Both the position numbers and the translations under genes were made by a program. From Lentisphaera araneosa HTCC2155 (GTDB lineage: Bacteria > Verrucomicrobiota > Lentisphaeria > Lentisphaerales > Lentisphaeraceae), in contig NZ_ABCK01000010.1 in the NCBI RefSeq assembly GCF_000170755.1, positions 62,001 to 126,000 on the forward strand: 64,000 nt of DNA, in the 5' to 3' direction. This document shows, in pieces, positions 1 to 64,000 of this stretch (position 1 is its first letter; each line of letters opens with the position of its first letter). Below the pieces are notes generated by a model. It made no database searches and was not told the DNA's origin. It saw nothing but the letters and a program-made list of their open reading frames with translations.

Positions 1-100
1 GATATTTGAAGAAAAAAGATATATGTTTTCATAGAAATTTGAATAAAAAAGATATATGTTTTCATAGAAATTTGAAGAAAAAAGATATATCATTATCTTT
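1..100. repeat. 33-bp direct repeats ahead of the ATPase gene
   Basis: The word GATATATG followed by TTTTCATAGAAATTTGAA and an A-run recurs with a period of exactly 33 bases, starting at 18, 51 and (degenerating) 84. A partial unit occupies 1-17. A further GATATAT lies at about 116-122, just before the ATPase start. The array may continue to the left of the window. AT-rich iterons of this kind could be a protein-binding array or a slippage-prone tract. No function can be assigned from sequence alone. Confidence 0.8.
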
Positions 101-138
101 AGAGTGAAGGGTAAAGATATATAAAATCTGGAATCATA

Positions 139-1506
139 ATGTATAGAAGTAAAGAAACTCATTTACAAAAGTGGTACTCTAAAAATCGCCGAAAACCACT
201 TGTCATTAGGGGGGCTAGACAAGTTGGCAAATCCACACTAGTAAGAAACTTCGCTAAATCACAGGCTATTGACCTATTCGAGATAAATTTAGAAAGGCAC
301 AAAAACTTAGAATTTATTTTCAAAGAATCAAATACAAAAGAAGTTTTGAAAGAACTCTCTTTTGCTATCGGTAAAGGGAGTATTAAAACTGAAAATAGTC
401 TCTTATTTTTGGATGAGATACAAGCCACTCCAAGTGCTATACCTCTATTGCGTTATTTGTATGAGGATTACCCTAATTTAGCTATTGTATGTGCGGGTTC
501 CTTATTAGAATTCACATTGGCAGATCACAGTTATTCTATGCCAGTGGGAAGAGTTGAGTATATGTATTTACAACCTATGTCATTTTCAGAATTTCTTTTA
601 GCTCATAACATTTCTGATCTGTATGAACTCATTACAAATCTTACTACACATTCTATCCCTCTATCAGCACACCAAAGATTGATAGAACATTTTCGAGATT
701 ATTTGTTAATAGGCGGCATGCCTGAAGCTGTCCTAGCCAGTAGTGAAGGTGAAGACAGTGAGAGTATTTTTGATATACAAGCTTCGATAATCGAAACATA
801 TATAGATGATTTTGCTAAATATGGTAAAGGTAATCAATTAAATCGTTTACAATATTTGTTTAAATATATACCTGCCAATTTAGGGCAAAAAGTAAAATAC
901 TCACACATTGATCCCCATAGCCAAGCTCGCGACATAAAGCCAATTATTGATTTACTCGATAAAGCTGGAATCATATCAAAAGCTTATCACTGCAATTCTA
1001 ATGGCCTGCCTCTACGCTCAGAAATAAATACCAAAGTACAGAAGCTATATTTCCTTGACGTAGGCTTAGTCAATAAAATATGTGGTATTCAACATATTAG
1101 TTTAGAAGATTTAAAGAGTATAGACTTTATCAACAAGGGTCAACTAGCTGAACAATTTATAGCTCAGCAGTTTCTTGCTACTGAAAAAGCCAACCAAATT
1201 CCTGAATTAAATTATTGGGTCAGAGAAGCCAAAGCAAACAATGCAGAAATTGACTTTATAAAAGTAATAAATGGAGATATTTATCCTGTAGAGGTCAAAG
1301 CTGGTAAATCTGGAACAATGAAATCATTACATCTTTTCATGTATGAAAAAAAGTCCTCTAAAGCTCTTAGATTTGACCTTAACCCACCGAGTACACAGCA
1401 AGTAAAAACTAGCTTCAAATTTGGTATAGGCTCAGCGGAAGTAAGTTATGACTTAATCTCACTACCTGTTTATATGGCTGAATTTGTGCAAAAATTTATA
1501 AATTGA
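139..1506 (+). CDS. AAA ATPase with DUF4143 domain
   Basis: Cytosolic ATP-binding protein of the AAA_14/DUF4143 family, 455 residues, a normal full length. The Walker A loop GARQVGKST is at residues 25-33, Walker B LLFLDE at about 88-93, followed by the family-typical CAGSLLEF (about 118-125) and PVGRVEYMYLQPMSFSEF. The C-terminal half carries a PD-(D/E)XK-like signature, EID at 370-372 and EVK at 385-387, usual for DUF4143. The biological role of the family is poorly defined; many members sit alone in genomes, as here. The ATG at 139 has no clear Shine-Dalgarno. It is preceded by the 33-bp repeats and converges on the next gene across a 12-bp inverted repeat. The family call is firm, the function is not. 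Confidence 0.9.
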   Translation: MYRSKETHLQKWYSKNRRKPLVIRGARQVGKSTLVRNFAKSQAIDLFEINLERHKNLEFIFKESNTKEVLKELSFAIGKGSIKTENSLLFLDEIQATPSAIPLLRYLYEDYPNLAIVCAGSLLEFTLADHSYSMPVGRVEYMYLQPMSFSEFLLAHNISDLYELITNLTTHSIPLSAHQRLIEHFRDYLLIGGMPEAVLASSEGEDSESIFDIQASIIETYIDDFAKYGKGNQLNRLQYLFKYIPANLGQKVKYSHIDPHSQARDIKPIIDLLDKAGIISKAYHCNSNGLPLRSEINTKVQKLYFLDVGLVNKICGIQHISLEDLKSIDFINKGQLAEQFIAQQFLATEKANQIPELNYWVREAKANNAEIDFIKVINGDIYPVEVKAGKSGTMKSLHLFMYEKKSSKALRFDLNPPSTQQVKTSFKFGIGSAEVSYDLISLPVYMAEFVQKFIN

Positions 1507-1577
1507 TAACCCCAATTCATCGCATTTGAATAAAACTTAAAATTTAATAAAATAGCTTACGAAATAAAATCGCAGAT

Positions 1578-1607
1578 TCTCTATCTTTAAACCTATAAAG
1601 ATAGAGA
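1578..1607. terminator. 12-bp inverted repeat between convergent genes
   Basis: TCTCTATCTTTA at 1578-1589 pairs perfectly with TAAAGATAGAGA at 1596-1607 around a 6-nt loop. It lies between the ends of two convergent genes, so it probably acts as a bidirectional terminator. No long T-run follows, which lowers certainty. Confidence 0.55.
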
Positions 1608-1613
1608 GCACAA

Positions 1614-2429
1614 TTACTCGGTGATCCACAAAGCTTGTAGGCAGGCAATAAAGCCCTTGTTCTGGAACCAATCGTTGAGCACCGCGGTTTGATTGGATCG
1701 TAGACCGATTCTCAGTGCATCAATTTCCAGCTCTTTTAAGTCAACTTCGAAGCTGTTGATCGCTTGCTGATTACGCACTTTAGGGATAGTCCAAAGCTGA
1801 GTGAATTGACTCAGTTCTTTAAAGCCACTTTTGACGGTGAGTTCATATTCCCAATCTAAGTTTTCGGGTGAATGACACATCAAATAAACTTTAAAGTTTT
1901 TCCCAGAGTCTATATAGCCTTGTAAATTTTCTATCTCGATATACAAACCACGGGGGTGGCACCAATAGGATTGACCGGGGCCGAAAGCAACACCGCCATC
2001 GGCATACTCTTTTGCCTCAAGACCTTGCGCATGTGCAATGACAGTGCGATCAAAATGATAAGCACGGCTTTTTTCTTCCGTAGTCGCATCGCCAAAACAA
2101 TCCATGTAATAAACGATTTGTTCATCACTAGGGATTTGTTCTTTGACCCATTGATCTTGTTCCGCTTGTATCTCCGCCAAGGGTTCGCGAAGTTTTTTAT
2201 CATAATCACTTGGCGCAATATAATTTTCTTTTAAAAGGTCCACAATTTCTTCATTAGGCTGCAGGTCTTGCGCATCGAGCCCCCAAAAGCGAATCCATGG
2301 CTTGCGACCACTGAAACGCAAGGTCATTTCATCACCTGCTTGATAAGACTCCATGGCTTGATCAATATCATCTAAGCGACAGGCTTTGGGAGCCTTTAGA
2401 GTCAATTTTAGGTCCTTTAATAAAGGCAT
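1614..2429 (-). CDS. Hypothetical protein, possibly the body of a frameshifted prepilin-leader gene
   Basis: An open frame of 271 residues from the only in-frame ATG. I do not recognise the domain. It is acidic, Trp- and Tyr-rich and lacks a signal peptide, transmembrane segment or known catalytic motif. The same frame stays open upstream of the ATG for about 40 codons, back through the DNA that encodes the neighbouring prepilin leader (2498-2590) in another frame, but that extension holds no obvious start codon. Either the ATG at 2429 is the true start, or a frameshift split one gene with a prepilin N-terminus from its body. It is the last gene of the GH36/FAD/GntR cluster. Confidence 0.6.
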   Translation of the reverse strand: MPLLKDLKLTLKAPKACRLDDIDQAMESYQAGDEMTLRFSGRKPWIRFWGLDAQDLQPNEEIVDLLKENYIAPSDYDKKLREPLAEIQAEQDQWVKEQIPSDEQIVYYMDCFGDATTEEKSRAYHFDRTVIAHAQGLEAKEYADGGVAFGPGQSYWCHPRGLYIEIENLQGYIDSGKNFKVYLMCHSPENLDWEYELTVKSGFKELSQFTQLWTIPKVRNQQAINSFEVDLKELEIDALRIGLRSNQTAVLNDWFQNKGFIACLQALWITE

Positions 2430-2497
2430 ATCTAAATACAGTACACAGTGTTTACGCTCGCCCTCGCCTATTGTATGAACTTTCCATGCTTCGTGCC

Positions 2498-2590
2498 CTA
2501 GTCCTTCAAACTCGGCAAGATCAAGGACGCTAAAATACCGATAATGGCAACCACTACCAAGACTTCAATGAGAGTGAATTTTTTCATCAT
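2498..2590 (-). CDS. 30-residue prepilin-leader microgene (possibly a broken prepilin)
   Basis: The frame encodes a complete type IV pilin/pseudopilin N-terminus: basic leader MMKK, the peptidase motif FTLIE, a hydrophobic helix ([19 protein letters not shown]), then KD and a TAG stop. Its ATGATG overlaps the TGA of the regulator gene by the classic ATGA arrangement, which suggests translational coupling. Intact Lentisphaerota proteins with this leader are usually 200-280 residues, so this is either a leader-only membrane peptide or a prepilin broken by a frameshift just after the helix. The open frame of the next gene overlaps it in a different phase, which supports the broken-gene view. Confidence 0.5.
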   Translation of the reverse strand: MMKKFTLIEVLVVVAIIGILASLILPSLKD

Positions 2591-3588
2591 AAATTCTCCG
2601 CTTTAAATTTGAGGTGAGTCTCTGATTTTTTATAATCCTGTGATGAAATAGCGTGAATTGTCATTTCCAAAGCTTGTTGCGCCAAATGCTCAATATCTAG
2701 CTCAATTTTTCGTACGGGAGTCGAATAATAAAGTGGCACCTGTTTGTTACTTTGAATTATCAAGGGATTTGTTAAACCGTGCTGGCTCATTAAAGAACTA
2801 AGCTCTAGAGCTACCACATCATTGCGAACTATAATGTTATCAAAGCCCTTATTTTTGATCAATTCTAACAAGCTATCTACCGGCGTATTTGTAGATAGAT
2901 GAACAAATTCTTGATAGTTTGTTAAGTAATGATGATGAGCTTTTTCGTCCAAAGATCCCAGATACAAAATTTTATCACCCTCATTTAACATATTTTGGGC
3001 AAGTGCATGAAAACTCTCTTCTGAATATTCAATTTTTAGCTGATAATTTTCATGTTTACCTAATTTACAAATAGGAATGTGATAACCCATGGCCTGATCA
3101 ATAGCTGTTTGAGAAAAGTAAGCCGAAGAAATAATACCATCTAAACGCCCTGCCTGGCAGTCATTCTCCAACATGCCAAAGTGACTTAATTCGTGCAATT
3201 GATCTTTCTTATCATAGTTCAAAACATAAAAACGAATATGACAATGATTTTTTTGACTCTGTTCCTGTAAGTAACTGGTGAGAACATTTTGATACTGACT
3301 CTTGTGATTCACATCCATTAAACCGAAAGCTAAACCAATGCGCCACAAACCTTTTGGTTGGGATTTTAGGTTAAGTACCACGGTCCCTAAACCACGCTTG
3401 CGCCCCAGCATACCAGATTCAACCAAGAGATTCATTGCGGGAGTTACAGAGTTATGACTGTAGTTGAGAACTTTACGCAACTCTTCTTGACTGGGCAATT
3501 TATCTCCTACTGACAATTCATTGCTAGCAATATACCTCACTATATCGCGACAACATGCTGCCACCTGACTATCTGGATTTACTATCAT
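2587..3588 (-). CDS. GntR-type regulator with LacI-like ligand domain
   Basis: A 333-residue transcription factor. Residues about 8-75 form a GntR winged helix (LSVGDKLPSQEELRKVLNYS, then a 'GLGTVVLN' wing). The rest resembles the periplasmic-binding-protein fold of LacI/GntR hybrids that sense sugars. It lies downstream of the FAD oxidoreductase and GH36 genes on the same strand, so it is the likely local regulator of that sugar cluster. A perfect 7-bp palindrome 20 nt ahead of its start, with a related copy ahead of the FAD gene, suggests autoregulation and control of the neighbour. The stop overlaps the prepilin microgene start. The effector is unknown; a galactoside would fit the context. 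Confidence 0.85.
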   Translation of the reverse strand: MIVNPDSQVAACCRDIVRYIASNELSVGDKLPSQEELRKVLNYSHNSVTPAMNLLVESGMLGRKRGLGTVVLNLKSQPKGLWRIGLAFGLMDVNHKSQYQNVLTSYLQEQSQKNHCHIRFYVLNYDKKDQLHELSHFGMLENDCQAGRLDGIISSAYFSQTAIDQAMGYHIPICKLGKHENYQLKIEYSEESFHALAQNMLNEGDKILYLGSLDEKAHHHYLTNYQEFVHLSTNTPVDSLLELIKNKGFDNIIVRNDVVALELSSLMSQHGLTNPLIIQSNKQVPLYYSTPVRKIELDIEHLAQQALEMTIHAISSQDYKKSETHLKFKAENL

Positions 3589-3608
3589 ACTTATTCACCT
3601 TTATTATA

Positions 3609-3630
3609 TATACTCATATAAGAGTATAAC
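3609..3630. promoter_or_regulatory. Candidate GntR operator ahead of the regulator gene
   Basis: TATACTC, six bases, GAGTATA forms a perfect 7-bp palindrome at 3609-3628, followed by AC. A 22-base alignment with 5444-5465, also just ahead of a gene start, has 17 identities. Location and dyad symmetry fit an operator for the encoded GntR protein; binding is inferred. Confidence 0.55.
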
Positions 3631-3675
3631 TAAAAACAAAGAAAAGCAAGCCTTTTAAACTTACTTTTTAAGCTT

Positions 3676-5427
3676 TTACACTGAAAGAATATCGAAACTA
3701 AAGATGTGTGCCTCACCACTCCAGCCAACCACATTCTTTAATGTGATTTTAGAATAACTTGTATTTAATGGGATTTTGATCAAACGTTTAAAGTTCAATT
3801 CTAGCTTAATCGTTTCGACAACAGCACCATTTTCGTCACTTAAATCAAGCTCAAATGACTTGATCAATTGACCTGGCATTTTCGCTTTTTCATCTTCCAA
3901 AGTATCACTACATGGCATGCGCTTTTTACGACTAAAATCACTATCGCCAAGCAAGCGAATGACGCCCCCACTTTGCACTTTAGCAAAGCTCCAAGTTACA
4001 CTGTCATCGGACTTGAGCCACAATCCATTATCACGCCCCTCTAGATCACGCTCCAGCTCGTTCAATAATGGATCTGCCTTGTCACAACTGGAAGTCAATT
4101 CACCCCCTATTTTTAAAGCTGATAAGGCTTGTGTTTTCCATGGTATATACTGGTCATCTTCGATGAGTTGGCGCTGCAATTCTGCTATGTGATTCTCATA
4201 CACACCACGACAGTCTGTTTTCTCTTTAAAAGCTAAAGCAGCCGCTGCACCAACAGCCTGCCCCATCACTGCAGTTGTCCCCATAACTCTGGTAGAACTC
4301 ATAGCCATGTGAGTGGCAGAAATATTGCGGCCAGCAAAGAATAAATTACTGATATCTTTAGAATAAAGTGAGCGATAAGGAATGCCGTAACAATGGGGTG
4401 TTTCATGGAAAATCGTCGGAAATCCGCGGTAGGCTATAGCATCGGGGTGATGGTCATCCATCTCCCAACCACCATGACAGACGCGATCATCAAAACGTCC
4501 TTCTTTTTCCAAATCATTTTGAGTTAATAAATGATCTCCAACGTAACGAATATTTTCGCGCTTTCCAGGTAAGGATCCCACCCATTCTAAGGTCCAATTA
4601 TCACATATTCCCGAGGGATCATTTTTCATCATACCCCAAACACCATAAGCAATGGACATGGCTTCATCGCGAATGTCATCTGCATCATCTAAAGTATCCA
4701 TTAATCCACCAAACTCCAACCACCAAAAGTTGTTGTGCTTAGGTGTTAAATTCCTACTCTCTAATTCTTCTCTTTTAAACTTCCTCGCCCAGGGAGGTGC
4801 CACGAAAGGCTCTTTATGACCAGGCACTTCACGCAATTGCATGAGGATAGAACTACCCATGGTTTTATCATCAGCTTGCTCAGGGGCATGTGACTCATCA
4901 AATTCCCCACGAGCTTCTCGGCCATGCCTAGTTTCCGCTCCACTTATACGCAATACAGAGTCCCCAGAACAATCGGCAAAGAAGTCAGCTTGTACTTCTA
5001 CCCAGCATTGACGAGTCAGATGCCATGCGGCTACTGATCGAATCTTCGAACCTTCAGTTTTAACTTCATTAACGCTACAACTATAAATGACTTCTAAATT
5101 TTCTTCTTCGCGACAAATGCCGTATAAAACATCATCCCAGAGGGTGTATTTCATTTCACTATTATAATAAATATTACGCAGCATAATCTCTTCAAGAATA
5201 CCCGCTTCTTTATTATCAGCGCCCCGCGCCCCGCAAATCCACATGCGAATTTCTGACGATGCATTACCTCCCAATACTGATCTATCTTGAATCAAAATTG
5301 TTTTCAAGCCTCTACGAGCTGCTGCAATAGAGGCACAAACGCCAGCCATGCCCCCACCGACAACACAAAAATCAGCTTGTTTCACCTCTCGAGGAAAATT
5401 ATTTTCATTTAAAACAACATTATACAT
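3676..5427 (-). CDS. FAD-dependent oxidoreductase (FAD_oxidored family)
   Basis: A 583-residue flavoprotein. The N-terminal Rossmann dinucleotide motif VVGGGMAGVCASIAAARRG (about 22-40) is followed by the family-typical LGGNASSEIRMWICGA. A further FAD-contact segment, LFFAGRNISATHMAMSSTRVMGTTAVMGQAVG, lies at about 360-390. The C-terminal 130 residues look like a beta-sandwich. There is no signal peptide, so it is probably cytosolic. This family, common in PVC and Bacteroidetes sugar loci, is usually annotated only as FAD-dependent oxidoreductase; the substrate is unknown. It lies between GH36 and the regulator with gaps of about 85 nt on each side, so it is probably co-transcribed or co-regulated. 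A sugar or sugar-acid oxidation role is inferred from context. Confidence 0.85.
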   Translation of the reverse strand: MYNVVLNENNFPREVKQADFCVVGGGMAGVCASIAAARRGLKTILIQDRSVLGGNASSEIRMWICGARGADNKEAGILEEIMLRNIYYNSEMKYTLWDDVLYGICREEENLEVIYSCSVNEVKTEGSKIRSVAAWHLTRQCWVEVQADFFADCSGDSVLRISGAETRHGREARGEFDESHAPEQADDKTMGSSILMQLREVPGHKEPFVAPPWARKFKREELESRNLTPKHNNFWWLEFGGLMDTLDDADDIRDEAMSIAYGVWGMMKNDPSGICDNWTLEWVGSLPGKRENIRYVGDHLLTQNDLEKEGRFDDRVCHGGWEMDDHHPDAIAYRGFPTIFHETPHCYGIPYRSLYSKDISNLFFAGRNISATHMAMSSTRVMGTTAVMGQAVGAAAALAFKEKTDCRGVYENHIAELQRQLIEDDQYIPWKTQALSALKIGGELTSSCDKADPLLNELERDLEGRDNGLWLKSDDSVTWSFAKVQSGGVIRLLGDSDFSRKKRMPCSDTLEDEKAKMPGQLIKSFELDLSDENGAVVETIKLELNFKRLIKIPLNTSYSKITLKNVVGWSGEAHIFSFDILSV

Positions 5428-5443
5428 AACAAAACCTTTTTAT

Positions 5444-5465
5444 TATACTCATTAATAAGAATAAC
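5444..5465. promoter_or_regulatory. Candidate GntR operator ahead of the FAD oxidoreductase gene
   Basis: Begins TATACTCAT and ends AATAAC, like the site at 3609-3630, with an imperfect dyad. It lies 17 nt upstream of the FAD oxidoreductase start on the minus strand. It is proposed as a second operator of the GntR regulator, on similarity and position only. Confidence 0.45.
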
Positions 5466-5510
5466 TATATAACCCAAAATAACCTATACAAATCTAAATT
5501 GTCATAAAAT

Positions 5511-7649
5511 CTATAATTGCGGCATAAGTTCTATAACTAAGCCCTTATAATCTTCGACTCCACTAAGGGATAAGACCTTAGCTTTTAAGCTCAAATTGAT
5601 GTGATCTTGCTTAAACACCTGCCCTATTTTCCAATTACCTTCAAGCTCATACTCAATAGAGCTTGGCGCATTTTCAAAGCTATGTATCACTAAATAAGCA
5701 CTCTCTTTTGCGTAACGCGCGAAGATTTGATATCCCTTCGGGTGCAAGTAACTACTCACGCCATGGCGAACAATGCGAATGTATCCTTGAGGAATGGACT
5801 TTTTTATCTGTAGGTACATTTCTTGACCCGCCTGCATAATCTGCTTTTGTTGCACATTCAGCAAAAATAAATCGCCACTCAAACACATACGCCCCATAAA
5901 AGTTGCCGCCATTGAATAATAAACTCGGCTCACATTATCATCTTCTCGCAAAACGGCCCAAATTTGATTCTTGCGCATGGCAATTTGCATGGCCGTATTG
6001 GCCGCAATAATAGGAATATCTGTTCCTTCATGAGAATCGGAAAAACCGCCCATGCTCGCCAAATCCATAAAACTAGGTTCTAAACGGTGGCCACCAGAAC
6101 TACAGACCTCAATCACTAAATCGGGGATTTCTTCACGCATGCGACGATAAAAAGCCTGCACCCCTGCTAAATGCTGACGAAGACCTTCGCCCAAGGATTC
6201 AGCGCCATCACAACCCATTCCAATGGTATCGTTATAATCTGTTTTAATGTAAGAAATGTGATTATTTTTTAAGGTCTTAATAACTTTTTCGGCTAAATAA
6301 TCGTGCACTTCTTGTTTGCGAAAATCTAAAAAACGGCGAGTCCCTCGCTGCAAGACAAAGCCATCAACTTTAAGCAAAAGCTCTTCTCGATGGAAAAGCT
6401 CGGAACCTTCGGTACAATTTTCTAATTCAAACCAAATACCAGGAATAAAACCTTTTTCTTGTAATTTCAAACATAGGTTTTTAAAGCCATTAGGATAAAT
6501 AGTCTTGCTCACATTCCAGTCACCTAAGCCCTGCTGACAGCCAGGCTCATCATTAAACCAACCATCATCCATCACTAAATACTTAACATGTGAGCCAGCT
6601 AAAGCATCAGCAATTTTTAAAATATTATCTTCGGATGGGTGCCCCCAAGTGGTACACCAATCATTAAACACTATGGGAAGATCCTGCTCAGATTGAGGGA
6701 GCGATTCAAGTTCTCTTAATTGGTATTGCACCAAGCGATTTTGTAAATCCTCTATGCCACCACAACAAGTACTCACAATGGCTTGTGGAGTCGCAAAACT
6801 CTCATTTGGCTTAAGGTTCTTTAGCCAATGAGCGTGTTCACGATCACCTTGACCACCACTCAAGGAAACAAAGTCACCACGACGATAAAATTCCATTTGC
6901 CAAGAACCGGGTTGCGCTAATTGTGCCCCCCACATCACTTGATGCTGACGATCTTCTAGACCAATAAAGGGAAAATAGTCCTTAACAGGCATGGACCCCA
7001 CTTGTCCATAACGCATTGTTCTAGCGCCGTGACCACTCCACGACCTCTCAAAGTTACAATCCTCAGCAGAACGTACTTCATGTTTACCTTCAGCTGACCA
7101 AGTGCTTAGAAAACGATGGAAATAATAAGCTCCTTCCCCGTCGTCTTGCTGAAAAGGCGAAAGGCCATCTAGGCAAAATGAACTTACATTCTCTAATTTT
7201 ACTTCAGTTTCACCTCGATTAATCACTTTAGATGAAAGAAGCACATAATCATTTTCATGATTAAACTCCAACTTATGCTCCACTTCTAAATCAAAATATT
7301 TGTGTTTCAAGATCGTAATCACCCTATTACCTTCCACTCGCTGATCTTGAAAAAGGAGATTACTTTCCGTACTGCGCATGCTGCTACCCGCACTAAAGGC
7401 TCCCGGCGAAACCTCCCCTACACACTTAATCTGGACTAAATCATGCACTTTATAAGCTGGCCAATCACCTCCAAAAACTTTGATAATGGGAACGCATGTG
7501 GCCAAATCATTAATATTTTTGCGATGTTCCACGAGCTCATTCTTTTTAGCTCTGGGGTAAAGACTGAAGCCCACAGTCTGATCCTCGTTTATAAAATAAA
7601 CAAATTCAGTATCATGGGAACTAAAACGTGACAATTCTTTAATGGGCAT
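5511..7649 (-). CDS. GH36-type alpha-galactosidase
   Basis: A 712-residue glycoside hydrolase of clan GH-D (melibiase type), expected to release terminal alpha-galactose by a retaining mechanism. An N-terminal beta-sandwich (about 1-300) is followed by the (beta/alpha)8 barrel: VFNDWCTTWG (about 327), YLVMDDGWF (357-365), IKTDYND with candidate nucleophile D471, EVCSSGGHRLEP (514-525) and GFSDSHEGTD with candidate acid/base D538. No signal peptide is visible, so it acts in the cytosol on imported oligosaccharides. It is first in a minus-strand cluster with the FAD enzyme and GntR regulator and diverges from an AraC gene 87 nt away. Length and motifs match full-size GH36; the exact substrate is untested. 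Confidence 0.88.
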   Translation of the reverse strand: MPIKELSRFSSHDTEFVYFINEDQTVGFSLYPRAKKNELVEHRKNINDLATCVPIIKVFGGDWPAYKVHDLVQIKCVGEVSPGAFSAGSSMRSTESNLLFQDQRVEGNRVITILKHKYFDLEVEHKLEFNHENDYVLLSSKVINRGETEVKLENVSSFCLDGLSPFQQDDGEGAYYFHRFLSTWSAEGKHEVRSAEDCNFERSWSGHGARTMRYGQVGSMPVKDYFPFIGLEDRQHQVMWGAQLAQPGSWQMEFYRRGDFVSLSGGQGDREHAHWLKNLKPNESFATPQAIVSTCCGGIEDLQNRLVQYQLRELESLPQSEQDLPIVFNDWCTTWGHPSEDNILKIADALAGSHVKYLVMDDGWFNDEPGCQQGLGDWNVSKTIYPNGFKNLCLKLQEKGFIPGIWFELENCTEGSELFHREELLLKVDGFVLQRGTRRFLDFRKQEVHDYLAEKVIKTLKNNHISYIKTDYNDTIGMGCDGAESLGEGLRQHLAGVQAFYRRMREEIPDLVIEVCSSGGHRLEPSFMDLASMGGFSDSHEGTDIPIIAANTAMQIAMRKNQIWAVLREDDNVSRVYYSMAATFMGRMCLSGDLFLLNVQQKQIMQAGQEMYLQIKKSIPQGYIRIVRHGVSSYLHPKGYQIFARYAKESAYLVIHSFENAPSSIEYELEGNWKIGQVFKQDHINLSLKAKVLSLSGVEDYKGLVIELMPQL

Positions 7650-7736
7650 AATTTATTTCCTTTTATTATTACATCCTAACTTTACAAATGATTTTTATCG
7701 TTTAAATATAAAAAAAATGCTATTTATGGTAAAATC

Positions 7737-8585
7737 ATGCTTAATAAATTTAATCAAATTAAATATGGAAATACTAATTTATTCTTTAAAAATATAAATT
7801 TTGAGCTTCCTTATAAATTATTAAATTTCGGCCGAGAAAGAGTCGTTTCTAGCGACTACAGATGGCACGGTCTAAAACGTGGCAAGTTGGAAACTGCCAT
7901 CTGGCAATACACTTTATCCGGCTCTGGTAAGTTAAGAAGCAATAATACGACTTACACTATTCAACCTCATCAAGCCATGTTAGTCACAAGTCCGGATGAT
8001 CACGAATACTTCTTTGATTCCATGGACTCCCACTGGGAATTCATTTACCTAAGTTTTTGTGGTACAGACTTAGTTCAACACTACAAAAACTTAATTGCCA
8101 AAACATCGCCTGTTTGTAGCCTACCCATCAATTCCAAGCTGATAAGTTTATTTTTGCAGCTCACGCAAAACCCTCACTTAAGCGATAGTCAAACACAAGT
8201 CCAGCACTCACAACTATGCTATCAATTTATTATGGAACTCCATCAAGAGATCTTAGCCGACAAACAAAAGCCTCTCCCCCAAGCAATACAAAATGTTTTA
8301 AATCATATCAACCACCACCTCAATCAAGCCATCAGCATCGATGAAATGGCCTCGGTCGCCAAATTGAGTCGCTATCATTTCTCTAGAGTTTTTTCAAAGG
8401 CCATAGGCATAAGCCCCAATGAATACCTCATCAAAACAAAAATGGAATACGCCCAAAAATTGCTTTTCACGCAAAACCTCAGCGTCAAACAACTCGCCCA
8501 CGAATGCGGCTATCACGACCCCAGCTACTTTTGCAAAGTCTTTAAAAAACATTTTGGTCATTCACCTAAAGCCGATTTAAGCTAA
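7737..8585 (+). CDS. AraC-family transcriptional regulator
   Basis: A 282-residue regulator with an N-terminal cupin-like sensor (residues about 40-115, containing YTLSGSGKLRSNNTTYTIQPHQAML) and a C-terminal pair of helix-turn-helix motifs (about 185-280, containing SIDEMASVAKLSRYHFSRVF and SVKQLAHECGYHDPSYFCKVFKKHFG). It is transcribed divergently from the GH36 gene across an 87-nt intergenic region, so it probably activates the galactoside cluster in response to a sugar. Its ATG has no strong Shine-Dalgarno. Family assignment is firm; effector and targets are inferred. Confidence 0.9.
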   Translation: MLNKFNQIKYGNTNLFFKNINFELPYKLLNFGRERVVSSDYRWHGLKRGKLETAIWQYTLSGSGKLRSNNTTYTIQPHQAMLVTSPDDHEYFFDSMDSHWEFIYLSFCGTDLVQHYKNLIAKTSPVCSLPINSKLISLFLQLTQNPHLSDSQTQVQHSQLCYQFIMELHQEILADKQKPLPQAIQNVLNHINHHLNQAISIDEMASVAKLSRYHFSRVFSKAIGISPNEYLIKTKMEYAQKLLFTQNLSVKQLAHECGYHDPSYFCKVFKKHFGHSPKADLS

Positions 8586-8716
8586 GAAAATATTAAAAAA
8601 GACCTTGAATTATACATACCAAGGATTGAATTTACAGTGATATAACTTATTATAACCATAAATACACAAATTAATCTTCATACAAATAAAGAGTAGAGAC
8701 TTAAGGTAACAATATT

Positions 8717-9247
8717 ATGAAAAAAGCTGTTATTATCGGAACCAGCTTAAATGTGGATTCACGGTCTCAAGAGTTGGCTCAAATTTTTGAAGAAAAATTG
8801 ACGAATAAAAAGGTTGATGTTTGTAGATTTGATATGAGAGAATTCAATCTACCATTTGCGGGAGCTTCAGGATCTTGGGATTCTGAAGAAACAAAAAAAA
8901 TACATGAAGAGGTGGTTTCGGCATCTCACATTGTTTTTTCAGTCCCCATATATTGCTATGATGTCAATGCTGTTGCCAAAAATATCATTGAATTGATTGG
9001 TCATTCTTTTACAGATAAAGTTATTGGCTTTATATGCTCAGCAGGAGGCTCTAGTAGCTATATGTCTGTCATGGGATTTGCGAATCACCTTATGTTAGAT
9101 TTTAGAAGTGTCATTGTACCAAGGTTTGTCTATGCTGAGGATAAAGATTGGTCTGAAGGTCAGGTAAATGAAATTATTAAGGAGAGATTTGATCTACTTA
9201 TTGATGATTTATCGGCTATTCAAATAGCAAGAAACGAGCAGGTATGA
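8717..9247 (+). CDS. NADPH-dependent FMN reductase family flavoprotein
   Basis: A 176-residue flavodoxin-like protein. It opens with a beta-strand and phosphate-binding loop (KKAVIIGTSLNVDSRSQELA) and has VFSVPIYCYDVNAVAKNIIE at about 75-95 and CSAGGSSSYMSV at about 112-123, as in the FMN_red family. It probably reduces FMN or quinone-type substrates using NAD(P)H in the cytosol. It begins 131 nt after the AraC gene and is followed by the histidine phosphatase after 70 nt, perhaps as one unit. Nothing in the sequence fixes its electron acceptor. Confidence 0.85.
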   Translation: MKKAVIIGTSLNVDSRSQELAQIFEEKLTNKKVDVCRFDMREFNLPFAGASGSWDSEETKKIHEEVVSASHIVFSVPIYCYDVNAVAKNIIELIGHSFTDKVIGFICSAGGSSSYMSVMGFANHLMLDFRSVIVPRFVYAEDKDWSEGQVNEIIKERFDLLIDDLSAIQIARNEQV

Positions 9248-9317
9248 CTATAGAGAAATTCATCTACTCCGCTCGAGAATTCACTCAGTTAGAACTTTAG
9301 CTTATTGGAATTAATAA

Positions 9318-9872
9318 ATGAAATTACATTTAATTAGACATGCTAAGACTAGGGCTAATGCTAATGGCTTCTTGTCTTGTGAAACTGAAGAGCCTTTGAA
9401 TCAGGAGGGCTTCCAACAAGCAAGCTTGTTGGCAAAGTATATTGCCACAATTCAGTTCGATAAAATTTGGTGTAGCCCCCTTTTAAGAGCTATACAAACA
9501 CTTGCCCCATTTATAGAGTCAGCTCGGTTTACGCCTGAATATTGGCCTCTTTTATGCGAGGGCCAATTAAACTTTAATGCTTTGGCTCCTATTTCTACCC
9601 CCGAGTTTTCCAAAGAATCAAATCTTCCTAAAGCTTCCGAGTCTGTAGGTAGTTTTCGGGGTCGAGTTTCAGAGTTTCTTTCAATGATAGCTAATGAAAA
9701 CACAGATAAAATAGTTATTTGTATCACCCATGGTCACTTTATTCGTGAAGCCTTAAATCTATTTTTAGGTGCGTCAAATTATACAAGATTTCCAGTCGGT
9801 AATTGCTCAGACACTTTAATTGAGCTAGGTGAGCATCAATTTATTCACTACGTAAACCGAACTACAATCTAA
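9318..9872 (+). CDS. Histidine phosphatase family protein
   Basis: A 184-residue member of the phosphoglycerate-mutase-like superfamily, cytosolic. The catalytic RHG-type motif appears as LIRHAKTRAN (H8 the phospho-accepting histidine), the second arginine in SPLLRAIQTL (about 54-63), and the second catalytic histidine in THGHFIREAL near residue 139. The RHG glycine is replaced by alanine, which is tolerated in the family. It lies immediately upstream of the sulfatase maturase (12-nt gap). The substrate cannot be read from the sequence; cobalamin-pathway (CobC-like) or general phosphoester activity are both possible. Confidence 0.85.
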   Translation: MKLHLIRHAKTRANANGFLSCETEEPLNQEGFQQASLLAKYIATIQFDKIWCSPLLRAIQTLAPFIESARFTPEYWPLLCEGQLNFNALAPISTPEFSKESNLPKASESVGSFRGRVSEFLSMIANENTDKIVICITHGHFIREALNLFLGASNYTRFPVGNCSDTLIELGEHQFIHYVNRTTI

Positions 9873-9896
9873 GAAAAAGTGTAATTGAGTCCTTAT

Positions 9897-11129
9897 ATGC
9901 CAACAAAACCCTTTCATATTCTCGCCAAACCTTCGGGACCTATTTGCAACCTGGATTGTGACTACTGTTTCTACTTAGACAAGGTCGAACTCTTTGAGAA
10001 TGAAAAGTCTTTTAAAATGCCTCCAGATGTGCTCGAACAGCACATAAAAACCTACATCTCTTCCCAAGTCAACAATGGCGCAGAAATCAACTTTGCCTGG
10101 CAGGGCGGTGAACCCACCTTGATGGGACTGGATTACTTCAAAAAGATTGTTGAACTGCAAAAGAAATACGCCCCAGCTCATGCAAATATCACCAATGCCA
10201 TGCAAACCAATGGCACATTATTAGATGATGAATGGTGTATCTTTTTAAGGGAGAATAATTTTCTTGTGGGTATCAGTATTGATGGACCCGAGGATCTGCA
10301 CGATCACTACCGCAAAGACAAAGCTCGCCGCGGTACCTTCAATCAAGTTATGAGAGGACTTTTGTTGCTCCAACAACACAAGGTTGAATACAATACTCTC
10401 ACCGTGGTCCAAAGCCACAACGGCGATCATCCTCAGAGAGTTTATGAATTCCTCAAATCTATTGGCTCACAATTTATGCAATTCATCCCCATTGTTGAGC
10501 CTACGCATGGCTCAAAGGTCAATGAGCGCTCTGTACGACCCAAGCAATGGGGGGACTTTATGATCAGTATTTTTGAACAATGGCGCAAAAATGATATTGG
10601 GAAAATTTTTATTCAGCATTTCGATGGTGCCTTAGCTAATGAGCTCAAAATGCCCGGTTCCATCTGTGTTCACTCACCAGAGTGTGGCCGTTCTTTAGCC
10701 ATCGAACACAACGGGAATGTCTACAGTTGTGATCACTTTGTCTACGACAAAGATCTAGTAGGTAACATCATGACACAATCCTACGAGGAAATTGTAGACA
10801 GCCCACAACAGCTGCAATTCGGTCGCGATAAATATGAAAAAATGCCCAGTAAGTGCCTTAAATGTCCTGTTCGTCCCCAATGCCATGGTGGATGCCCAGC
10901 TCACCGCTTTACCAGTACTTCCAATGGAGAGAAACACCTCAATTACCTCTGTGAAGGGTATTTTGATTTCTTCACTCATCTCAGCCCTTATCTAAAAGCC
11001 ATGGGAATGGCCTTGCGCAAGCGCCTCCCTGCCACTGAATACTACCAATTCATGCCTAAACAAGATATAGGACGCAACGATCCATGTCCTTGCGGAAGTG
11101 GTAAGAAATCCAAAGCCTGCCATGCCTAA
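9897..11129 (+). CDS. Anaerobic sulfatase-maturating enzyme (radical SAM/SPASM)
   Basis: A radical SAM enzyme of about 410 residues that converts the active-site Cys (or Ser) of sulfatases to formylglycine. The CX3CX2C cluster motif is CNLDCDYC (C17, C21, C24 from the ATG at 9897). WQGGEPTLMG is typical of this family, and the C-terminal SPASM region contains CGRSLAIEHNGNVYSCDHFV and CPVRPQCHGGCP. A SEC-C zinc motif, NDPCPCGSGKKSKACHA, ends the protein, as in many anSMEs. The frame also extends to a TTG at 9885; the ATG is preferred because MPTKPFHILAKPSG matches the family start. It probably serves the two Cys-type sulfatases more than 40 kb away in this window. The gene follows the histidine phosphatase closely. 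Confidence 0.93.
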   Translation: MPTKPFHILAKPSGPICNLDCDYCFYLDKVELFENEKSFKMPPDVLEQHIKTYISSQVNNGAEINFAWQGGEPTLMGLDYFKKIVELQKKYAPAHANITNAMQTNGTLLDDEWCIFLRENNFLVGISIDGPEDLHDHYRKDKARRGTFNQVMRGLLLLQQHKVEYNTLTVVQSHNGDHPQRVYEFLKSIGSQFMQFIPIVEPTHGSKVNERSVRPKQWGDFMISIFEQWRKNDIGKIFIQHFDGALANELKMPGSICVHSPECGRSLAIEHNGNVYSCDHFVYDKDLVGNIMTQSYEEIVDSPQQLQFGRDKYEKMPSKCLKCPVRPQCHGGCPAHRFTSTSNGEKHLNYLCEGYFDFFTHLSPYLKAMGMALRKRLPATEYYQFMPKQDIGRNDPCPCGSGKKSKACHA

Positions 11130-11204
11130 AACACCCATCATCACCAGCACACATAACTAAAAATCAAACAGTTGAAAAAACGGTAAAAAAGGTTGCAAAA
11201 CTAT

Positions 11205-11284
11205 CGAAAAAGGGAGCAGTTCCTTGCTTAGATGATTGTCTGGGGGACATGGTGTCGCAGGTTCAAATCCTGTCGTTCCGACCA
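11205..11284 (+). pseudogene. tRNA-Pro(GGG)-like relic with intact T-arm and CCA end
   Basis: The 3' part matches a bacterial tRNA-Pro very well: a GGGGG anticodon-loop core at about 11242-11246, T-arm GCAGG-TTCAAAT-CCTGT, acceptor strand CGTTCCG, discriminator A and encoded CCA (11282-11284). The D-stem can pair (GAGC with GCTT). The 5' acceptor strand (expected CGGAACG) is absent and the anticodon stem is disrupted with extra bases, so a functional cloverleaf does not form. It is either a decayed tRNA or a tRNA 3' end left as an attachment-site copy by an integrative element. A strong terminator follows directly. Confidence 0.55.
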
Positions 11285-11290
11285 TTTACT

Positions 11291-11328
11291 AAAAAGCACT
11301 TACATTTCTGTAAGTGCTTTTTTTTTGG
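11291..11328 (+). terminator. Rho-independent terminator
   Basis: AAAAAGCACTTAC at 11291-11303 pairs perfectly with GTAAGTGCTTTTT at 11310-11322 around a 6-nt loop, and the T-run continues to 11326. It directly follows the tRNA-like relic and closes the plus-strand unit ahead of the minus-strand gene cluster. The A-rich 5' side also allows function in the opposite direction. Confidence 0.9.
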
Positions 11329-11440
11329 AAAAATAGGTTTCAAAACTCATCAAAGAGATTTGGCCTTCCAGTGATTGGGATAATGAATTCCAATACACGG
11401 GCTTATGTCTGTAAATCTTAGAAGTTAAATTTTCTGCTGA

Positions 11441-12070
11441 TTAATTTAGTTCTATAATAGAGAGCTTTCTGTACCAAACGGGTTGGCCGTGATATTGAAC
11501 GCCGATGCGACCATTATGAGGCAAATCCTTGAGTGCTGTTTTAAATTTATTTTTAGTGCCATCTGGATTTTTATTTGCTGTGTTCCAATCGTTGATATTT
11601 AGGTTCTGAACCTCGACTCCATTGAGTACCACCTTGATTTTTGGCCCTTTACAGGTCAAAACCATAGTATTCCATTCTCCATCGGGTTTAACAGCGATTT
11701 CAGAAGGTTCTTTAGCGTCGTATAACGAGCCTACTACGTGCTTACCATTGTAGAGCCCTGGTGATGCCACCTGTATTTCAAAACCTTCCTGTACTGGATT
11801 GTTTATATTCGTTCTAAAAAATATTCCACTATTGCATTCTTCAGAAGTTTTAAACTCGACAGTGAGCTCGAAATTTGAGAAACTCTTTTTAGTCCAGACG
11901 ATGTAGCCTGGTTTTTCCGATGGATAAAGTAAGCCGTCTTTTAATACCCATTTGCTATTCATTTCAAGCTCGTCAGCGCTTAATAAATTGATGGCTTCAT
12001 TCTTGCCAAAAGATGATAAGGATAGAAAGCTCAGTGCAAGTAAAAATTGTATTTTGAGAAGTTTTTTCAT
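11441..12070 (-). CDS. Secreted DUF1080 (3-keto-disaccharide hydrolase-like) protein
   Basis: A 209-residue exported protein: signal peptide MKKLLKIQFLLALSFLSLSSFG, then a concanavalin-like DUF1080 domain (about 30-207) with FELTVEFKTSEECNSGIFFR (about 66-86), VGSLYDAKEPSEIAVKPDGEWN and a terminal HNGRIGVQYHGQPVWYRKLSI. DUF1080 members are described as 3-keto-glucoside/disaccharide hydrolases or carbohydrate-binding modules in PVC and Bacteroidetes sugar-degrading systems. It is the last gene of the minus-strand unit led by the prepilin at 15229, 51 nt after the cytochrome-propeller gene. Partnership with that dehydrogenase-like protein is inferred from adjacency; elsewhere in this window both domains are fused in one chain. 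Confidence 0.88.
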   Translation of the reverse strand: MKKLLKIQFLLALSFLSLSSFGKNEAINLLSADELEMNSKWVLKDGLLYPSEKPGYIVWTKKSFSNFELTVEFKTSEECNSGIFFRTNINNPVQEGFEIQVASPGLYNGKHVVGSLYDAKEPSEIAVKPDGEWNTMVLTCKGPKIKVVLNGVEVQNLNINDWNTANKNPDGTKNKFKTALKDLPHNGRIGVQYHGQPVWYRKLSIIELN

Positions 12071-12121
12071 ATTGGAGTTCCAAATATTTAAGATTATAAA
12101 ATAAAGTTTTTGTTAAGAATA

Positions 12122-13936
12122 CTACTTTGCCAATGACTCCATGTAATCAATGACATCAGTTAGTTGTTTTTTGCTCATATTCGGTGCCAAAGTCGGCATG
12201 ATTGGCTGGTAGCCTTTAGCTACTTCTTCTGCTGGTTTAGTAATTGAGCGACGAAGGTAAGCGCGGTCCGCGTGGACTTTTTCTTCTTTGCCATTTTTAA
12301 TGACCGTTCTCATGCTTTTAGCCAAGCCTTTAAAAGTCGGCCCCACGAGTTTAGACCCATCGAGACTATGACAAGACATGCAGAGTGCACGATAGACTTC
12401 TGCACCGGGATGTTCATTACTGGACGTAAAAACATTTGAGATAAGCTCCACATGAGATGGTACTGATTTGGCAATCATTACTTTATTTTGTGGTATTTTA
12501 TTGAGTGTGTAGTAAGCATCACCAGTAAAGAGCTGGGCTCCGGATTTCGATGCAAAATTATTCGCTAAGCGCAAGTTAATGACATGCTTTTCTTTCATCC
12601 CAGCGATTTCAACAAAGACCTTTTTTAGATCTTGGCTTGGTGTGACCGAAAGCACCTCTAATTGTTGCTTATCAATTTTTGGCCCTCCGTAATTACGAGT
12701 CGGCTTATATGTCCACTGATTAATGCGATAAAGACTTTTAGTCCAGGCAATATTTTCTGCTACGGGTTCAGTAAATTCGATCTCTATACCATTGCTCTTT
12801 GCGCGGATCGCAAGCATCTCGAAAATTGACTGATCATAGAGTTTAACACGCATGATGCCGTCATGCTTTAAACCCTCTGTAGCCCAGTTCCCCCCCATAC
12901 CACAACCGCCTAAATATAAGTAATTGTCTTTATCAAAAATCGTTCTGTTAATTGAGGCTCTCAAATTCTGAGTAAAACGAAAGGCAGCTGATTGATATTC
13001 GCCATCAATTTTTTCAAAGAAAATTCTCTTTAGACCACCATGGTGAATGTCACCAATGAGCAATTGATCTTTATATATTCCATGGGGAACAAAAGAACCT
13101 TGAGTTGGTGAGTTAGCTATTTCATTTTGCTGCAACCACGCGGCGGGTTGTGTGACTTCTTTATCCGCAAAAGCATGTTTCGGCGAGTAGGTATGATTAT
13201 AAAAAGCACCTTCTTTAATATGCATAATTTTGTTTGCGGGTAGATAATCTCCCTGATTATCTGCTACAAACATGTCTCCTGCGGCATTAATCATTAAGCC
13301 ATTTGGAGTGCGCAAACCAGCAAGCACAACACGGTAATCACCACTTTTGGGATCAATCTCGATAATGGTCCCACGATCTTTTGTCTGCGGATTAGTCGTA
13401 ACTCCACCGGGGTTAACTGCCACAGCTAGAGCAATATAAAATTTACCATCTTTATAAAGTGGTCCAAAAGAAAATTCATGAAAATTTGTCGTAACGTCCC
13501 ATTTATTTGAGATACAGACATACTCATCTGCCACACCATCTTTATCGGTATCATCCAAGCGTGTCAATTCACTTTTCTGTAGAACATAAACTTGATCATC
13601 GACTACCTTTATACCTAGGGCTTCATGTAAGCCCTCTGCATACTTAATGTATTTGTGCTCTTCTTGTGGTGCGAGAGGATTCTCTAGAATATAAACCCTT
13701 CCCTTGGCATCCCATAGAGAAATAGCTAAACGGCCATCGGAAAAGAAATCAAATCCACTGACGCGAAATTTCGAAATATTTGGACTAATATCTTGGTAAT
13801 CAATGCTGGGATTAATACTGAGTAATTTTTCACCAAAGCCAGGAGAGCGATCAAATACATGGCTAGTGGCATTAACGGGATCTGCCATAATACCTGGTAT
13901 TAGACTAAAGAGGCTTAATAAGATAGTTTTGTACAT
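12122..13936 (-). CDS. Secreted beta-propeller protein with C-terminal cytochrome c domain
   Basis: A 604-residue exported protein. Signal peptide at residues 1-18, then a six-bladed propeller of the PVC 'membrane-bound dehydrogenase'/sorbosone-dehydrogenase-like type (blades such as LRTPNGLMINAAGDMFVADN, VPHGIYKDQLLIGDIHHGG), and a class I cytochrome c domain with CMSCH (C519, C522, H523) and probable axial Met580 (PIMP). It probably oxidises a sugar or other substrate outside the inner membrane and passes electrons to the haem; catalysis is unproven. Its start overlaps the stop of the preceding gene by one base (TAATG), indicating coupling. With its neighbours it mirrors the domain set of the 1258-residue fusion at 21929-25705. 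Confidence 0.85.
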   Translation of the reverse strand: MYKTILLSLFSLIPGIMADPVNATSHVFDRSPGFGEKLLSINPSIDYQDISPNISKFRVSGFDFFSDGRLAISLWDAKGRVYILENPLAPQEEHKYIKYAEGLHEALGIKVVDDQVYVLQKSELTRLDDTDKDGVADEYVCISNKWDVTTNFHEFSFGPLYKDGKFYIALAVAVNPGGVTTNPQTKDRGTIIEIDPKSGDYRVVLAGLRTPNGLMINAAGDMFVADNQGDYLPANKIMHIKEGAFYNHTYSPKHAFADKEVTQPAAWLQQNEIANSPTQGSFVPHGIYKDQLLIGDIHHGGLKRIFFEKIDGEYQSAAFRFTQNLRASINRTIFDKDNYLYLGGCGMGGNWATEGLKHDGIMRVKLYDQSIFEMLAIRAKSNGIEIEFTEPVAENIAWTKSLYRINQWTYKPTRNYGGPKIDKQQLEVLSVTPSQDLKKVFVEIAGMKEKHVINLRLANNFASKSGAQLFTGDAYYTLNKIPQNKVMIAKSVPSHVELISNVFTSSNEHPGAEVYRALCMSCHSLDGSKLVGPTFKGLAKSMRTVIKNGKEEKVHADRAYLRRSITKPAEEVAKGYQPIMPTLAPNMSKKQLTDVIDYMESLAK

Positions 13937-14457
13937 TATTTAACCTCCAAAGTAATGGAACCATTTTGGCTCACTTCAAATTTATTCAAGTTGATTTTTT
14001 CTCCCTTTTTGAGACCTGAGATAAGAAAATTACGGTAAAATCTCCCTTGCTTGAATTCGGGACTTTCGATAATTTTAATACTTGAAGCATCTGACCTAAG
14101 TATTTTACATGTCAGGGTTTTTCTCACTGGTGAATAAGAGACATATTGAGCTTCTTTCGCGCCTAGAGACCACACATCCTGAGTCTTACGTTCCACAATT
14201 ATTTCACCATGTGAAATGGGTTGAGGACCATGTCCCCCCGAATTATACACGGCACCTACAAATTCAACACCAGGCTTTTTATCAGATGCCTGCCAATACT
14301 TCCAAAAGCTCCCCTTATGAGTGTCGTAGGCGATAAAATCCTTGCTAAACTGAAAAACTAGAATTCTTGCCCGTAAATCTAAATTACAGCGAAAAGCTCC
14401 TTCTTGAGCATAGACTTGGCTACTGATAGCCATGATCAAAAGTAGTAAATACTTCAT
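13936..14457 (-). CDS. Small secreted protein, partner of the cytochrome-propeller gene
   Basis: A 173-residue exported protein with signal peptide MKYLLLLIMAISSQVYA and a compact beta-rich body (FRCNLDLRARILVFQFSKDF, GAVYNSGGHGPQPISHG). The layout resembles the DUF6797-type module that precedes propellers in PVC fusion proteins, but I cannot assign a family firmly. Its TAA overlaps the ATG of the propeller gene by one base. It is second in the unit led by the prepilin at 15229. The 5' 205 bases were copied into the pseudogene at 15359-15751, where the gene is broken. Confidence 0.7.
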   Translation of the reverse strand: MKYLLLLIMAISSQVYAQEGAFRCNLDLRARILVFQFSKDFIAYDTHKGSFWKYWQASDKKPGVEFVGAVYNSGGHGPQPISHGEIIVERKTQDVWSLGAKEAQYVSYSPVRKTLTCKILRSDASSIKIIESPEFKQGRFYRNFLISGLKKGEKINLNKFEVSQNGSITLEVK

Positions 14458-14521
14458 AATTTCCTTTTAAGTTTTATTATAATGTTTGTGATTAATTTAT
14501 TAGTAAATATGATGAGCTAAA

Positions 14522-15229
14522 TCAATAGCCCATAGCCGCTTCCATATACATTTTTTTAGCAGCTCTATCCGTCAATCCATAAGGTAAAAAGTATTTAATG
14601 ACACTGCCATCAGTGACTAAGAGATTATAATTACCGGTATTATTATGGAATTTGGAATCTCCTGCAAGTCCTCCTGATTGAGTAAATGCATCATAAACAA
14701 AGGGTTTGCGTGTTTTTTCCGACCATAATGTGTAATTATTGGGGTCGGCATGAAAACCTAAAGCATAGACTTGATCCCATGTTACTGGGTATCCAATATT
14801 GCGGGACATAAAACCCTGGTATGACCTGTCTTTAAAATTCCATTTATCAGCAAGATAGTAATCCGAACTTTGATCTATTTCAGTGGCCGGGCAGGCATAA
14901 ACAGCTGAATCTCTAGGCCCTAAGTAGGGTTCTAAAAAGGGCGCACCATCAGAATGGATATTCACATTGGACCATTCATTTGGACTAGTATTTACATTAT
15001 ATACGCTTAAGGTCATCCAATCAGGGCCCTGATCATTTGTAAAAACCATATTGTCATTGTCATCGGCAAAGAGTACTTGAGCCGTGTAAACTTGCTTCAA
15101 ATTACTTTTGCAGACAGCAATTCTCGAAGTCATGCGTGCCTTGGAAAGGCTGGGCAGTAATAACGAACCCAAAATTCCGATAATGGCCACTACAAGCAAT
15201 AGTTCAATCAATGTGAATTTCTGTTTCAT
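14522..15229 (-). CDS. Prepilin-leader (pseudopilin-like) protein, copy A
   Basis: A 235-residue protein with a type IV pilin/pseudopilin leader: MKQK then [28 protein letters not shown]. The body has the [18 protein letters not shown] and [18 protein letters not shown] segments typical of the large Lentisphaerota families of this type. The residue before the cleavage site is Lys instead of the usual Gly. It probably stands in the inner membrane with a periplasmic globular domain. It leads the unit with the 173-, 604- and 209-residue genes and has an ECF-like promoter 43 nt upstream. It shares about 80% or more of its DNA by eye with copy B (15816-16538). Confidence 0.9.
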
Positions 15230-15271
15230 CTTTACCTCGTTAATAAAGTTTATTATTCTAATACTAAAAAT

Positions 15272-15300
15272 ATAAGAGGCGCATGTTTAATCAGCGTAAC
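15272..15300 (-). promoter_or_regulatory. ECF-like promoter motif, prepilin A unit
   Basis: On the minus strand: GTTACGC, 16 nt, TCTTAT, 43 nt upstream of the prepilin start. One of 12 matching sites in the window. Confidence 0.75.
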
Positions 15301-15351
15301 AAATGACTAGAAAAATTTTTATTAAAAGTTAGGTGTTTTTACACGGACATC

Positions 15352-15553
15352 TGTGAAATTATTTAACTTGGCTGAGTTTATCATTGATAAGCATCGCCTT
15401 ATCTTTAACGAAGAACTGAACTTCCAGCCAAGGGTTATTCCCTTCATTATTGTTGATAATTTTAATTTCATTATCACCATCGCTTGCCTGGCATTAATTA
15501 TTTCTGATGGGAGGCTCTTTTAGTTTATTCCAGTTCAGGTCGTAAACACCTAC
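15352..15553. repeat. Copy of the 3' end of the 1010-residue gene
   Basis: About 200 bases nearly identical to 17314-17515 (a few substitutions seen), ending at the CACCTAC junction shared with the 173-residue gene. Confidence 0.9.
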
Positions 15554-15751
15554 AAATTCAACACCAGGCTTTTTATCAGATGCCTGCCAATACTTCCAAA
15601 AGCTCCCCTTATGAGTGTCGTAGGCGATAAAATCCTTGCTAAATTGAAAAAATTAGAATCTTGCCCGTAAATCTAAATTACAGCGAAAAGCTCCTTCTTG
15701 AGCATAGACTTGGCTACTGATAGCCATGATCAAAAGTAGGAAATACTTCAT
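15359..15751 (-). pseudogene. Chimeric pseudogene: 5' end of the 173-residue gene fused to the 3' end of the 1010-residue gene
   Basis: Reading from 15751, the frame starts MKYFLLLIMAISSQVYAQEG as in the 173-residue gene. It has lost one base at about 15657, giving AGATTCTAA, an immediate stop. After the DNA for KKPGVEF it switches at CACCTAC (15547-15553) to the last 65 codons of the 1010-residue gene (VGVYDLNWNKLKE...). A second nonsense change (TAA at about 15497) interrupts that tail, and the original stop is retained at 15359-15361. It follows prepilin copy B on the same strand. It is non-coding debris of a duplication and recombination, with little divergence from both parents. Confidence 0.9.
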
Positions 15752-15815
15752 GATTTCCTTTTTAGTTTTATGATAATGTTTGTGATTAATTTATTAGTAT
15801 ATATGATGAGCTAAA

Positions 15816-16538
15816 TCAATAGCCCATAGCCGCTTCCATATACATTTTTTTAGCAGCTGTATCCGCCAAGCTATAAGGTAGATAGTATTTAACGACACTG
15901 CCATCAGTGACCAAGAGATTATAATTTCCGGTATTATTATGGAATTTGGAATCTCCTGCAAGCCCTCCTGATTGAGAAAATGCATCAATAACAAAGGGCT
16001 TTCGCGTTTTTTCAGCCCATAGCCTTGTGTGTATACTAGCACTATCAAAACCTAAAGCATAGACTTCATCCCATTTAACTGGGTATCCACTATTCCTATC
16101 CATAAACCCCTCGTAGGACCTATCTTTAAAACCCCATTTATTAGTGGGATAGTAATCTGAAGTTTTATCTATTTCAGTAGCCGGGCAAGCATAAACCGCG
16201 GAATCACTTGGTCCTAAATAGGGTACTAAAAAAGGCGATCCATCTGAATGAATAAACTGTCCAGCGTATTTATTTTTAGGGAGACCATCAGAATCAAAAT
16301 TTTTATTAAACTTCGTTAAAGTCATCCATTCAGGACCCTTGTTATTTGTAAAAACCATATCGTCATTGTCATCGGCAAAAAGTACTTGAGCCGTGTAAAC
16401 TTGCTTCAAATTACTTTTGCAGACAGCAATTCTCGAAGTCATGCGTGCCTTGGAAAGGCTGGGCAGTAATAACGAACCCAAAATTCCGATAATGGCCACT
16501 ACAACCAATAGTTCAATCAATGTGAATTTCTGTTTCAT
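15816..16538 (-). CDS. Prepilin-leader (pseudopilin-like) protein, copy B
   Basis: A 240-residue paralogue of the 14522-15229 product, with identical leader logic ([32 protein letters not shown]) and nearly identical N- and C-terminal thirds. The middle (about residues 70-140) has diverged and carries a small insertion ([15 protein letters not shown]). It ends MYMEAAMGY like copy A. Its promoter is the same GTTACGC/TCTTAT motif. Downstream, the gene pair that follows copy A is replaced by a broken chimera, so this copy stands alone. The concentrated divergence suggests selection for a different surface or partner. Confidence 0.9.
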
Positions 16539-16580
16539 CTTTACCTATTTAATAAAGTTTATTATTCTAATACTAAAAAC

Positions 16581-16609
16581 ATAAGAGGCGCATGTTTAAT
16601 CAGCGTAAC
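16581..16609 (-). promoter_or_regulatory. ECF-like promoter motif, prepilin B
   Basis: Minus strand: GTTACGC, 16 nt, TCTTAT, 43 nt ahead of prepilin B. It is base-identical to the copy A promoter across both elements and the spacer, as expected from the duplication. Confidence 0.75.
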
Positions 16610-16627
16610 AAATGACAGGAAAATTGA

Positions 16628-17284
16628 TTATAATTCGCGAATTTTTATATTGCGGAACCAAACTGGATCACCGTGATCCTGCAAACAAATAAAGCCTTGC
16701 TTATTTTCCGAAAAACCGGGATACTTTTTGAACTTTGAACCCGCAATCAAAGCTCTCCATTCCGCACTCTTCACATCAAAATCGGCCGTCTTGACTCCAT
16801 TGAGAAAAAACTGATAATGACTGCCCTTTACAATGATATGCACATCATTCCATGCCATTGCCTTATTAACGGCTCCCTCTGGCGCTGCAATTAAATCATA
16901 GCAGGACCCTGCTTTGGTCAATGGATTTTTTGCATTGGGATGTTTCTCGTCATCAAGAATTTGCATCTCTACTCCTGACATCCATGGATACTGATATCTC
17001 TCAGAACTTCTGATAAAGATCCCACTATTGCCACGCTCAGAAATCTTCCATTGCAACTTTAGTTCAAAGTCTTTAAAGGGCTGATTATAAACAATGTGCT
17101 GACCTCCCTTTTCTGTTAAGTGAATAGCACTATCTTCTACGATCCATTTTCCATTAATTCCCTGACTGTTATAATTCCTCCAGCCTTGTAAATCTTGGCC
17201 ATTAAAGAGGCTCTGCCATTCATTATTTTGATTTGAGATACAGCCGGTCAATAGAGCCATTAAACTGATTAAAATATACTTCAT
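16628..17284 (-). CDS. DUF1080 lipoprotein
   Basis: A 218-residue DUF1080 protein (3-keto-disaccharide hydrolase-like). The N-terminus MKYILISLMALLTGCISN is a lipoprotein signal with lipobox LTGC at residues 12-15, so it is probably anchored to a membrane. The domain shows WQSLFNGQDLQGW, FKDFELKLQWKISERGNSGIF and FICLQDHGDPVWFRNIKIREL. It begins 36 nt after the stop of the 1010-residue gene and has no promoter motif of its own, so it is most likely the second gene of that unit. Its product may process oligosaccharides released by the larger protein; this is inference from context. Confidence 0.9.
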   Translation of the reverse strand: MKYILISLMALLTGCISNQNNEWQSLFNGQDLQGWRNYNSQGINGKWIVEDSAIHLTEKGGQHIVYNQPFKDFELKLQWKISERGNSGIFIRSSERYQYPWMSGVEMQILDDEKHPNAKNPLTKAGSCYDLIAAPEGAVNKAMAWNDVHIIVKGSHYQFFLNGVKTADFDVKSAEWRALIAGSKFKKYPGFSENKQGFICLQDHGDPVWFRNIKIREL

Positions 17285-17320
17285 TTTTGTTCCTATATGT
17301 ACTAAAATATTGTTGAAAAA

Positions 17321-20300
17321 TTATTTAACTTGGCTGAGTTTATCATTGATAAGCATCGCCTTATCTTTAACGAAGAACTGAACTTCCAGCCAAGGGTTAT
17401 TCCCTTCATTATTGTTGATAATTTTAATTTCATTATCACCATCGCTTGCCTGGCATGAATTATTTCTGATGGGAAGCTCTTTTAGTTTATTCCAGTTCAG
17501 GTCGTAAACACCTACGGAATCCCCCCCCATATACCAGAGGTAATGTCCTGATTTAACTTCACCAACTATGGTCATTTCACCTTCACCAATCTGAATGACA
17601 GGATCTTTCAACACTGACTCTTTCTCAGGTAAAAAACGCAGATCTTCTATTAGCACGGAGGTTTTTGATTTTACATTATTAAAGCCAATTCCAATACCAG
17701 TGATTTTATTTGACCTCCAGCGCTTGTAGGCATTTAGAAATGGCCAGCGCGCATCTACCCAGGAGACCTGAGGAGATGGGATTTCTATATATCTTTTTCC
17801 CTTAAAGTCCAAATGGACAATATAATCCCTGGAACCATCGCCTTTGGTGCGAACGACCAAAGTAGAGCCACTGCCATCACCGTGCACAACAAGTCCTAGG
17901 CCACCAGCTTGGTCAATATTACTATTTACTGGATACCAAGATAGCGTATCATTTTTACTGTTCACTTGATTGAGTTGTACATCAGAATTATTGGCACAAG
18001 TAATGCGAACTCCATTTGATTCTTGAGTAAAAGTTACGGACCCCTTGACTCGAATTTTCTTTTGTGGGTTTTTCTCATTGGGATTGGGCATAATGCGATA
18101 ATTAATTTTTGTATTCTTATCATTATCAACTTTTTTCTCTTCAATCACTACGCCAGAGGCACCCTGAAACTTATCCAGCATATCATTGAACTTCTTATCT
18201 TCAGCACTTTCAGTTTTTGATAGCGCATTCACCACATCAATATTTCTTTTAAAGTCAGACATGACGCGAATAATAAATTCAGGATTTTGCTGGTCATAAG
18301 GATTCTCCACTTTCATGCTTTGACCGGGGCGCAAGTACTGGTAAGGATACACTGTCCCATGTTCCTGGTGATAAGTCCAGCCACGATCATTTTTGCCTTT
18401 CATCATTCTGAAAGGAACCACGCTAAGCGCCTCCCCCTCACCCTCAAAGCGAAAGAGTTCATCAATCAATGAATAACGCGCTTCCCATGGATTCTTATAC
18501 CATGAATTGAAGATGCGTTCTCTAATGTGTGCAGGTAATTGGCTCCCGTATTTACTCCATTGCTTAAAAACCTTGGCATAAAAATCAATAAGTCCGTGCT
18601 GATTAATAATTTCTGTTGTCACGTCGTGAAAACCAGCTTGCGCTGATACAGCCAGCTGACGCCCCGCTGCTGCATTGGCTGGAATTGCCCAGACATAGGC
18701 ATAGGGACTACTCGCCGACCAATGACTTTGGTGTAAGCCCAACTTCATATCAACAGCGTATGGAATCCCTTTAGGTCTTGTAGCTCTCCATGGATCTTCA
18801 GCCATTTTTACTGAGTTAAACATCCCTTCAATAAAGCCCCAAGTGAGTCCTGGTCCCGAGGTGCTGCCATGCATTGGCGTTTTAATATGCTTATAGACTT
18901 CACCCATGAATTTGGTGTCGCCGTAATTATACATCATTTCGTGAACCTCAAGTGCATCAAAATTAACAATACCTGCATTTATATCGTTATGAAATTCACC
19001 AAAATTCTTTGCCATTTCTTTCATTAACTTAGAGTCAGGGTCTGGTGCAAAAGCAATGCCGTAAATTCTGTAAAGCCCTCGTGCTGGGCTGTCTACTTTG
19101 TGATTAGTGGCAACTGAATTACCAAAACCACGCTTGCAGCCTTTCAAAGTCCAGGTCTTGTCACCATTATCAACAAAGGATTTAAAAGTGATGAGCTCAT
19201 TGCCTATTTGAATACATTTACGATTAAAAATATTGTCCCAGCGATAATTAGTATCAAACTCTGTTCTCTGCTCATTCGTTTCAGTCACTATGATTTCAGT
19301 GGCCTGTGAACTAATATCTGTAGCAAGCTTACCTTTCCACCAAGTCGCCAATTGCGCATGGGGAGTTTCGCCAAGATACTCTGGGTGCTTCCCTCCTAAT
19401 GCATAACTTATACTTCTAAGAGTGAGCTGCATATCTTTATTTTTGAGCAATTGGCCAAAGGCCTCCATATCTTTACGACCATCTGGAAAGATATCATGAT
19501 TGACCTCAAGGTTATCTCGGTCATTAGCCCAGTAACGCCCTCCCCAGGAATTTAAATGCATGTAAAGTTTTGAGATACCAAATTTATTTGCCACTTGTGA
19601 AATCTCTTTCAAATCTTCTGGTTTGCGAGGACCTATGATCATTTCACTTGTATGCTTTTTACAAACTAATTCTATGTAATCAGCAATCCACTGCTTGGCA
19701 CGTTCCACAGTCCATTCACCATCGACATTTGGATGGGGCATATCTTCATTGGCCCATACTTTGTAAAGTACTTCATCTTCTTCGAGTCCTTCTTTTGAGG
19801 CCCACATAGAGATACTACCAAGCGGCAAGTCATCTGAGCGCTGCAACACACCAAAAAACTTAGGATCATCCTTGAAGCGACTACTTTTTTTAGTAACGCT
19901 ATCCAGTGGCATCCAACTGGTATGTGCCAGTTTTCTCATGGTTAAAACAGTTGCATTTTCATTCTCAAGATTTTTCATGGAAATGAGTTTAAGAATGAAG
20001 TAATCACCCTTGTCAATTGTCTTAAAAGTAAAACTTGGGAGTTCTCCCTTCGCAGGAGCCACAGTAATTTCACCTTGATTGTATGAAGCATGCTTCAGTT
20101 CTACCGTACGTCTTTTTCCATCCTTGAGTCCATAGACATTTTCAAGCAAGGTCACACTAAACAATGGACCTAGCTTATTGTATTGATTTAAGCTTTCACC
20201 ATGGGACAGGACTTTTCTAAGTTTGCCATTTGAATTTATGCTTATACTCAGTTGATCATTGCCTAAGTTAAAATTACTTAAAGACGAATTTAAATGTACG

Positions 20301-20353
20301 TCCGCAAAGAGAGTCAGACTTACAAAGACCGTGAGAAAAATTTTATACACCAT
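17321..20353 (-). CDS. Large secreted putative glycosidase-like protein, unrecognised family (paralogue 1)
   Basis: A 1010-residue exported protein with signal peptide MVYKIFLTVFVSLTLFA. I do not recognise the family. Visible parts: an N-terminal beta-sandwich (about 25-200), then NVDGEWTVERAKQWI (209-223), a barrel-like stretch with YMHLNSWGGRYW (264-275), GCKRGFG (405-411) and NFDALEVHE (464-472), and a C-terminal beta module ending DLNWNKLKELP...PWLEVQFFVKDK. The alternation of strands and helices at 225-620 suggests a TIM-type barrel as in GH27/36/97, with D466 and E469 as candidate catalytic residues. The genes at 52763 and 62634 are paralogues. It is followed by a DUF1080 lipoprotein, diverges from an ECF sigma gene and has the shared promoter motif. 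The function is inferred only as polysaccharide cleavage. Confidence 0.75.
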   Translation of the reverse strand: MVYKIFLTVFVSLTLFADVHLNSSLSNFNLGNDQLSISINSNGKLRKVLSHGESLNQYNKLGPLFSVTLLENVYGLKDGKRRTVELKHASYNQGEITVAPAKGELPSFTFKTIDKGDYFILKLISMKNLENENATVLTMRKLAHTSWMPLDSVTKKSSRFKDDPKFFGVLQRSDDLPLGSISMWASKEGLEEDEVLYKVWANEDMPHPNVDGEWTVERAKQWIADYIELVCKKHTSEMIIGPRKPEDLKEISQVANKFGISKLYMHLNSWGGRYWANDRDNLEVNHDIFPDGRKDMEAFGQLLKNKDMQLTLRSISYALGGKHPEYLGETPHAQLATWWKGKLATDISSQATEIIVTETNEQRTEFDTNYRWDNIFNRKCIQIGNELITFKSFVDNGDKTWTLKGCKRGFGNSVATNHKVDSPARGLYRIYGIAFAPDPDSKLMKEMAKNFGEFHNDINAGIVNFDALEVHEMMYNYGDTKFMGEVYKHIKTPMHGSTSGPGLTWGFIEGMFNSVKMAEDPWRATRPKGIPYAVDMKLGLHQSHWSASSPYAYVWAIPANAAAGRQLAVSAQAGFHDVTTEIINQHGLIDFYAKVFKQWSKYGSQLPAHIRERIFNSWYKNPWEARYSLIDELFRFEGEGEALSVVPFRMMKGKNDRGWTYHQEHGTVYPYQYLRPGQSMKVENPYDQQNPEFIIRVMSDFKRNIDVVNALSKTESAEDKKFNDMLDKFQGASGVVIEEKKVDNDKNTKINYRIMPNPNEKNPQKKIRVKGSVTFTQESNGVRITCANNSDVQLNQVNSKNDTLSWYPVNSNIDQAGGLGLVVHGDGSGSTLVVRTKGDGSRDYIVHLDFKGKRYIEIPSPQVSWVDARWPFLNAYKRWRSNKITGIGIGFNNVKSKTSVLIEDLRFLPEKESVLKDPVIQIGEGEMTIVGEVKSGHYLWYMGGDSVGVYDLNWNKLKELPIRNNSCQASDGDNEIKIINNNEGNNPWLEVQFFVKDKAMLINDKLSQVK

Positions 20354-20387
20354 TTTTTACCTTTATTTCATTAAATTATTTGCTAAA

Positions 20388-20415
20388 ATAAGAGGAAAGT
20401 GTTTAATAGCGTAAC
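20388..20415 (-). promoter_or_regulatory. ECF-like promoter motif, 1010-residue gene
   Basis: Minus strand: GTTACGC, 15 nt, TCTTAT, about 35 nt upstream of the start codon, in the divergent region shared with the ECF sigma gene. Confidence 0.75.
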
Positions 20416-20529
20416 AGATGAACAAGCCATAATTCAATCTTTTCATTAATTACATAATAAAAAAGCCTCTTTTATGACATAAAGCCTAGGCAAATTTGTA
20501 TTAAAAAAATAAGAGACGTCTATTACAAT

Positions 20530-21135
20530 ATGAAAGATCAGTATAAAACACGCTTCACCCTCATTCAGCGAATTCAAACTGAGTCTCGCGATGATAAAAC
20601 ATGGGAAGACTTTGTAGCGTCCTACGAAAATTATATTTATGTGATTATCAGAAGCTTTAAACTGAGTCCAGCACTATGCCAAGACCTACTTCAAAATGTC
20701 TTACTGCAATTATGGAAAGACCTACCCAAGTTTGAATACCGTCCCAATAAATGCCGCTTTCGTACTTGGTTGAGCGTAGTTACTAAAAATGTAGTAAGAA
20801 CTTATCTCAAATCAAAAGCTGGACGCAACGAAAAGCAAAATATTGAATACTCCAGTGCATTGCATTCAGTCGATAATATTAGTGATGCAGAAATAGAGCA
20901 AATTGCCGATAAAGAGTGGAAAATCTTCATTTTAGAGAAAGCCCTAGATAATTTAAAATCATCGATCTCAGAAAAAATCATGATCGCATTGCAGGATTCA
21001 TTTGATAATATCCCTACAAGAACCACTGCAGAAAAACTTTCTACCACAGAAGCTTCTGTAAGAGTTTATCGTCAACGTGGAACTAATGCACTAAAGAAAG
21101 AAGTGCTAAGGCTCAATACTGAACTGGATATGTAA
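20530..21135 (+). CDS. ECF-type RNA polymerase sigma factor
   Basis: A 201-residue sigma-70 family factor with regions 2 and 4 only. Region 2 (about 25-95) contains WEDFVASYENYIYVIIRSF, the core-binding QDLLQNVLLQLWKDLPKFEYRP, and FRTWLSVVTKNVVRTYLK. Region 4 (about 135-195) has the helix-turn-helix RTTAEKLSTTEASVRVYRQRG. It resembles the Rhodopirellula/Verrucomicrobium-type ECF family. No anti-sigma gene is adjacent. It diverges from the 1010-residue gene, whose promoter has the GTTACGC/TCTTAT motif, and it sits in the middle of the set of genes carrying that motif. Its own upstream region lacks the motif, so it does not appear autoregulated. It is a candidate driver of the regulon; the genome probably holds other ECF factors. 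Confidence 0.9.
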   Translation: MKDQYKTRFTLIQRIQTESRDDKTWEDFVASYENYIYVIIRSFKLSPALCQDLLQNVLLQLWKDLPKFEYRPNKCRFRTWLSVVTKNVVRTYLKSKAGRNEKQNIEYSSALHSVDNISDAEIEQIADKEWKIFILEKALDNLKSSISEKIMIALQDSFDNIPTRTTAEKLSTTEASVRVYRQRGTNALKKEVLRLNTELDM

Positions 21136-21656
21136 TCGCTCCGCTGATCAAACCTCACTGCAAGCAAAAGTCTAAAACCTAATTTGGGCGAGCCAAATAT
21201 TTTATTGTGGCTTATTTCATCTAACTCATGCTTACTGCATTCAGAAGATCATTCTGTGCTCAGCCCTCCTAGGATTTCAAGGCTCTGTGAAAAACACAAT
21301 AAAGGTGCAGCGCACCGATATACAATAGCGTGCGGTAAAGCCGCACGTACGAGATAATAAAATGAATGGAGGGCTCGCGGATGTGAGTCCGGCATAGAGT
21401 GTCGGACCCAAGCTTGGGCCCTAGATTAATTCCGAACCCATTTTCATGCCCCTGACGGAGCATGCTACATTCTAGCGGACTCACAGTTGAGCCCTGAAAA
21501 TTTAGATATTCTGAGTCATGCAGTTTTCATGTATGCTAAAAATTGTAGGCTCTAATTCGTTTATTATTTATTTTTCATACAGCCACTTACCTTATCGGAC
21601 TTGTTTAAAGTATACTTTCTGCATTAACTACTAGTACATTTCTATATGATTACCGA
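21136..21656. repeat. Non-coding region with a string of short perfect hairpins
   Basis: No convincing gene. Between about 21270 and 21490 several small hairpins follow one another: GGTGCAGCGCACC (about 21304), GTGCGG-TAAAG-CCGCAC (about 21331), and GGACCCAAGCTTGGGCCC (about 21404). The local base composition is richer in GC than the surroundings. The arrangement resembles the repeated hairpin arrays at 58425-59240 and 57155-57345, but the sequences differ. It could be processed RNA or a decayed palindromic element. Confidence 0.5.
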
Positions 21657-21895
21657 ATAACTAGGGCTTACTGAACGGGATGTTTTTATCTGATTATCAA
21701 AGCATTAAGAAAGTAATTTTGATTTTTTCTGCAAGAGAAGCAATAAGCTTTATGGAATTGCAGTTCATAACCGATCCCTATAAACCGTTTTTTGAAAGAA
21801 TAATTGCGCCTACGGATCGTAGTATTTTTATACAACTTCGCCTTGTCACAAATCATTCTTCCTTAAAAACGCAATTATTCAGCAAGCCCTAACTC
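21657..21895. mobile_element. Possible MITE or insertion-sequence remnant with terminal inverted repeats
   Basis: The left end reads TAGGGCTTACTGAA. The right end, read on the other strand, is TAGGGCTTGCTGAATAATTGCG. These are near-identical ends about 240 bases apart, similar in style to the GGCTTTGTTGAATAA ends of IS5/IS903 elements. A second GAATAATTGCG occurs inside at 21798-21808, pairing with 21870-21880. The 70-codon frame within it (21680-21892) resembles no transposase I know. No target-site duplication is evident. Confidence 0.45.
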
Positions 21896-21928
21896 AATAG
21901 CTATTCTGAGTACTTGCTCACCCCAACT

Positions 21929-24900
21929 CTATTTGGGTATAGAATTGAGTGTGTAATAGGCTTTCGATAGAAAGGCACCTACGGTTTTGCCAAAGCTAGT
22001 CTGCGTAAGATCTAGGTAATAGACTCTTGAGGTATGGCCCGCAACTTTTTCATCCTCAATCTTAAAGCTTTTAAATTCCACCGAGCAAGTCTTTTTGTCC
22101 GCACTCCACTTAATTGATGATATCTCTTCAGAACGACCACCTTTCTCTGGAGATCCATAATGGCGGGAATCTTCGTAATACCAAGAGCTCACTTTAATAG
22201 GACCAAAATTTTGACTGTCTTGAGCTTTGATAAAATGAATATCGAAGCCCTTGGCATTTACCTTAATAGTGTAAATCGCATTGGGCTCTTGACCGTTAAA
22301 GGTGATCTTCTGTAGACTACTTTCTGCCCCACCTCTTGCTCTCCAACCTCGGCCAGTTTGACCTACCCATAGGCTCTTATCTTTGGGGTCGAAAGTCAAA
22401 CGCATGACCCCTGATGCCAATTTGTTTGCAAAGGGCAGTACAACACCTTGATCAATCCCATTGATGGTTTCAGTGTCAATACGATAGATGCAGGATTGAG
22501 TTTGATCACCAAGAAACATTTGGTCTTTGAATGGGCCAAAAGCGCCTTTTGTGAGATCCCAGGTTGGATTACCAGGGGCATTCATGACCTTATTATGAGG
22601 GAGTAAGATCATGGCGAGTTCACGCTTGTCTTTGACGGCATCCCATTGCACCTCTGGACTTTTAAAAGTATGTCCTGGGAGATCGACGAGACCCGTAGGA
22701 TTTCCGTAGAACTTCCCTTTTTCGACTTTGAAAACTTTTGAAGTACCGACGTATTCTCCTTGGTTCTCGGTATAAATGATTTCTTTATCTGGTGAGAGCG
22801 ATAAACCTGCTGGACTTCTGAAGCCATTGGCAAAAGTCGAAAAGTTACCATCTTTATCGACGTAACACATCCAGCCCTTTAAGCCTCCTCCAGTCCCCAT
22901 AAAATTACCACCGGCTTTGTAATTAGAGGGTAAGTTGTGAGTAAGGTTTAAGTTGTAGAGGTAGCCACCTTTGTAGGAAATCGGGCCGTGTAGGTATTCG
23001 TGGTAATTACCACTGAAACGGAATTGATCAGAAATGTTTTCGCGCTTGTCGGCCCAATTATCGCCGTCGCTGTCTATGAGGCGAGTTAAACCTGGCTTTT
23101 CGCCAATAACTATAGAATTTTCTGATTCGATGACCAAGCCGAGTGAATCGTAGTGACCTTCCGAGAAAAGAAACCACTTGTCATTAACAACTTTCCATAC
23201 ACCCGCAGTTCGGGTTGTGACAAAAGCAATGTCCTTATTTAAAAACTCAATCCCCAGCGGCTCAAAGAGTTGTTTACGACCGTGAATATCTTTGGGGACT
23301 TCTGCATTGTAAAGTGTATAGGCTTGGTCCATACCGGCTTTTTTCTGCTCAGCATCATTGGCTTTGGACCACTGAACTTTTTGACCAAGGAGATTTTCTC
23401 TTGGAGCAGAATTCACTCCTGCAGTATGAACTTTTTTGAGCTTAGACTTGCGCTTAGCAGTGAAATTAATATTTTCATGAGAGCCTGCAGGAATTGTCCA
23501 TTTACCATCCAAAACAGTGCCCACGCTAGCCGTGAAATCGGTAAAGTTACTTGTGGGAACACTAAGGCTTAGGTCACGTTTAAGTTGGGCATTAAAAATA
23601 GCTTTTATTGAGTTGTTTTTTAAGACCTCAAAAGTGAGCTCCAGTTGATTCCCCTCTACCTCATAATTAAATTTTGGGAGCTTGCCTTTTGAGGTTTCCA
23701 CAGATAGCAACTTGCTATCCATTTTGCGGACCTCTTCTAAATAATCACCTTCAAACTTTAAGTTATTTGAGACGTAATGGGAATCGGCTCTCGCCGATTC
23801 AGTAAAGGAACGATCAAGCAATCGACCCGATTTCAAATAGGGAGTAAAGAAGTCACTCGTCCCTTGCGTCCACAATATGGCTTTATCGCCGATTGAATTG
23901 CTCTTGCCACGACCGTTCATCATGCCATTAATACTCACAAAAGGACCATTCCAAATCATCGATATCCCCATGCTGCGCGGATCAAAGCTGTAGTTGAGGT
24001 TTCCAGGTAAACCAACAAAATAGGATCTTGCCGATGTCCCAGGAATGTCTGCCCGCTGCATACGAGGGCGATCCTGCACAATGACTGATCCACGATCTTT
24101 CCAGATATTGTATTCATCCTTGGGTTTATTAAGCCAGCTAACTTTAGGGCCCGCATTTTTTTCTTCATTGAGAGTGATGAGGTAATGATATAAGGCTTCG
24201 ATTTCACTATCTTTTAGCGTTTCAGGTGTGAAGGCCGGCATGATAGGCAGAAAGGCTTTGTTATTATCTTTTTTATTGAGAGAGAGGTGCGCGGTAGGTT
24301 CACGTAGAGATTGATAGAGGTAGGCTTTGTCCGCAGGAAGATTGACAATGTGATCCTCGGCACTTTCTTTAACTGTTATGCTAATAGGTTTCTTTTGAAA
24401 GATTCCATAAATGGCAGGTCCAGTTTTAACGATCTGGTCATTTGTCGTAGTGTTGTGACACTCTATACAGCCTTTGTTTTGAAAAACATCTTTACCCATG
24501 GCTACCATGTCTATCATGGGATCTCCATTTTGTGCTAAAGGGCGTTGTTCATCTGGAGATAATTTCTTTGTTTTTATATGACTTAAATCGATTTCCTTAA
24601 CGGTCATCTTCCGGATGACAATGGGGCCGTGATCACCTTGGATCATGATGGGTCCTTTTGGAGCTTCGTCATTGTATTGAGAAGAGCGAGTCGGTCCAAC
24701 AGCATAAAGGTTCTCTTGAGCCAGCTGACCATTGATTTTGACTTCTTTGAAGAATGCCTGAGAAACTCTTCGACCTGTTTCATCAAAACGAGGCGCCCGA
24801 AAAATAACATCCATAGTTTGCCATTCACCCGGCTTCTTTGCGGCGTTGACTTTAGCTGGAACACCAGCACCACGCTGTGGAGGCCAGCGCTGATAGAGAC

Positions 24901-25705
24901 CACCCAAAACGTCAAAACCCCACTTATCTTTTCCATAGGAATCGAGGATCTGTATTTCATAACGCCCCATAAAGTAGACACCAGCATTTGAGCCTTTAGC
25001 CAACATGAATTCGAGATGGAACTCTATATCTTGATAATGTTTTTTCGTAGAGATGTTATTAGTCTTGCCTGTGCGCCCGTTGATCAGCATTCCTTCGCCT
25101 TCTTCAGTAACAATGAGTTTGTGACCTACTGCTTTAGCATCGGCAATATCTTCCCATCCACCAGGCTTGAAAAAGGCATCACGAAGTGTCGGACTTGCAT
25201 TGGTAGCTACTCTAGGTCTTGGCTTGATACTTTTCTTTGCTGACTTACCCAAACTTAGGTAATCAATATTCAAACATTGAGTTGTAGATTCTTTCATTTT
25301 AAAAGATATGGCATTAGTACCCTGTTTCAGGGAAACTGGAATACTGACCTCGCTCCATATTTTCCAACTCCCCGTACTTGGCATGGAAAATTCTTGCTCT
25401 TCCTTATTGACACCTAGAATTATGACGGCATTTCCAAAACCAGCTGCGTAGCGAACGGTAATGTATTGTGGACCAGTTTTTTTGGCTTGAACTGTGAAAG
25501 TCAGTAATCCGTCAGCATTGTTATAGAAGCCTTCTACAAAGCCCTCTCCAGAAAAACCCAGATGGTTATTCTTAATAGTTAGTTGGTCTCTTTTTGCATC
25601 CTCTGCTTCATAAATTTTATGAAAGGGTTTAGTATCTCCCATAGCACAAAGGGACATTAATAAAATATTGAAATTAAAAAAAGATTTAAGTGTTAAGGAT
25701 TGCAT
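21929..25705 (-). CDS. CBM6-DUF1080-cytochrome c-DUF6797-propeller fusion protein
   Basis: A 1258-residue exported protein (signal about 1-22) combining: a CBM6-like domain beginning YEAEDAKRD (about 30-155); a DUF1080 domain (about 175-372, LEFMLAKGSNAGVYFMGRYE); a class I cytochrome c with CIECH (C413, C416, H417) and PIMP as axial Met; a DUF6797-like region (about 545-760, FVSINGMMNGRGKSNSIGDK); and a dehydrogenase-type beta-propeller (about 800-1160, GFRSPAGLSLSPDKEIIYTENQGEY). This puts on one chain functions that are separate genes at 11441-14457. It is probably periplasmic or at the outer surface, binding carbohydrate, hydrolysing 3-keto-sugars and passing electrons to haem; the activities are inferred from family descriptions. 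It has an ECF-like promoter 88 nt upstream. Confidence 0.87.
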   Translation of the reverse strand: MQSLTLKSFFNFNILLMSLCAMGDTKPFHKIYEAEDAKRDQLTIKNNHLGFSGEGFVEGFYNNADGLLTFTVQAKKTGPQYITVRYAAGFGNAVIILGVNKEEQEFSMPSTGSWKIWSEVSIPVSLKQGTNAISFKMKESTTQCLNIDYLSLGKSAKKSIKPRPRVATNASPTLRDAFFKPGGWEDIADAKAVGHKLIVTEEGEGMLINGRTGKTNNISTKKHYQDIEFHLEFMLAKGSNAGVYFMGRYEIQILDSYGKDKWGFDVLGGLYQRWPPQRGAGVPAKVNAAKKPGEWQTMDVIFRAPRFDETGRRVSQAFFKEVKINGQLAQENLYAVGPTRSSQYNDEAPKGPIMIQGDHGPIVIRKMTVKEIDLSHIKTKKLSPDEQRPLAQNGDPMIDMVAMGKDVFQNKGCIECHNTTTNDQIVKTGPAIYGIFQKKPISITVKESAEDHIVNLPADKAYLYQSLREPTAHLSLNKKDNNKAFLPIMPAFTPETLKDSEIEALYHYLITLNEEKNAGPKVSWLNKPKDEYNIWKDRGSVIVQDRPRMQRADIPGTSARSYFVGLPGNLNYSFDPRSMGISMIWNGPFVSINGMMNGRGKSNSIGDKAILWTQGTSDFFTPYLKSGRLLDRSFTESARADSHYVSNNLKFEGDYLEEVRKMDSKLLSVETSKGKLPKFNYEVEGNQLELTFEVLKNNSIKAIFNAQLKRDLSLSVPTSNFTDFTASVGTVLDGKWTIPAGSHENINFTAKRKSKLKKVHTAGVNSAPRENLLGQKVQWSKANDAEQKKAGMDQAYTLYNAEVPKDIHGRKQLFEPLGIEFLNKDIAFVTTRTAGVWKVVNDKWFLFSEGHYDSLGLVIESENSIVIGEKPGLTRLIDSDGDNWADKRENISDQFRFSGNYHEYLHGPISYKGGYLYNLNLTHNLPSNYKAGGNFMGTGGGLKGWMCYVDKDGNFSTFANGFRSPAGLSLSPDKEIIYTENQGEYVGTSKVFKVEKGKFYGNPTGLVDLPGHTFKSPEVQWDAVKDKRELAMILLPHNKVMNAPGNPTWDLTKGAFGPFKDQMFLGDQTQSCIYRIDTETINGIDQGVVLPFANKLASGVMRLTFDPKDKSLWVGQTGRGWRARGGAESSLQKITFNGQEPNAIYTIKVNAKGFDIHFIKAQDSQNFGPIKVSSWYYEDSRHYGSPEKGGRSEEISSIKWSADKKTCSVEFKSFKIEDEKVAGHTSRVYYLDLTQTSFGKTVGAFLSKAYYTLNSIPK

Positions 25706-25792
25706 AGACTCCCTTTGATTCGATAAAAATTTAATTGTGTAAAACTGTTTTTAGAAAAAAATTATAATTACTAAATACTGTCATTTAGTAGT

Positions 25793-25821
25793 ACAAGAGG
25801 CTAATCCACTGCTGGCGTAAC
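25793..25821 (-). promoter_or_regulatory. ECF-like promoter motif, 1258-residue fusion gene
   Basis: Minus strand: GTTACGC, 16 nt, TCTTGT (one departure from TCTTAT). The leader of about 88 nt is the longest among the directly adjacent genes. Confidence 0.65.
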
Positions 25822-25947
25822 AAAAAACATCCATAAAGTGAGAATTATGACCTTATTAGTGAACACCAGATTCTTCTCACTAGAAAATCTTCACCCTAAA
25901 AAAACGAAAACACCTTACTATAAACTAGGCAATCATGTTAAACTTTA

Positions 25948-27483
25948 CTAACGCTTCCCCGTTATATACAAACTTTTTTTGGGGATCTGGAAAGTCAGAG
26001 CCACTACTGCTGATGCTAACAAACGGGAATCTGCACCATAGCCATTACTATCCCTGTTAGGTTGATAATAAAAAGTTTTGTCATAGCATTGTGATAAAGT
26101 AAACCAATAACGGTTGGCTTTCATAAGTCTTTGAAAGTTGTTTTTGTCTAAAGCCGCTCCCAAAGCCGTGTAACCCATTCCCATCAAAGGTGATGCATGG
26201 GTATCTGGGAAGCTGAGTGGAAAATCACCGATCAATTTTGATTGTAATAAAGCGTGTTTTTTATATTCATTAGAGGAATCTGATGCTAGGCTGTGAGCAA
26301 TGGCACTTACCCCAGTCCGCCCCATATCTGCGTACTTATTGTGAGCTGAATGCTTGTCTGCATACCATGTGTAACCATTATTTCCCGTTCCACGATGTAG
26401 AAAATCAAAGGCCATTTTTAATCTATCTTGATCAACTTCGATTCCACAAAGACTCATGAGTGTAAGAGCAAGTGCTCCTTTGCCGGTAATCATTGCGATC
26501 GGCCCATAACCTTGATATCCCGGATTATGCCCCCACCCACCTTTCGCTTGCTCTTTTGTTGGGTTTTTACGATTGGGGTTACCCAATGGATCCCTTTTAC
26601 TCACCTGAGAATAATCAGTATATTGAGATTTATATAAAAAATCATAGGTCAACTGAATTGCGGGCAGAATCTTCCGATCCCGAGTTTTTAAGTAGTATTC
26701 ACTCAATACGATCCCAGCCGTGACATAATGCCAATTAATTAAACCTTCATTCCTGTTTTTATAATTTTCCACCGACCTTGCTTGTAGGTACACATTCTTT
26801 TTCACGGCCTTCATTGATTTGCGATCTCCGCTAGCCATCAAGGCAAGAGGACACCAAAGGTCATCTACTGGGTGACCAAATCCCCCATTGGGGAATTGAT
26901 TTTTTATAATATAATCTAGAAGTTCTTTGGTGATTTTTTTACTTTTTTGACAATTGACTGGATAGCTATCAGCATAAGCTCCGTACTTAGTTGAAACTTT
27001 TAATCTCACCTGTACCGGCTTATTTTTTCGAAGAATATTTAATGTTAAATAGCCCCTACCCTGGAAAGTCTGTGCTTTTTCCAGCACATGAGCAAATTCT
27101 TCAATTGGACCTTGCGCTCCAAATTTATCCATTCCATAGCCATTTAAATGATCTTTCTGAAAATTCTTGCCATTGACACCAACAATTAAATCATTCACAT
27201 AAACCTTTTTAGAAGCCGGTGATTTTGCAAAGACATACTTAACTTGAAGTGCCTTTAGGTTTACGGGGTCTAACTGAACTCTGATTCCAGTGATACCCAA
27301 ATTATAGTACCAGCCAGGCACCTCGGCATCGGGTCCTGTTTTTGTCCGTGTACTCCATGGTTTGCCATCGTCTTTATAGTGAACCTGCCCAAGCAAAGTA
27401 TTAAAATTCACAAAATAAATAATTAAACTTAAAACAAGGGACTTAGTCATCAAGCTAGACAAGGGATTTATGGAAAATTTCAT
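25948..27483 (-). CDS. Secreted DUF6288 protein (PDZ-like plus alpha/alpha-toroid)
   Basis: A 511-residue exported protein with N-terminal signal anchor (about 12-32, SLVLSLIIYFVNFNTLLGQ). A PDZ-like domain follows (about 60-170, VYVNDLIVGVNGKNF), then a helical region of toroid type (about 185-490) with repeated Trp/Gly-rich helix caps (PNGGFGHPVDDLWCPLALMAS, GGWGHNPGYQGYGPIAMITG, NNGYTWYADKHSAHNKYADMG). This fits the DUF6288 family found in PVC bacteria. Similar toroids occur in polysaccharide lyases and prenyltransferase-like proteins, but no catalytic residues can be assigned. It stands alone with its own ECF-like promoter and lies between the fusion dehydrogenase and the divergent giant surface protein. 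Confidence 0.78.
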   Translation of the reverse strand: MKFSINPLSSLMTKSLVLSLIIYFVNFNTLLGQVHYKDDGKPWSTRTKTGPDAEVPGWYYNLGITGIRVQLDPVNLKALQVKYVFAKSPASKKVYVNDLIVGVNGKNFQKDHLNGYGMDKFGAQGPIEEFAHVLEKAQTFQGRGYLTLNILRKNKPVQVRLKVSTKYGAYADSYPVNCQKSKKITKELLDYIIKNQFPNGGFGHPVDDLWCPLALMASGDRKSMKAVKKNVYLQARSVENYKNRNEGLINWHYVTAGIVLSEYYLKTRDRKILPAIQLTYDFLYKSQYTDYSQVSKRDPLGNPNRKNPTKEQAKGGWGHNPGYQGYGPIAMITGKGALALTLMSLCGIEVDQDRLKMAFDFLHRGTGNNGYTWYADKHSAHNKYADMGRTGVSAIAHSLASDSSNEYKKHALLQSKLIGDFPLSFPDTHASPLMGMGYTALGAALDKNNFQRLMKANRYWFTLSQCYDKTFYYQPNRDSNGYGADSRLLASAVVALTFQIPKKSLYITGKR

Positions 27484-27514
27484 ATCACTCCTTATACTTA
27501 GATTCTTTTTAGAA

Positions 27515-27542
27515 TTAAGAGTAAATTTTTTAACAGCGTAAC
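27515..27542 (-). promoter_or_regulatory. ECF-like promoter motif, DUF6288 gene
   Basis: Minus strand: GTTACGC, 15 nt, TCTTAA, about 32 nt ahead of the start codon. Confidence 0.7.
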
Positions 27543-27758
27543 AAATTGAGTAGTTTTTACTAAATAAATCATTTTAGGATTTATACACTCTAGAGCAGAT
27601 TTTATATAAAAATCTTAAAGCAAAACTTCCTGTAAATCTTACTTTTTTAATCGTGAATCCATGAGCCTGTAATAATATTTTTCGAAAAAAAATTGAGCTC
27701 AAAAAGTATGATTTATTAATTATTTATCATTAAATACTTATAAAATTTTCAAAAAAGT

Positions 27759-27787
27759 GTTACGCCCCATATAAAGGCGCCTCTAAT
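27759..27787 (+). promoter_or_regulatory. ECF-like promoter motif, giant surface protein
   Basis: Plus strand: GTTACGC, 16 nt, TCTAAT, about 38 nt upstream of a short leader ORF and 106 nt from the large gene. The spacer ends GGCGCC. It diverges from the DUF6288 promoter. Confidence 0.7.
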
Positions 27788-27824
27788 TCTTCTGTGATTA
27801 TAATATAAATATTAACAAAGGATA

Positions 27825-27896
27825 ATGATGAGTATTAATCGCTTAAGCTATGAAAGAAATTCAGCGCTCTCGAAAAAGAGTGAGATAAAATTATGA
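27825..27896 (+). CDS. Candidate 23-residue leader peptide coupled to the giant gene
   Basis: ATGATG starts a 23-codon frame ([23 protein letters not shown]) preceded by an AAAGGA Shine-Dalgarno-like stretch. Its TGA overlaps the next gene's ATG as ATGA. The large gene has no good ribosome site of its own apart from this coupling. The peptide is basic and hydrophilic and resembles nothing I know. It may be a real coupling peptide, or the mosaic gene may have been inserted behind an older start site. Confidence 0.4.
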   Translation: MMSINRLSYERNSALSKKSEIKL

Positions 27897-30800
27897 AAAC
27901 CAACACTAGATATTTAAAACTCACCCAGAAGGCAAAAAGTTTATTTTTACTTATCGCCTTATTTTTTACGGCTTTTACTTATGCTGATGATACAAAAGTA
28001 CTCATCATTGGCTCGGATCAAGACCTCGGCGATAAGTATGGATCCGACTCTGCTGCGTTTTCGCCCACTGCTATTGCAAGCGAACTACAGAGTATCCTTA
28101 CTCAAAACGGACCCGGCGATGCCACCGTCACGGTGGCAGAACGCTTTAATGATATTAACCCATCTGGGTTTGTATATAATGGCCATACTTTCGGGTCGAG
28201 ATCTTACAACCTGACTGGTTGGTTCCACTACCCGCTCCCAGCCGGTGCGGAAGAAGCTCGCTGGGCGAACCTGCGTGGAGAAGGCGACCATGTCTGGGAT
28301 TATGTCGTGATCATTGGCGACCCTTACACCATGGAAAAGACTCCCGGTATGTATGCCCAGGGCGTGGCTAAAGTAGCCGAAGAAGTTGCCAAAGGTGCCG
28401 ATCCCGCAGAAGTCATCCTATTGATGAACTGGCCAGCATCTGCATCTTCATCAACAGTTGATCATTATAAGGAAATCGTTTACCGCGCTGGTCGCTCTGG
28501 CGGCTACAAGGTAGCACCTGCTGCCCTGGCCTGGCAGGAAGCCGGTTCTCCAAGCGGTGGCAGTCACCCGAATGCGGACGGCGCTTATATCGCCGCGGCT
28601 TCGATCTACAGCCGTATCTACAATCAGAGCGCCTCAAATTCCGATTACACCTATAACGACACTCTGGCCAACACGGTGCAAACCACAGTTGCAGCCAACG
28701 TGGGTCAGCCTCAATACTCGGGTGATTTTAACTTTATAAATCCCTACCTGATGCTGGGCGACAAGCGTCGGGATGTGCATTTCAGTGAAAATGGCACCAG
28801 CACGGAAGAGGATTTCAAGAACGCAGCGAAAGCAGCCATGAACCGTAGCCGGGTGACACACAACACAATCGATTATTGCCCCGGCGGTAGTTCTTCATGG
28901 GCTACCTACAATAGCAATACCCCGGAGGACGACGGCCTAGGCTGGCCTGTCGGCAATGAGATGCCGATTGCCTGGAACCACGGACGATCCTATCCAGATG
29001 GTAGAATCAAGCTGAATCCAGATTACTGGCAGCTGGGACTTGGCTTTGAATATCAATGGAATACCACCGCCTATTCCACTGAAATCGCCAACGATCACTA
29101 CATCGCCATGATGGATTATTACGACACTGGCAGAGCCAACGATAGGCTCTCAGATGCCGCGATAGGGGCACGCTGGATGCCCACCCGCATGCTCTGGGCG
29201 CAATTTCATAAAGAATATCCGGACCGAAACCCAATGCGAGATAGCAACCATCTCAACTGGGACCAGACCCACGCCGTCGGAACCTACATGTACACGCTCT
29301 ACTCTGGGCGCTGCCCGCTGGATCCGGAGCCCTCACCCATGACCGAGGTCTGGATGGCCCAGAAGATCGGTTATGAGACTGCCTGGCGTATGGGCCGCTG
29401 CCAGACCCGAGCACCGGGATTCAAGGTGATGCCATCTGCGGCATCGGCAAAATCGGTCACGCCAAGCAGCTCGGACACTATGACTGTTCAGTTCATCATG
29501 GCGCCAACCCATGACGTCACCGTCAACATCGCCTCGAGCGACGCTCTCAAGGGCAAAGTCAGCCCAAGCCAGCTTACCTTCACACCAGAAAACTACAATG
29601 TACCCCAGACGGTCACTGTTATTGGAGAAACCGGAGCTGCCGGATCCTTCGAATTTGATGCCCAGTTCAGCACCACTTCCACCGACCCGGTTTACGATGG
29701 CCTCTCCGACACCTGGACCTACACCAACACCCGTACCCAAGGTCTAAGTCAGGTTTTGGGCAATGATGTCGTTATAGAAACCGGCGACACAACCCCGGAT
29801 CTTACGGACGGTACAGACTTCGGTTATGTGGATGCCTCGCTCACCAAGGTGTTCACCATTTTAAATCAGTCCGCTACCGATACCGTTAATCTCACAGGTT
29901 CACCTCGTGTCACCCTCTCCGACGCATCCGGCAACTTCACACTGACGCAAGATGCCGCTTCCGGGGCGATTGCGCCGTTGGGATCGACCACTTTTAGCAT
30001 CACCTATGATGCCACTGCCGATTTAAGCGGAGGCCTGCACACAGCTACAGTCTCTATCTCCAGCTCAGACCCACTTCTCCCAACATACACCTTTACCGTT
30101 CAGGCCCTTAGCCCCGGACAACCTACGGTGATTAATGCGGGGGCCACCGGCGGCCAGCTCAGTTCCACACTCGAGGGGCAGCTGAGTGTCGGAGTCACCG
30201 CCGATGTCATTATCTACTGGGGCGCTACCGACGGTGGCACCACTCCCGGCAATTGGGAGAACGCTGTCCCGATCGCTGCGGCAACAGAGGGAAATAATTT
30301 CTCTGTAGAGCTGACTGATCTAGTTGCCGGACGGCAATACTACTACCGTGTTTTTGCGAGTAACTCCAAGGGCGAGGCATGGTCCGAATCCACTGAACTG
30401 TTCATGACTGAGGCACCTGTGACACAGCCGAGCACCCCGGTTCGCTGGGGGGCTCCAGCAAAGTACTGGAGTATTGAGAAACTTAATCCGGCTCTCTGGC
30501 TTGACGCCAAAGACCTTGATGGTGATGGTATTGAAGAGGGTAATTCGGAGAGCGGACTGAGCGGATCAAATGTGTTGACTTGGGCAGACAAGAGCGGAAA
30601 TGGCAATGACGCCACAACCGGAATTGGTAATCCGGTTTATGACGGCAATGTGTTAACATTTGATGGAGACGACTATCTTAATGTCGCACACGGTGTCATG
30701 CCAGATACCGATGAGCCATCTATGGTGTTTATCGTAGGAGAAGCAACAGGCACATACCAAGGCTTTCTCTCAAATGGACGATTTCAAAATAACAGTCAGT

Positions 30801-33800
30801 CATATTCGTTCAGAATAGGGGATTCGGCAAATGAGATAACATGGTATGCTTGGGCTAATGACTTGACGGGAGGAACTTCAACTACAGGGTCACATATTTG
30901 GGGTATCAATCTAAGTACGGACAACTCGACAATTTCTTTAAAGAGCGATGGAGATTCTGTTGCATCTAAAAGTTTTACTGGTATAGCAAATGGTGGTAGC
31001 GAGCTAGGATTGATTGGTGATACTTATGTGGCTGATGAGGGTCTCACAGGCTCAATTTCAGAAATAATTGTTGTTAAGGGAGAGCCTGATGTCGATACCC
31101 GTCAAAAAATAGAAGGCTACCTGGCATGGAAATGGGGGCTTGAAAGTAACCTTCCAGTGGATCATCCCTACAAGAGTGTTGATCCCCGACTTGAAATTGT
31201 CAGTAACTCCGCAGACATAGATAATTTGCCGAAAGCTCTCTGGCTTGACGCTTCCGATGCCTCGACGATCACCGAGAGTGGTGGTGCGGTTTCGCAGTGG
31301 GCCGACAAGAGTGCAAATAATAATCACGCATACCAGGGCACGGCAGAACGCCAGCCCACCTTGAATGGTGATCAGATAGACTTTGACGGTGGTGATATAT
31401 TGTCTGTTACGAATGACGTCTTCAAAGACCTACAGAATCCCTGTGTCATCGTTTTAGGTAAATGGGACAGCTCATCTGGATGGGGCAATGCCTTTGCCGC
31501 CTACCACGGAGAAAACGGTGTCGGGTGGCAGTTACGGCAGCGCTCTGCAGATGTTGATAAGCTTACACTCACTGTGCGTGGTACTGCAGGAGCTGGTGAC
31601 CCTGACCCTTCCGTCACGGCTAACACCAGTTTCTTTATTGGAAGCGCCTATCGGAGTAATGCCAGCACCCGAACCATAAGACACAACGGAACGCAAACAT
31701 ATACTGACACAGGTGACACAGGAACAATTACTTATAGCGGGTCAGAACGCTCTTCTATTGGAGGTCGGTATCATGGAGATGCTTTTTCGGATCCTGCGGG
31801 ATTCCTGAATGGCAGCATAAAAGAGATTATAGTGCTGGATAATGCGACAGACCAGCAGGTCCAACAAATCGAAGGCTACCTGGCATGGAAATGGGGTCTT
31901 GAAAGTAACCTTCCAGTGGATCATCCCTACGCTAGTGAACCGCCTGCCAGTGCAGAGCACATGGTAACAGCTGATGTTAGCATGAGTGCAGCAGATAGCT
32001 ACAATGCTTCCACACCGATCAGCCCCGCTCTTGGCGTCAACGATTATTACCTTACCGATATCACCAACCGTACGCCGGAATTTTACGGTGCGCACCAGGC
32101 CGGCCTCACCATCAAAAGCGATGCGACACAAGGCTATGCCGAACTGGCAGAAGAGATGATTACTGGGGATCGTACTAAAGCCATGATGGTCTGGAAAAAG
32201 ACAGACTTCCTGGCCGACCGGAACGTCACTCCTACTCGTTTCAAGCTAGACCTAATCGGGTCGGCCGATCTGAGCTATGAAAACCGCTGGGTGGTGGAGA
32301 AGGACGGCCAGTTCTACATCAGTGATCAAACCTTTACCACCGGCAATCAGGATGTGGATGTATCCACCCTGACTTGGAGCGAGTACACACCGCTGAACGG
32401 TGGTTCCGACACCATAGGGGCACCTGCGACGATCTCTCTCCATGGCCTGGATTCCATTGGTTTCTATGTTAACGCTGAGCGAACGGCGAACAGCGGTGAC
32501 AGCTGGATGCGGACATCCGTGTATTATTTCGTCGTGGATGGCGATGAAGATCCGGATCTGAGCGCGACGGTCAACTACGTCACCTACGAGGCTGGTCCTA
32601 ACGGAAGTATCACTGGTATAGCCACACAAGAAGTCATCTACGATGGTAGCACTACAGCAGTAACAGCCACGCCGGATGCCAATTATGAGTTTGTCAACTG
32701 GAGTGACGGCAGCACCGCCAACCCACGTTCCGATACCAATGTGACGAGCAGCCAAACCTATACGGCCAACTTTGCACTAGTAAATCTTAATCAGGCTCCG
32801 ACTGCTAACGCCGGCGAAGACCAGACAGTTGAGGACACAGACAACAACGGAAGTGAGAGCGTAACACTCGATGCTTCTGCTTCAAGCGACAGCGACGGCA
32901 CAATTGCTAGCTATGTTTGGACAGCGAACGATGTGGAAATTGCAACTGGCGCAAATCCGACTATCGATTTGGCTGTAGGTTCCCACACCATCACACTGAC
33001 GGTGACTGACGATTACGGAGCTACTGCTTCGGACTCAATCCTGATTACAGTAAATGCGGCTCTTACCCATGAAGTAACTTTTAATCTCAATGGAGGAAGC
33101 TTAGTGAGTGGCGAACTTGTACAAAATGTACTTGATGGCGAAGCTGCTACTGCACCAACTGTGGCAGCGCCAGCAGGACAGTCATTTACGGGATGGGATA
33201 CCAGCTTCACAAATGTAAGTTCCGATCTCACTGTCACAGCTCTCTACGAATCAAAACAATTACAGCTTTCATCTTTAACGATGTCGAATCCGAGTTCTCA
33301 TACCCTGACTTGGACAGCTCTGGACAATACGGCCTACTACTATTTAGCCGTTGGTACATCTGTAGGCATGGATGATCTCTATGGCATGTACCTTGATTCC
33401 GATGTTACGACTGTAGATCTTAATCTCAGTGGCTATGAAAATGTCTATGTGCGCCTGTGGACTTATGCCAATGGCGAATGGCATATCGAGGACTCGGTAA
33501 TTACCGATCCTAATTTTACTCCGGCAAATGCCTCGTTCACTTCCTATAGTGGCGATGCCTCTGAGCTACGTATCGAATGGAACAGAAGTACTTACGATGG
33601 CTGGTACTACATTCAGCTAGTGAATAAATTTACTCAGGATGTTGAATGGAGTGATTATTTTGCTCGAACAAGTGCTGAAGCACTCGTGGGTGCAGTGAGT
33701 CAGCCATTGGATTACTATGAAGTTCACATTTGGTCCTATGATATGAATCTTGGGCAATGGAATCAGGATATTAAGGACCTGGCCACAAGTGAAAATCAGG

Positions 33801-34066
33801 CCGCGACTTATGCTTCCCATGGTCTTGACGGTACGAGTTTAACTCTCAACTGGAATCAAAGTAACTACTTGGGTTGGTACTACATTGAGCTAGAAAGGAT
33901 CTCAGACGGAGCCTTTATCGATGGCTCCTATTTCGACTGGAATGTGGATTCAGGTGTTTTTGATATCACCGGTACGCTAGTTAATGATATTCGAGTTAGA
34001 ATTTGGACTTACAATGCGGACTTAGGTGAGTGGAACTCATCACAAAGTGACCTAAACACCCCCTAA
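27893..34066 (+). CDS. Giant mosaic secreted multidomain surface protein
   Basis: A 2057-residue exported protein (hydrophobic signal about 16-32). Approximate order: an unrecognised N-terminal module (35-510; opens [17 protein letters not shown], later [13 protein letters not shown] and [16 protein letters not shown]); Ig/Calx-like segment (515-620); choice-of-anchor D-like domain (625-745); fibronectin III-like domain (750-850); two LamG-like domains (about 870-1095 and 1110-1350), each opening ALWLDA and ending [20 protein letters not shown]; an unassigned domain (1355-1560); InlB-like repeat (1560-1630); PKD domain (1632-1720, [12 protein letters not shown]); second InlB-like repeat (1723-1787); and three C-terminal repeats of about 85 residues (1790-2057) with GWYYI and W(T/S)Y(N/D) motifs. 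Base composition changes sharply between domains (hand counts 58% GC at 28201-28260, 35% at 30781-30840, 38% at 33841-33900). It is probably a cell-surface or released adhesin or enzyme scaffold; the activity is unknown. Confidence 0.85.
31112..31171 (+). repeat. 60-bp direct repeat closing LamG-like domain 1
   Basis: Matches 31871-31930 with a single difference, across a gene whose two LamG-like domains otherwise differ clearly. It encodes [20 protein letters not shown]. Confidence 0.95.
31871..31930 (+). repeat. 60-bp direct repeat closing LamG-like domain 2
   Basis: Partner of 31112-31171, 59 of 60 bases identical. The near-identity suggests recent domain duplication or gene conversion at the domain boundary. 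Confidence 0.95.
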
Positions 34067-34090
34067 GTATTAAAAACTGTAAACTTACGG

Positions 34091-34118
34091 GACTGTCGAG
34101 AATGAATTCTCGACAGTC
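34091..34118 (+). terminator. 12-bp perfect hairpin after the giant gene
   Basis: GACTGTCGAGAA at 34091-34102 pairs with TTCTCGACAGTC at 34107-34118 around a TGAA loop. No T-run follows, so it may be a factor-dependent terminator or RNA-stability element between the surface protein gene and the exopolysaccharide operon. Confidence 0.55.
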
Positions 34119-34194
34119 TAGGATCCCCCTGTGCTTTTTACTGCAATTTGAGGATCAAGCATCTGTTTACACAAGATGGAAACAAGGAGATAAA

Positions 34195-35349
34195 ATGAGA
34201 AAAATATTACTGGTATTCGGGACTCGTCCTGAAGCAATAAAAATGGCTCCCTTGGCACTGGAACTAAAAAAATCTGCGCACCTGAAAGTAAAAATCTGTG
34301 TCACGGCTCAGCATCGTGAAATGCTCGATCAAGTAATGACTTCCTTCGGTTTAAAAGCAGATTATGATTTAGACCTCATGCGTGCGGGTCAAAATTTAAA
34401 TAGCATTACTTCTGATGTTGTGATGGAACTCAAGCCAGTTCTTCATGACTTCAAACCTGATTTAGTTTTAGTCCATGGTGATACTACAACCACAATGGCG
34501 GCATCTTTAGCTGCATATTACGAGCAAATTCCCGTTGGTCATGTTGAGGCCGGCTTGCGGACTCATAATATCTACAGCCCCTGGCCTGAAGAAATTAACC
34601 GCCAATTAACGGGTAGAATTGCCAGCTATCATTTCGCTCCCACCGAAGAAGCTGCCATGAACTTGATGAAAGAAGGTGTGGATCGTGAAAAGATTTATGT
34701 CACGGGTAACACGGTTATCGATGCCCTACTATTCAAAGTAGAGAAAATACGCAATGACCTCGAACTGAACCAGGGCTGTCATCAAGCTATTTACAAATCT
34801 GGGTATGACCTTGATACAGCTAGGAAATTCATTTTAGTTACAGGTCATAGGAGAGAGAATTTTGGTCAGGGTTTTGAAAATATATGTCTGGCACTTAAAG
34901 ATCTTGCCAAGCGCAATCCCAATATTGATTTTGTCTACCCAGTACATCTCAATCCCAATGTAAAAAAACCAGTAGAACAGCTGCTCACGGGCGTATCCAA
35001 TATACATCTGATTGCACCTCAGGATTACGAACCCTTTATCTACCTCATGGATAATTGTTTGCTAATCATGAGCGACTCAGGTGGGATTCAGGAGGAGGCT
35101 CCAAGTCTAGGTAAGCCCGTTCTAGTGATGCGCGATACAACCGAGAGACCTGAGGCTGTAAAGGCCGGAACGGTTAAACTTGTGGGTACTGAAGTCGACG
35201 CTTTAGTTAAGGAAACTCAGCAGCTGATTGATGACTCCAAACTCTATGAAAAAATGAGCCGAGCTCACAATCCCTATGGCGATGGAACTGCCAGCAAACG
35301 AATTTTAGATATAATTTTAGCCAAAAGAAAAGAGGTAGCAAATGTTTAG
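34195..35349 (+). CDS. wecB: UDP-N-acetylglucosamine 2-epimerase (non-hydrolysing)
   Basis: A 384-residue cytosolic enzyme interconverting UDP-GlcNAc and UDP-ManNAc. The family signature [14 protein letters not shown] is at residues 6-19. Further motifs are [37 protein letters not shown] and [28 protein letters not shown]. The start at 34195 is chosen for its AAGGAG six bases upstream; a longer frame from 34102 begins inside the hairpin and lacks support. It is first of five tightly packed genes and overlaps the next by 8 bases, supplying a nucleotide sugar for the membrane synthase encoded two genes on. Confidence 0.95.
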
Positions 35350-36184
35350 CAAGAAATTATTAATTGGGCTGACCCTTATGAGTATGGCAACAGCCCTCAA
35401 TGCCCAGCAAAACGGTAAAAAATTTAAGTATGATGGGGAACGTTATTACTCAATAGAAAAAGGCCCTGAACTAAGCCTAGAATCAATTCGGTTAGGCTAT
35501 AACTATGTTGACTTAAGTGACGGCTTGGATGATGTCAATAATTACAGTGTTTTAGCTCGAATGAGTCTTGGCGAGCAGTGGAAACTGGGAGCTGAAGTAT
35601 TTTACACAGATTTCTATGATCAGGCCATTGGCGGTGGAGCTTTTGCGGAATACAAAATTGATGGTCATTGGAGCCTCTATGGTGATTTATTTTTAGGAAG
35701 TGAAGGTAATGACATCCCCAAGCATAACTGGGCGACTGGAATCGTTTATGACGATAAAGTAAGTCGTGTCTACAGGGCCACATACCGCAATAAACGTTTT
35801 CGTAATAATCAGTCCATCTCGCTTTTGAGTATGGATCTTGTCCAGTATTTCACTGCTCAGCACGAATATTTCTCTGTGGGGCAAATTAATATCACACCCG
35901 AATACCTTGATCAAGACAGTAAAACTGGCTACAGCGCAAGTGCGCATTATAGCTATGGCAAGATACATGATTGGCGTTTAGGTGGTGAACTTCTCATTGG
36001 CAAATCAAATTATATTTCTGTAGTGGATAAAATCACCGAGGTGAAGCAAGATATCTGGGGCTTTAGTTTAGAAGCAGGAAAGTTCCTTAAAAAAGACCTG
36101 GAGCTTGGCGTTGAGTATGCATATACAGATGTGGAGTCCTATCACTCCCATTCAATCTTGATAAGCGCTACATGGTTGTTTTGA
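35342..36184 (+). CDS. Outer-membrane beta-barrel protein of the exopolysaccharide operon
   Basis: A 280-residue exported protein with signal peptide (about 1-22, ending LNA). The mature part is built of alternating amphipathic strands ([82 protein letters not shown]) and ends with an aromatic residue, the usual outer-membrane barrel signature. I count roughly 12 strands. It overlaps wecB by 8 bases and precedes the glycosyltransferase by one base. The position suggests an outer-membrane pore or receptor for the polymer, comparable in role (not by homology I can see) to PgaA or AlgE. Family unknown. Confidence 0.72.
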
Positions 36185-36185
36185 A

Positions 36186-37433
36186 ATGATATTCTTTTTT
36201 ATCTATATTCTAGTGGGGCTCATTTTACTTAGGTCCTTATTCATGACTTTTTATACTCTCTCAAATAATGAAAAAAACATTGATGAGGGATTGGAAATTG
36301 ATGAGGAGTACAACCCAAAGGTTTCCGTTCTTGTTCCGGCACATAATGAAGAGGCTGTTATCGAAGGTTGCCTAGAATGTATGAATAAACTAGATTATAA
36401 AAAAGACCAATTGGAGGTAATTATTCTCAATGATCGCTCCAGTGATGGTACCAAAGATTTAATCGATAATTTCTTACGCAAAAACCCCAAAAGTCATATT
36501 CGAGCTCACCACCGCCCCATGAGCGCCGAGCCGGGTAAAGCTGCAGCCATGAAAGAGATTATTGCGACCCTGAAGTCAGAAATCATTGTGATCTTTGATG
36601 CTGATTACCTTCCTCAAGCAGATTTGATTAAACGCCTCATAAATCCTTTCAAAGATCCTGAGGTTGGCGCCACGATGGGGCGAGTTGTTACCTACAACGC
36701 CAATGCCAATATTATGACGAAACTCATTGATTTGGAAAGACGCTCAGGTTATGCAATCGACCAAAATGTAAGAAATCATTTTGATCTGCTACCGCAATTT
36801 GGTGGTACTACTGGAGGTATTCGATTGAGTGCATTAGAAGACGTAGGGGGATGGGACACTCGAACCCTCACAGAAGATACTGACTTGACCTACAAGCTTT
36901 ATCTCAATGGCTACAAAATCAAATATCTCAATGCGGCAGCCTGCTTCGAAGAAACGCCGGAAACCTGGCAGGCTAGGTACAAGCAAGTGCGTCGCTGGGC
37001 TTATGGTCACAATGACTGTATGATTAAGCACTTTATTCCAACACTCATGCATACGGATAAAAATCTGTTGAGAAAACTGGACGCGCTCCTGTTGCTGACT
37101 ATTTATGCAGCTCCAGCGGCATTACTGGTTTTATCCATTGTAGCTTTTTTATTTGGTAATATAAGCGTGAATATGTCAGCTTCCCTCATTACTTTATTTT
37201 TATTGTTTTGTGGATTTGGCAATTTCAGTCCTTTCTTTCAAATGTTTGCCGCTTGCATCAAAGATCGGCAACCTCATTGTATTCGCTACATTCCCTATAT
37301 TTTTGTATCGTCTACAATTAGTATGCTAGCTTCCACTCATGCCCTTCTTTTGTTGCCTATTGAAAAGCTGGGACTTAAAAAATCTTTGAGCTGGGATAAA
37401 ACACTTAGGTATAGGAAAAAGGCTATCTCATGA
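36186..37433 (+). CDS. Processive family 2 glycosyltransferase (polysaccharide synthase)
   Basis: A 415-residue inner-membrane synthase. An N-terminal membrane helix (about 1-25) precedes a GT2 domain with VSVLVPAHNEEAVIEGCLE (about 36-54), LNDRSSDGT, the metal-binding FDADYLP (about 138-144), TEDTDLTYKLYLNG with the catalytic TED, and QVRRW, the Q(Q/R)XRW motif of processive enzymes. Several C-terminal helices follow (about 300-390). The architecture matches PgaC, hyaluronan and cellulose-type synthases that make and export a linear polymer. Next to a UDP-ManNAc epimerase, a HexNAc polymer (GlcNAc or ManNAc) is the natural guess; the sequence does not settle it. The stop overlaps the next start by four bases. 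Confidence 0.92.
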   Translation: MIFFFIYILVGLILLRSLFMTFYTLSNNEKNIDEGLEIDEEYNPKVSVLVPAHNEEAVIEGCLECMNKLDYKKDQLEVIILNDRSSDGTKDLIDNFLRKNPKSHIRAHHRPMSAEPGKAAAMKEIIATLKSEIIVIFDADYLPQADLIKRLINPFKDPEVGATMGRVVTYNANANIMTKLIDLERRSGYAIDQNVRNHFDLLPQFGGTTGGIRLSALEDVGGWDTRTLTEDTDLTYKLYLNGYKIKYLNAAACFEETPETWQARYKQVRRWAYGHNDCMIKHFIPTLMHTDKNLLRKLDALLLLTIYAAPAALLVLSIVAFLFGNISVNMSASLITLFLLFCGFGNFSPFFQMFAACIKDRQPHCIRYIPYIFVSSTISMLASTHALLLLPIEKLGLKKSLSWDKTLRYRKKAIS

Positions 37434-38161
37434 TTGTTTTTATATTAATTGCTTGTCTGTATCTCATGATTCAGTTTTCTCAGCATAGCCTTTTGAAAAA
37501 ATTTAATCATTGCAGTCGGCTCAACTTAGACGAAAAACAAAAACTTATTTGCATAAAAAAAATTACCTTTACACATGGCTTAGTCCTTTTGTTTGGCTCA
37601 ATAATTTTTTATTTTAGCTTACAATTCAGCCCCAAAAATCATATGTCTAATCTTCTTGTTGACCCACAAACAAAAACCTGGGTCACGGGACTTGTTATGA
37701 TGGCTTTTTTGCTAACTTTAAGGTGGCTCACATTGAATAAAAAAGACTCATTATTTTACCCAGTTTTGAGCTTTGTCATGATTATTATTTTACTTGCGGG
37801 CCTAAAAGACATGATTCAACCCGAACTTGTAAAGCAATTTGGCTATTATTATTTCTTTAGTCAAACTATTATTTTTATTGCTTTTGTTATAGCCATGATT
37901 TTTTCGTCTATTTATTTTTTCAAACGACAAGTAATAATTCACCTATTAAGATTGTATCTTTTTGCTAGCTTGAGTAATATTTTGGCCTTTGTAATTTCAC
38001 AGTACCTGGCTCATTATTTGTACTCTAGTTTATATTTTATTACTTGTATTGCACTTTCAATTTATCTGCCCATGTGGCTCTCCTTGGTCAACCTTTGTCA
38101 CATCTTTAATGACTACGATAACTTGGATGATGATTCAAGTGTGCAGGAAATTCAAGCATGA
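37430..38161 (+). CDS. Polytopic membrane protein of the exopolysaccharide operon
   Basis: A 243-residue integral membrane protein with about seven hydrophobic helices (about 1-20, 42-64, 78-98, 105-125, 135-160, 168-190, 195-225). No family is recognised and no conserved acidic or acyltransferase motif stands out. ATGA overlaps join it to the synthase upstream and to the small anchored protein downstream, so the three products are probably made together. A role as a membrane partner in polymer export or modification is inferred. Confidence 0.7.
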   Translation: MIVFILIACLYLMIQFSQHSLLKKFNHCSRLNLDEKQKLICIKKITFTHGLVLLFGSIIFYFSLQFSPKNHMSNLLVDPQTKTWVTGLVMMAFLLTLRWLTLNKKDSLFYPVLSFVMIIILLAGLKDMIQPELVKQFGYYYFFSQTIIFIAFVIAMIFSSIYFFKRQVIIHLLRLYLFASLSNILAFVISQYLAHYLYSSLYFITCIALSIYLPMWLSLVNLCHIFNDYDNLDDDSSVQEIQA

Positions 38162-38736
38162 CCAAGTCTATTGGTATCGCCTTATGTGTAATTGCTGCAT
38201 TAGCTGCTTTTTTTATTTCAAATCACAATAATCAACACGAAGAAATTGAGCCTCAAATAAAAGAAATTAAAACGAACAAAAAAGACTTGAAAGAAAAAGA
38301 AAAACCAGCTTTAAGAATGAGCAAAGCACTTAAAGAAACACCTTCAATCATAGAAGCTGAAGCTCGTCTTGAAGAAAAAAAGCCAAGAGTAAAAATAAGA
38401 GGTGAAATCAGCACTCCAAGAATAGAGGCTGTTGACATTAGTGAACAAACTAAAGTTCACAATGAAAATATTGACGAGTTGAGAAAAGTCAGTCAATCTA
38501 TTGAAAAAAATGTTTTGAAGAAATACACACCATTTCTCATGGGCCTTGATGATGAAAAATCATTAGAAGTCTATGAGGTTTTATTTGATCACCACATGAA
38601 TATATTCGATAAAGTTGCTGCTCAGGAGAACATCGACATGAACGCTGAAAAAACTGCGCGAGATAATAAAATCAAAGAGCTTATAAATGAAAATGAGTTT
38701 AAAAAGTATCAGCTCTTCCTCAATTCAAAACTGTAA
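38158..38736 (+). CDS. Membrane-anchored periplasmic protein of the exopolysaccharide operon
   Basis: A 192-residue protein with one N-terminal helix (about 5-21, IALCVIAALAAFFIS) followed by a charged, Lys/Glu-rich linker (about 25-85) and a helical C-terminal region (about 100-190). No known domain. It overlaps the previous gene by four bases and is the last of the operon; a weak hairpin with T-run at 38802-38826 may end transcription. The topology suggests a periplasmic coupling factor between inner-membrane synthase and outer-membrane barrel, by analogy only. Confidence 0.65.
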   Translation: MTKSIGIALCVIAALAAFFISNHNNQHEEIEPQIKEIKTNKKDLKEKEKPALRMSKALKETPSIIEAEARLEEKKPRVKIRGEISTPRIEAVDISEQTKVHNENIDELRKVSQSIEKNVLKKYTPFLMGLDDEKSLEVYEVLFDHHMNIFDKVAAQENIDMNAEKTARDNKIKELINENEFKKYQLFLNSKL

Positions 38737-38801
38737 GAAGCTTATGATTTTATAACCTGAAATAAAACAACTTTAAATCGCTACGAAACAAAAATTGCGC
38801 T

Positions 38802-38826
38802 ACTAAACAATCTTTTAGTTAGCTTT
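38802..38826 (+). terminator. Candidate terminator after the exopolysaccharide operon
   Basis: ACTAAA (38802-38807) and TTTAGT (38814-38819) form a short stem followed by TAGCTTTTT. It is weak but correctly placed between convergent genes. Confidence 0.4.
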
Positions 38827-38846
38827 TTCAAAAGAATAAACTCAAA

Positions 38847-40799
38847 TTATTGGCGAATTATAACTTCTAAACCTTTTGCGTACTTGATAAAGGATGGGTA
38901 TTGAGACTCTTTGGCACTTACAGTTATTTTTTTTAAGTTTTTATAATGCATCAAAAAACCATAATCAGTCAACCTGCAATGGCTGACATCAAGTTCTTCC
39001 AGGGGCAAGTCCTTGAGAAGTGCCATTCTAAAATCCTTGATTCCACTTCCCGAAAGGTTCAAACCTGTGAGAGGCATACTGCGAATCCCTACGACACTGT
39101 GCACATCTGGATTATTGGATAAATCTAAAAAATACTTACCCTCTTTTTCTGTGAGTTTTATATTTAGATTTTCAACACTGTTATTTTTAACATGAATCAT
39201 TTTCTCTACGGCCTTGATATGCTCATAAATATCCGAGTAATGGAGAATTTCATATTCATAAGAACTCCAGGCATGCTGTATATTGAATGCTTCCAATTCA
39301 CCTAACAATTCAACAAAATCATCGCCTTTGAGCAAAACTTGATCAGAAGATTTTCTTTTTGCATACTTTCTCGCCATCGTGAGCAAAAATTTATTATTTC
39401 GTTCTTTGGTTCCCTCTAACAACGTAAGAGCTTTATTGTATTGCTGCCGATAAAATGCGACTCGTCCAAACAAGTCTCTCACCTGTATTTTCTGAGCTTC
39501 AGTAAATTCGCTTTCGGGTATTTGTTCAATAACCTTTTCCGCTTCTTCAAAAGAGTGAAAAACTACCATTTGTTTGGCTTGTTTGATGAAAAAATCAACC
39601 CCAAGGTCACTGAGGTACTGACGCTTCTCTTTTTCCTCTTGAGCTAAAGCTAAGGCCTTATTGGCTTTATCTCGCTCGTTTTTGAGTGAATCAACATAGG
39701 CGAATGATAAAATTAATATTAAAATAAAACTGGCTAATAAGCTGAAACTAACGGCTATATTGCGTTTAATGAACAAAGAGAAAACCTTCCATAGCCCTTT
39801 TTCTTCAGCACTTGTTAGGTAGCCATTTCGGTAGGACAAAATATCATCTTTCATAGTACTTACAGAATTATAGCGATCTACAGCTCTCAAGCTCATTGCC
39901 TTGAGACAGATCGATTCCAGTGCCTTAGGGATATTTTCTCGATGAACTGAAGGTTTGCAAAAATCACCCTCTAGGGTTTTAGCTATAATCGCATTGATAT
40001 CCCCTCGAAAAGCTTGTTTGTAAGAAAGGATATAATATAAAATGACTCCCAGGGAGTAAACATCTGTGGGGATACCTTTACGATCTTCAGTACTGCCTGC
40101 TTGCTCTGGAGCCATGAAGCCAGGTGTTCCCTTAATATATCCATCAACAGTCAATTTATTCATATCTTCTTGGTTGATGGAATACTGTTCAAGCGAGCCA
40201 AATTCATCAGTAATTTTATCCGAACCATCAATCAATCTTGCTAAGCCCCAATCACAAAGCTGCACATCGCCAAAATTATCGATTCTTATATTCTCAGGTT
40301 TTAAATCGAGGTGTAAAACCCCGTTGGAATGAGCGTAACTAGTGGCATCACAAATTTTTAAAAAGATATCAATCAGCTCTGTTCGACTATACTCTGCGGA
40401 AGTTGCACTCTCATTTTTACGCAAAGAGCGAATGATATCCGCCAAAGTTCTACCATGGACAAACTTCATTGCGAAAAAGGGTTCATCTTCATTAATCCCT
40501 ATATCATAGACAGGTACAATATTGGGATGCTGAAGCAAGGCATTGATTCGCGCTTCACGGAGAAAGTTTTCTGTTTGTCCTTTAGTCGCACTACCCTTCA
40601 GTTTAGCAAAGGCCACCTGACGCTGAGTCATTTGATCCTGAGCTTTAAAAATGGCTTTACTACCACCCTCTTCGTAAAAATCAAAACCAGTGTAACGCTG
40701 ATTACAGTCCAGTATAGAATTGAGAATCGAAGCTGAACAATCATCGCCATTGATGACTTCATCAAAAAAGTCTTCTAAATTGTCACGCCTTTCGTTCAA
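38847..40799 (-). CDS. Membrane Ser/Thr protein kinase
   Basis: A 650-residue Hanks-type kinase. The kinase domain is at about 40-325: GGSKAIFKA glycine-rich loop, VAFAKLK with K66, E82 in helix C, HLDLKPENI with D165 and K167, DWG at 183-185, and GTPGFMAPEQAG activation segment end. Two departures from the usual motifs are seen: HRD is HLD and DFG is DWG; DWG is seen elsewhere in PVC kinases. A transmembrane helix (about 349-369) is followed by coiled-coil/TPR-like helices (370-490) and a leucine-rich-repeat-like end (about 560-650: LTGLNLSGSGI, LPLEELDVSHCRL). It probably senses a periplasmic signal. It is convergent with the exopolysaccharide operon and has no ECF motif. Confidence 0.88.
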   Translation of the reverse strand: MNERRDNLEDFFDEVINGDDCSASILNSILDCNQRYTGFDFYEEGGSKAIFKAQDQMTQRQVAFAKLKGSATKGQTENFLREARINALLQHPNIVPVYDIGINEDEPFFAMKFVHGRTLADIIRSLRKNESATSAEYSRTELIDIFLKICDATSYAHSNGVLHLDLKPENIRIDNFGDVQLCDWGLARLIDGSDKITDEFGSLEQYSINQEDMNKLTVDGYIKGTPGFMAPEQAGSTEDRKGIPTDVYSLGVILYYILSYKQAFRGDINAIIAKTLEGDFCKPSVHRENIPKALESICLKAMSLRAVDRYNSVSTMKDDILSYRNGYLTSAEEKGLWKVFSLFIKRNIAVSFSLLASFILILILSFAYVDSLKNERDKANKALALAQEEKEKRQYLSDLGVDFFIKQAKQMVVFHSFEEAEKVIEQIPESEFTEAQKIQVRDLFGRVAFYRQQYNKALTLLEGTKERNNKFLLTMARKYAKRKSSDQVLLKGDDFVELLGELEAFNIQHAWSSYEYEILHYSDIYEHIKAVEKMIHVKNNSVENLNIKLTEKEGKYFLDLSNNPDVHSVVGIRSMPLTGLNLSGSGIKDFRMALLKDLPLEELDVSHCRLTDYGFLMHYKNLKKITVSAKESQYPSFIKYAKGLEVIIRQ

Positions 40800-41013
40800 T
40801 GAGCCTTATCCTTTAACTTGTCAGTTATCTAAAATTAATCCTACAATCATTGTACAAACTTCATAAATCAAGCCTGTACTTCACTCATAAGTGAAAATCG
40901 CTAAGCCGAAATACAATTGATACCCCTCACATCGAGTGAGGTGAAGCTCTGTTTTCCAGTTAATTCCCCCCTTAGTAAACATAGCATACATAAGCTTACG
41001 CTCTGGGTTCATT

Positions 41014-43992
41014 TTACTTTTCACTAAAAGACTGCAGATAAGCAATAAGATCAGTGAATTGCTGGAGGCTTAGGCCATCAGTTAAGTGAACCGACATCAT
41101 ATTGAGCCCCGACTCGCGTTTCTCCACTTGTGATGTGGCAATTTTCCTTGGCACACCAGCAATATTGTGAAGAATGATTTCGCTCTTGGATTCTTTAACA
41201 ATCGTGCCCATATAAACTGATCCATCTTTTAAACTTAGGTTGACCCAACTTTTTGCGATGCTCGCACCTGGCTTAATAATAGATTCTGCCAGATCAGCTT
41301 TACTGAGGTGACTTAGTTTACTTAGATCCGGCCCCTTAACCGTCATACCTGGAGCCGTATTATGACAACTGATACAACCCACGGTATTAATAATTTGCGC
41401 ACCTTTCTTCGCATCACCTTTATTTTTATCGATGTAGATAACAATATCTTCTATCGCAGAATCTGCGATTTTGATATCTCCAAGCTTTTTTGGTTTAGCA
41501 TCTGCAACTTTAACTTTGCCATCCAGGTTACAACGATTTTTCTCTACCGCCTTGAGGGCTACAGCCTTTTCACTTGCAGATAAAGAGGCTAAATGAAGTT
41601 TTATAATACCTGCAATACGCGTCGACTGTTCCCAATTACTTGGCTCAAAATATGGACCCGTCGGATCGGGACGAGTGCTCCACCAAGTACTGCCATCCCA
41701 GTCAACATCTTTTTGCTGAAGTCGCATCAGAGTTGAAATAATATCCTTTTTGAGCTGAGAGTTAGCTTGATTATAAGCTCCTTCAAGAGCGTCAATGACT
41801 TTTTTATGATGCATAAACTTCATAACACCGAGTGCACTCTTCTGCAGTTTGCTATCCCCACTATTTAAAGCATCTATGACCAGGTCATGGGCACCTAAGT
41901 TTACCAAAGCCTGACGCGCGACGTGAGGAACAATCATATCAGGATTCGGATTTGAACACTTAGTCCCTGACTTAACGGGTCCCTCCTTCTTTATCTTTTC
42001 GCTTACGATGAATTTAAAGGATGCGCTACTACTCGCACCTTTTGTTATCGTCCCTTGAGCTTTGAAGGTCACCGCATCTTGAGGGAGAGTATAAACAATA
42101 TTGGATGTCGCATGAGTACCGATTCCCTTCAGAGCTTCACCTTTAAGGTTCTGAAGTGCATTACCCTGGCAGTCTTTATTAACTAGAGTTTTACCCCAAG
42201 AACCTTTAGCCTCTTGCCATTTTACTTTGGTTAAATCAATTTCCTTACCATTTTTTAGGACAACAACAGGATTCACCCAGGCGGCATGATCGCCGGTATC
42301 CCAGTCAAGACTGTCGATCGTGAGTGTAAGAGACTTGAACTCACTAATATCAAATTCTATATCGACAAGTGAATTATTGGGATCAACTTTTTCAGAGGTG
42401 AACTTACTGACCTGATCTGCATTTTCGTCTTTTGGGGCAGCCTTTGACTTCGGAGCTATGGCCATGGCAAGGAGTTCTTTAGCTGCAGCCACATTATTCA
42501 TTCTACCCAGTGCAACACTAGCAGCCACACGAACGCGAGGATTCGAATCATTCAAGTATTGAACCACAACTTTTATATTAGCTGATTGATTAAAACTCTT
42601 GCGGTCTCCAAGCAGACGAATCGCATGTTCTCGAAGTAGCGGATCTTTTGCAAGTTTTTCCAGTGCAGGAAAAGCTGATGCTTTTGCTAACTGGGCCAAA
42701 GTATACACAGCGGCAACTCGTGCTTCGAGAGTATTTGCACTGTACGCTAACTTAATTAAATCATTGCTCATGGAAGTATCATTTCTTCGCAAAATTTCCT
42801 GCTGCGCATAAACACGTGCCGTCGCACTTTCAGAATTAATCAGGTCAAGTAGCTGATCATTAGAATTTTTTGTTAAAGAAGGAAACTCCTTGTACTGCCA
42901 GCCTACAGGCACATAACGCTCTACGTAGCCCTTGCTAGAACTGCCTTGGTAACCCGCACCTGCCCAAGCGGCCACGTACATACGCCCGGAAGCATCTACG
43001 TCTAGATCTGCAACCTGAGGAACTTCTAGAAATTTTTTAGGTTCATTGGTGAAGCTTGGCCCGTCGGGAGTGACTTCGTGAATAATTATCTGGGAGCGTC
43101 CCCAATCAGCCATTAAAGCTTTGTTATTATATTTTGCTGGCCAGGAAGGTTCCTGAAGAAAAAGTGCCCCAGTGCCAGAGCCACCACCATACATACCAAG
43201 AGCCGGAATCATTTCATCGATAAAGTTTTTATAGAGACAAGGGTAGCCATATTCTCCCGATTGGATGTAATGAGTAAATCGGACCCACCAGCCAACACCA
43301 TCGTTCGTGTTCTCTCTTGAAAAAACATTCATAAAAGGATCTATGGCCACGTCGTAGACATTTCTCGTTCCGTGAATAAACATTTCCAGTTCCGTACCAT
43401 CGGGTCTAACACGAGCGACACCCCCACCATAACATGTAAGCTTTTTGCCATCCGTTCCCTCGGCGTCAACAAAACCAAAATCACCTACAGAAATATAAAG
43501 CCAGCCATCGATACCTAGACGAATATTATTTGTACAATGATCGGCACCACGACTCTGTATGAATTTCGGATTACCAATGCCTTTAACTAAGACCTTTCCA
43601 GGACCATCAGCCACACCATCGTCATTTGCATCTGTAAAAACAGATATGTCCTGACCATAAACTTTACCGTCTTTCTGAGTACAGTGAAGAACAATCAATT
43701 TATTTCCAATGGAAACAATTCCACGCGGGTTATCAACGCTAACATAATGACTTACTTCTTCAGCAACACCATCATTATCATTATCCCTTAGACGTTTAAT
43801 GGATCCCATATTTATCTTTTTACCCAATGAGCCCTGCAAGTCTAATCCAACAAAAACATCTCCATAAGGCGACGCTGCAATGACCGCAGGTGAAGGCGTT
43901 TGAGTTTCATTAGAGAAACGAGTTTTTTGAAGATCAGCAGATCGTCCATACATTGAGACTCCAAGCAATACGGAGAAGAGAATTCTATTCAT
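41014..43992 (-). CDS. Secreted propeller-HEAT-NPCBM-cytochrome c protein
   Basis: A 992-residue exported protein (signal about 1-18). It has a PVC membrane-bound-dehydrogenase propeller (about 30-370: NPRGIVSIGNKLIVLHC, GTRNVYDVAIDPFMNVFSREN), HEAT repeats (about 385-510 and again about 710-780), an NPCBM/NEW2-like carbohydrate-binding domain between them (about 540-665, GIGTHATSNIVYTLP), and a C-terminal cytochrome c with CISCH (C873, C876, H877) in the PVC haem-binding motif context (KGPDLSKL). It probably binds a glycan and transfers electrons from an oxidised substrate; the chemistry is inferred. It has the ECF-like promoter and diverges from the DUF1592 operon across 380 nt containing both promoters. 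Confidence 0.87.
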   Translation of the reverse strand: MNRILFSVLLGVSMYGRSADLQKTRFSNETQTPSPAVIAASPYGDVFVGLDLQGSLGKKINMGSIKRLRDNDNDGVAEEVSHYVSVDNPRGIVSIGNKLIVLHCTQKDGKVYGQDISVFTDANDDGVADGPGKVLVKGIGNPKFIQSRGADHCTNNIRLGIDGWLYISVGDFGFVDAEGTDGKKLTCYGGGVARVRPDGTELEMFIHGTRNVYDVAIDPFMNVFSRENTNDGVGWWVRFTHYIQSGEYGYPCLYKNFIDEMIPALGMYGGGSGTGALFLQEPSWPAKYNNKALMADWGRSQIIIHEVTPDGPSFTNEPKKFLEVPQVADLDVDASGRMYVAAWAGAGYQGSSSKGYVERYVPVGWQYKEFPSLTKNSNDQLLDLINSESATARVYAQQEILRRNDTSMSNDLIKLAYSANTLEARVAAVYTLAQLAKASAFPALEKLAKDPLLREHAIRLLGDRKSFNQSANIKVVVQYLNDSNPRVRVAASVALGRMNNVAAAKELLAMAIAPKSKAAPKDENADQVSKFTSEKVDPNNSLVDIEFDISEFKSLTLTIDSLDWDTGDHAAWVNPVVVLKNGKEIDLTKVKWQEAKGSWGKTLVNKDCQGNALQNLKGEALKGIGTHATSNIVYTLPQDAVTFKAQGTITKGASSSASFKFIVSEKIKKEGPVKSGTKCSNPNPDMIVPHVARQALVNLGAHDLVIDALNSGDSKLQKSALGVMKFMHHKKVIDALEGAYNQANSQLKKDIISTLMRLQQKDVDWDGSTWWSTRPDPTGPYFEPSNWEQSTRIAGIIKLHLASLSASEKAVALKAVEKNRCNLDGKVKVADAKPKKLGDIKIADSAIEDIVIYIDKNKGDAKKGAQIINTVGCISCHNTAPGMTVKGPDLSKLSHLSKADLAESIIKPGASIAKSWVNLSLKDGSVYMGTIVKESKSEIILHNIAGVPRKIATSQVEKRESGLNMMSVHLTDGLSLQQFTDLIAYLQSFSEK

Positions 43993-44026
43993 GAATAGGC
44001 CTAGTTATATTTTTACATTATTTATA

Positions 44027-44055
44027 ATAAGAGTAAATATTCTCGGCACTGTAAC
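44027..44055 (-). promoter_or_regulatory. ECF-like promoter motif, 992-residue gene
   Basis: Minus strand: GTTACAG, 16 nt, TCTTAT. The -35 departs from GTTACGC in its last two bases. About 35 nt from the start codon. Confidence 0.6.
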
Positions 44056-44296
44056 AAGTTTTAGAAAAAACTTAGATCTTCATAAAAGTTAATCTGTAAG
44101 TTGAATCACTGAGCTACTACTTCGGCCAGTATCTAGATTGAGAAATGTCAATTTTAATGCAGTCGGCATGTTATCGTTTAAGCTCATGGCATCAGACAAG
44201 TTAATTAGCTAGAGCTCTACCCTTCCTTCACAATTCGAAGCTCAGCTCATGATGATTGCTTCAAAGCCTAAAAAATAATATTTATTTCAAATACTT

Positions 44297-44325
44297 GTTA
44301 CGCTCGCAGACAAATCTCCTCTTGT
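44297..44325 (+). promoter_or_regulatory. ECF-like promoter motif, DUF1592 operon
   Basis: Plus strand: GTTACGC, 16 nt, TCTTGT. An upstream A/T-rich block, AATATTTATTTCAAATAC, is shared with the promoters at 52701 and 59321. The rest of 43993-44373 holds no gene. Confidence 0.7.
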
Positions 44326-44373
44326 TTATTTTTATAAATTCAACCTTAATCTTGCTGAACAATTAGATACATA

Positions 44374-47300
44374 ATGAAATTTTTTTGTAAATATTGCCAA
44401 CAAAAACTCGATGCCCCTCGAGAACTTTACGGTTGCGAACTTGATTGCCCTTCATGTGGGAAACTCATTTCAATTGCGGTTTCAAATGACTGTTGCGAAC
44501 TTACTGAATTAGAAAATAGTGATGAGCCATGTGCAAGTGCTGAAAAATCCCTCGACAAAAAAATAAACGCACAGCCAGAGTCAAGTCCGAGGAAGAGGAC
44601 AAAAAAATTCACCGCCGTCAACCGGAAGAAAAGGAGCACGCCCCCTAAATCAGCAAATGACAAGAAAAAAAGCTCCTCTAAATATGCTGTCTTTTCTACC
44701 TTTATTTTTGCGGGCTTAGCTATTGTTGCTTACTTCTTAATTGTATCAGATCCTCAAGATACTGAAATTCATCAAGCCTCAATAGAAAAAAACTTTCATG
44801 CCGATCAAGAAATACAGACAAACTTAAAATCACTGACCGAAATCGAACCCTTCATAAACAAGTATTGCACCGACTGTCACAATGCAGAAAAGCAAAAAGG
44901 CAATCAAAGGTTGGATAACCTCGATTACGATTTAAAAGAACACTCATCAGTTGAAAACTGGCAAAATATTCTTGATGCGCTCAACCTGAGTGAGATGCCC
45001 CCTAGGAAGGCCGACCAACCACAGGATAAAGAGCTAATGATGGCAATTGCGACAATCACCGAAAAACTGAGCCAAGCTTACAAAAAAGATATTCAAACTG
45101 GTGGCGTCATAAAAATGCGCCACCTCAACAAAAGAGAATACCGCAACAACATTAAAGATCTTTTTGGTTTTTACTTAGCGGATAACTTTATGCCAGATGA
45201 TATAGCAGTGGGCTTCGATACCAACGGCTCTAATCAGCAATTTTCATATAATGATATCGAGAATTACCTAGAACTTGGCAAATGGATTGTTAGGACAAAT
45301 ATCGATACCTTCCACAGAGGTTGGCGAGCGACCAGGCCTAAACACAAAAAGTGGGATTCAAACCCTAATGTAGAGGCCTTTAATCACTTATTTAAAGATG
45401 TCCGCGGTGGCCATCGCTATAAGTTCACTATTCAAGCTTACAGCGAAGAAGACGTCAAAGCCAAAATAACCATGAGTGATCCCAATGTTCCTGGAACACC
45501 TGAAATTATTGGCTGGCTCGACCTCAAAGCAAAAAAAGGTGAAAAACAAAAGTTTGAGATTTTTCATCAAACTAAAAAAAGTCATAACGGTCATATAATA
45601 AATATAGAAGTCGGACGAGCCAAAGGGGCTTATATTGCTGAAATTCTACGAGAGGGGCCAATCAAAGAAGATAGTCTTTTTCACGATCTTATCAAAAGTT
45701 TACCTAAGAAAAACCCAAGCGAACAAGACATTGCCCGAATTTTGCGCACCTTTGCCGAAAAAGCCTTTCGCTACCAGGGCTTTGACCCCTCATACCTAAA
45801 TGGCCTCATGTCCATTTATAAAACAAACAAAGAAAGTGGCAAAGATGTATTAGCCGCCCTTGTAGAACCATTTTCGATCATTATCTCCAGTCCTTCCTTC
45901 CTCTACATTAAGGAAAAAAGCATAGAGAAATCCGCTCTTTTAAATCAACATGAGTACGCCATAAGACTAGCTAATTTTTTATGGAGCTCACCTCCTGATG
46001 AGGAGCTTTATAAACTCGCCAAAGAAGGGAAACTTAACGATCCGGCCATTCGCAAAAAGCAAATGTACAGAATGCTGCAATCCAGCAAAGCTGAAAGCTC
46101 TCTGGAAAGTTTTATTAATCAATGGTTGGGAATGATCCGTTACGATGAGACAGATATTCCGGATGAACTGGAGAAGTCCGGCTTTAGAGCGTCAGCGCGC
46201 CAAGAACCCGCGGAATACTTCAAATACTTAGTGCGCCACAACAAACCAGTCGATGAGCTTATCGATGCCGACTTTGTCGTTGTCGATCACGTTTTGGCTA
46301 AACACTACGGTATTCAGGCCGATATCAATGAATTCCAAAAGGTAGAACTTCCCCAAGATCACCCACGCGGTGGCCTACTGACACAAGCGGCGTTTCTAGT
46401 AATGGGGAGCACAAATGGCCGAACTTCACCGACTATACGAGGAACTATGCTGCGCGAGACTTTTCTTCACAATCCACCGCCCTTGCCACCGCCAAATGTG
46501 CCGATGATTAGTAGCGAACTCAACAATTCAGCAACGGTCAGAGAATTAGTCGAATTGCACCAAAACACACCCCAATGTGCCTCCTGCCATGACCGCATAG
46601 ATCCCATCGGACTGGGCCTCGAAAATTTTGATTATCTGGGGCAATTTAGAACGACTGAGTGGGTCAATGAAAAAGACCGGGTGATGCTCGGTGACTTTGA
46701 AGGCGATGACTATACAAAATGGCATGCTAAAGGCGATGCATTCTTACCAAAACGAGAAGTTGGACACAACAGCAGCCCCATAAAATACTGGGTTAATAAA
46801 GGCCTGGCAATAACTACCGGCCGCAGTGTCGGAACCCTGACGTCTCCTGAATTTATCATAGATCACAAGTATTGTAATTTTCTCATCGCAGGCTGTAAGG
46901 ACAATAAAGTACGACTCGAACTAATGGTGGAAAATGAGGTCGTCGACGTCGCTTTAGGTAATAGTACTCATTTGAAATCTAATTATTTTGACCTCAGTGA
47001 ATATAAAGGCAAAAAAGCACAACTTAGAATTGTCGACGAAAACAGTGGCGGCAGTGGAGATGGATTGCGAATTCTCAATGGAAACATCGCTCTAGATGAA
47101 GTATTCCTCGCCAATTATAAAGTCAAAGAAGATGTAATTATTGGCAATTTTGAGGGAAAGGACTTTGAAGACTGGAAAGTAACTGGCACTGCCTTTGGCG
47201 ATAAACCCGCAAACGTTCATTGGCGGGATTTCACTGGGACTGTTGCGAGCTCTCACTCTGGAACGAAAAACGCCATAGGAACTCTGACTTCACCCGAATT

Positions 47301-47862
47301 TCGTATTACGCATAAATATATTAACCTGCGTGTTTCGGGGAAAAAGAGTAAATACCTTTCAGTGCAACTCATACAAAATCATAAGGTCATAGATACTATC
47401 TACGGCAGTGAAGGCTGGGTTCCAAGAACTTTTGATGTCAGAAAATTGCTAGCCCAAAAAGTTCAAATAAAAATTATCGATGATGATAAACGTACTCGCG
47501 GTAGTGGGAATCGCCTTCAAGGCATGCACATTCTCGTAGATGATATACGCCAGTCAGACAGCCCTTTCATGCCAGAAGGAAATGAAGGCCTCGAAGAAGT
47601 GCCTGTCGATGCCACCGGCTATTTGCCCAGCGGTGAGGAATATACTGATTCCAGAGGTCTTAAAAAGAGCCTCATGAAAAATAAGCGCAGACTTGCCGAG
47701 TCAATCTACTCATCTTTACTTTCATACGGAATTGGCCGCGAAATTGAATTTATCGATCAAGACGAAATCCATCAGTCCTTAAATGATCTACAAGTCAGTA
47801 ATTTTCTCCTTCAGGAATTGCTTTACGAAGTCATTAATTCCCCAATATTTTCAAAAAAATAA
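44374..47862 (+). CDS. Membrane-anchored DUF1587/1592/1588/1585 cytochrome protein
   Basis: A 1162-residue protein with an unusual start: an N-terminal zinc ribbon (C5, C8, C25, C28), a Lys/Ser-rich linker and a single transmembrane helix (about 104-124). The exported part has a planctomycete-type cytochrome with CTDCH (C165, C168, H169), DUF1587 (MRHLNKREYRNNIKDLFGF, about 248-266), DUF1595/1592 (about 520-660), and DUF1588 with CASCH (about 735). Two copies of a GDFEGDDYTKW / GNFEGKDFEDW jelly-roll-like domain (about 770-910 and 925-1065) are inserted before a terminal DUF1585 region (1070-1160). DUF1592 proteins are thought to act with DUF1552 proteins in polysaccharide breakdown; the biochemistry is unknown. 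The DUF1552 gene follows after 16 nt. Confidence 0.87.
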   Translation: MKFFCKYCQQKLDAPRELYGCELDCPSCGKLISIAVSNDCCELTELENSDEPCASAEKSLDKKINAQPESSPRKRTKKFTAVNRKKRSTPPKSANDKKKSSSKYAVFSTFIFAGLAIVAYFLIVSDPQDTEIHQASIEKNFHADQEIQTNLKSLTEIEPFINKYCTDCHNAEKQKGNQRLDNLDYDLKEHSSVENWQNILDALNLSEMPPRKADQPQDKELMMAIATITEKLSQAYKKDIQTGGVIKMRHLNKREYRNNIKDLFGFYLADNFMPDDIAVGFDTNGSNQQFSYNDIENYLELGKWIVRTNIDTFHRGWRATRPKHKKWDSNPNVEAFNHLFKDVRGGHRYKFTIQAYSEEDVKAKITMSDPNVPGTPEIIGWLDLKAKKGEKQKFEIFHQTKKSHNGHIINIEVGRAKGAYIAEILREGPIKEDSLFHDLIKSLPKKNPSEQDIARILRTFAEKAFRYQGFDPSYLNGLMSIYKTNKESGKDVLAALVEPFSIIISSPSFLYIKEKSIEKSALLNQHEYAIRLANFLWSSPPDEELYKLAKEGKLNDPAIRKKQMYRMLQSSKAESSLESFINQWLGMIRYDETDIPDELEKSGFRASARQEPAEYFKYLVRHNKPVDELIDADFVVVDHVLAKHYGIQADINEFQKVELPQDHPRGGLLTQAAFLVMGSTNGRTSPTIRGTMLRETFLHNPPPLPPPNVPMISSELNNSATVRELVELHQNTPQCASCHDRIDPIGLGLENFDYLGQFRTTEWVNEKDRVMLGDFEGDDYTKWHAKGDAFLPKREVGHNSSPIKYWVNKGLAITTGRSVGTLTSPEFIIDHKYCNFLIAGCKDNKVRLELMVENEVVDVALGNSTHLKSNYFDLSEYKGKKAQLRIVDENSGGSGDGLRILNGNIALDEVFLANYKVKEDVIIGNFEGKDFEDWKVTGTAFGDKPANVHWRDFTGTVASSHSGTKNAIGTLTSPEFRITHKYINLRVSGKKSKYLSVQLIQNHKVIDTIYGSEGWVPRTFDVRKLLAQKVQIKIIDDDKRTRGSGNRLQGMHILVDDIRQSDSPFMPEGNEGLEEVPVDATGYLPSGEEYTDSRGLKKSLMKNKRRLAESIYSSLLSYGIGREIEFIDQDEIHQSLNDLQVSNFLLQELLYEVINSPIFSKK

Positions 47863-47878
47863 TCCTTGAGGTTCTTAG

Positions 47879-49147
47879 ATGAGTCAAATAATTAACTTTT
47901 CACGCCGTTCTTTTTTAAAGTCCTCAAGCGCTTTCTTGGCACTTCCTTGCCTTGATACTTTTGCCAAACAAAAAGTTAGCTCTACAAATAACAATACCAA
48001 AATGATCTTTCTGAGCAGGGGCTTCGGATTCGTTGAAAAAAGCTTTTATCCCACTAAAGCGGGGCGCTTCTCCGATATCGGCCTCACTGAAGGTTTGGCT
48101 CCATTGGAAAAGCATAAAAATGACATCTCCCTGCTCGGCAACTTGGTAAATCTCGGCCATAGCTCGGCCCATGAAGGCAGTTTAACCTTTCTGACGGGGG
48201 CTCCTTATAGCCATCCCTATAAAATGAAAAATACCATTTCTTGTGACCAACTTGCAGCTGAATACCTTTCTGAAGATGTCCGCTACAAAAGTTTAGTGCT
48301 TTCTACAGATGATCGAAACGGTCATGGGGCTATAGCCGTATCCCTATCCATAGACAAAAAAGGTACGAAAATACCAGGGATCATTAACAGCCTAGATTTG
48401 TATAGGAAACTGTTCTCTTCAAATGAAAATGCAGAACAAATAAGACACAGAATAAACCATAAAGGCAGCATACTGGATGTGGTCAAACTCGATCAAAAAA
48501 ATATCTCGCGCCGAATCGCCAAAGCCGACCAAGAAAAGCTGCAAGGATATTTCGATGGCGTCAGAGATATTGAGAATAAGCTAAAGAGGCAAACGTTCTG
48601 GTTAAAGACCCCAAAACCGCAGGCTCCTTTTGAATATCCCGCTGATATGGATGGAGAAATGGAAGTTAAACTTATGTTCGATATGATCGTTCTTGCCATG
48701 CAAACAGGTCAGACAAACATTGCCACTTACATGATGCCACAAACGGCTCTGCTACGCAGTATGGGCAGTAAACTCGGACCTCATGCTCTATCACACTATG
48801 GCCATGGAGAAAGACTTGAGACCGCCAAACAACTGGACGCTAAAAAAATGGAGCTTCTCAGCTACTTTATAGACAAACTGAAATCAACCAAAGATATCAA
48901 CGGTCAAACTCTCTACGACTCAACTCTTCTGGCCTATGGCACGAATCTTCGTACGGGTCATACGACTCGTAACTTTCCAGTAATTTTATCCGGTGGTGCC
49001 ATCAAGAACTTAAGACTTGGAGAAAGCCTTATGCTGCCCAAAGATACACCGCTGCAAAATGTCTGGCTGACGCTTCTTCAAGAAGCAGGAATTCCCATAG
49101 ATAAATTCAGCATTAGTACCGGAAGAGTCCCGCAGTTGTTGAGTTAA
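47879..49147 (+). CDS. Secreted DUF1552 protein
   Basis: A 422-residue exported protein. The N-terminus FSRRSFLKSSSAFLALPCLDTFA has a twin-arginine motif (SRRSFLK), so Tat export is likely. The DUF1552 body shows LSRGFGFVEKSFYP, NLVNLGHSSAHEGSLTFLTGAPY, ALLRSMGSKLGPHALSHYGHG and DSTLLAYGTNLRTGHTTRNFPVILSGG. The family resembles the alkaline-phosphatase/sulfatase fold and is found next to DUF1592 genes in PVC bacteria, as here. It is second of four genes, 16 nt after the DUF1592 gene and 87 nt before the cytochrome gene. Confidence 0.9.
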   Translation: MSQIINFSRRSFLKSSSAFLALPCLDTFAKQKVSSTNNNTKMIFLSRGFGFVEKSFYPTKAGRFSDIGLTEGLAPLEKHKNDISLLGNLVNLGHSSAHEGSLTFLTGAPYSHPYKMKNTISCDQLAAEYLSEDVRYKSLVLSTDDRNGHGAIAVSLSIDKKGTKIPGIINSLDLYRKLFSSNENAEQIRHRINHKGSILDVVKLDQKNISRRIAKADQEKLQGYFDGVRDIENKLKRQTFWLKTPKPQAPFEYPADMDGEMEVKLMFDMIVLAMQTGQTNIATYMMPQTALLRSMGSKLGPHALSHYGHGERLETAKQLDAKKMELLSYFIDKLKSTKDINGQTLYDSTLLAYGTNLRTGHTTRNFPVILSGGAIKNLRLGESLMLPKDTPLQNVWLTLLQEAGIPIDKFSISTGRVPQLLS

Positions 49148-49234
49148 CATAATATTTTAAGAAATTTGATAACGATCATACAATAATCACTCCTAAAGTT
49201 CGTTTATATTAAAAACAGAACTTAGGAGAACTCG

Positions 49235-50650
49235 ATGACTAAAACAACACTATGCTTACTTTTCTTTTGCCAGTTCGCATTTACACAGCAATCTAAGAAC
49301 GAAAAAGTGATCTGGGATAAAACTGAATATAGTGGAGAGAGATCTGACAAAGATATAAGGATGGCTCTGCTTTCAAAGTCATTTTCATGGTTAAGTGGTT
49401 CACCGGCAGATAACGAAAAATTATCTGTTGGTAAAACTGCACAGTTTTTTGGATTTGTATCTCTTAGATATTCCAGTGGAAGAGCTGCACAAAGAGGTGC
49501 TATCGGAAGAGCTTTCTACGACTTGGCTACAGTTACACAAAGAACTCTGCTACTTAAAGCAGTCAAAGAAGAAGACAAGACTTTAAAAGAGTGGTGGGCT
49601 AAGCGAAGTCAAATTCTAAGAATACTGGAAGCACATCTCTACACAGGGGAATCAATAAAACTGAGCCAGCTCAATTTACTCGCTAAAGAATTTGGCTGGC
49701 TTAATTCTAAAGCCGCCCTTTTCGAAGCTAAGGCTTTCGCGGCTCTTGAAGATAGTTTAACTAAAGAACAATGGGCACAATTGTCGGCTTTCCGCAAAAA
49801 CCCGGATTTAACTAATTCCGGTTCACGAAAAAAGAAAATCAAAAGCGGTACTCTAAGTAAAGAACAATCAGCGCAATTCGAAGATTTATTTGCCAAATGT
49901 TTTACCTGGCTAACCGGAACTATGAAGGACAATCAGGTTGTCCCACTGGGACAACCTGCACAGTTTTTTGGATTTGTATCCATAAGGCATAAAAGCGGTC
50001 ATGGAGCCAGCCGGGGAAAAATTTCTAAAGAATTTGCAAAAATTCTCAATGACTCTCAAAATAAACTTATTAATCAAGCCGTCATGGAAATAACTCCCTG
50101 GGTGAAAAAATTCCTAAGCACAAGAAATGATCTGCTCCTTGAGTTAGACAAGCTTAGAAAGAAACCAGCTGAGTTCAACTTTACTACCTTTAAAAAGCTT
50201 TCCGAAGATCTTGGCATTTTAGAAATACAATGTGCCCTAATAGAAGCTCAAACTTATCATAAAATACGCAAAACTATGAGCGAATTACAATCAAAAAAAA
50301 TGATGGAACTTCGTTCTAATTATGTCCTGGATTCAAAACAAATGGAAAATCTTAGCATGAATCAAAGAGGTCAAAAAGTCTTTACACTTTGTGCTGCCTG
50401 CCACAGCAAAAATTCACAGTTAGCTCCCGACCTAAAGGGTATTTTCAATAGTCCTATAGCAGAAAAAAACTATCCATATTCAACAGCTCTAAAAGAATAT
50501 GCTAAAAATGGTAAATGGACCGCTGAAAAACTTAACAGTTTTTTAAAATCACCAATGAAAACAGTTCCCGGAACGAAAATGGCATTTCAGGGACTCCTCA
50601 ATGAAAAAGACCGTGTCGCCGTCATCGAATATCTTAAAAATTTAAGGTAA
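49235..50650 (+). CDS. Secreted protein with duplicated helical domain and cytochrome c
   Basis: A 471-residue exported protein (signal about 1-17). Two helical repeats of about 150 residues share the core AQFFGFVSLR / AQFFGFVSIR, each followed by SG and RG and a run of amphipathic helices (repeat 1 about 30-190, repeat 2 about 205-355). A class I cytochrome c domain closes the chain with CAACH (C386, C389, H390) and probable axial Met449 (GTKMAF). I do not recognise the repeat; the helical pattern loosely recalls LTXXQ/Spy proteins. It has AGGAG seven bases ahead of ATG and sits directly before a sulfatase (6-nt gap). It is probably an electron carrier or haem sensor for the secreted oxidation system. 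Confidence 0.75.
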   Translation: MTKTTLCLLFFCQFAFTQQSKNEKVIWDKTEYSGERSDKDIRMALLSKSFSWLSGSPADNEKLSVGKTAQFFGFVSLRYSSGRAAQRGAIGRAFYDLATVTQRTLLLKAVKEEDKTLKEWWAKRSQILRILEAHLYTGESIKLSQLNLLAKEFGWLNSKAALFEAKAFAALEDSLTKEQWAQLSAFRKNPDLTNSGSRKKKIKSGTLSKEQSAQFEDLFAKCFTWLTGTMKDNQVVPLGQPAQFFGFVSIRHKSGHGASRGKISKEFAKILNDSQNKLINQAVMEITPWVKKFLSTRNDLLLELDKLRKKPAEFNFTTFKKLSEDLGILEIQCALIEAQTYHKIRKTMSELQSKKMMELRSNYVLDSKQMENLSMNQRGQKVFTLCAACHSKNSQLAPDLKGIFNSPIAEKNYPYSTALKEYAKNGKWTAEKLNSFLKSPMKTVPGTKMAFQGLLNEKDRVAVIEYLKNLR

Positions 50651-50656
50651 ATCAAC

Positions 50657-52042
50657 ATGAAGTATTTCTTAGTTATTTGCTCCCTTATTATCTCTGCAAT
50701 TGCAGATAACAGGCCAAACATTATTTTTATGATGGCTGATGACCAGGGATGGGATGGGCTCTCTGTTCAAATGCACCCTGAGATTAAAGAATCGAAACAT
50801 TCTTACATCCAGACTCCGGTGTTAGAAAAAATGGCCAAAGAAGGCATGCGCTTTTCGTCAGCTTATGCCCCCTCTCCCGTATGTTCTCCGACAAGAATCA
50901 GTCTGCAAACTGGTAAATCACCAGCAGCACTTCATTGGACAAAGGCTGCGAAATCTATTTCAGGAAGTCATAATTTTAAGCTTCTACCACCAAGAAATAT
51001 CAAAGCACTTTCTGAGTCAGAAACGACAATTGGCGAAATTTTGCAAAAAGCCGGCTACAAAACAGCACACTTTGGCAAATGGCATATTAATGGAGGCGGA
51101 CCGGGCAAACATGGTTACGACTTCCACGATGGGGATATCGGCAATGAATATGCGTTCAACTATAAAGACCCAAATCCTGCCGATATTTACGGAATGGCAA
51201 AAAGAGCCTGTAATTTTATGGAGTCGGCAAAAAAAGATGGTAAACCATTTTTCATCCAAATGTCATTTCATGCTCTTCACGCGCCACAAAATGCAATGAA
51301 AGATAGCATACAAAAATACGAAAAATTAGCCACTAAAGGAAATGAAAAGGAAATTGGCAGAGCAGCACTCTCCGAAAACCTGGATACTGGTGTCGGTATT
51401 GTTCTTAAGCACTTGAACAAACTGGGGCTTGATAAAAAAACCTATGTCATTTACATGTCCGATAACGGTGCAGGAGGTAAAAAAGGTATTCTCAGAGGTG
51501 GCAAAGGAGATGCATGGGAAGGTGGCATAAGATCTCCAATGATAGTCAGAGGTCCGGGAATTAAAGAAAATTCATGGTGTCATCAAAGAGTTGTGGGCTA
51601 TGACTGGTATCCTACATTTTGTCACTGGGCCGGGGTTGAGAACTTGCCACAAGGACTTGAAGGCGGAGATCTGAGTAAAGTTTTAAAAGACCCCTTAGAG
51701 GGAAAAGTCATACGACCAAGAAATGAACTTGTCTTTCATTTCCCCCATTACCAAGGAGACACTCCTCATACTGCATTAATCTCAGGAAACTGGAAACTGA
51801 TCAAATTCTATGAGACAAATGAATTTAGGCTTTTTAATCTGGGAAATGATATTTCAGAGAAAAATAACCTGGCCTCAATAAAACCTGAAGTCACAGCATC
51901 TCTAAAAGAAAAAATGATTACTTATTTAAATGAAGTCAATGCTCAAATGCCTTCAAAAAACCCTGATTATGACCCAAACAAGGAGTCGACTCCATTAAAG
52001 GGTAAAAAAGGGAATAAGAAAGATAAAAAGAAGAAAAAGTAA
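50657..52042 (+). CDS. Secreted Cys-type sulfatase
   Basis: A 461-residue type I sulfatase with signal peptide (about 1-17). Calcium-binding DD is at 28-29 (FMMADDQGWDGL). The formylglycine motif is VCSPTR with C76 to be oxidised and R80. GKWHINGGGPG (about 142) and YMSDNGAGGKKGILRGGKG (about 273) complete the active site. It has an unusual Lys-rich tail (last 15 residues). It should hydrolyse sulfate esters on a glycan after maturation by the radical SAM enzyme at 9897. It is last of the four-gene unit beginning at 44374, starting 6 nt after the cytochrome gene. The subfamily cannot be fixed by eye. Confidence 0.93.
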   Translation: MKYFLVICSLIISAIADNRPNIIFMMADDQGWDGLSVQMHPEIKESKHSYIQTPVLEKMAKEGMRFSSAYAPSPVCSPTRISLQTGKSPAALHWTKAAKSISGSHNFKLLPPRNIKALSESETTIGEILQKAGYKTAHFGKWHINGGGPGKHGYDFHDGDIGNEYAFNYKDPNPADIYGMAKRACNFMESAKKDGKPFFIQMSFHALHAPQNAMKDSIQKYEKLATKGNEKEIGRAALSENLDTGVGIVLKHLNKLGLDKKTYVIYMSDNGAGGKKGILRGGKGDAWEGGIRSPMIVRGPGIKENSWCHQRVVGYDWYPTFCHWAGVENLPQGLEGGDLSKVLKDPLEGKVIRPRNELVFHFPHYQGDTPHTALISGNWKLIKFYETNEFRLFNLGNDISEKNNLASIKPEVTASLKEKMITYLNEVNAQMPSKNPDYDPNKESTPLKGKKGNKKDKKKKK

Positions 52043-52141
52043 CGAGTCCTCAAATGAGCAATAAAATCAACATTTCCTTTATTGCATAGCTAAAAAGCTT
52101 TAAAATCTACAGAGTCTTTGCTACGCTCCTCAGAACGACTC

Positions 52142-52175
52142 CTCCTAGCTAAAAAAACAACTAGGAGCTCTTTTA
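52142..52175 (+). terminator. Terminator-like hairpin after the sulfatase operon
   Basis: CTCCTAG and CTAGGAG (about 52143-52149 and 52162-52168) form a stem around an A-rich loop, followed by CTCTTTT. It is placed about 100 nt after the sulfatase stop. Confidence 0.6.
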
Positions 52176-52435
52176 AAAAAGCTTTTATCCACCTTTATCA
52201 TCTTGAGTGCATTCGCTACTCAACTACATACCTCTGAAAGGCCGAATATACTTTTTATCTTTGCCGATGATTGGAGCTGAGGCGATATGAGTTCAATTTG
52301 CCACTGCTTCAAATCTCATGGTAAGATCGAACACAAAAACACCATGTTTAAATACGGACTCTTTAGGGGGGTAGATTCAGTGATAGTAAATAAGCGTCGA
52401 GTAAAATCAGACAATTATTCACCTATTCTTAAATA
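52170..52435 (+). pseudogene. Sulfatase N-terminal relic
   Basis: The plus-strand frame reads a signal-like ILSAFATQLHTS, the sulfatase opening ERPNILFIFADDWS, then a TGA where family members usually have Trp, then GDM and a frame without further sulfatase motifs, ending at a stop near 52434. No start codon is found. This is a decayed fragment of a third sulfatase between two intact polysaccharide genes. Confidence 0.6.
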
Positions 52436-52700
52436 AACAATTCATGTCTCTTGGCATAGAAGCACTTGAGCTTAAGACGGCACGGGACAGTTTAAGTATT
52501 TTACACAAAAAAAATAGCCTGTGGCTTCATCCACCTCACGGCGGAGGCTATTAACTATCGCTGCCTTGCACCTAAAAGCTGAAACACTTTGGGCGATCGT
52601 ATAATGCAATAGAGTCATCTATTTCATAGATCAACTGATGCTTAGAAAGTCAAAGGCTACCATCTTCAATAGCAAAAAACAATATTTATTTCAAATATTT
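52436..52700. other. Non-coding stretch with a nested hairpin
   Basis: No gene seen. AATAGCCT at 52513-52520 pairs with AGGCTATT at 52545-52552, and the loop holds GTGG-CTTCAT-CCAC, making a nested stem. The end of the stretch (about 52680-52700) carries the A/T block shared with two other promoters. Confidence 0.5.
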
Positions 52701-52729
52701 GTTACGTTCGCTTAAGTCAGGCTTCTTAT
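52701..52729 (+). promoter_or_regulatory. ECF-like promoter motif, 1463-residue gene
   Basis: Plus strand: GTTACGT, 16 nt, TCTTAT, about 34 nt before the start codon. Preceded by the shared AATATTTATTTCAAATA block. Confidence 0.72.
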
Positions 52730-52762
52730 TGAAAATAGGTAAAGTAAAAATATTTGGATCAA

Positions 52763-55700
52763 ATGAAAATCAGAAAATTCTTATTACTACTCGCATTTAC
52801 ACTTCTAGCCTTCTCAAATGGCAATGCGACTGAAATAAAAACAGAAAATATGACGATGAAATTTGCGTCAGATGGTAAGCCAAAGTCCCTCACCCACAAA
52901 GGCAAAGAATTACTCAACGTACGTGATCCTGGTAAAGGCTTTGAAATCTGTGGTTTTGCGTACAATTGGCTTGCTCCAATAAAAATCCATCTCAATAAAC
53001 TAAGCTACGATGGCCGCAACTTGATAGCAAAAAACAACCACATCAGCATAACAATGGAAGTCACAGAAAAGCATGGTGGACTTGTTTTTAGTCTGAAGCG
53101 CGTGCAAGGGCTTTCTAAGAAAAATCAGCTCTGGTTGAAATTTGGACTTAACTGTGATGCATCGCTTAAAGCAGTCCCTCTCGACTATGTTACGGAATGT
53201 GACAAGGGTAAGCAAGGTATAGAAGTGTCCCTCCCCTGGTTATGGGAAAGAAGTGAAACTGTTCCAATGGGTAGCTTCGCACTGACTCCGAGCACACAAA
53301 GTATTAAATTGCCGAGCAAAGCAAAGTGGAGTGATCTCAAGGCAAAGTTGCTTAAAGATAAATGGTATAAAAAAGTACAAAAAGCTTTTACAGTAAAGCT
53401 GACTGCGTCCAATAATGAAGGTTCCTTGCAAAATCTCTTGGACCAAGACAAAGACAATCGTTATACCACCGAATCCAACATGAAACCAGGCATGTGGCTT
53501 GTCATTGAATTCAGCGCAGCTTATCTCGTAAACACACTCATTCTCGATGCAGGAAAATCCGCTGGTGATTATCCTCGGGAGTACCGCATTTTTGTCAGTG
53601 AAGATGGTAAAAACTGGGGTAAAAGCATAAAAAAAGGGACAGGTCAAAAATTAACCAAAATTGAAGGTATCGATAAAAAAGCCAAATTTGTTAAGATTGA
53701 ACAAACAGGTTCAAATAACGTTTGGTGGTCTATTCATGATTTAAAAATTAATGGCATCTCTTTAAGCAAGCCAAGTATGTTAGCCGCAGAATCAAGACCC
53801 AATAAAGTAGTAAAAGCTAAGACAGACCCAATTCGTATAGAAACAAGTAAGTACTCGCTGGAGATCAGCAATAATGGTCAATTCACATCATTTAAGTATG
53901 GCGGAAAAGAATTAATTAATAAGAAGAAGAATTTACCTGAGTTCCAAGTCAGCGGATTTAATCATGAAAAAAGATCATTCGAAAAGTATCGACTTGGTAA
54001 TGCCAAGTATAAAAACGGTAAACTGTTACTTAAAAATGGCCCATTTGCAGTGCTCTTTGAAGTAAAAGCAGAAGAGCATTACCTTGCATTTAAGATTTTG
54101 AAAACAAAAGGTTTCAATAGTAGCGATTTGACCATTTTCGGTTTCTTTGGTTTTCTTGAATCAGCTATCAATGTGTTTCCTCTCGATTACATGACTGATT
54201 GTGGAAAAAGCCACACGGGAGAAACTAACGTCAAGTGGAAATGGAAGTGGGCAAAAGGAAAAGATCTTCCCCGTGGTGGTTTCGCATTTATCCATGCTAC
54301 AACAGATGACGAATACGATGAAGCGCTTCACCATATCTGGGTGAAGGAAAACCAGCCTCACCCCAAAATAAATGGCGAGTGGACAGTTGAAAGATCAAAG
54401 CAATGGATGAAAGAATGGCAGGAAAAAAACATGGACCGGAGCCGATTTATTCTAACCGCTCATTCCATGGATGACCTCTTTTACCTTGCAGATAAGGCAG
54501 AACAACTCGACATGAAAGAGATCTACCTGCACACAGATACGTGGCGAGGAGAATACTGGCCCATCAAAAGAGGTTTTTTAACCGTAAACCCTAAAATATT
54601 CCCTAATGGAGAAAAAGATTTTCAACGTTTCTCAGGGTATTTAAAAGAAAAAAATATAGGTTTAACCATTCATACTCTTAGCTGCCCTATTGCCAATGAA
54701 GATCCGGACTATACCAAACCTACGATAGACCCCAGACTTGCAGATTGGGTCAAAGGCACACTGGCAAAGCCCGCTTCAGCGACTGATAAAACTCTTTACT
54801 TTAAAGCACCTCCAGGCTCAGAATTACCAACCATTGAAAAAGGCGTGTTTGGGCCTGAAAGTATCCAGCCCTGGGACAATATTAATACCTTTCAAATTGC
54901 TGATGAGTTTGTAACAGTGGGGAGTTTTTCCGATACAGACACTGGTGTTTGGAAATTGAATAACTGCCAACGCGGTAGCATCAATACAAAAGCCTCTGCG
55001 CATAAGGCCGAGATAAAAGCAAGGGGCTTAATCAGGTCATACGGTATGGTCTTTATTCCCGGCAATGATACCGATATGGTCGAAGAGCTTGCCAAACGCT
55101 ATGCAGAATTCTGCAACAAGAACGGTGTAACTCATTGCGAACAGGATGCAGCAGAAGTTCATACTGCAGAAAACAATTGGGGGTATCATAAATTTACCGA
55201 GTACGTATATAAGAACATTGAGCACATGGTGACCAGCAATAGCTCTAGCGGTCGTCCAATGCCCAGCCAAATGGAGTATAAATTCCGGAAATCCCGGAAC
55301 GTTGTGAAGAACCGTCAAGGTTCAAAATTCGGCATGAACCTTCACTATATTGCTCGTGTGTCTACTGGGCCATATGACAATAGCCCAACATGGTCTGGCG
55401 CTGCAGCTTCCGGTAAACGCACCTTCTCAATGGAAAAGAATGAGCCTATGTTCGGTATCACCCGTGACATTCTTTCCAGCCACGGCTTAACAGATACGTT
55501 TATAGAAAAACAGAATCATTGGAAGAAAGCAACTAAGCTACTAAGCGCTGATCAGAGCAAACGAATTCGAAGTAAGCGAGAAGTACTTTATGCCCAAACA
55601 GCTACCCATGAAATTTTCGATATCGACAAGACTGAACTCGGCTATGCAATAACTCCCAAACAATTGATGCGTCGGGAGGGAATTGAAACTCCATGGGCTC

Positions 55701-57154
55701 TTGGTTCAGAATTTGGCCCGGTCGCTCCCCGACAATACTTGCAATCCGGAGACACATTAAAACTGAATAATCCATATCCGGAGTCTGAACCAGAAGTCAT
55801 TATTCGAGTGCTTTCGGCACTAGGAGATGGTCAAACTGATTCTCCTCAAAAAAGAAAAGAAATTAATGAAAAAGCAAATGATGCGATTGCCGCCTATAAT
55901 ATCGGAGCCGGGCTACAAAAGAAACGGCACCCACTCGAAGGCGCGAAGCATATTTGGGTCGCTGGTGGTGAACCTAAACATGGTAACTGCTGGATGAGGA
56001 AAAAATTCACCCTAAAAGAGCAAGCCGTGTCAGGCTTTTTGTTTCTTCATGCCGATGATTCCGTGCAAGTTTATGTAAACGGACATCAAGTTGCCAATGT
56101 TAGTGGGTGGGATAAGGGACATATCGTGGACGTGCAGAAATACCTCAAAAAAGGGGATAATGTCCTTGCAGCCGAGGTAAGCAACGATCATGGCGGTGGT
56201 TGCTTTACTGGTGCTCTAACTATCGAGACCAGTAAAGAAGCTTTTAGTTTTCTCAGTGATAAGACCTGGTTGACCAGTTCAAAATCACAGAGAGAATGGA
56301 ATCAAATCAAATTCGATGATTCAAAATGGAAATGTGCCCACAGTTTTGGCACCTTTGGGAAGAGCCCCTGGCCCAGGGTACATCTGAAACCGGTTTCTCC
56401 AAGTTACAAATTGCAGCCACAGGCTAAACAAATCAAGCAAGTTGGTGACTATCAATTTACGGACGTAGACAATGCTCTGCGCTTGCGTTATAGCAATCAA
56501 AGGTCCAAAGCCATAAAGAACGAAAATTTCCCAAGTTGGCGGGCAAGCGGAAGTATGCGTGGTGCACGTGGAATCGGTTTAACCGTAGAGGGAGACGGAA
56601 GCGGAGCCATACTGGTGGTACAGGTGTCTGCCGGGGGGCATCGCGATTACATTGTCCCCTTGGATTTTAAAGGAAAAAAAGATATCGTGATTCCCAGCGG
56701 TGAAGTATCGTGGAGTGATTTACGATGGGGCTTCCGCTTCAATACCAAACATATGAAATATGGCTCAGTTTCCCAGGTAAGTCTTGGCTTGGGAATAATT
56801 CCAAAAGAAACAAATGTTGATATTAAAGTATCCAACCTAAGATTACTTGTGGAGCAGCCAAGCGAACTTAAAAACCCCGTGATCAAAATAGGAAAAGGCA
56901 GTCTGCAGGTCAAGGGCAGCATTAAAACGGATCATTACCTTTGGTTCAAGGGCGGGTCAAGCGTTGGCGTCTATGACCTGAATTGGAATAAGATCAAAGA
57001 TCTGCCAGTTGTAAAGAAAACCTTTGTTACTAAACAAGGAAAAAATAGCCTTGCCCTCAATGCTCAAAAACAAAAGAATTCACCTTGGCTTGAATGCCAG
57101 TTTATCGTCAAAGACAAGAAACTGTTAGTTAAAGAAAAACAGGAACAAAAATGA
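52763..57154 (+). CDS. Very large secreted putative glycosidase-like protein, unrecognised family (paralogue 2)
   Basis: 1463 residues from the ATG at 52763 (MKIRKFLLLLAFTLLAFSNGNA signal; a TTG at 52754 gives three more residues). Layout: beta-sandwich copy 1 (about 25-205, PLDYVTECDKG), F5/8 type C domain (about 211-330), beta-sandwich copy 2 (about 350-535, PLDYMTDCGKSHTG), NGEWTVERSKQWM, a barrel-like core with IYLHTDTWRGEYW and CQRGSINT, EQDAAEVH with candidate catalytic D795 and E798, a galactose-binding-like jelly roll (about 1062-1212), then the same C-terminal module as paralogue 1 (DLNWNKIKDLP, PWLECQFIVKDK). The duplicated sandwich with a discoidin insert is not seen in paralogue 1. 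It probably binds and cleaves a sulfated glycan outside the cell. The gene is monocistronic under an ECF-like promoter. Confidence 0.77.
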   Translation: MKIRKFLLLLAFTLLAFSNGNATEIKTENMTMKFASDGKPKSLTHKGKELLNVRDPGKGFEICGFAYNWLAPIKIHLNKLSYDGRNLIAKNNHISITMEVTEKHGGLVFSLKRVQGLSKKNQLWLKFGLNCDASLKAVPLDYVTECDKGKQGIEVSLPWLWERSETVPMGSFALTPSTQSIKLPSKAKWSDLKAKLLKDKWYKKVQKAFTVKLTASNNEGSLQNLLDQDKDNRYTTESNMKPGMWLVIEFSAAYLVNTLILDAGKSAGDYPREYRIFVSEDGKNWGKSIKKGTGQKLTKIEGIDKKAKFVKIEQTGSNNVWWSIHDLKINGISLSKPSMLAAESRPNKVVKAKTDPIRIETSKYSLEISNNGQFTSFKYGGKELINKKKNLPEFQVSGFNHEKRSFEKYRLGNAKYKNGKLLLKNGPFAVLFEVKAEEHYLAFKILKTKGFNSSDLTIFGFFGFLESAINVFPLDYMTDCGKSHTGETNVKWKWKWAKGKDLPRGGFAFIHATTDDEYDEALHHIWVKENQPHPKINGEWTVERSKQWMKEWQEKNMDRSRFILTAHSMDDLFYLADKAEQLDMKEIYLHTDTWRGEYWPIKRGFLTVNPKIFPNGEKDFQRFSGYLKEKNIGLTIHTLSCPIANEDPDYTKPTIDPRLADWVKGTLAKPASATDKTLYFKAPPGSELPTIEKGVFGPESIQPWDNINTFQIADEFVTVGSFSDTDTGVWKLNNCQRGSINTKASAHKAEIKARGLIRSYGMVFIPGNDTDMVEELAKRYAEFCNKNGVTHCEQDAAEVHTAENNWGYHKFTEYVYKNIEHMVTSNSSSGRPMPSQMEYKFRKSRNVVKNRQGSKFGMNLHYIARVSTGPYDNSPTWSGAAASGKRTFSMEKNEPMFGITRDILSSHGLTDTFIEKQNHWKKATKLLSADQSKRIRSKREVLYAQTATHEIFDIDKTELGYAITPKQLMRREGIETPWALGSEFGPVAPRQYLQSGDTLKLNNPYPESEPEVIIRVLSALGDGQTDSPQKRKEINEKANDAIAAYNIGAGLQKKRHPLEGAKHIWVAGGEPKHGNCWMRKKFTLKEQAVSGFLFLHADDSVQVYVNGHQVANVSGWDKGHIVDVQKYLKKGDNVLAAEVSNDHGGGCFTGALTIETSKEAFSFLSDKTWLTSSKSQREWNQIKFDDSKWKCAHSFGTFGKSPWPRVHLKPVSPSYKLQPQAKQIKQVGDYQFTDVDNALRLRYSNQRSKAIKNENFPSWRASGSMRGARGIGLTVEGDGSGAILVVQVSAGGHRDYIVPLDFKGKKDIVIPSGEVSWSDLRWGFRFNTKHMKYGSVSQVSLGLGIIPKETNVDIKVSNLRLLVEQPSELKNPVIKIGKGSLQVKGSIKTDHYLWFKGGSSVGVYDLNWNKIKDLPVVKKTFVTKQGKNSLALNAQKQKNSPWLECQFIVKDKKLLVKEKQEQK

Positions 57155-57530
57155 GAATGATGAAATTAAGCGCGGGCGCGCAGCGACTAGCGTTGAGATT
57201 CTTAAGGGGCCTTTGCCAGGCGGGCAATAACTTTTTTGCCTGTACGGCAGTTCCTTGAGCAGGGTGTGGGGCAGAGCCCCATATGTTATATTGCCTGTGT
57301 GGCAACACCCTTCGACGAACGGAGAGACCCCGCGGGCATATTAAAATTATTAGATCTAAGCTTAAAAAGCTCTTAAGTTTCCTACCATTAGGTAGCGAAC
57401 CTGGGGACTCATGTTCAAATATGACAAAATTTAGCCTCAGATCCGCTTCACTTTAATAAAAGTCCTTAAGGTCTTAGCAGAGTACTCATGATGCAAATAG
57501 AATATTTCTTTAAAAAAAATTATTTTTATT
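57155..57530. repeat. Non-coding region with GC-rich short hairpins
   Basis: No gene seen. Between about 57165 and 57345 there are GC-rich mini-hairpins, including GGGGCAGAGCCCC (about 57270) and TTGCCTGTGTGGCAA (about 57291), clearly richer in GC than the flanks. The rest is AT-rich leader up to the prepilin promoter. Confidence 0.5.
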
Positions 57531-57559
57531 GTTACGCCCCGCCCCGCCCCGCCTCTTAT
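57531..57559 (+). promoter_or_regulatory. ECF-like promoter motif with CCCCG-repeat spacer
   Basis: Plus strand: GTTACGC, 16-nt spacer made of tandem CCCCG units, TCTTAT. It sits 80 nt ahead of the prepilin gene. The spacer repeat could change length by slippage. Confidence 0.72.
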
Positions 57560-57639
57560 ATCTTTGAAAACCTTACTAAACGACAAAACTTGGGACGAAA
57601 ATTATGCAACTTTTCATTTTAAATAAAAAAGGTGATTTC

Positions 57640-58317
57640 ATGAAATCAAGGTTTACTTTGATCGAACTACTTGTGGTGATAGCCATTATTGGAATATTAG
57701 CATCTTTACTCTTACCAGTTTTGTCCAAAGCAAGGAGAACCGCGAGGGCGGCCCTTTGTGTTAGTAATGAACACCAGATCGGGATTGCTAGTGCTATGTA
57801 TCTTAGTGATAATGACAATCGTTTTACTGGCGGAAATTGGCAGAGCGGCGCCTATGATGCTGGAGCTTATTATGGTAGTAATTTGACAAATGCAAAAGGT
57901 CCAAGTGCTACTTGTTATAAACCAATTTATCATTTCAATTATATGTCTAACTGGGATGTATTTGTATGTCCAGTAACTCAAAAAGGTGATGCTCCTGAAT
58001 GGATGCAATGGAGGAACAGCTATCCAGGAAATGCCCAACTTCGGTATAATGTGAAATTGACTTCTATTCCTACCCCTTCCGAAGTAGCTTTCACTATGGA
58101 CGGATGGAGTGATGGGGTATTTCTTGATTGGAGGGCCTGGTTCATCTCCCCGCGGCATGATAGCAAAGCAAACGTTCTTTTCACTGATGGTCATGTAAAA
58201 CCCATGAGAGATCTGACAATAATTCAAAACCCACAAATGCTTGGTTTTGGGCGAGGTGACTTGTGGAACTGGCCAAATGGTGGCTGGCGCCTGGGAAACC
58301 TCAATTATGACAATTAG
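57640..58317 (+). CDS. Prepilin-leader (pseudopilin-like) protein
   Basis: 225 residues from the ATG at 57640, chosen because it gives the standard leader [32 protein letters not shown] and has AAAGGTGA just upstream; a longer frame starts at 57604. The body is short and Trp-rich, with the common C-terminal motif [18 protein letters not shown]. The residue before the cleavage site is Arg instead of Gly. It probably sits in the inner membrane or is assembled into a pseudopilus. It has its own ECF-like promoter, like the two prepilins at 14522 and 15816. It is followed by a hairpin-repeat array, not a gene. Confidence 0.9.
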
Positions 58318-58424
58318 TTTTTATCACCATAATACAGACTTTTTTGCGAAATAGGCAAGTAAGCTCTGCTAAGCAGCAGTTCACTTCAAATCAATGGTGA
58401 CACGGGGATAGCTTAAACATATCA

Positions 58425-59240
58425 CTCTATGCCGTTCCTTCAGAACTCACAATAGTGTTTTTGTTTAGTAGTCCTAGCCCTTACGGGCCAGGCTAAATTA
58501 TGCCGTGCTTTCAGCACTCAATTTACCTAATAAATCAAGCCTTGTTGTACCGTACTTTCTGCACTTATTTTGAATGCCGAAGGCATGATATAACACAGCC
58601 CAATGGCGTAAGCCTTGGGATAATGACAGAAGTTCATTCATCAGAATGCCAAAGGCATGACATAGAGCTCTATGCCGTTCCTTCAGAACTCACAATAGTG
58701 TTTTTGTTTAGTAGTCCTAGCCCGGGCCAGGCTAAATTATGCCGTGCTTTCAGCACTCAATTTACCTAATAAATCAAGCCTTGTTGTACCGTACTTTCTG
58801 CACTTATTTTGAATGCCGAAGGCATGATATAACACAGCCCAATGGCGTAAGCCTTGGGATAATGACAAAAGTTCATTCATCAGAATGCCGAAGGTATGAT
58901 ATAGAGCTCTATGCCGTCCCTTCAGAACTCACAATAGTGTTTTTGTTTAGTAGTCCTAGCCCTTACGGGCCAGGCTAAATTATGCCGTGCTTTCAGCACT
59001 TATTTTGAATGCCGAAGGCATGATATAACACAGCCCAATGGCGTAAGCCTTGGGATAATGACAGAAGTTCATGCATCAGAATGCCGAAGGCATGACATAG
59101 AGCTCTATGCCGTTCCTTCAGAACTCACAATAGTGTTTTTGTTTAGTAGTCCTAGCCCTTACGGGCCAGGCTAAATTATGCCGTGCTTTTAGCACTTCTT
59201 TTGAATGCCGAAGGCATGACATAGACCTCCTACCCTTTCT
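58425..59240. repeat. Tandem array of a ~240-bp unit built from small hairpins
   Basis: Units start at 58425, 58668, 58907 and 59103 (lengths 243, 239, 196 and a final partial unit of about 135). Unit 2 lost the four bases TTAC inside a hairpin loop; unit 3 lost 47 bases. Each unit is a string of mini-palindromes: ATGCC-GAA-GGCAT, GCCC-TTAC-GGGC inside TAGCC/GGCTA, GTGCT-TTC-AGCAC, GGC-GTAA-GCC. Open frames inside (58500-58769 and 58739-58978) are repeats of each other and not credible genes. The region 58318-59400 has no gene. Confidence 0.92.
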
Positions 59241-59320
59241 TCACAACTCGATGCCCATCTAATTCATCGCCAAATAGCTAGCTTCACAACCTAAAAAAAT
59301 AATATTTGTTTCAAATACTC

Positions 59321-59349
59321 GTTACGCTGACTGCATCCACTCCTCTAGT
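59321..59349 (+). promoter_or_regulatory. ECF-like promoter motif, ThuA unit
   Basis: Plus strand: GTTACGC, 16 nt, TCTAGT, about 75 nt before the ThuA start. Preceded by AATATTTGTTTCAAATAC, as at 44270 and 52681. Confidence 0.65.
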
Positions 59350-59424
59350 TTAGTCAGAAGAACACAACAGCACCTTCAGAACACTCTGCAGTGATGCTAA
59401 AAAAAAATAAGCTAAGGATATTAA

Positions 59425-60237
59425 ATGAAAAAAATAACAATGTTGCTGATCATACTTTTTACAAGTATCGCATGTGCAAGTACTCAAGTTAAACCCATAC
59501 AAGTCTTGATGATCACAGGTGGTGGCTGGCATGATTATAAAAAACAAGCCCCTGTTTTAAAAGAGGCTATCGAAAGTCAGATTAATGCTGAAGTTACCAT
59601 AAAGTGGACTTCTACCAAAGAACATCCACTTAGCCCCACTGAAAACAAACTTCCAGAAGTTTTTAAGGGCGACTTCTGCAAAGGTTATGATGTGGTTTTC
59701 CACAATCACTGCCAGGTCTTTTTTAAGGATGATGACGCCATTAATAAAGTGATAGATAATCACATCAAAAACAAAGTCGGTGTTATCATGACTCATGGCT
59801 CTTTCCATACTTGGTTTAAAACAAAACGTGAAGCGTGGGATAGAATCTGCGGTATCAACAGCATTCGTCACCACCACAATTCCCCGCTTAAAATAGAAGT
59901 TACGGACAAAACTCACCCGGTCATGAAAGCTCTCGGCACCGATGGCTGGCAAACGGAAAAAGGCGAACTCTACGAAACAAGCCTTAAAAAAACGACTCAA
60001 TCTCTAGCAACAGGAACCACTCTTACAGGCGCTAAACATACTGAGGAATGTATTTTTTCTCACACTAATTTGGGGATTAAAATGTTTGGTACCACACTAG
60101 GTCATGACACTTCAACTATGGAACAAGATGTCTACAAAAAAATGATGGCCTTGGGTATTCTTTGGGCGGCTAATAAGCTCGACAAAGATGGTAAAGTAAG
60201 TCCAGGATATCAAAAGAAAATAACTGTTTTAAAGTAA
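59425..60237 (+). CDS. Secreted ThuA-domain protein
   Basis: A 270-residue exported protein (signal about 1-18, ending IACA). The ThuA-like glutamine-amidotransferase-type fold is visible: VLMITGGGWHDYKKQAPVLKEAIE (about 28-51), VVFHNHCQVFF, GVIMTHGSFHTWF (about 115-127), HHHNSPLKIEVTDKTHPVMKAL, FGTTLGHDTSTM. ThuA proteins are linked to trehalose and other disaccharide use and often occur with DUF1080 and dehydrogenase genes in PVC bacteria. It leads a unit with the sulfatase at 60485 and the CBM6 protein at 61983, though a 247-nt gap with a hairpin separates the first two. Confidence 0.9.
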   Translation: MKKITMLLIILFTSIACASTQVKPIQVLMITGGGWHDYKKQAPVLKEAIESQINAEVTIKWTSTKEHPLSPTENKLPEVFKGDFCKGYDVVFHNHCQVFFKDDDAINKVIDNHIKNKVGVIMTHGSFHTWFKTKREAWDRICGINSIRHHHNSPLKIEVTDKTHPVMKALGTDGWQTEKGELYETSLKKTTQSLATGTTLTGAKHTEECIFSHTNLGIKMFGTTLGHDTSTMEQDVYKKMMALGILWAANKLDKDGKVSPGYQKKITVLK

Positions 60238-60291
60238 GCTGACCCCTTGAGCTAAATTTTAATAAGATCGTAGGATTTTGTTTTCAGAACT

Positions 60292-60336
60292 TTACAACTT
60301 TTTGCAGTATTACCCCTGGCCTTAAAAAAGTTGTAA
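60292..60336 (+). terminator. 12-bp hairpin between ThuA and sulfatase genes
   Basis: TTACAACTTTTT at 60292-60303 pairs perfectly with AAAAAGTTGTAA at 60325-60336. It may end or attenuate the ThuA transcript. The rest of 60238-60484 holds nothing else I can name, and no ECF-like motif. Confidence 0.5.
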
Positions 60337-60484
60337 GTCAATGAAGTCAAAAGATCAAGAAGTTTAGCTTAGTATAGAACACGAATTTGGGAATTGGACA
60401 ACCCAGATATAAATGAACTCAGCTTCAAGGAAACTGAGTTCATCTACCCTCCAAAATAAACACAAGTAACTTAAGGTGAATTCA

Positions 60485-61930
60485 ATGAAATCAAGTCGTT
60501 TAAACTATAGATTTTTAAGTGTACTAGCCTTGTTCATCTCAATGAACCTCTATGCACAAACACCTCAAACAAAAAAAGATACTGAGCGCCCAAACATAGT
60601 CCTGATACTCTGTGACGATCTTGGCTATGGCGACCTGGCTTGCTATGGGCACAAACAAATAAAAACACCAAACCTCGATCAAATGGCTAAAGAAGGCATA
60701 CGCTTTAACCATTTTTATTCAGCTGCACCCGTCTGCTCCGCATCTCGCGTTGGCCTTTTAACGGGTCGCAGCCCGAATCGAGCTGGTGTCTACGACTGGA
60801 TCCCCCATAGTTCAGAGAGTTCGAGCCCCCACATGCGCAAAAATGAAATCACCTTTCCTCAATTATTACAGAAGGCTGGATACGCAACATGCTTATCGGG
60901 CAAATGGCATTGTAATGGAGCGCTAATCAACACAAATCAAGCTCAACCCCAAGACGCTGGCTTTGATTACTGGTTCGCCACACAAAACAATGCTGCGCCA
61001 TCTCACAAGAATCCCGTTAATTTCATCCGAAATGGCGTAGAGCTTGGCCCCATAGAGGGTTTTAGCTGCCAAATCGTCACAAACGAGGCCATTAACTGGA
61101 TGGAAGATCACGTCAAACAAAATGAAAAGCAGCCCTTTTTCATTTACCTTTCTTTTCATGAACCCCATGAACCCATTGCTTCTCCTCAAAAGATTGTCGA
61201 CACTTACAAAGGAATTGCTGAAAATACCAATCAAGCTGAGTATTTTGCTAATGTAGAAAACCTCGACAAGGCTGTTGGCAGCTTGATGAATCAACTCAAA
61301 AAATTAAAAATAAATGACAATACCTTAGTCATTTTTACTTCAGATAATGGGCCTGAAACGCTTAATCGTTATGAAGCAGCGAGTCGGTCTTATGGTTCAC
61401 CAGGTGAACTCAAGGGAATGAAGCTCTGGACTGCCGAAGCTGGTTTTCGCGTACCGGCTATCATGCACTGGCCAGAAAAAATAGCTACGGGTCAAATCAG
61501 CGACCAAGTCATTTCAGCCTTAGATTTCTTCCCAACTTTTTGTGATTTAGCACAGGCATCTAACTCTAAGTCATTAAATTTAGATGGCAGTAATTTCACC
61601 CCTGCTCTCCACAAGAAAAAAATGACTCGCCATAAGCCCCTGCTCTGGATTTATTATGCGGCCCTCAATGAGCGTCAGGTCGCAATGCGTCATGGTGATT
61701 GGAAGATCAGTGCAAAATTAAATCTTCCTAGGTACCATAATATCACTTCAAAAAACTTCCCCAAAGTCACAGCAGCAACTTTATCTGATTACCAACTCTA
61801 TAATCTCAGCAAAGACAAATCAGAGGCTAATGATCTTAGCAATCAAAACCCAAAAAAATCAGCTCAAATGATTAAATTTCTCAAGCTGCAATATCAGGAT
61901 TTACTTGAGGATTCACATACATGGAAATAA
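60485..61930 (+). CDS. Secreted Cys-type sulfatase
   Basis: 481 residues from the ATG at 60485, chosen because AAGGTG lies seven bases ahead; the frame extends to a GTG at 60476. Signal peptide about 1-24 (ending LYA). ILCDDLGYGDLACYGH gives the metal-binding D44/D45. The formylglycine motif is VCSASR with C84 and R88. SGKWHCNG, FIYLSFHEPHEP and FTSDNGPETLNRYEAASRSYG complete the site. It belongs to the type I family and depends on a maturase. It probably removes sulfate from the same glycan class as the neighbouring enzymes. The CBM6 protein follows after 52 nt. Confidence 0.93.
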   Translation: MKSSRLNYRFLSVLALFISMNLYAQTPQTKKDTERPNIVLILCDDLGYGDLACYGHKQIKTPNLDQMAKEGIRFNHFYSAAPVCSASRVGLLTGRSPNRAGVYDWIPHSSESSSPHMRKNEITFPQLLQKAGYATCLSGKWHCNGALINTNQAQPQDAGFDYWFATQNNAAPSHKNPVNFIRNGVELGPIEGFSCQIVTNEAINWMEDHVKQNEKQPFFIYLSFHEPHEPIASPQKIVDTYKGIAENTNQAEYFANVENLDKAVGSLMNQLKKLKINDNTLVIFTSDNGPETLNRYEAASRSYGSPGELKGMKLWTAEAGFRVPAIMHWPEKIATGQISDQVISALDFFPTFCDLAQASNSKSLNLDGSNFTPALHKKKMTRHKPLLWIYYAALNERQVAMRHGDWKISAKLNLPRYHNITSKNFPKVTAATLSDYQLYNLSKDKSEANDLSNQNPKKSAQMIKFLKLQYQDLLEDSHTWK

Positions 61931-61982
61931 GCAAATATCTATTCGTACATACGAAATCTAACTCACTTAATTAGGACTTTAT

Positions 61983-62519
61983 ATGAATTATATCTTAATC
62001 TTTTTTATCACAACTTTTGCGATCTATGCACAAAATTCTCCCTCCTTAATCGACTCTAACAAAAGTGACTATTTTCTTACTATAAGTTCAGTAAAAAAAA
62101 TAGAGGCCGAAACTTTTAACAAAAAATCCCAAGGAATGAAAATTGAAAACTGCTCAGAAGGTGGAAAACACCTTGCATACATTAATAATGGACACTGGAT
62201 TATGTTCAAAGGGATAAAAAACCCAGATGGTTTTAGCCGTTTTACCGCTCGAGTCTCCTGCGGTAATAATCATGGTGGCACGATAGAAATTCGAATGGGA
62301 AGTCAAACTGGTGAATTAATCGGCTCTTGCCACGTTAAACCTACGGGAGGCTGGACTAATTGGGAAAGTGTCTCATGTGAAATCAAGGAGCTGAAAAGTA
62401 CCGTAAATCTCTATCTTGTTTTTACTGGCAACGCCAACGGCATCTTCAACTTAAATTGGTTTGGCTTTGAAAAAGGCGCCACAAAAATCAAGAAAAGCCC
62501 TAAGCTTATATATATTTAA
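61983..62519 (+). CDS. Secreted stand-alone CBM6 carbohydrate-binding protein
   Basis: A 178-residue exported protein (signal about 1-16, ending IYA) that consists almost wholly of one CBM6-type beta-sandwich (about 38-165): KIEAETFNKKSQGMKIENC, LAYINNGHWIMFKGI (binding-face aromatic), GGTIEIRMGSQTGELIG, GGWTNWESVSCEI, GNANGIFNLNWFGFE. No catalytic domain is attached, so it may hold glycan near the cell or aid the sulfatase just upstream. It probably shares the sulfatase transcript (52-nt gap). Confidence 0.88.
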   Translation: MNYILIFFITTFAIYAQNSPSLIDSNKSDYFLTISSVKKIEAETFNKKSQGMKIENCSEGGKHLAYINNGHWIMFKGIKNPDGFSRFTARVSCGNNHGGTIEIRMGSQTGELIGSCHVKPTGGWTNWESVSCEIKELKSTVNLYLVFTGNANGIFNLNWFGFEKGATKIKKSPKLIYI

Positions 62520-62559
62520 ACTGAACATTTTGATATGTGCTCATAAGAAATTTTAATTT

Positions 62560-62588
62560 GTTACGCTTATTGATTTTTCACCGCTTAG
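62560..62588 (+). promoter_or_regulatory. ECF-like promoter motif, third giant paralogue
   Basis: Plus strand: GTTACGC, 16 nt, GCTTAG, 46 nt before the start at 62634. The -10 is the weakest match of the set. Confidence 0.55.
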
Positions 62589-62633
62589 TATTAATAACAC
62601 CATTATTAACTCGGTTGAATTCTATGAAAAAAA

Positions 62634-64000
62634 CGTTTCTAAGCCTCATGCTTATCAGCTCTTCCTTACTTGCAAAAGACGTCGCCCCATCAGTTAATGA
62701 ACTCATTGCAAGCGGAGATTCAGTTTTAACTGCCAACGATCATTACCGCACTTATGAAATCAAAGGCGGAGCTGCTGAATTCTCGTGCAATCACTTACGC
62801 CTTCGTATTGCCGCCAATACTAGACTTGTCTCCATTAAACATCTCCCAGACGGCAAAGAGCTTCTCAATACAAATTTTCCTAGCTTGGGTTTTTATCTCA
62901 TTGGACGCAATGCTAAGCCCATTGCATTTGCTTCTCTACATAAGCTTGAGGACAATAGCTATATGGTGGTCTCTAAACGCGGCTCACAGAAAGTTATTTT
63001 TTCGGTCATAGAATCAGAAGAGTATATTGCTTTTCGAATTAAATCCCTTGTGGGTATCCCCAAATCGTCCAACTACACTCTTGCTTTTGGAATCAATGGT
63101 GACCATCGCTTACGTCCCATGCCATTAGACTACATGACTTTTTTCAGTGGCATGGACCCATTAAACCGTAAATTTCCTGTCACATGGCCTGCACTCTGGA
63201 TGGGTTCAGAAAACTACCTAGGTGAGCCTTTACCACGTGGTGGTTTTGCACTCTATTACGACGAAGGAGATGAAGCGGAGGACGAGATCTTCATTAATAT
63301 CTGGGCCAATGAAAAATTGCCCCACCCAAAGGTTGAATACGATTGGGATATTGCAGGAGTTAAGCGATGGATGAAAGACTGGACCAACACTTTCTCTGAT
63401 CGCAGTTCTTTTTGGTACTCACATGTCAAAGGAAGTGATGAATTTGAAAGGCTACTTCCCCACATCGATAAAATGGGGGTGCGTGAGGTTCATCTCTACC
63501 ACTGGACATGGCACGACAGCGCTCATCACTGTCGGGTAAAAAAAGGAGGCTTCTTTACCAATGGTCGCGAAGATCTAGTTAAGTTTGCTCAAACTTTAAA
63601 CAAAAGAGATAAAAGCCTCTCGCTGCACTATAACTGGTGTGAAATCAATCAAAATGACCCTGTTTTTATTGGGACCTCTCCTCGAAAAGATCTAGCCGAC
63701 TGGGGTAGTGGTACTCTAGCAAAGTCCATTGATGCAGATGAACAAACCATTTATTTTATCCCTGAAAAAGGACTTGAATTGCCAAGCAGAGAATGGCATG
63801 ATCAGCCCGCACCCGCACTCAATCACTGGGTGCACTATAACTTTATTCATGTTAATGATGAAATTATCAAGTTTGAGCAGGCTTTGAATACCGAAGGCAA
63901 AGTATGGGTTTTACGCAATTGCACTCGGGGCTTCGGCTCAACAAACCCCGCAGACCACACAAAAGGGTCTTCAGCTAAAGGTCTCTTGGCTAATTACGGC
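62634..64000 (+). CDS. Secreted putative glycosidase-like protein, unrecognised family (paralogue 3, cut by window edge)
   Basis: An uninterrupted frame of 455 codons running off the right edge. It starts with signal peptide MKKTFLSLMLISSSLLA, then the same beta-sandwich as paralogues 1 and 2 (RLRPMPLDYMTFFSG), IWANEKLPHPKVEYDWDIAGVKRWMKDW, a barrel stretch with EVHLYHWTWHDSAHHC (about 283-298) and LRNCTRGFGSTNPADHTKGSS. The last residues, GLLANYG, align with GLYRIYG (426-432) of paralogue 1. The conserved DA-x-EVH segment should therefore lie roughly 100 bases beyond the window. The gene has its own ECF-like promoter after the sulfatase/CBM6 unit. Confidence 0.8.

Follow-up and report, generated by a model that had tools for sequence, protein, structure and literature searches.

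A tandem hairpin array of Lentisphaera araneosa belongs to a family of intergenic two-hairpin elements associated with Y1 transposase genes of the subclass 1.2 type

The array of small hairpins at 58425-59223 of the window (the whole 64,000-nucleotide stretch of Lentisphaera araneosa HTCC2155 DNA analysed here) is part of a dispersed intergenic family of two-hairpin elements that is physically and evolutionarily tied to Y1 enzymes of the subclass 1.2 type. The array is probably a cluster of BIME-like organization, made up of REP-like DNA elements that are non-autonomous and rely for their copying on a cognate Y1 enzyme of subclass 1.2. Its elements belong to the same sequence-structure family as Acido-Lenti-1 (RF01687), a motif that Rfam lists as a small RNA gene. 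What is new here is what this motif travels with, namely Y1 genes of a subclass that was published as lacking REP sequences.

The array is a BIME-like tandem arrangement of units of 243 bp (58425-58667), 239 bp (58668-58906) and 196 bp (58907-59102), followed by a partial fourth unit of about 120 bp (59103-59222). A preliminary description of this DNA had correctly recognized a tandem array, but its four units of about 240 bases have to be replaced by these sizes. In a full element, which is about 46 nt long, the hairpins H1 (about 8 bp) and H2 (about 5 bp) are joined by a linker of 12 nt that reads CTnnnnTATGTC on the Rfam strand. Scanning with the Rfam model located seven full elements in the array, four on the plus and three on the minus strand in alternation, with scores of 45.3-64.2 bits against a gathering cut-off of 37 bits. 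Unit 1 carries an element at 58473-58518 (plus strand; 64.2 bits, E 2e-13) and one of a second sequence form at 58573-58619 (minus strand; 45.3 bits), which scored 62.1 and 44 bits, respectively, with R1, a covariance model that we built from 31 elements. The corresponding elements of unit 2 lie at 58716-58757 (plus strand; 49.9 bits, with an H1 loop that is 4 nt shorter) and 58812-58858 (minus strand; second form, 45.3 bits), and those of unit 3 at 58955-59000 (plus strand; 64.2 bits, adjoining a 47-nt loss) and 59008-59054 (minus strand; second form, 45.3 bits). The partial unit contains one at 59151-59196 (plus strand; 61.2 bits). Half elements made up of H2 only are present as well. One with a TATGCC + GTTC hairpin is found at 58428-58446 (plus strand; weak R1 match, E 0.81) and recurs exactly at the start of every unit, for instance at 59106-59124. 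Another, with the ATGCCGAAGGCAT hairpin, closes the array at 59205-59223 (minus strand; weak R1 match, E 0.17). Across the 6.02 Mb of the genome, ATGCCGAAGGCAT was counted 34 times, and its reversed form, used as a control, not once.

The units differ from each other by a few clean losses. Unit 2 is missing TTAC from the H1 loop, and units 3 and 4 are missing 47 bases between short direct GCACT words; both losses had been pointed out before and are confirmed. Unit 1 has a loop change of its own, ATGCCAAAGGCAT, and the other differences among the units are scattered single substitutions. The AAGGCAT/AAGGTAT pair, previously thought to look compensatory, is a one-sided change from G-C to G.T, and a search for compensatory changes inside the array found none. 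When folded as single-stranded DNA, the 816-nt stretch gave z = -4.9, in agreement with the described dominance of small hairpins.

The array is flanked by a pseudopilin-like gene (57604-58317, plus strand) and a gene that begins at 59425 (plus strand), and no convincing gene was found within 58425-59223. The pseudopilin-like gene was identified by eye, as were sulfatase-like genes near the array at 50657-52042 and 60476-61930. A clean empty site was sought in the closest relative and not found. Homology with this relative begins at about 59292, just past the right end of the array, with nothing related on the left; the conserved gene on the right (protein 96% identical) is preceded there by an unrelated gene. 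The array therefore sits at a synteny break (about 59223-59292). One more full element lies elsewhere in the window, at 21301-21349 (minus strand; R1 32.6 bits, E 2.2e-7), where other small hairpins adjoin it. A separate short tandem repeat with a period of 33 (2.6 copies) occupies 4-90.

Across the source genome (6,023,180 bases in 81 contigs) we detected 124 matches to RF01687 in 47 clusters. All 64 elements of the family that were tested fall outside open reading frames, which cover 69% of the sequence examined. Acido-Lenti-1 goes back to a comparative screen (Weinberg et al., 2010, PMC2864571) and is typed as an sRNA without a known role. It has since been noted near Tannerella proteases and suggested as a possible protease regulator (PMC13298647), and it is also listed for Vibrio (PMC10059132). 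The range observed in this study extends well beyond the two phyla of the 2010 listing.

The source genome encodes 16 proteins with a Y1_Tnp match, four of which are short HUH/Y1 proteins (142-162 aa). Inspection of their surroundings showed that each of the four short genes is flanked left and right by hairpin repeats of its own sequence family. The 12 longer Y1_Tnp matches, which probably represent another Y1 class, have no elements within 1.5 kb. The four genes are single and diverged, with proteins 34-51% identical to the first. For one of them (locus L009), 11 of the 13 copies of the repeat family share the contig of the gene and lie no more than about 25 kb from it; amplification mainly near the own gene has been reported for some RAYTs (PMC2817692). 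None of the short Y1 genes is located within the 64-kb window, and the array is thus a gene-less satellite of the Acido-Lenti-1 family. Its likely partner, judged by sequence likeness, is the Y1 gene at G000:C1:416845-417306 (minus strand). Acido-Lenti-1 copies surround this gene, and those flanking it share with the array H2, most of the linker and the outer H1 stem. Near the same gene, a group II intron abuts a second-form element in which H1 and the linker are kept and H2 is missing, as if the intron had inserted there (locus L011, G000:C1:415438-418785, from about locus position 2183-2215 onward); an RF00029 match is found at 2303-2379 (minus strand) of locus L056, around the gene.

We compiled 53 loci with such Y1 genes, and in 53 of 53 the encoded protein contains HUH, the Tyr, WQ and the Y---Q--HH motif, with H56, H58, W99, Q100, Y119, Q123, H126 and H127 invariant. 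This motif set and the length of about 150 aa, on which the class assignment rests, match TnpAY1 subclass 1.2. The class 2 motif Y---NP of known RAYTs is absent from all 53. All four short proteins of the source genome score at or above the cut-off of the NCBIfam model for IS200 transposases (NF033573), and one has a weak match to a REP-associated NCBIfam model, far under its cut-off. The best fold matches of an AlphaFold model of the enzyme are the TnpA proteins of ISDra2 and IS608, and comparison with the REP-bound RAYT 4er8 gave E 3.5e-4.

The association between elements and enzymes extends across genomes. Among 289 genomes of the window's phylum, 46 contain both a Y1 gene of this type and RF01687, 22 RF01687 without a detected Y1 gene, 18 Y1 only and 203 neither (odds ratio 23.6). 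The same comparison in a second phylum, Bacteroidota (247 genomes, centred on a Bacteroidales genome), gave 23, 6, 86 and 132, respectively (odds ratio 5.9). Among the matches listed outside the source genome in the window's phylum, 12 of 130 RF01687 matches were within 1 kb of a Y1 gene (0.16 expected), and among those listed in the second phylum the number was about 15 of 120 (0.17 expected). Filtering was stricter in scans covering more than 40 genomes, and few candidates were scored in each. In both phyla, Rfam's own model detects the motif next to many Y1 genes.

R1, to which 18 of the 53 Y1 loci contributed, found matches at 44 of the 53, including 26 of the 35 loci outside the training set. 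No match was obtained in 30 control regions, which were of comparable size and were taken from the same contigs at a distance of about 20 kb, at four loci with longer Y1 genes, or at eight IS200-type loci without the HH signature. A held-out locus on a Persicobacter plasmid yielded an R1 match with an inverted pair; three of four added held-out loci with the HH signature had no significant match, nor did either of two distant relatives of the enzyme found among genome contigs. Nine of the 53 loci were missed by R1, and several of these appear by eye to have a similar two-hairpin plan with a longer H1. We also searched for the bare architecture (hairpin, 10-15 nt linker, AG, hairpin) without a trained model, which recovered 86 elements in 32 of the 53 loci versus one in the 30 controls. 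Elements were detected on both sides of the gene by R1 at 30 of the 53 loci. The nearest element, often 40-70 bp away, has H1 facing the gene in 66 of 74 cases, upstream and downstream alike. Such inverted, outward flanking is the geometry of insertion sequences and REPtrons and is unlike what would be expected for an sRNA gene. Distances between enzymes correlate with distances between elements (Mantel r 0.41, p 2e-4), although the genomes are phylogenetically related and p-values are therefore optimistic.

The alignment of the elements was made partly by hand, with an N placeholder put in short loops since H1 loops have 3 or 4 nt. In this alignment, 94% of the stem cells are paired across genomes, the covariation score is 0.61 compared to 0.18 in shuffles, and 11 of the 13 stem pairs change on both sides. 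The hairpins are therefore what is conserved, and the pairing-preserving variation asked about in the preliminary description is strong across genomes but almost absent within the array. The exceptions to Watson-Crick pairing are lopsided: on the Rfam strand, 100 of 1787 cells are A.C and 10 are G.T. When counted per locus and with loop-closing pairs excluded, the bias is modest (24 A.C versus 10 G.T, p 0.024). An A.C mismatch reads as G.T on the opposite strand, so that selection for folding more likely acts on the strand complementary to Rfam's. On that complement, which folds as single-stranded DNA into exactly these two hairpins, the order is AG-H2-GACATAnnnnAG-H1 and an AG stands at the 5' foot of both hairpins. 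At H2 the G of the AG is the first stem base, and at H1 the foot is nnAG in 114 of 141 cases (CCAG, ATAG and ACAG are the commonest). The operative strand thus appears to be the complement, with a 5' AG foot at each hairpin just as REPs have GTAG. In REPs the A3G4 of this foot has been proposed to select the CT cleavage site (PMC8266576). The tetranucleotide GT[AG]G itself was tested for at the 5' hairpin foot and is absent.

These observations bear on whether Acido-Lenti-1 could be a true small RNA, or an RNA element acting in cis, with its closeness to Y1 secondary (it might, for example, regulate the transposase or be carried along). Both stems covary strongly, RF01687 is filed as an sRNA gene, and regulation of an IS transposase by small RNAs is known for ISPpu9 (PMC8450116). 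We nevertheless consider an RNA unlikely, given copies on both strands of one array, the scarcity of G.U pairing when the Rfam strand is read (10 of 1787 cells), more than 100 clustered copies per genome, the outward-facing copies on either side of the gene, and a promoter-like signal near the array that did not rise above chance. The structured non-coding RNA entertained in the preliminary description accordingly retains its Rfam filing and loses ground to the occurrence on both strands, a mismatch pattern that on the Rfam strand is not that of RNA, and the type of enzyme involved, which processes single-stranded DNA. A nuclease-resistant spacer, also proposed there, found no specific support, whereas the suggested selfish palindromic element family is borne out by dispersed intergenic copies that are inverted around a Y1 transposase gene in dozens of genomes. 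RF01687 is likely to be a REP-like superfamily, present in at least two phyla, of two-hairpin nnAG units that probably function as DNA on the non-Rfam strand and are maintained by lineage-specific subclass 1.2 Y1 transposases, and not an RNA.

Two further explanations were considered. The elements could be hairpins from the termini of ordinary IS200-type insertion sequences, with the arrays representing decayed, MITE-like ends, as the NF033573 scores and the structural resemblance to the ISDra2 and IS608 TnpA proteins would allow. This is quite unlikely, as the four Y1 genes are diverged single genes instead of near-identical copies, gene-less elements exceed Y1 genes about 30 to 1, the eight IS200-type loci lack such elements, and the ends are symmetrical inverted two-hairpin units. 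It is far less probable still that the hairpins are bidirectional terminators or mRNA 3'-end protectors spread by tandem duplication, or that the array is an assembly artefact. Two plus-strand hairpins that precede T-rich stretches do score as terminator-like, and tandem repeats can be mis-assembled; however, most elements lack the T-run, substitutions and indels distinguish the units, and across many genera the elements recur at dozens of loci, linked to a single enzyme. As a sole explanation, terminators, protectors or an artefact are contradicted by the Y1 association and its outward orientation.

REP-like elements linked to a Y1 enzyme remain the preferred reading. Like the REP/BIME/REPIN and RAYT systems, or REPtrons (PMC2817692, PMC6006769, PMC8266576), the family consists of short dispersed intergenic palindromes in clusters of alternating orientation, forms inverted pairs around a single-copy HUH/Y1 gene with which it co-diverges, and carries a 5' AG at the hairpin foot. 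It differs in having two hairpins and a conserved linker per unit, a foot of nnAG instead of GT[AG]G, and an enzyme with the class 1 motif Y---Q--HH where RAYTs have the class 2 motif Y---NP. The system would resemble REP/RAYT in its working, but since tests for a GT[AG]G foot and for Y---NP in the enzyme showed both to be absent it should not be filed as canonical REP. The enzymes share HuH, WQ, Y---Q--HH, a length of about 150 aa and a low copy number with TnpAY1 subclass 1.2, which Quentin et al. (2018, PMC6006769) listed as 'no' for REP and as distributed chiefly among Cyanobacteria and Bacteroidetes. In contrast, most loci examined here have flanking elements, and the proteins are found in the window's phylum as well. 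No paper joining subclass 1.2 with Acido-Lenti-1/RF01687 was found in the open-licence literature. The IS200/IS605 family (ISDra2, IS608) has the same transposase fold, HUH, catalytic Tyr and hairpins near both ends, but the source genome is without near-identical whole copies, and the symmetrical inverted ends and the large surplus of gene-less copies set the present family apart. No tnpB was seen beside the Y1 genes that were read.

In the mechanism that we propose, the Y1 enzyme would bind the hairpins in single-stranded DNA and cut nearby, with the 5' AG at the hairpin foot serving as a guide, and would thereby copy or move the elements. Each Y1 gene would in this way maintain its own repeat family. 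The array may have arisen by local tandem amplification after an insertion, and ordinary slippage or recombination could account both for its growth and for the way in which sequence between short direct repeats was cleanly lost.

If correct, these conclusions would revise the status of a family that Rfam types as 'sRNA', that is annotated by genome pipelines and that was recently read as possible regulation (PMC13298647), as well as the report that Y1 transposase subclass 1.2 lacks REP sequences. The orphan enzymes of this subclass would gain a candidate substrate that can be tested directly. The link between REPs and Y1 enzymes would extend past the published REP-associated classes, and REP-type repeat systems would reach many genomes in two further groups, the window's phylum and Bacteroidota.
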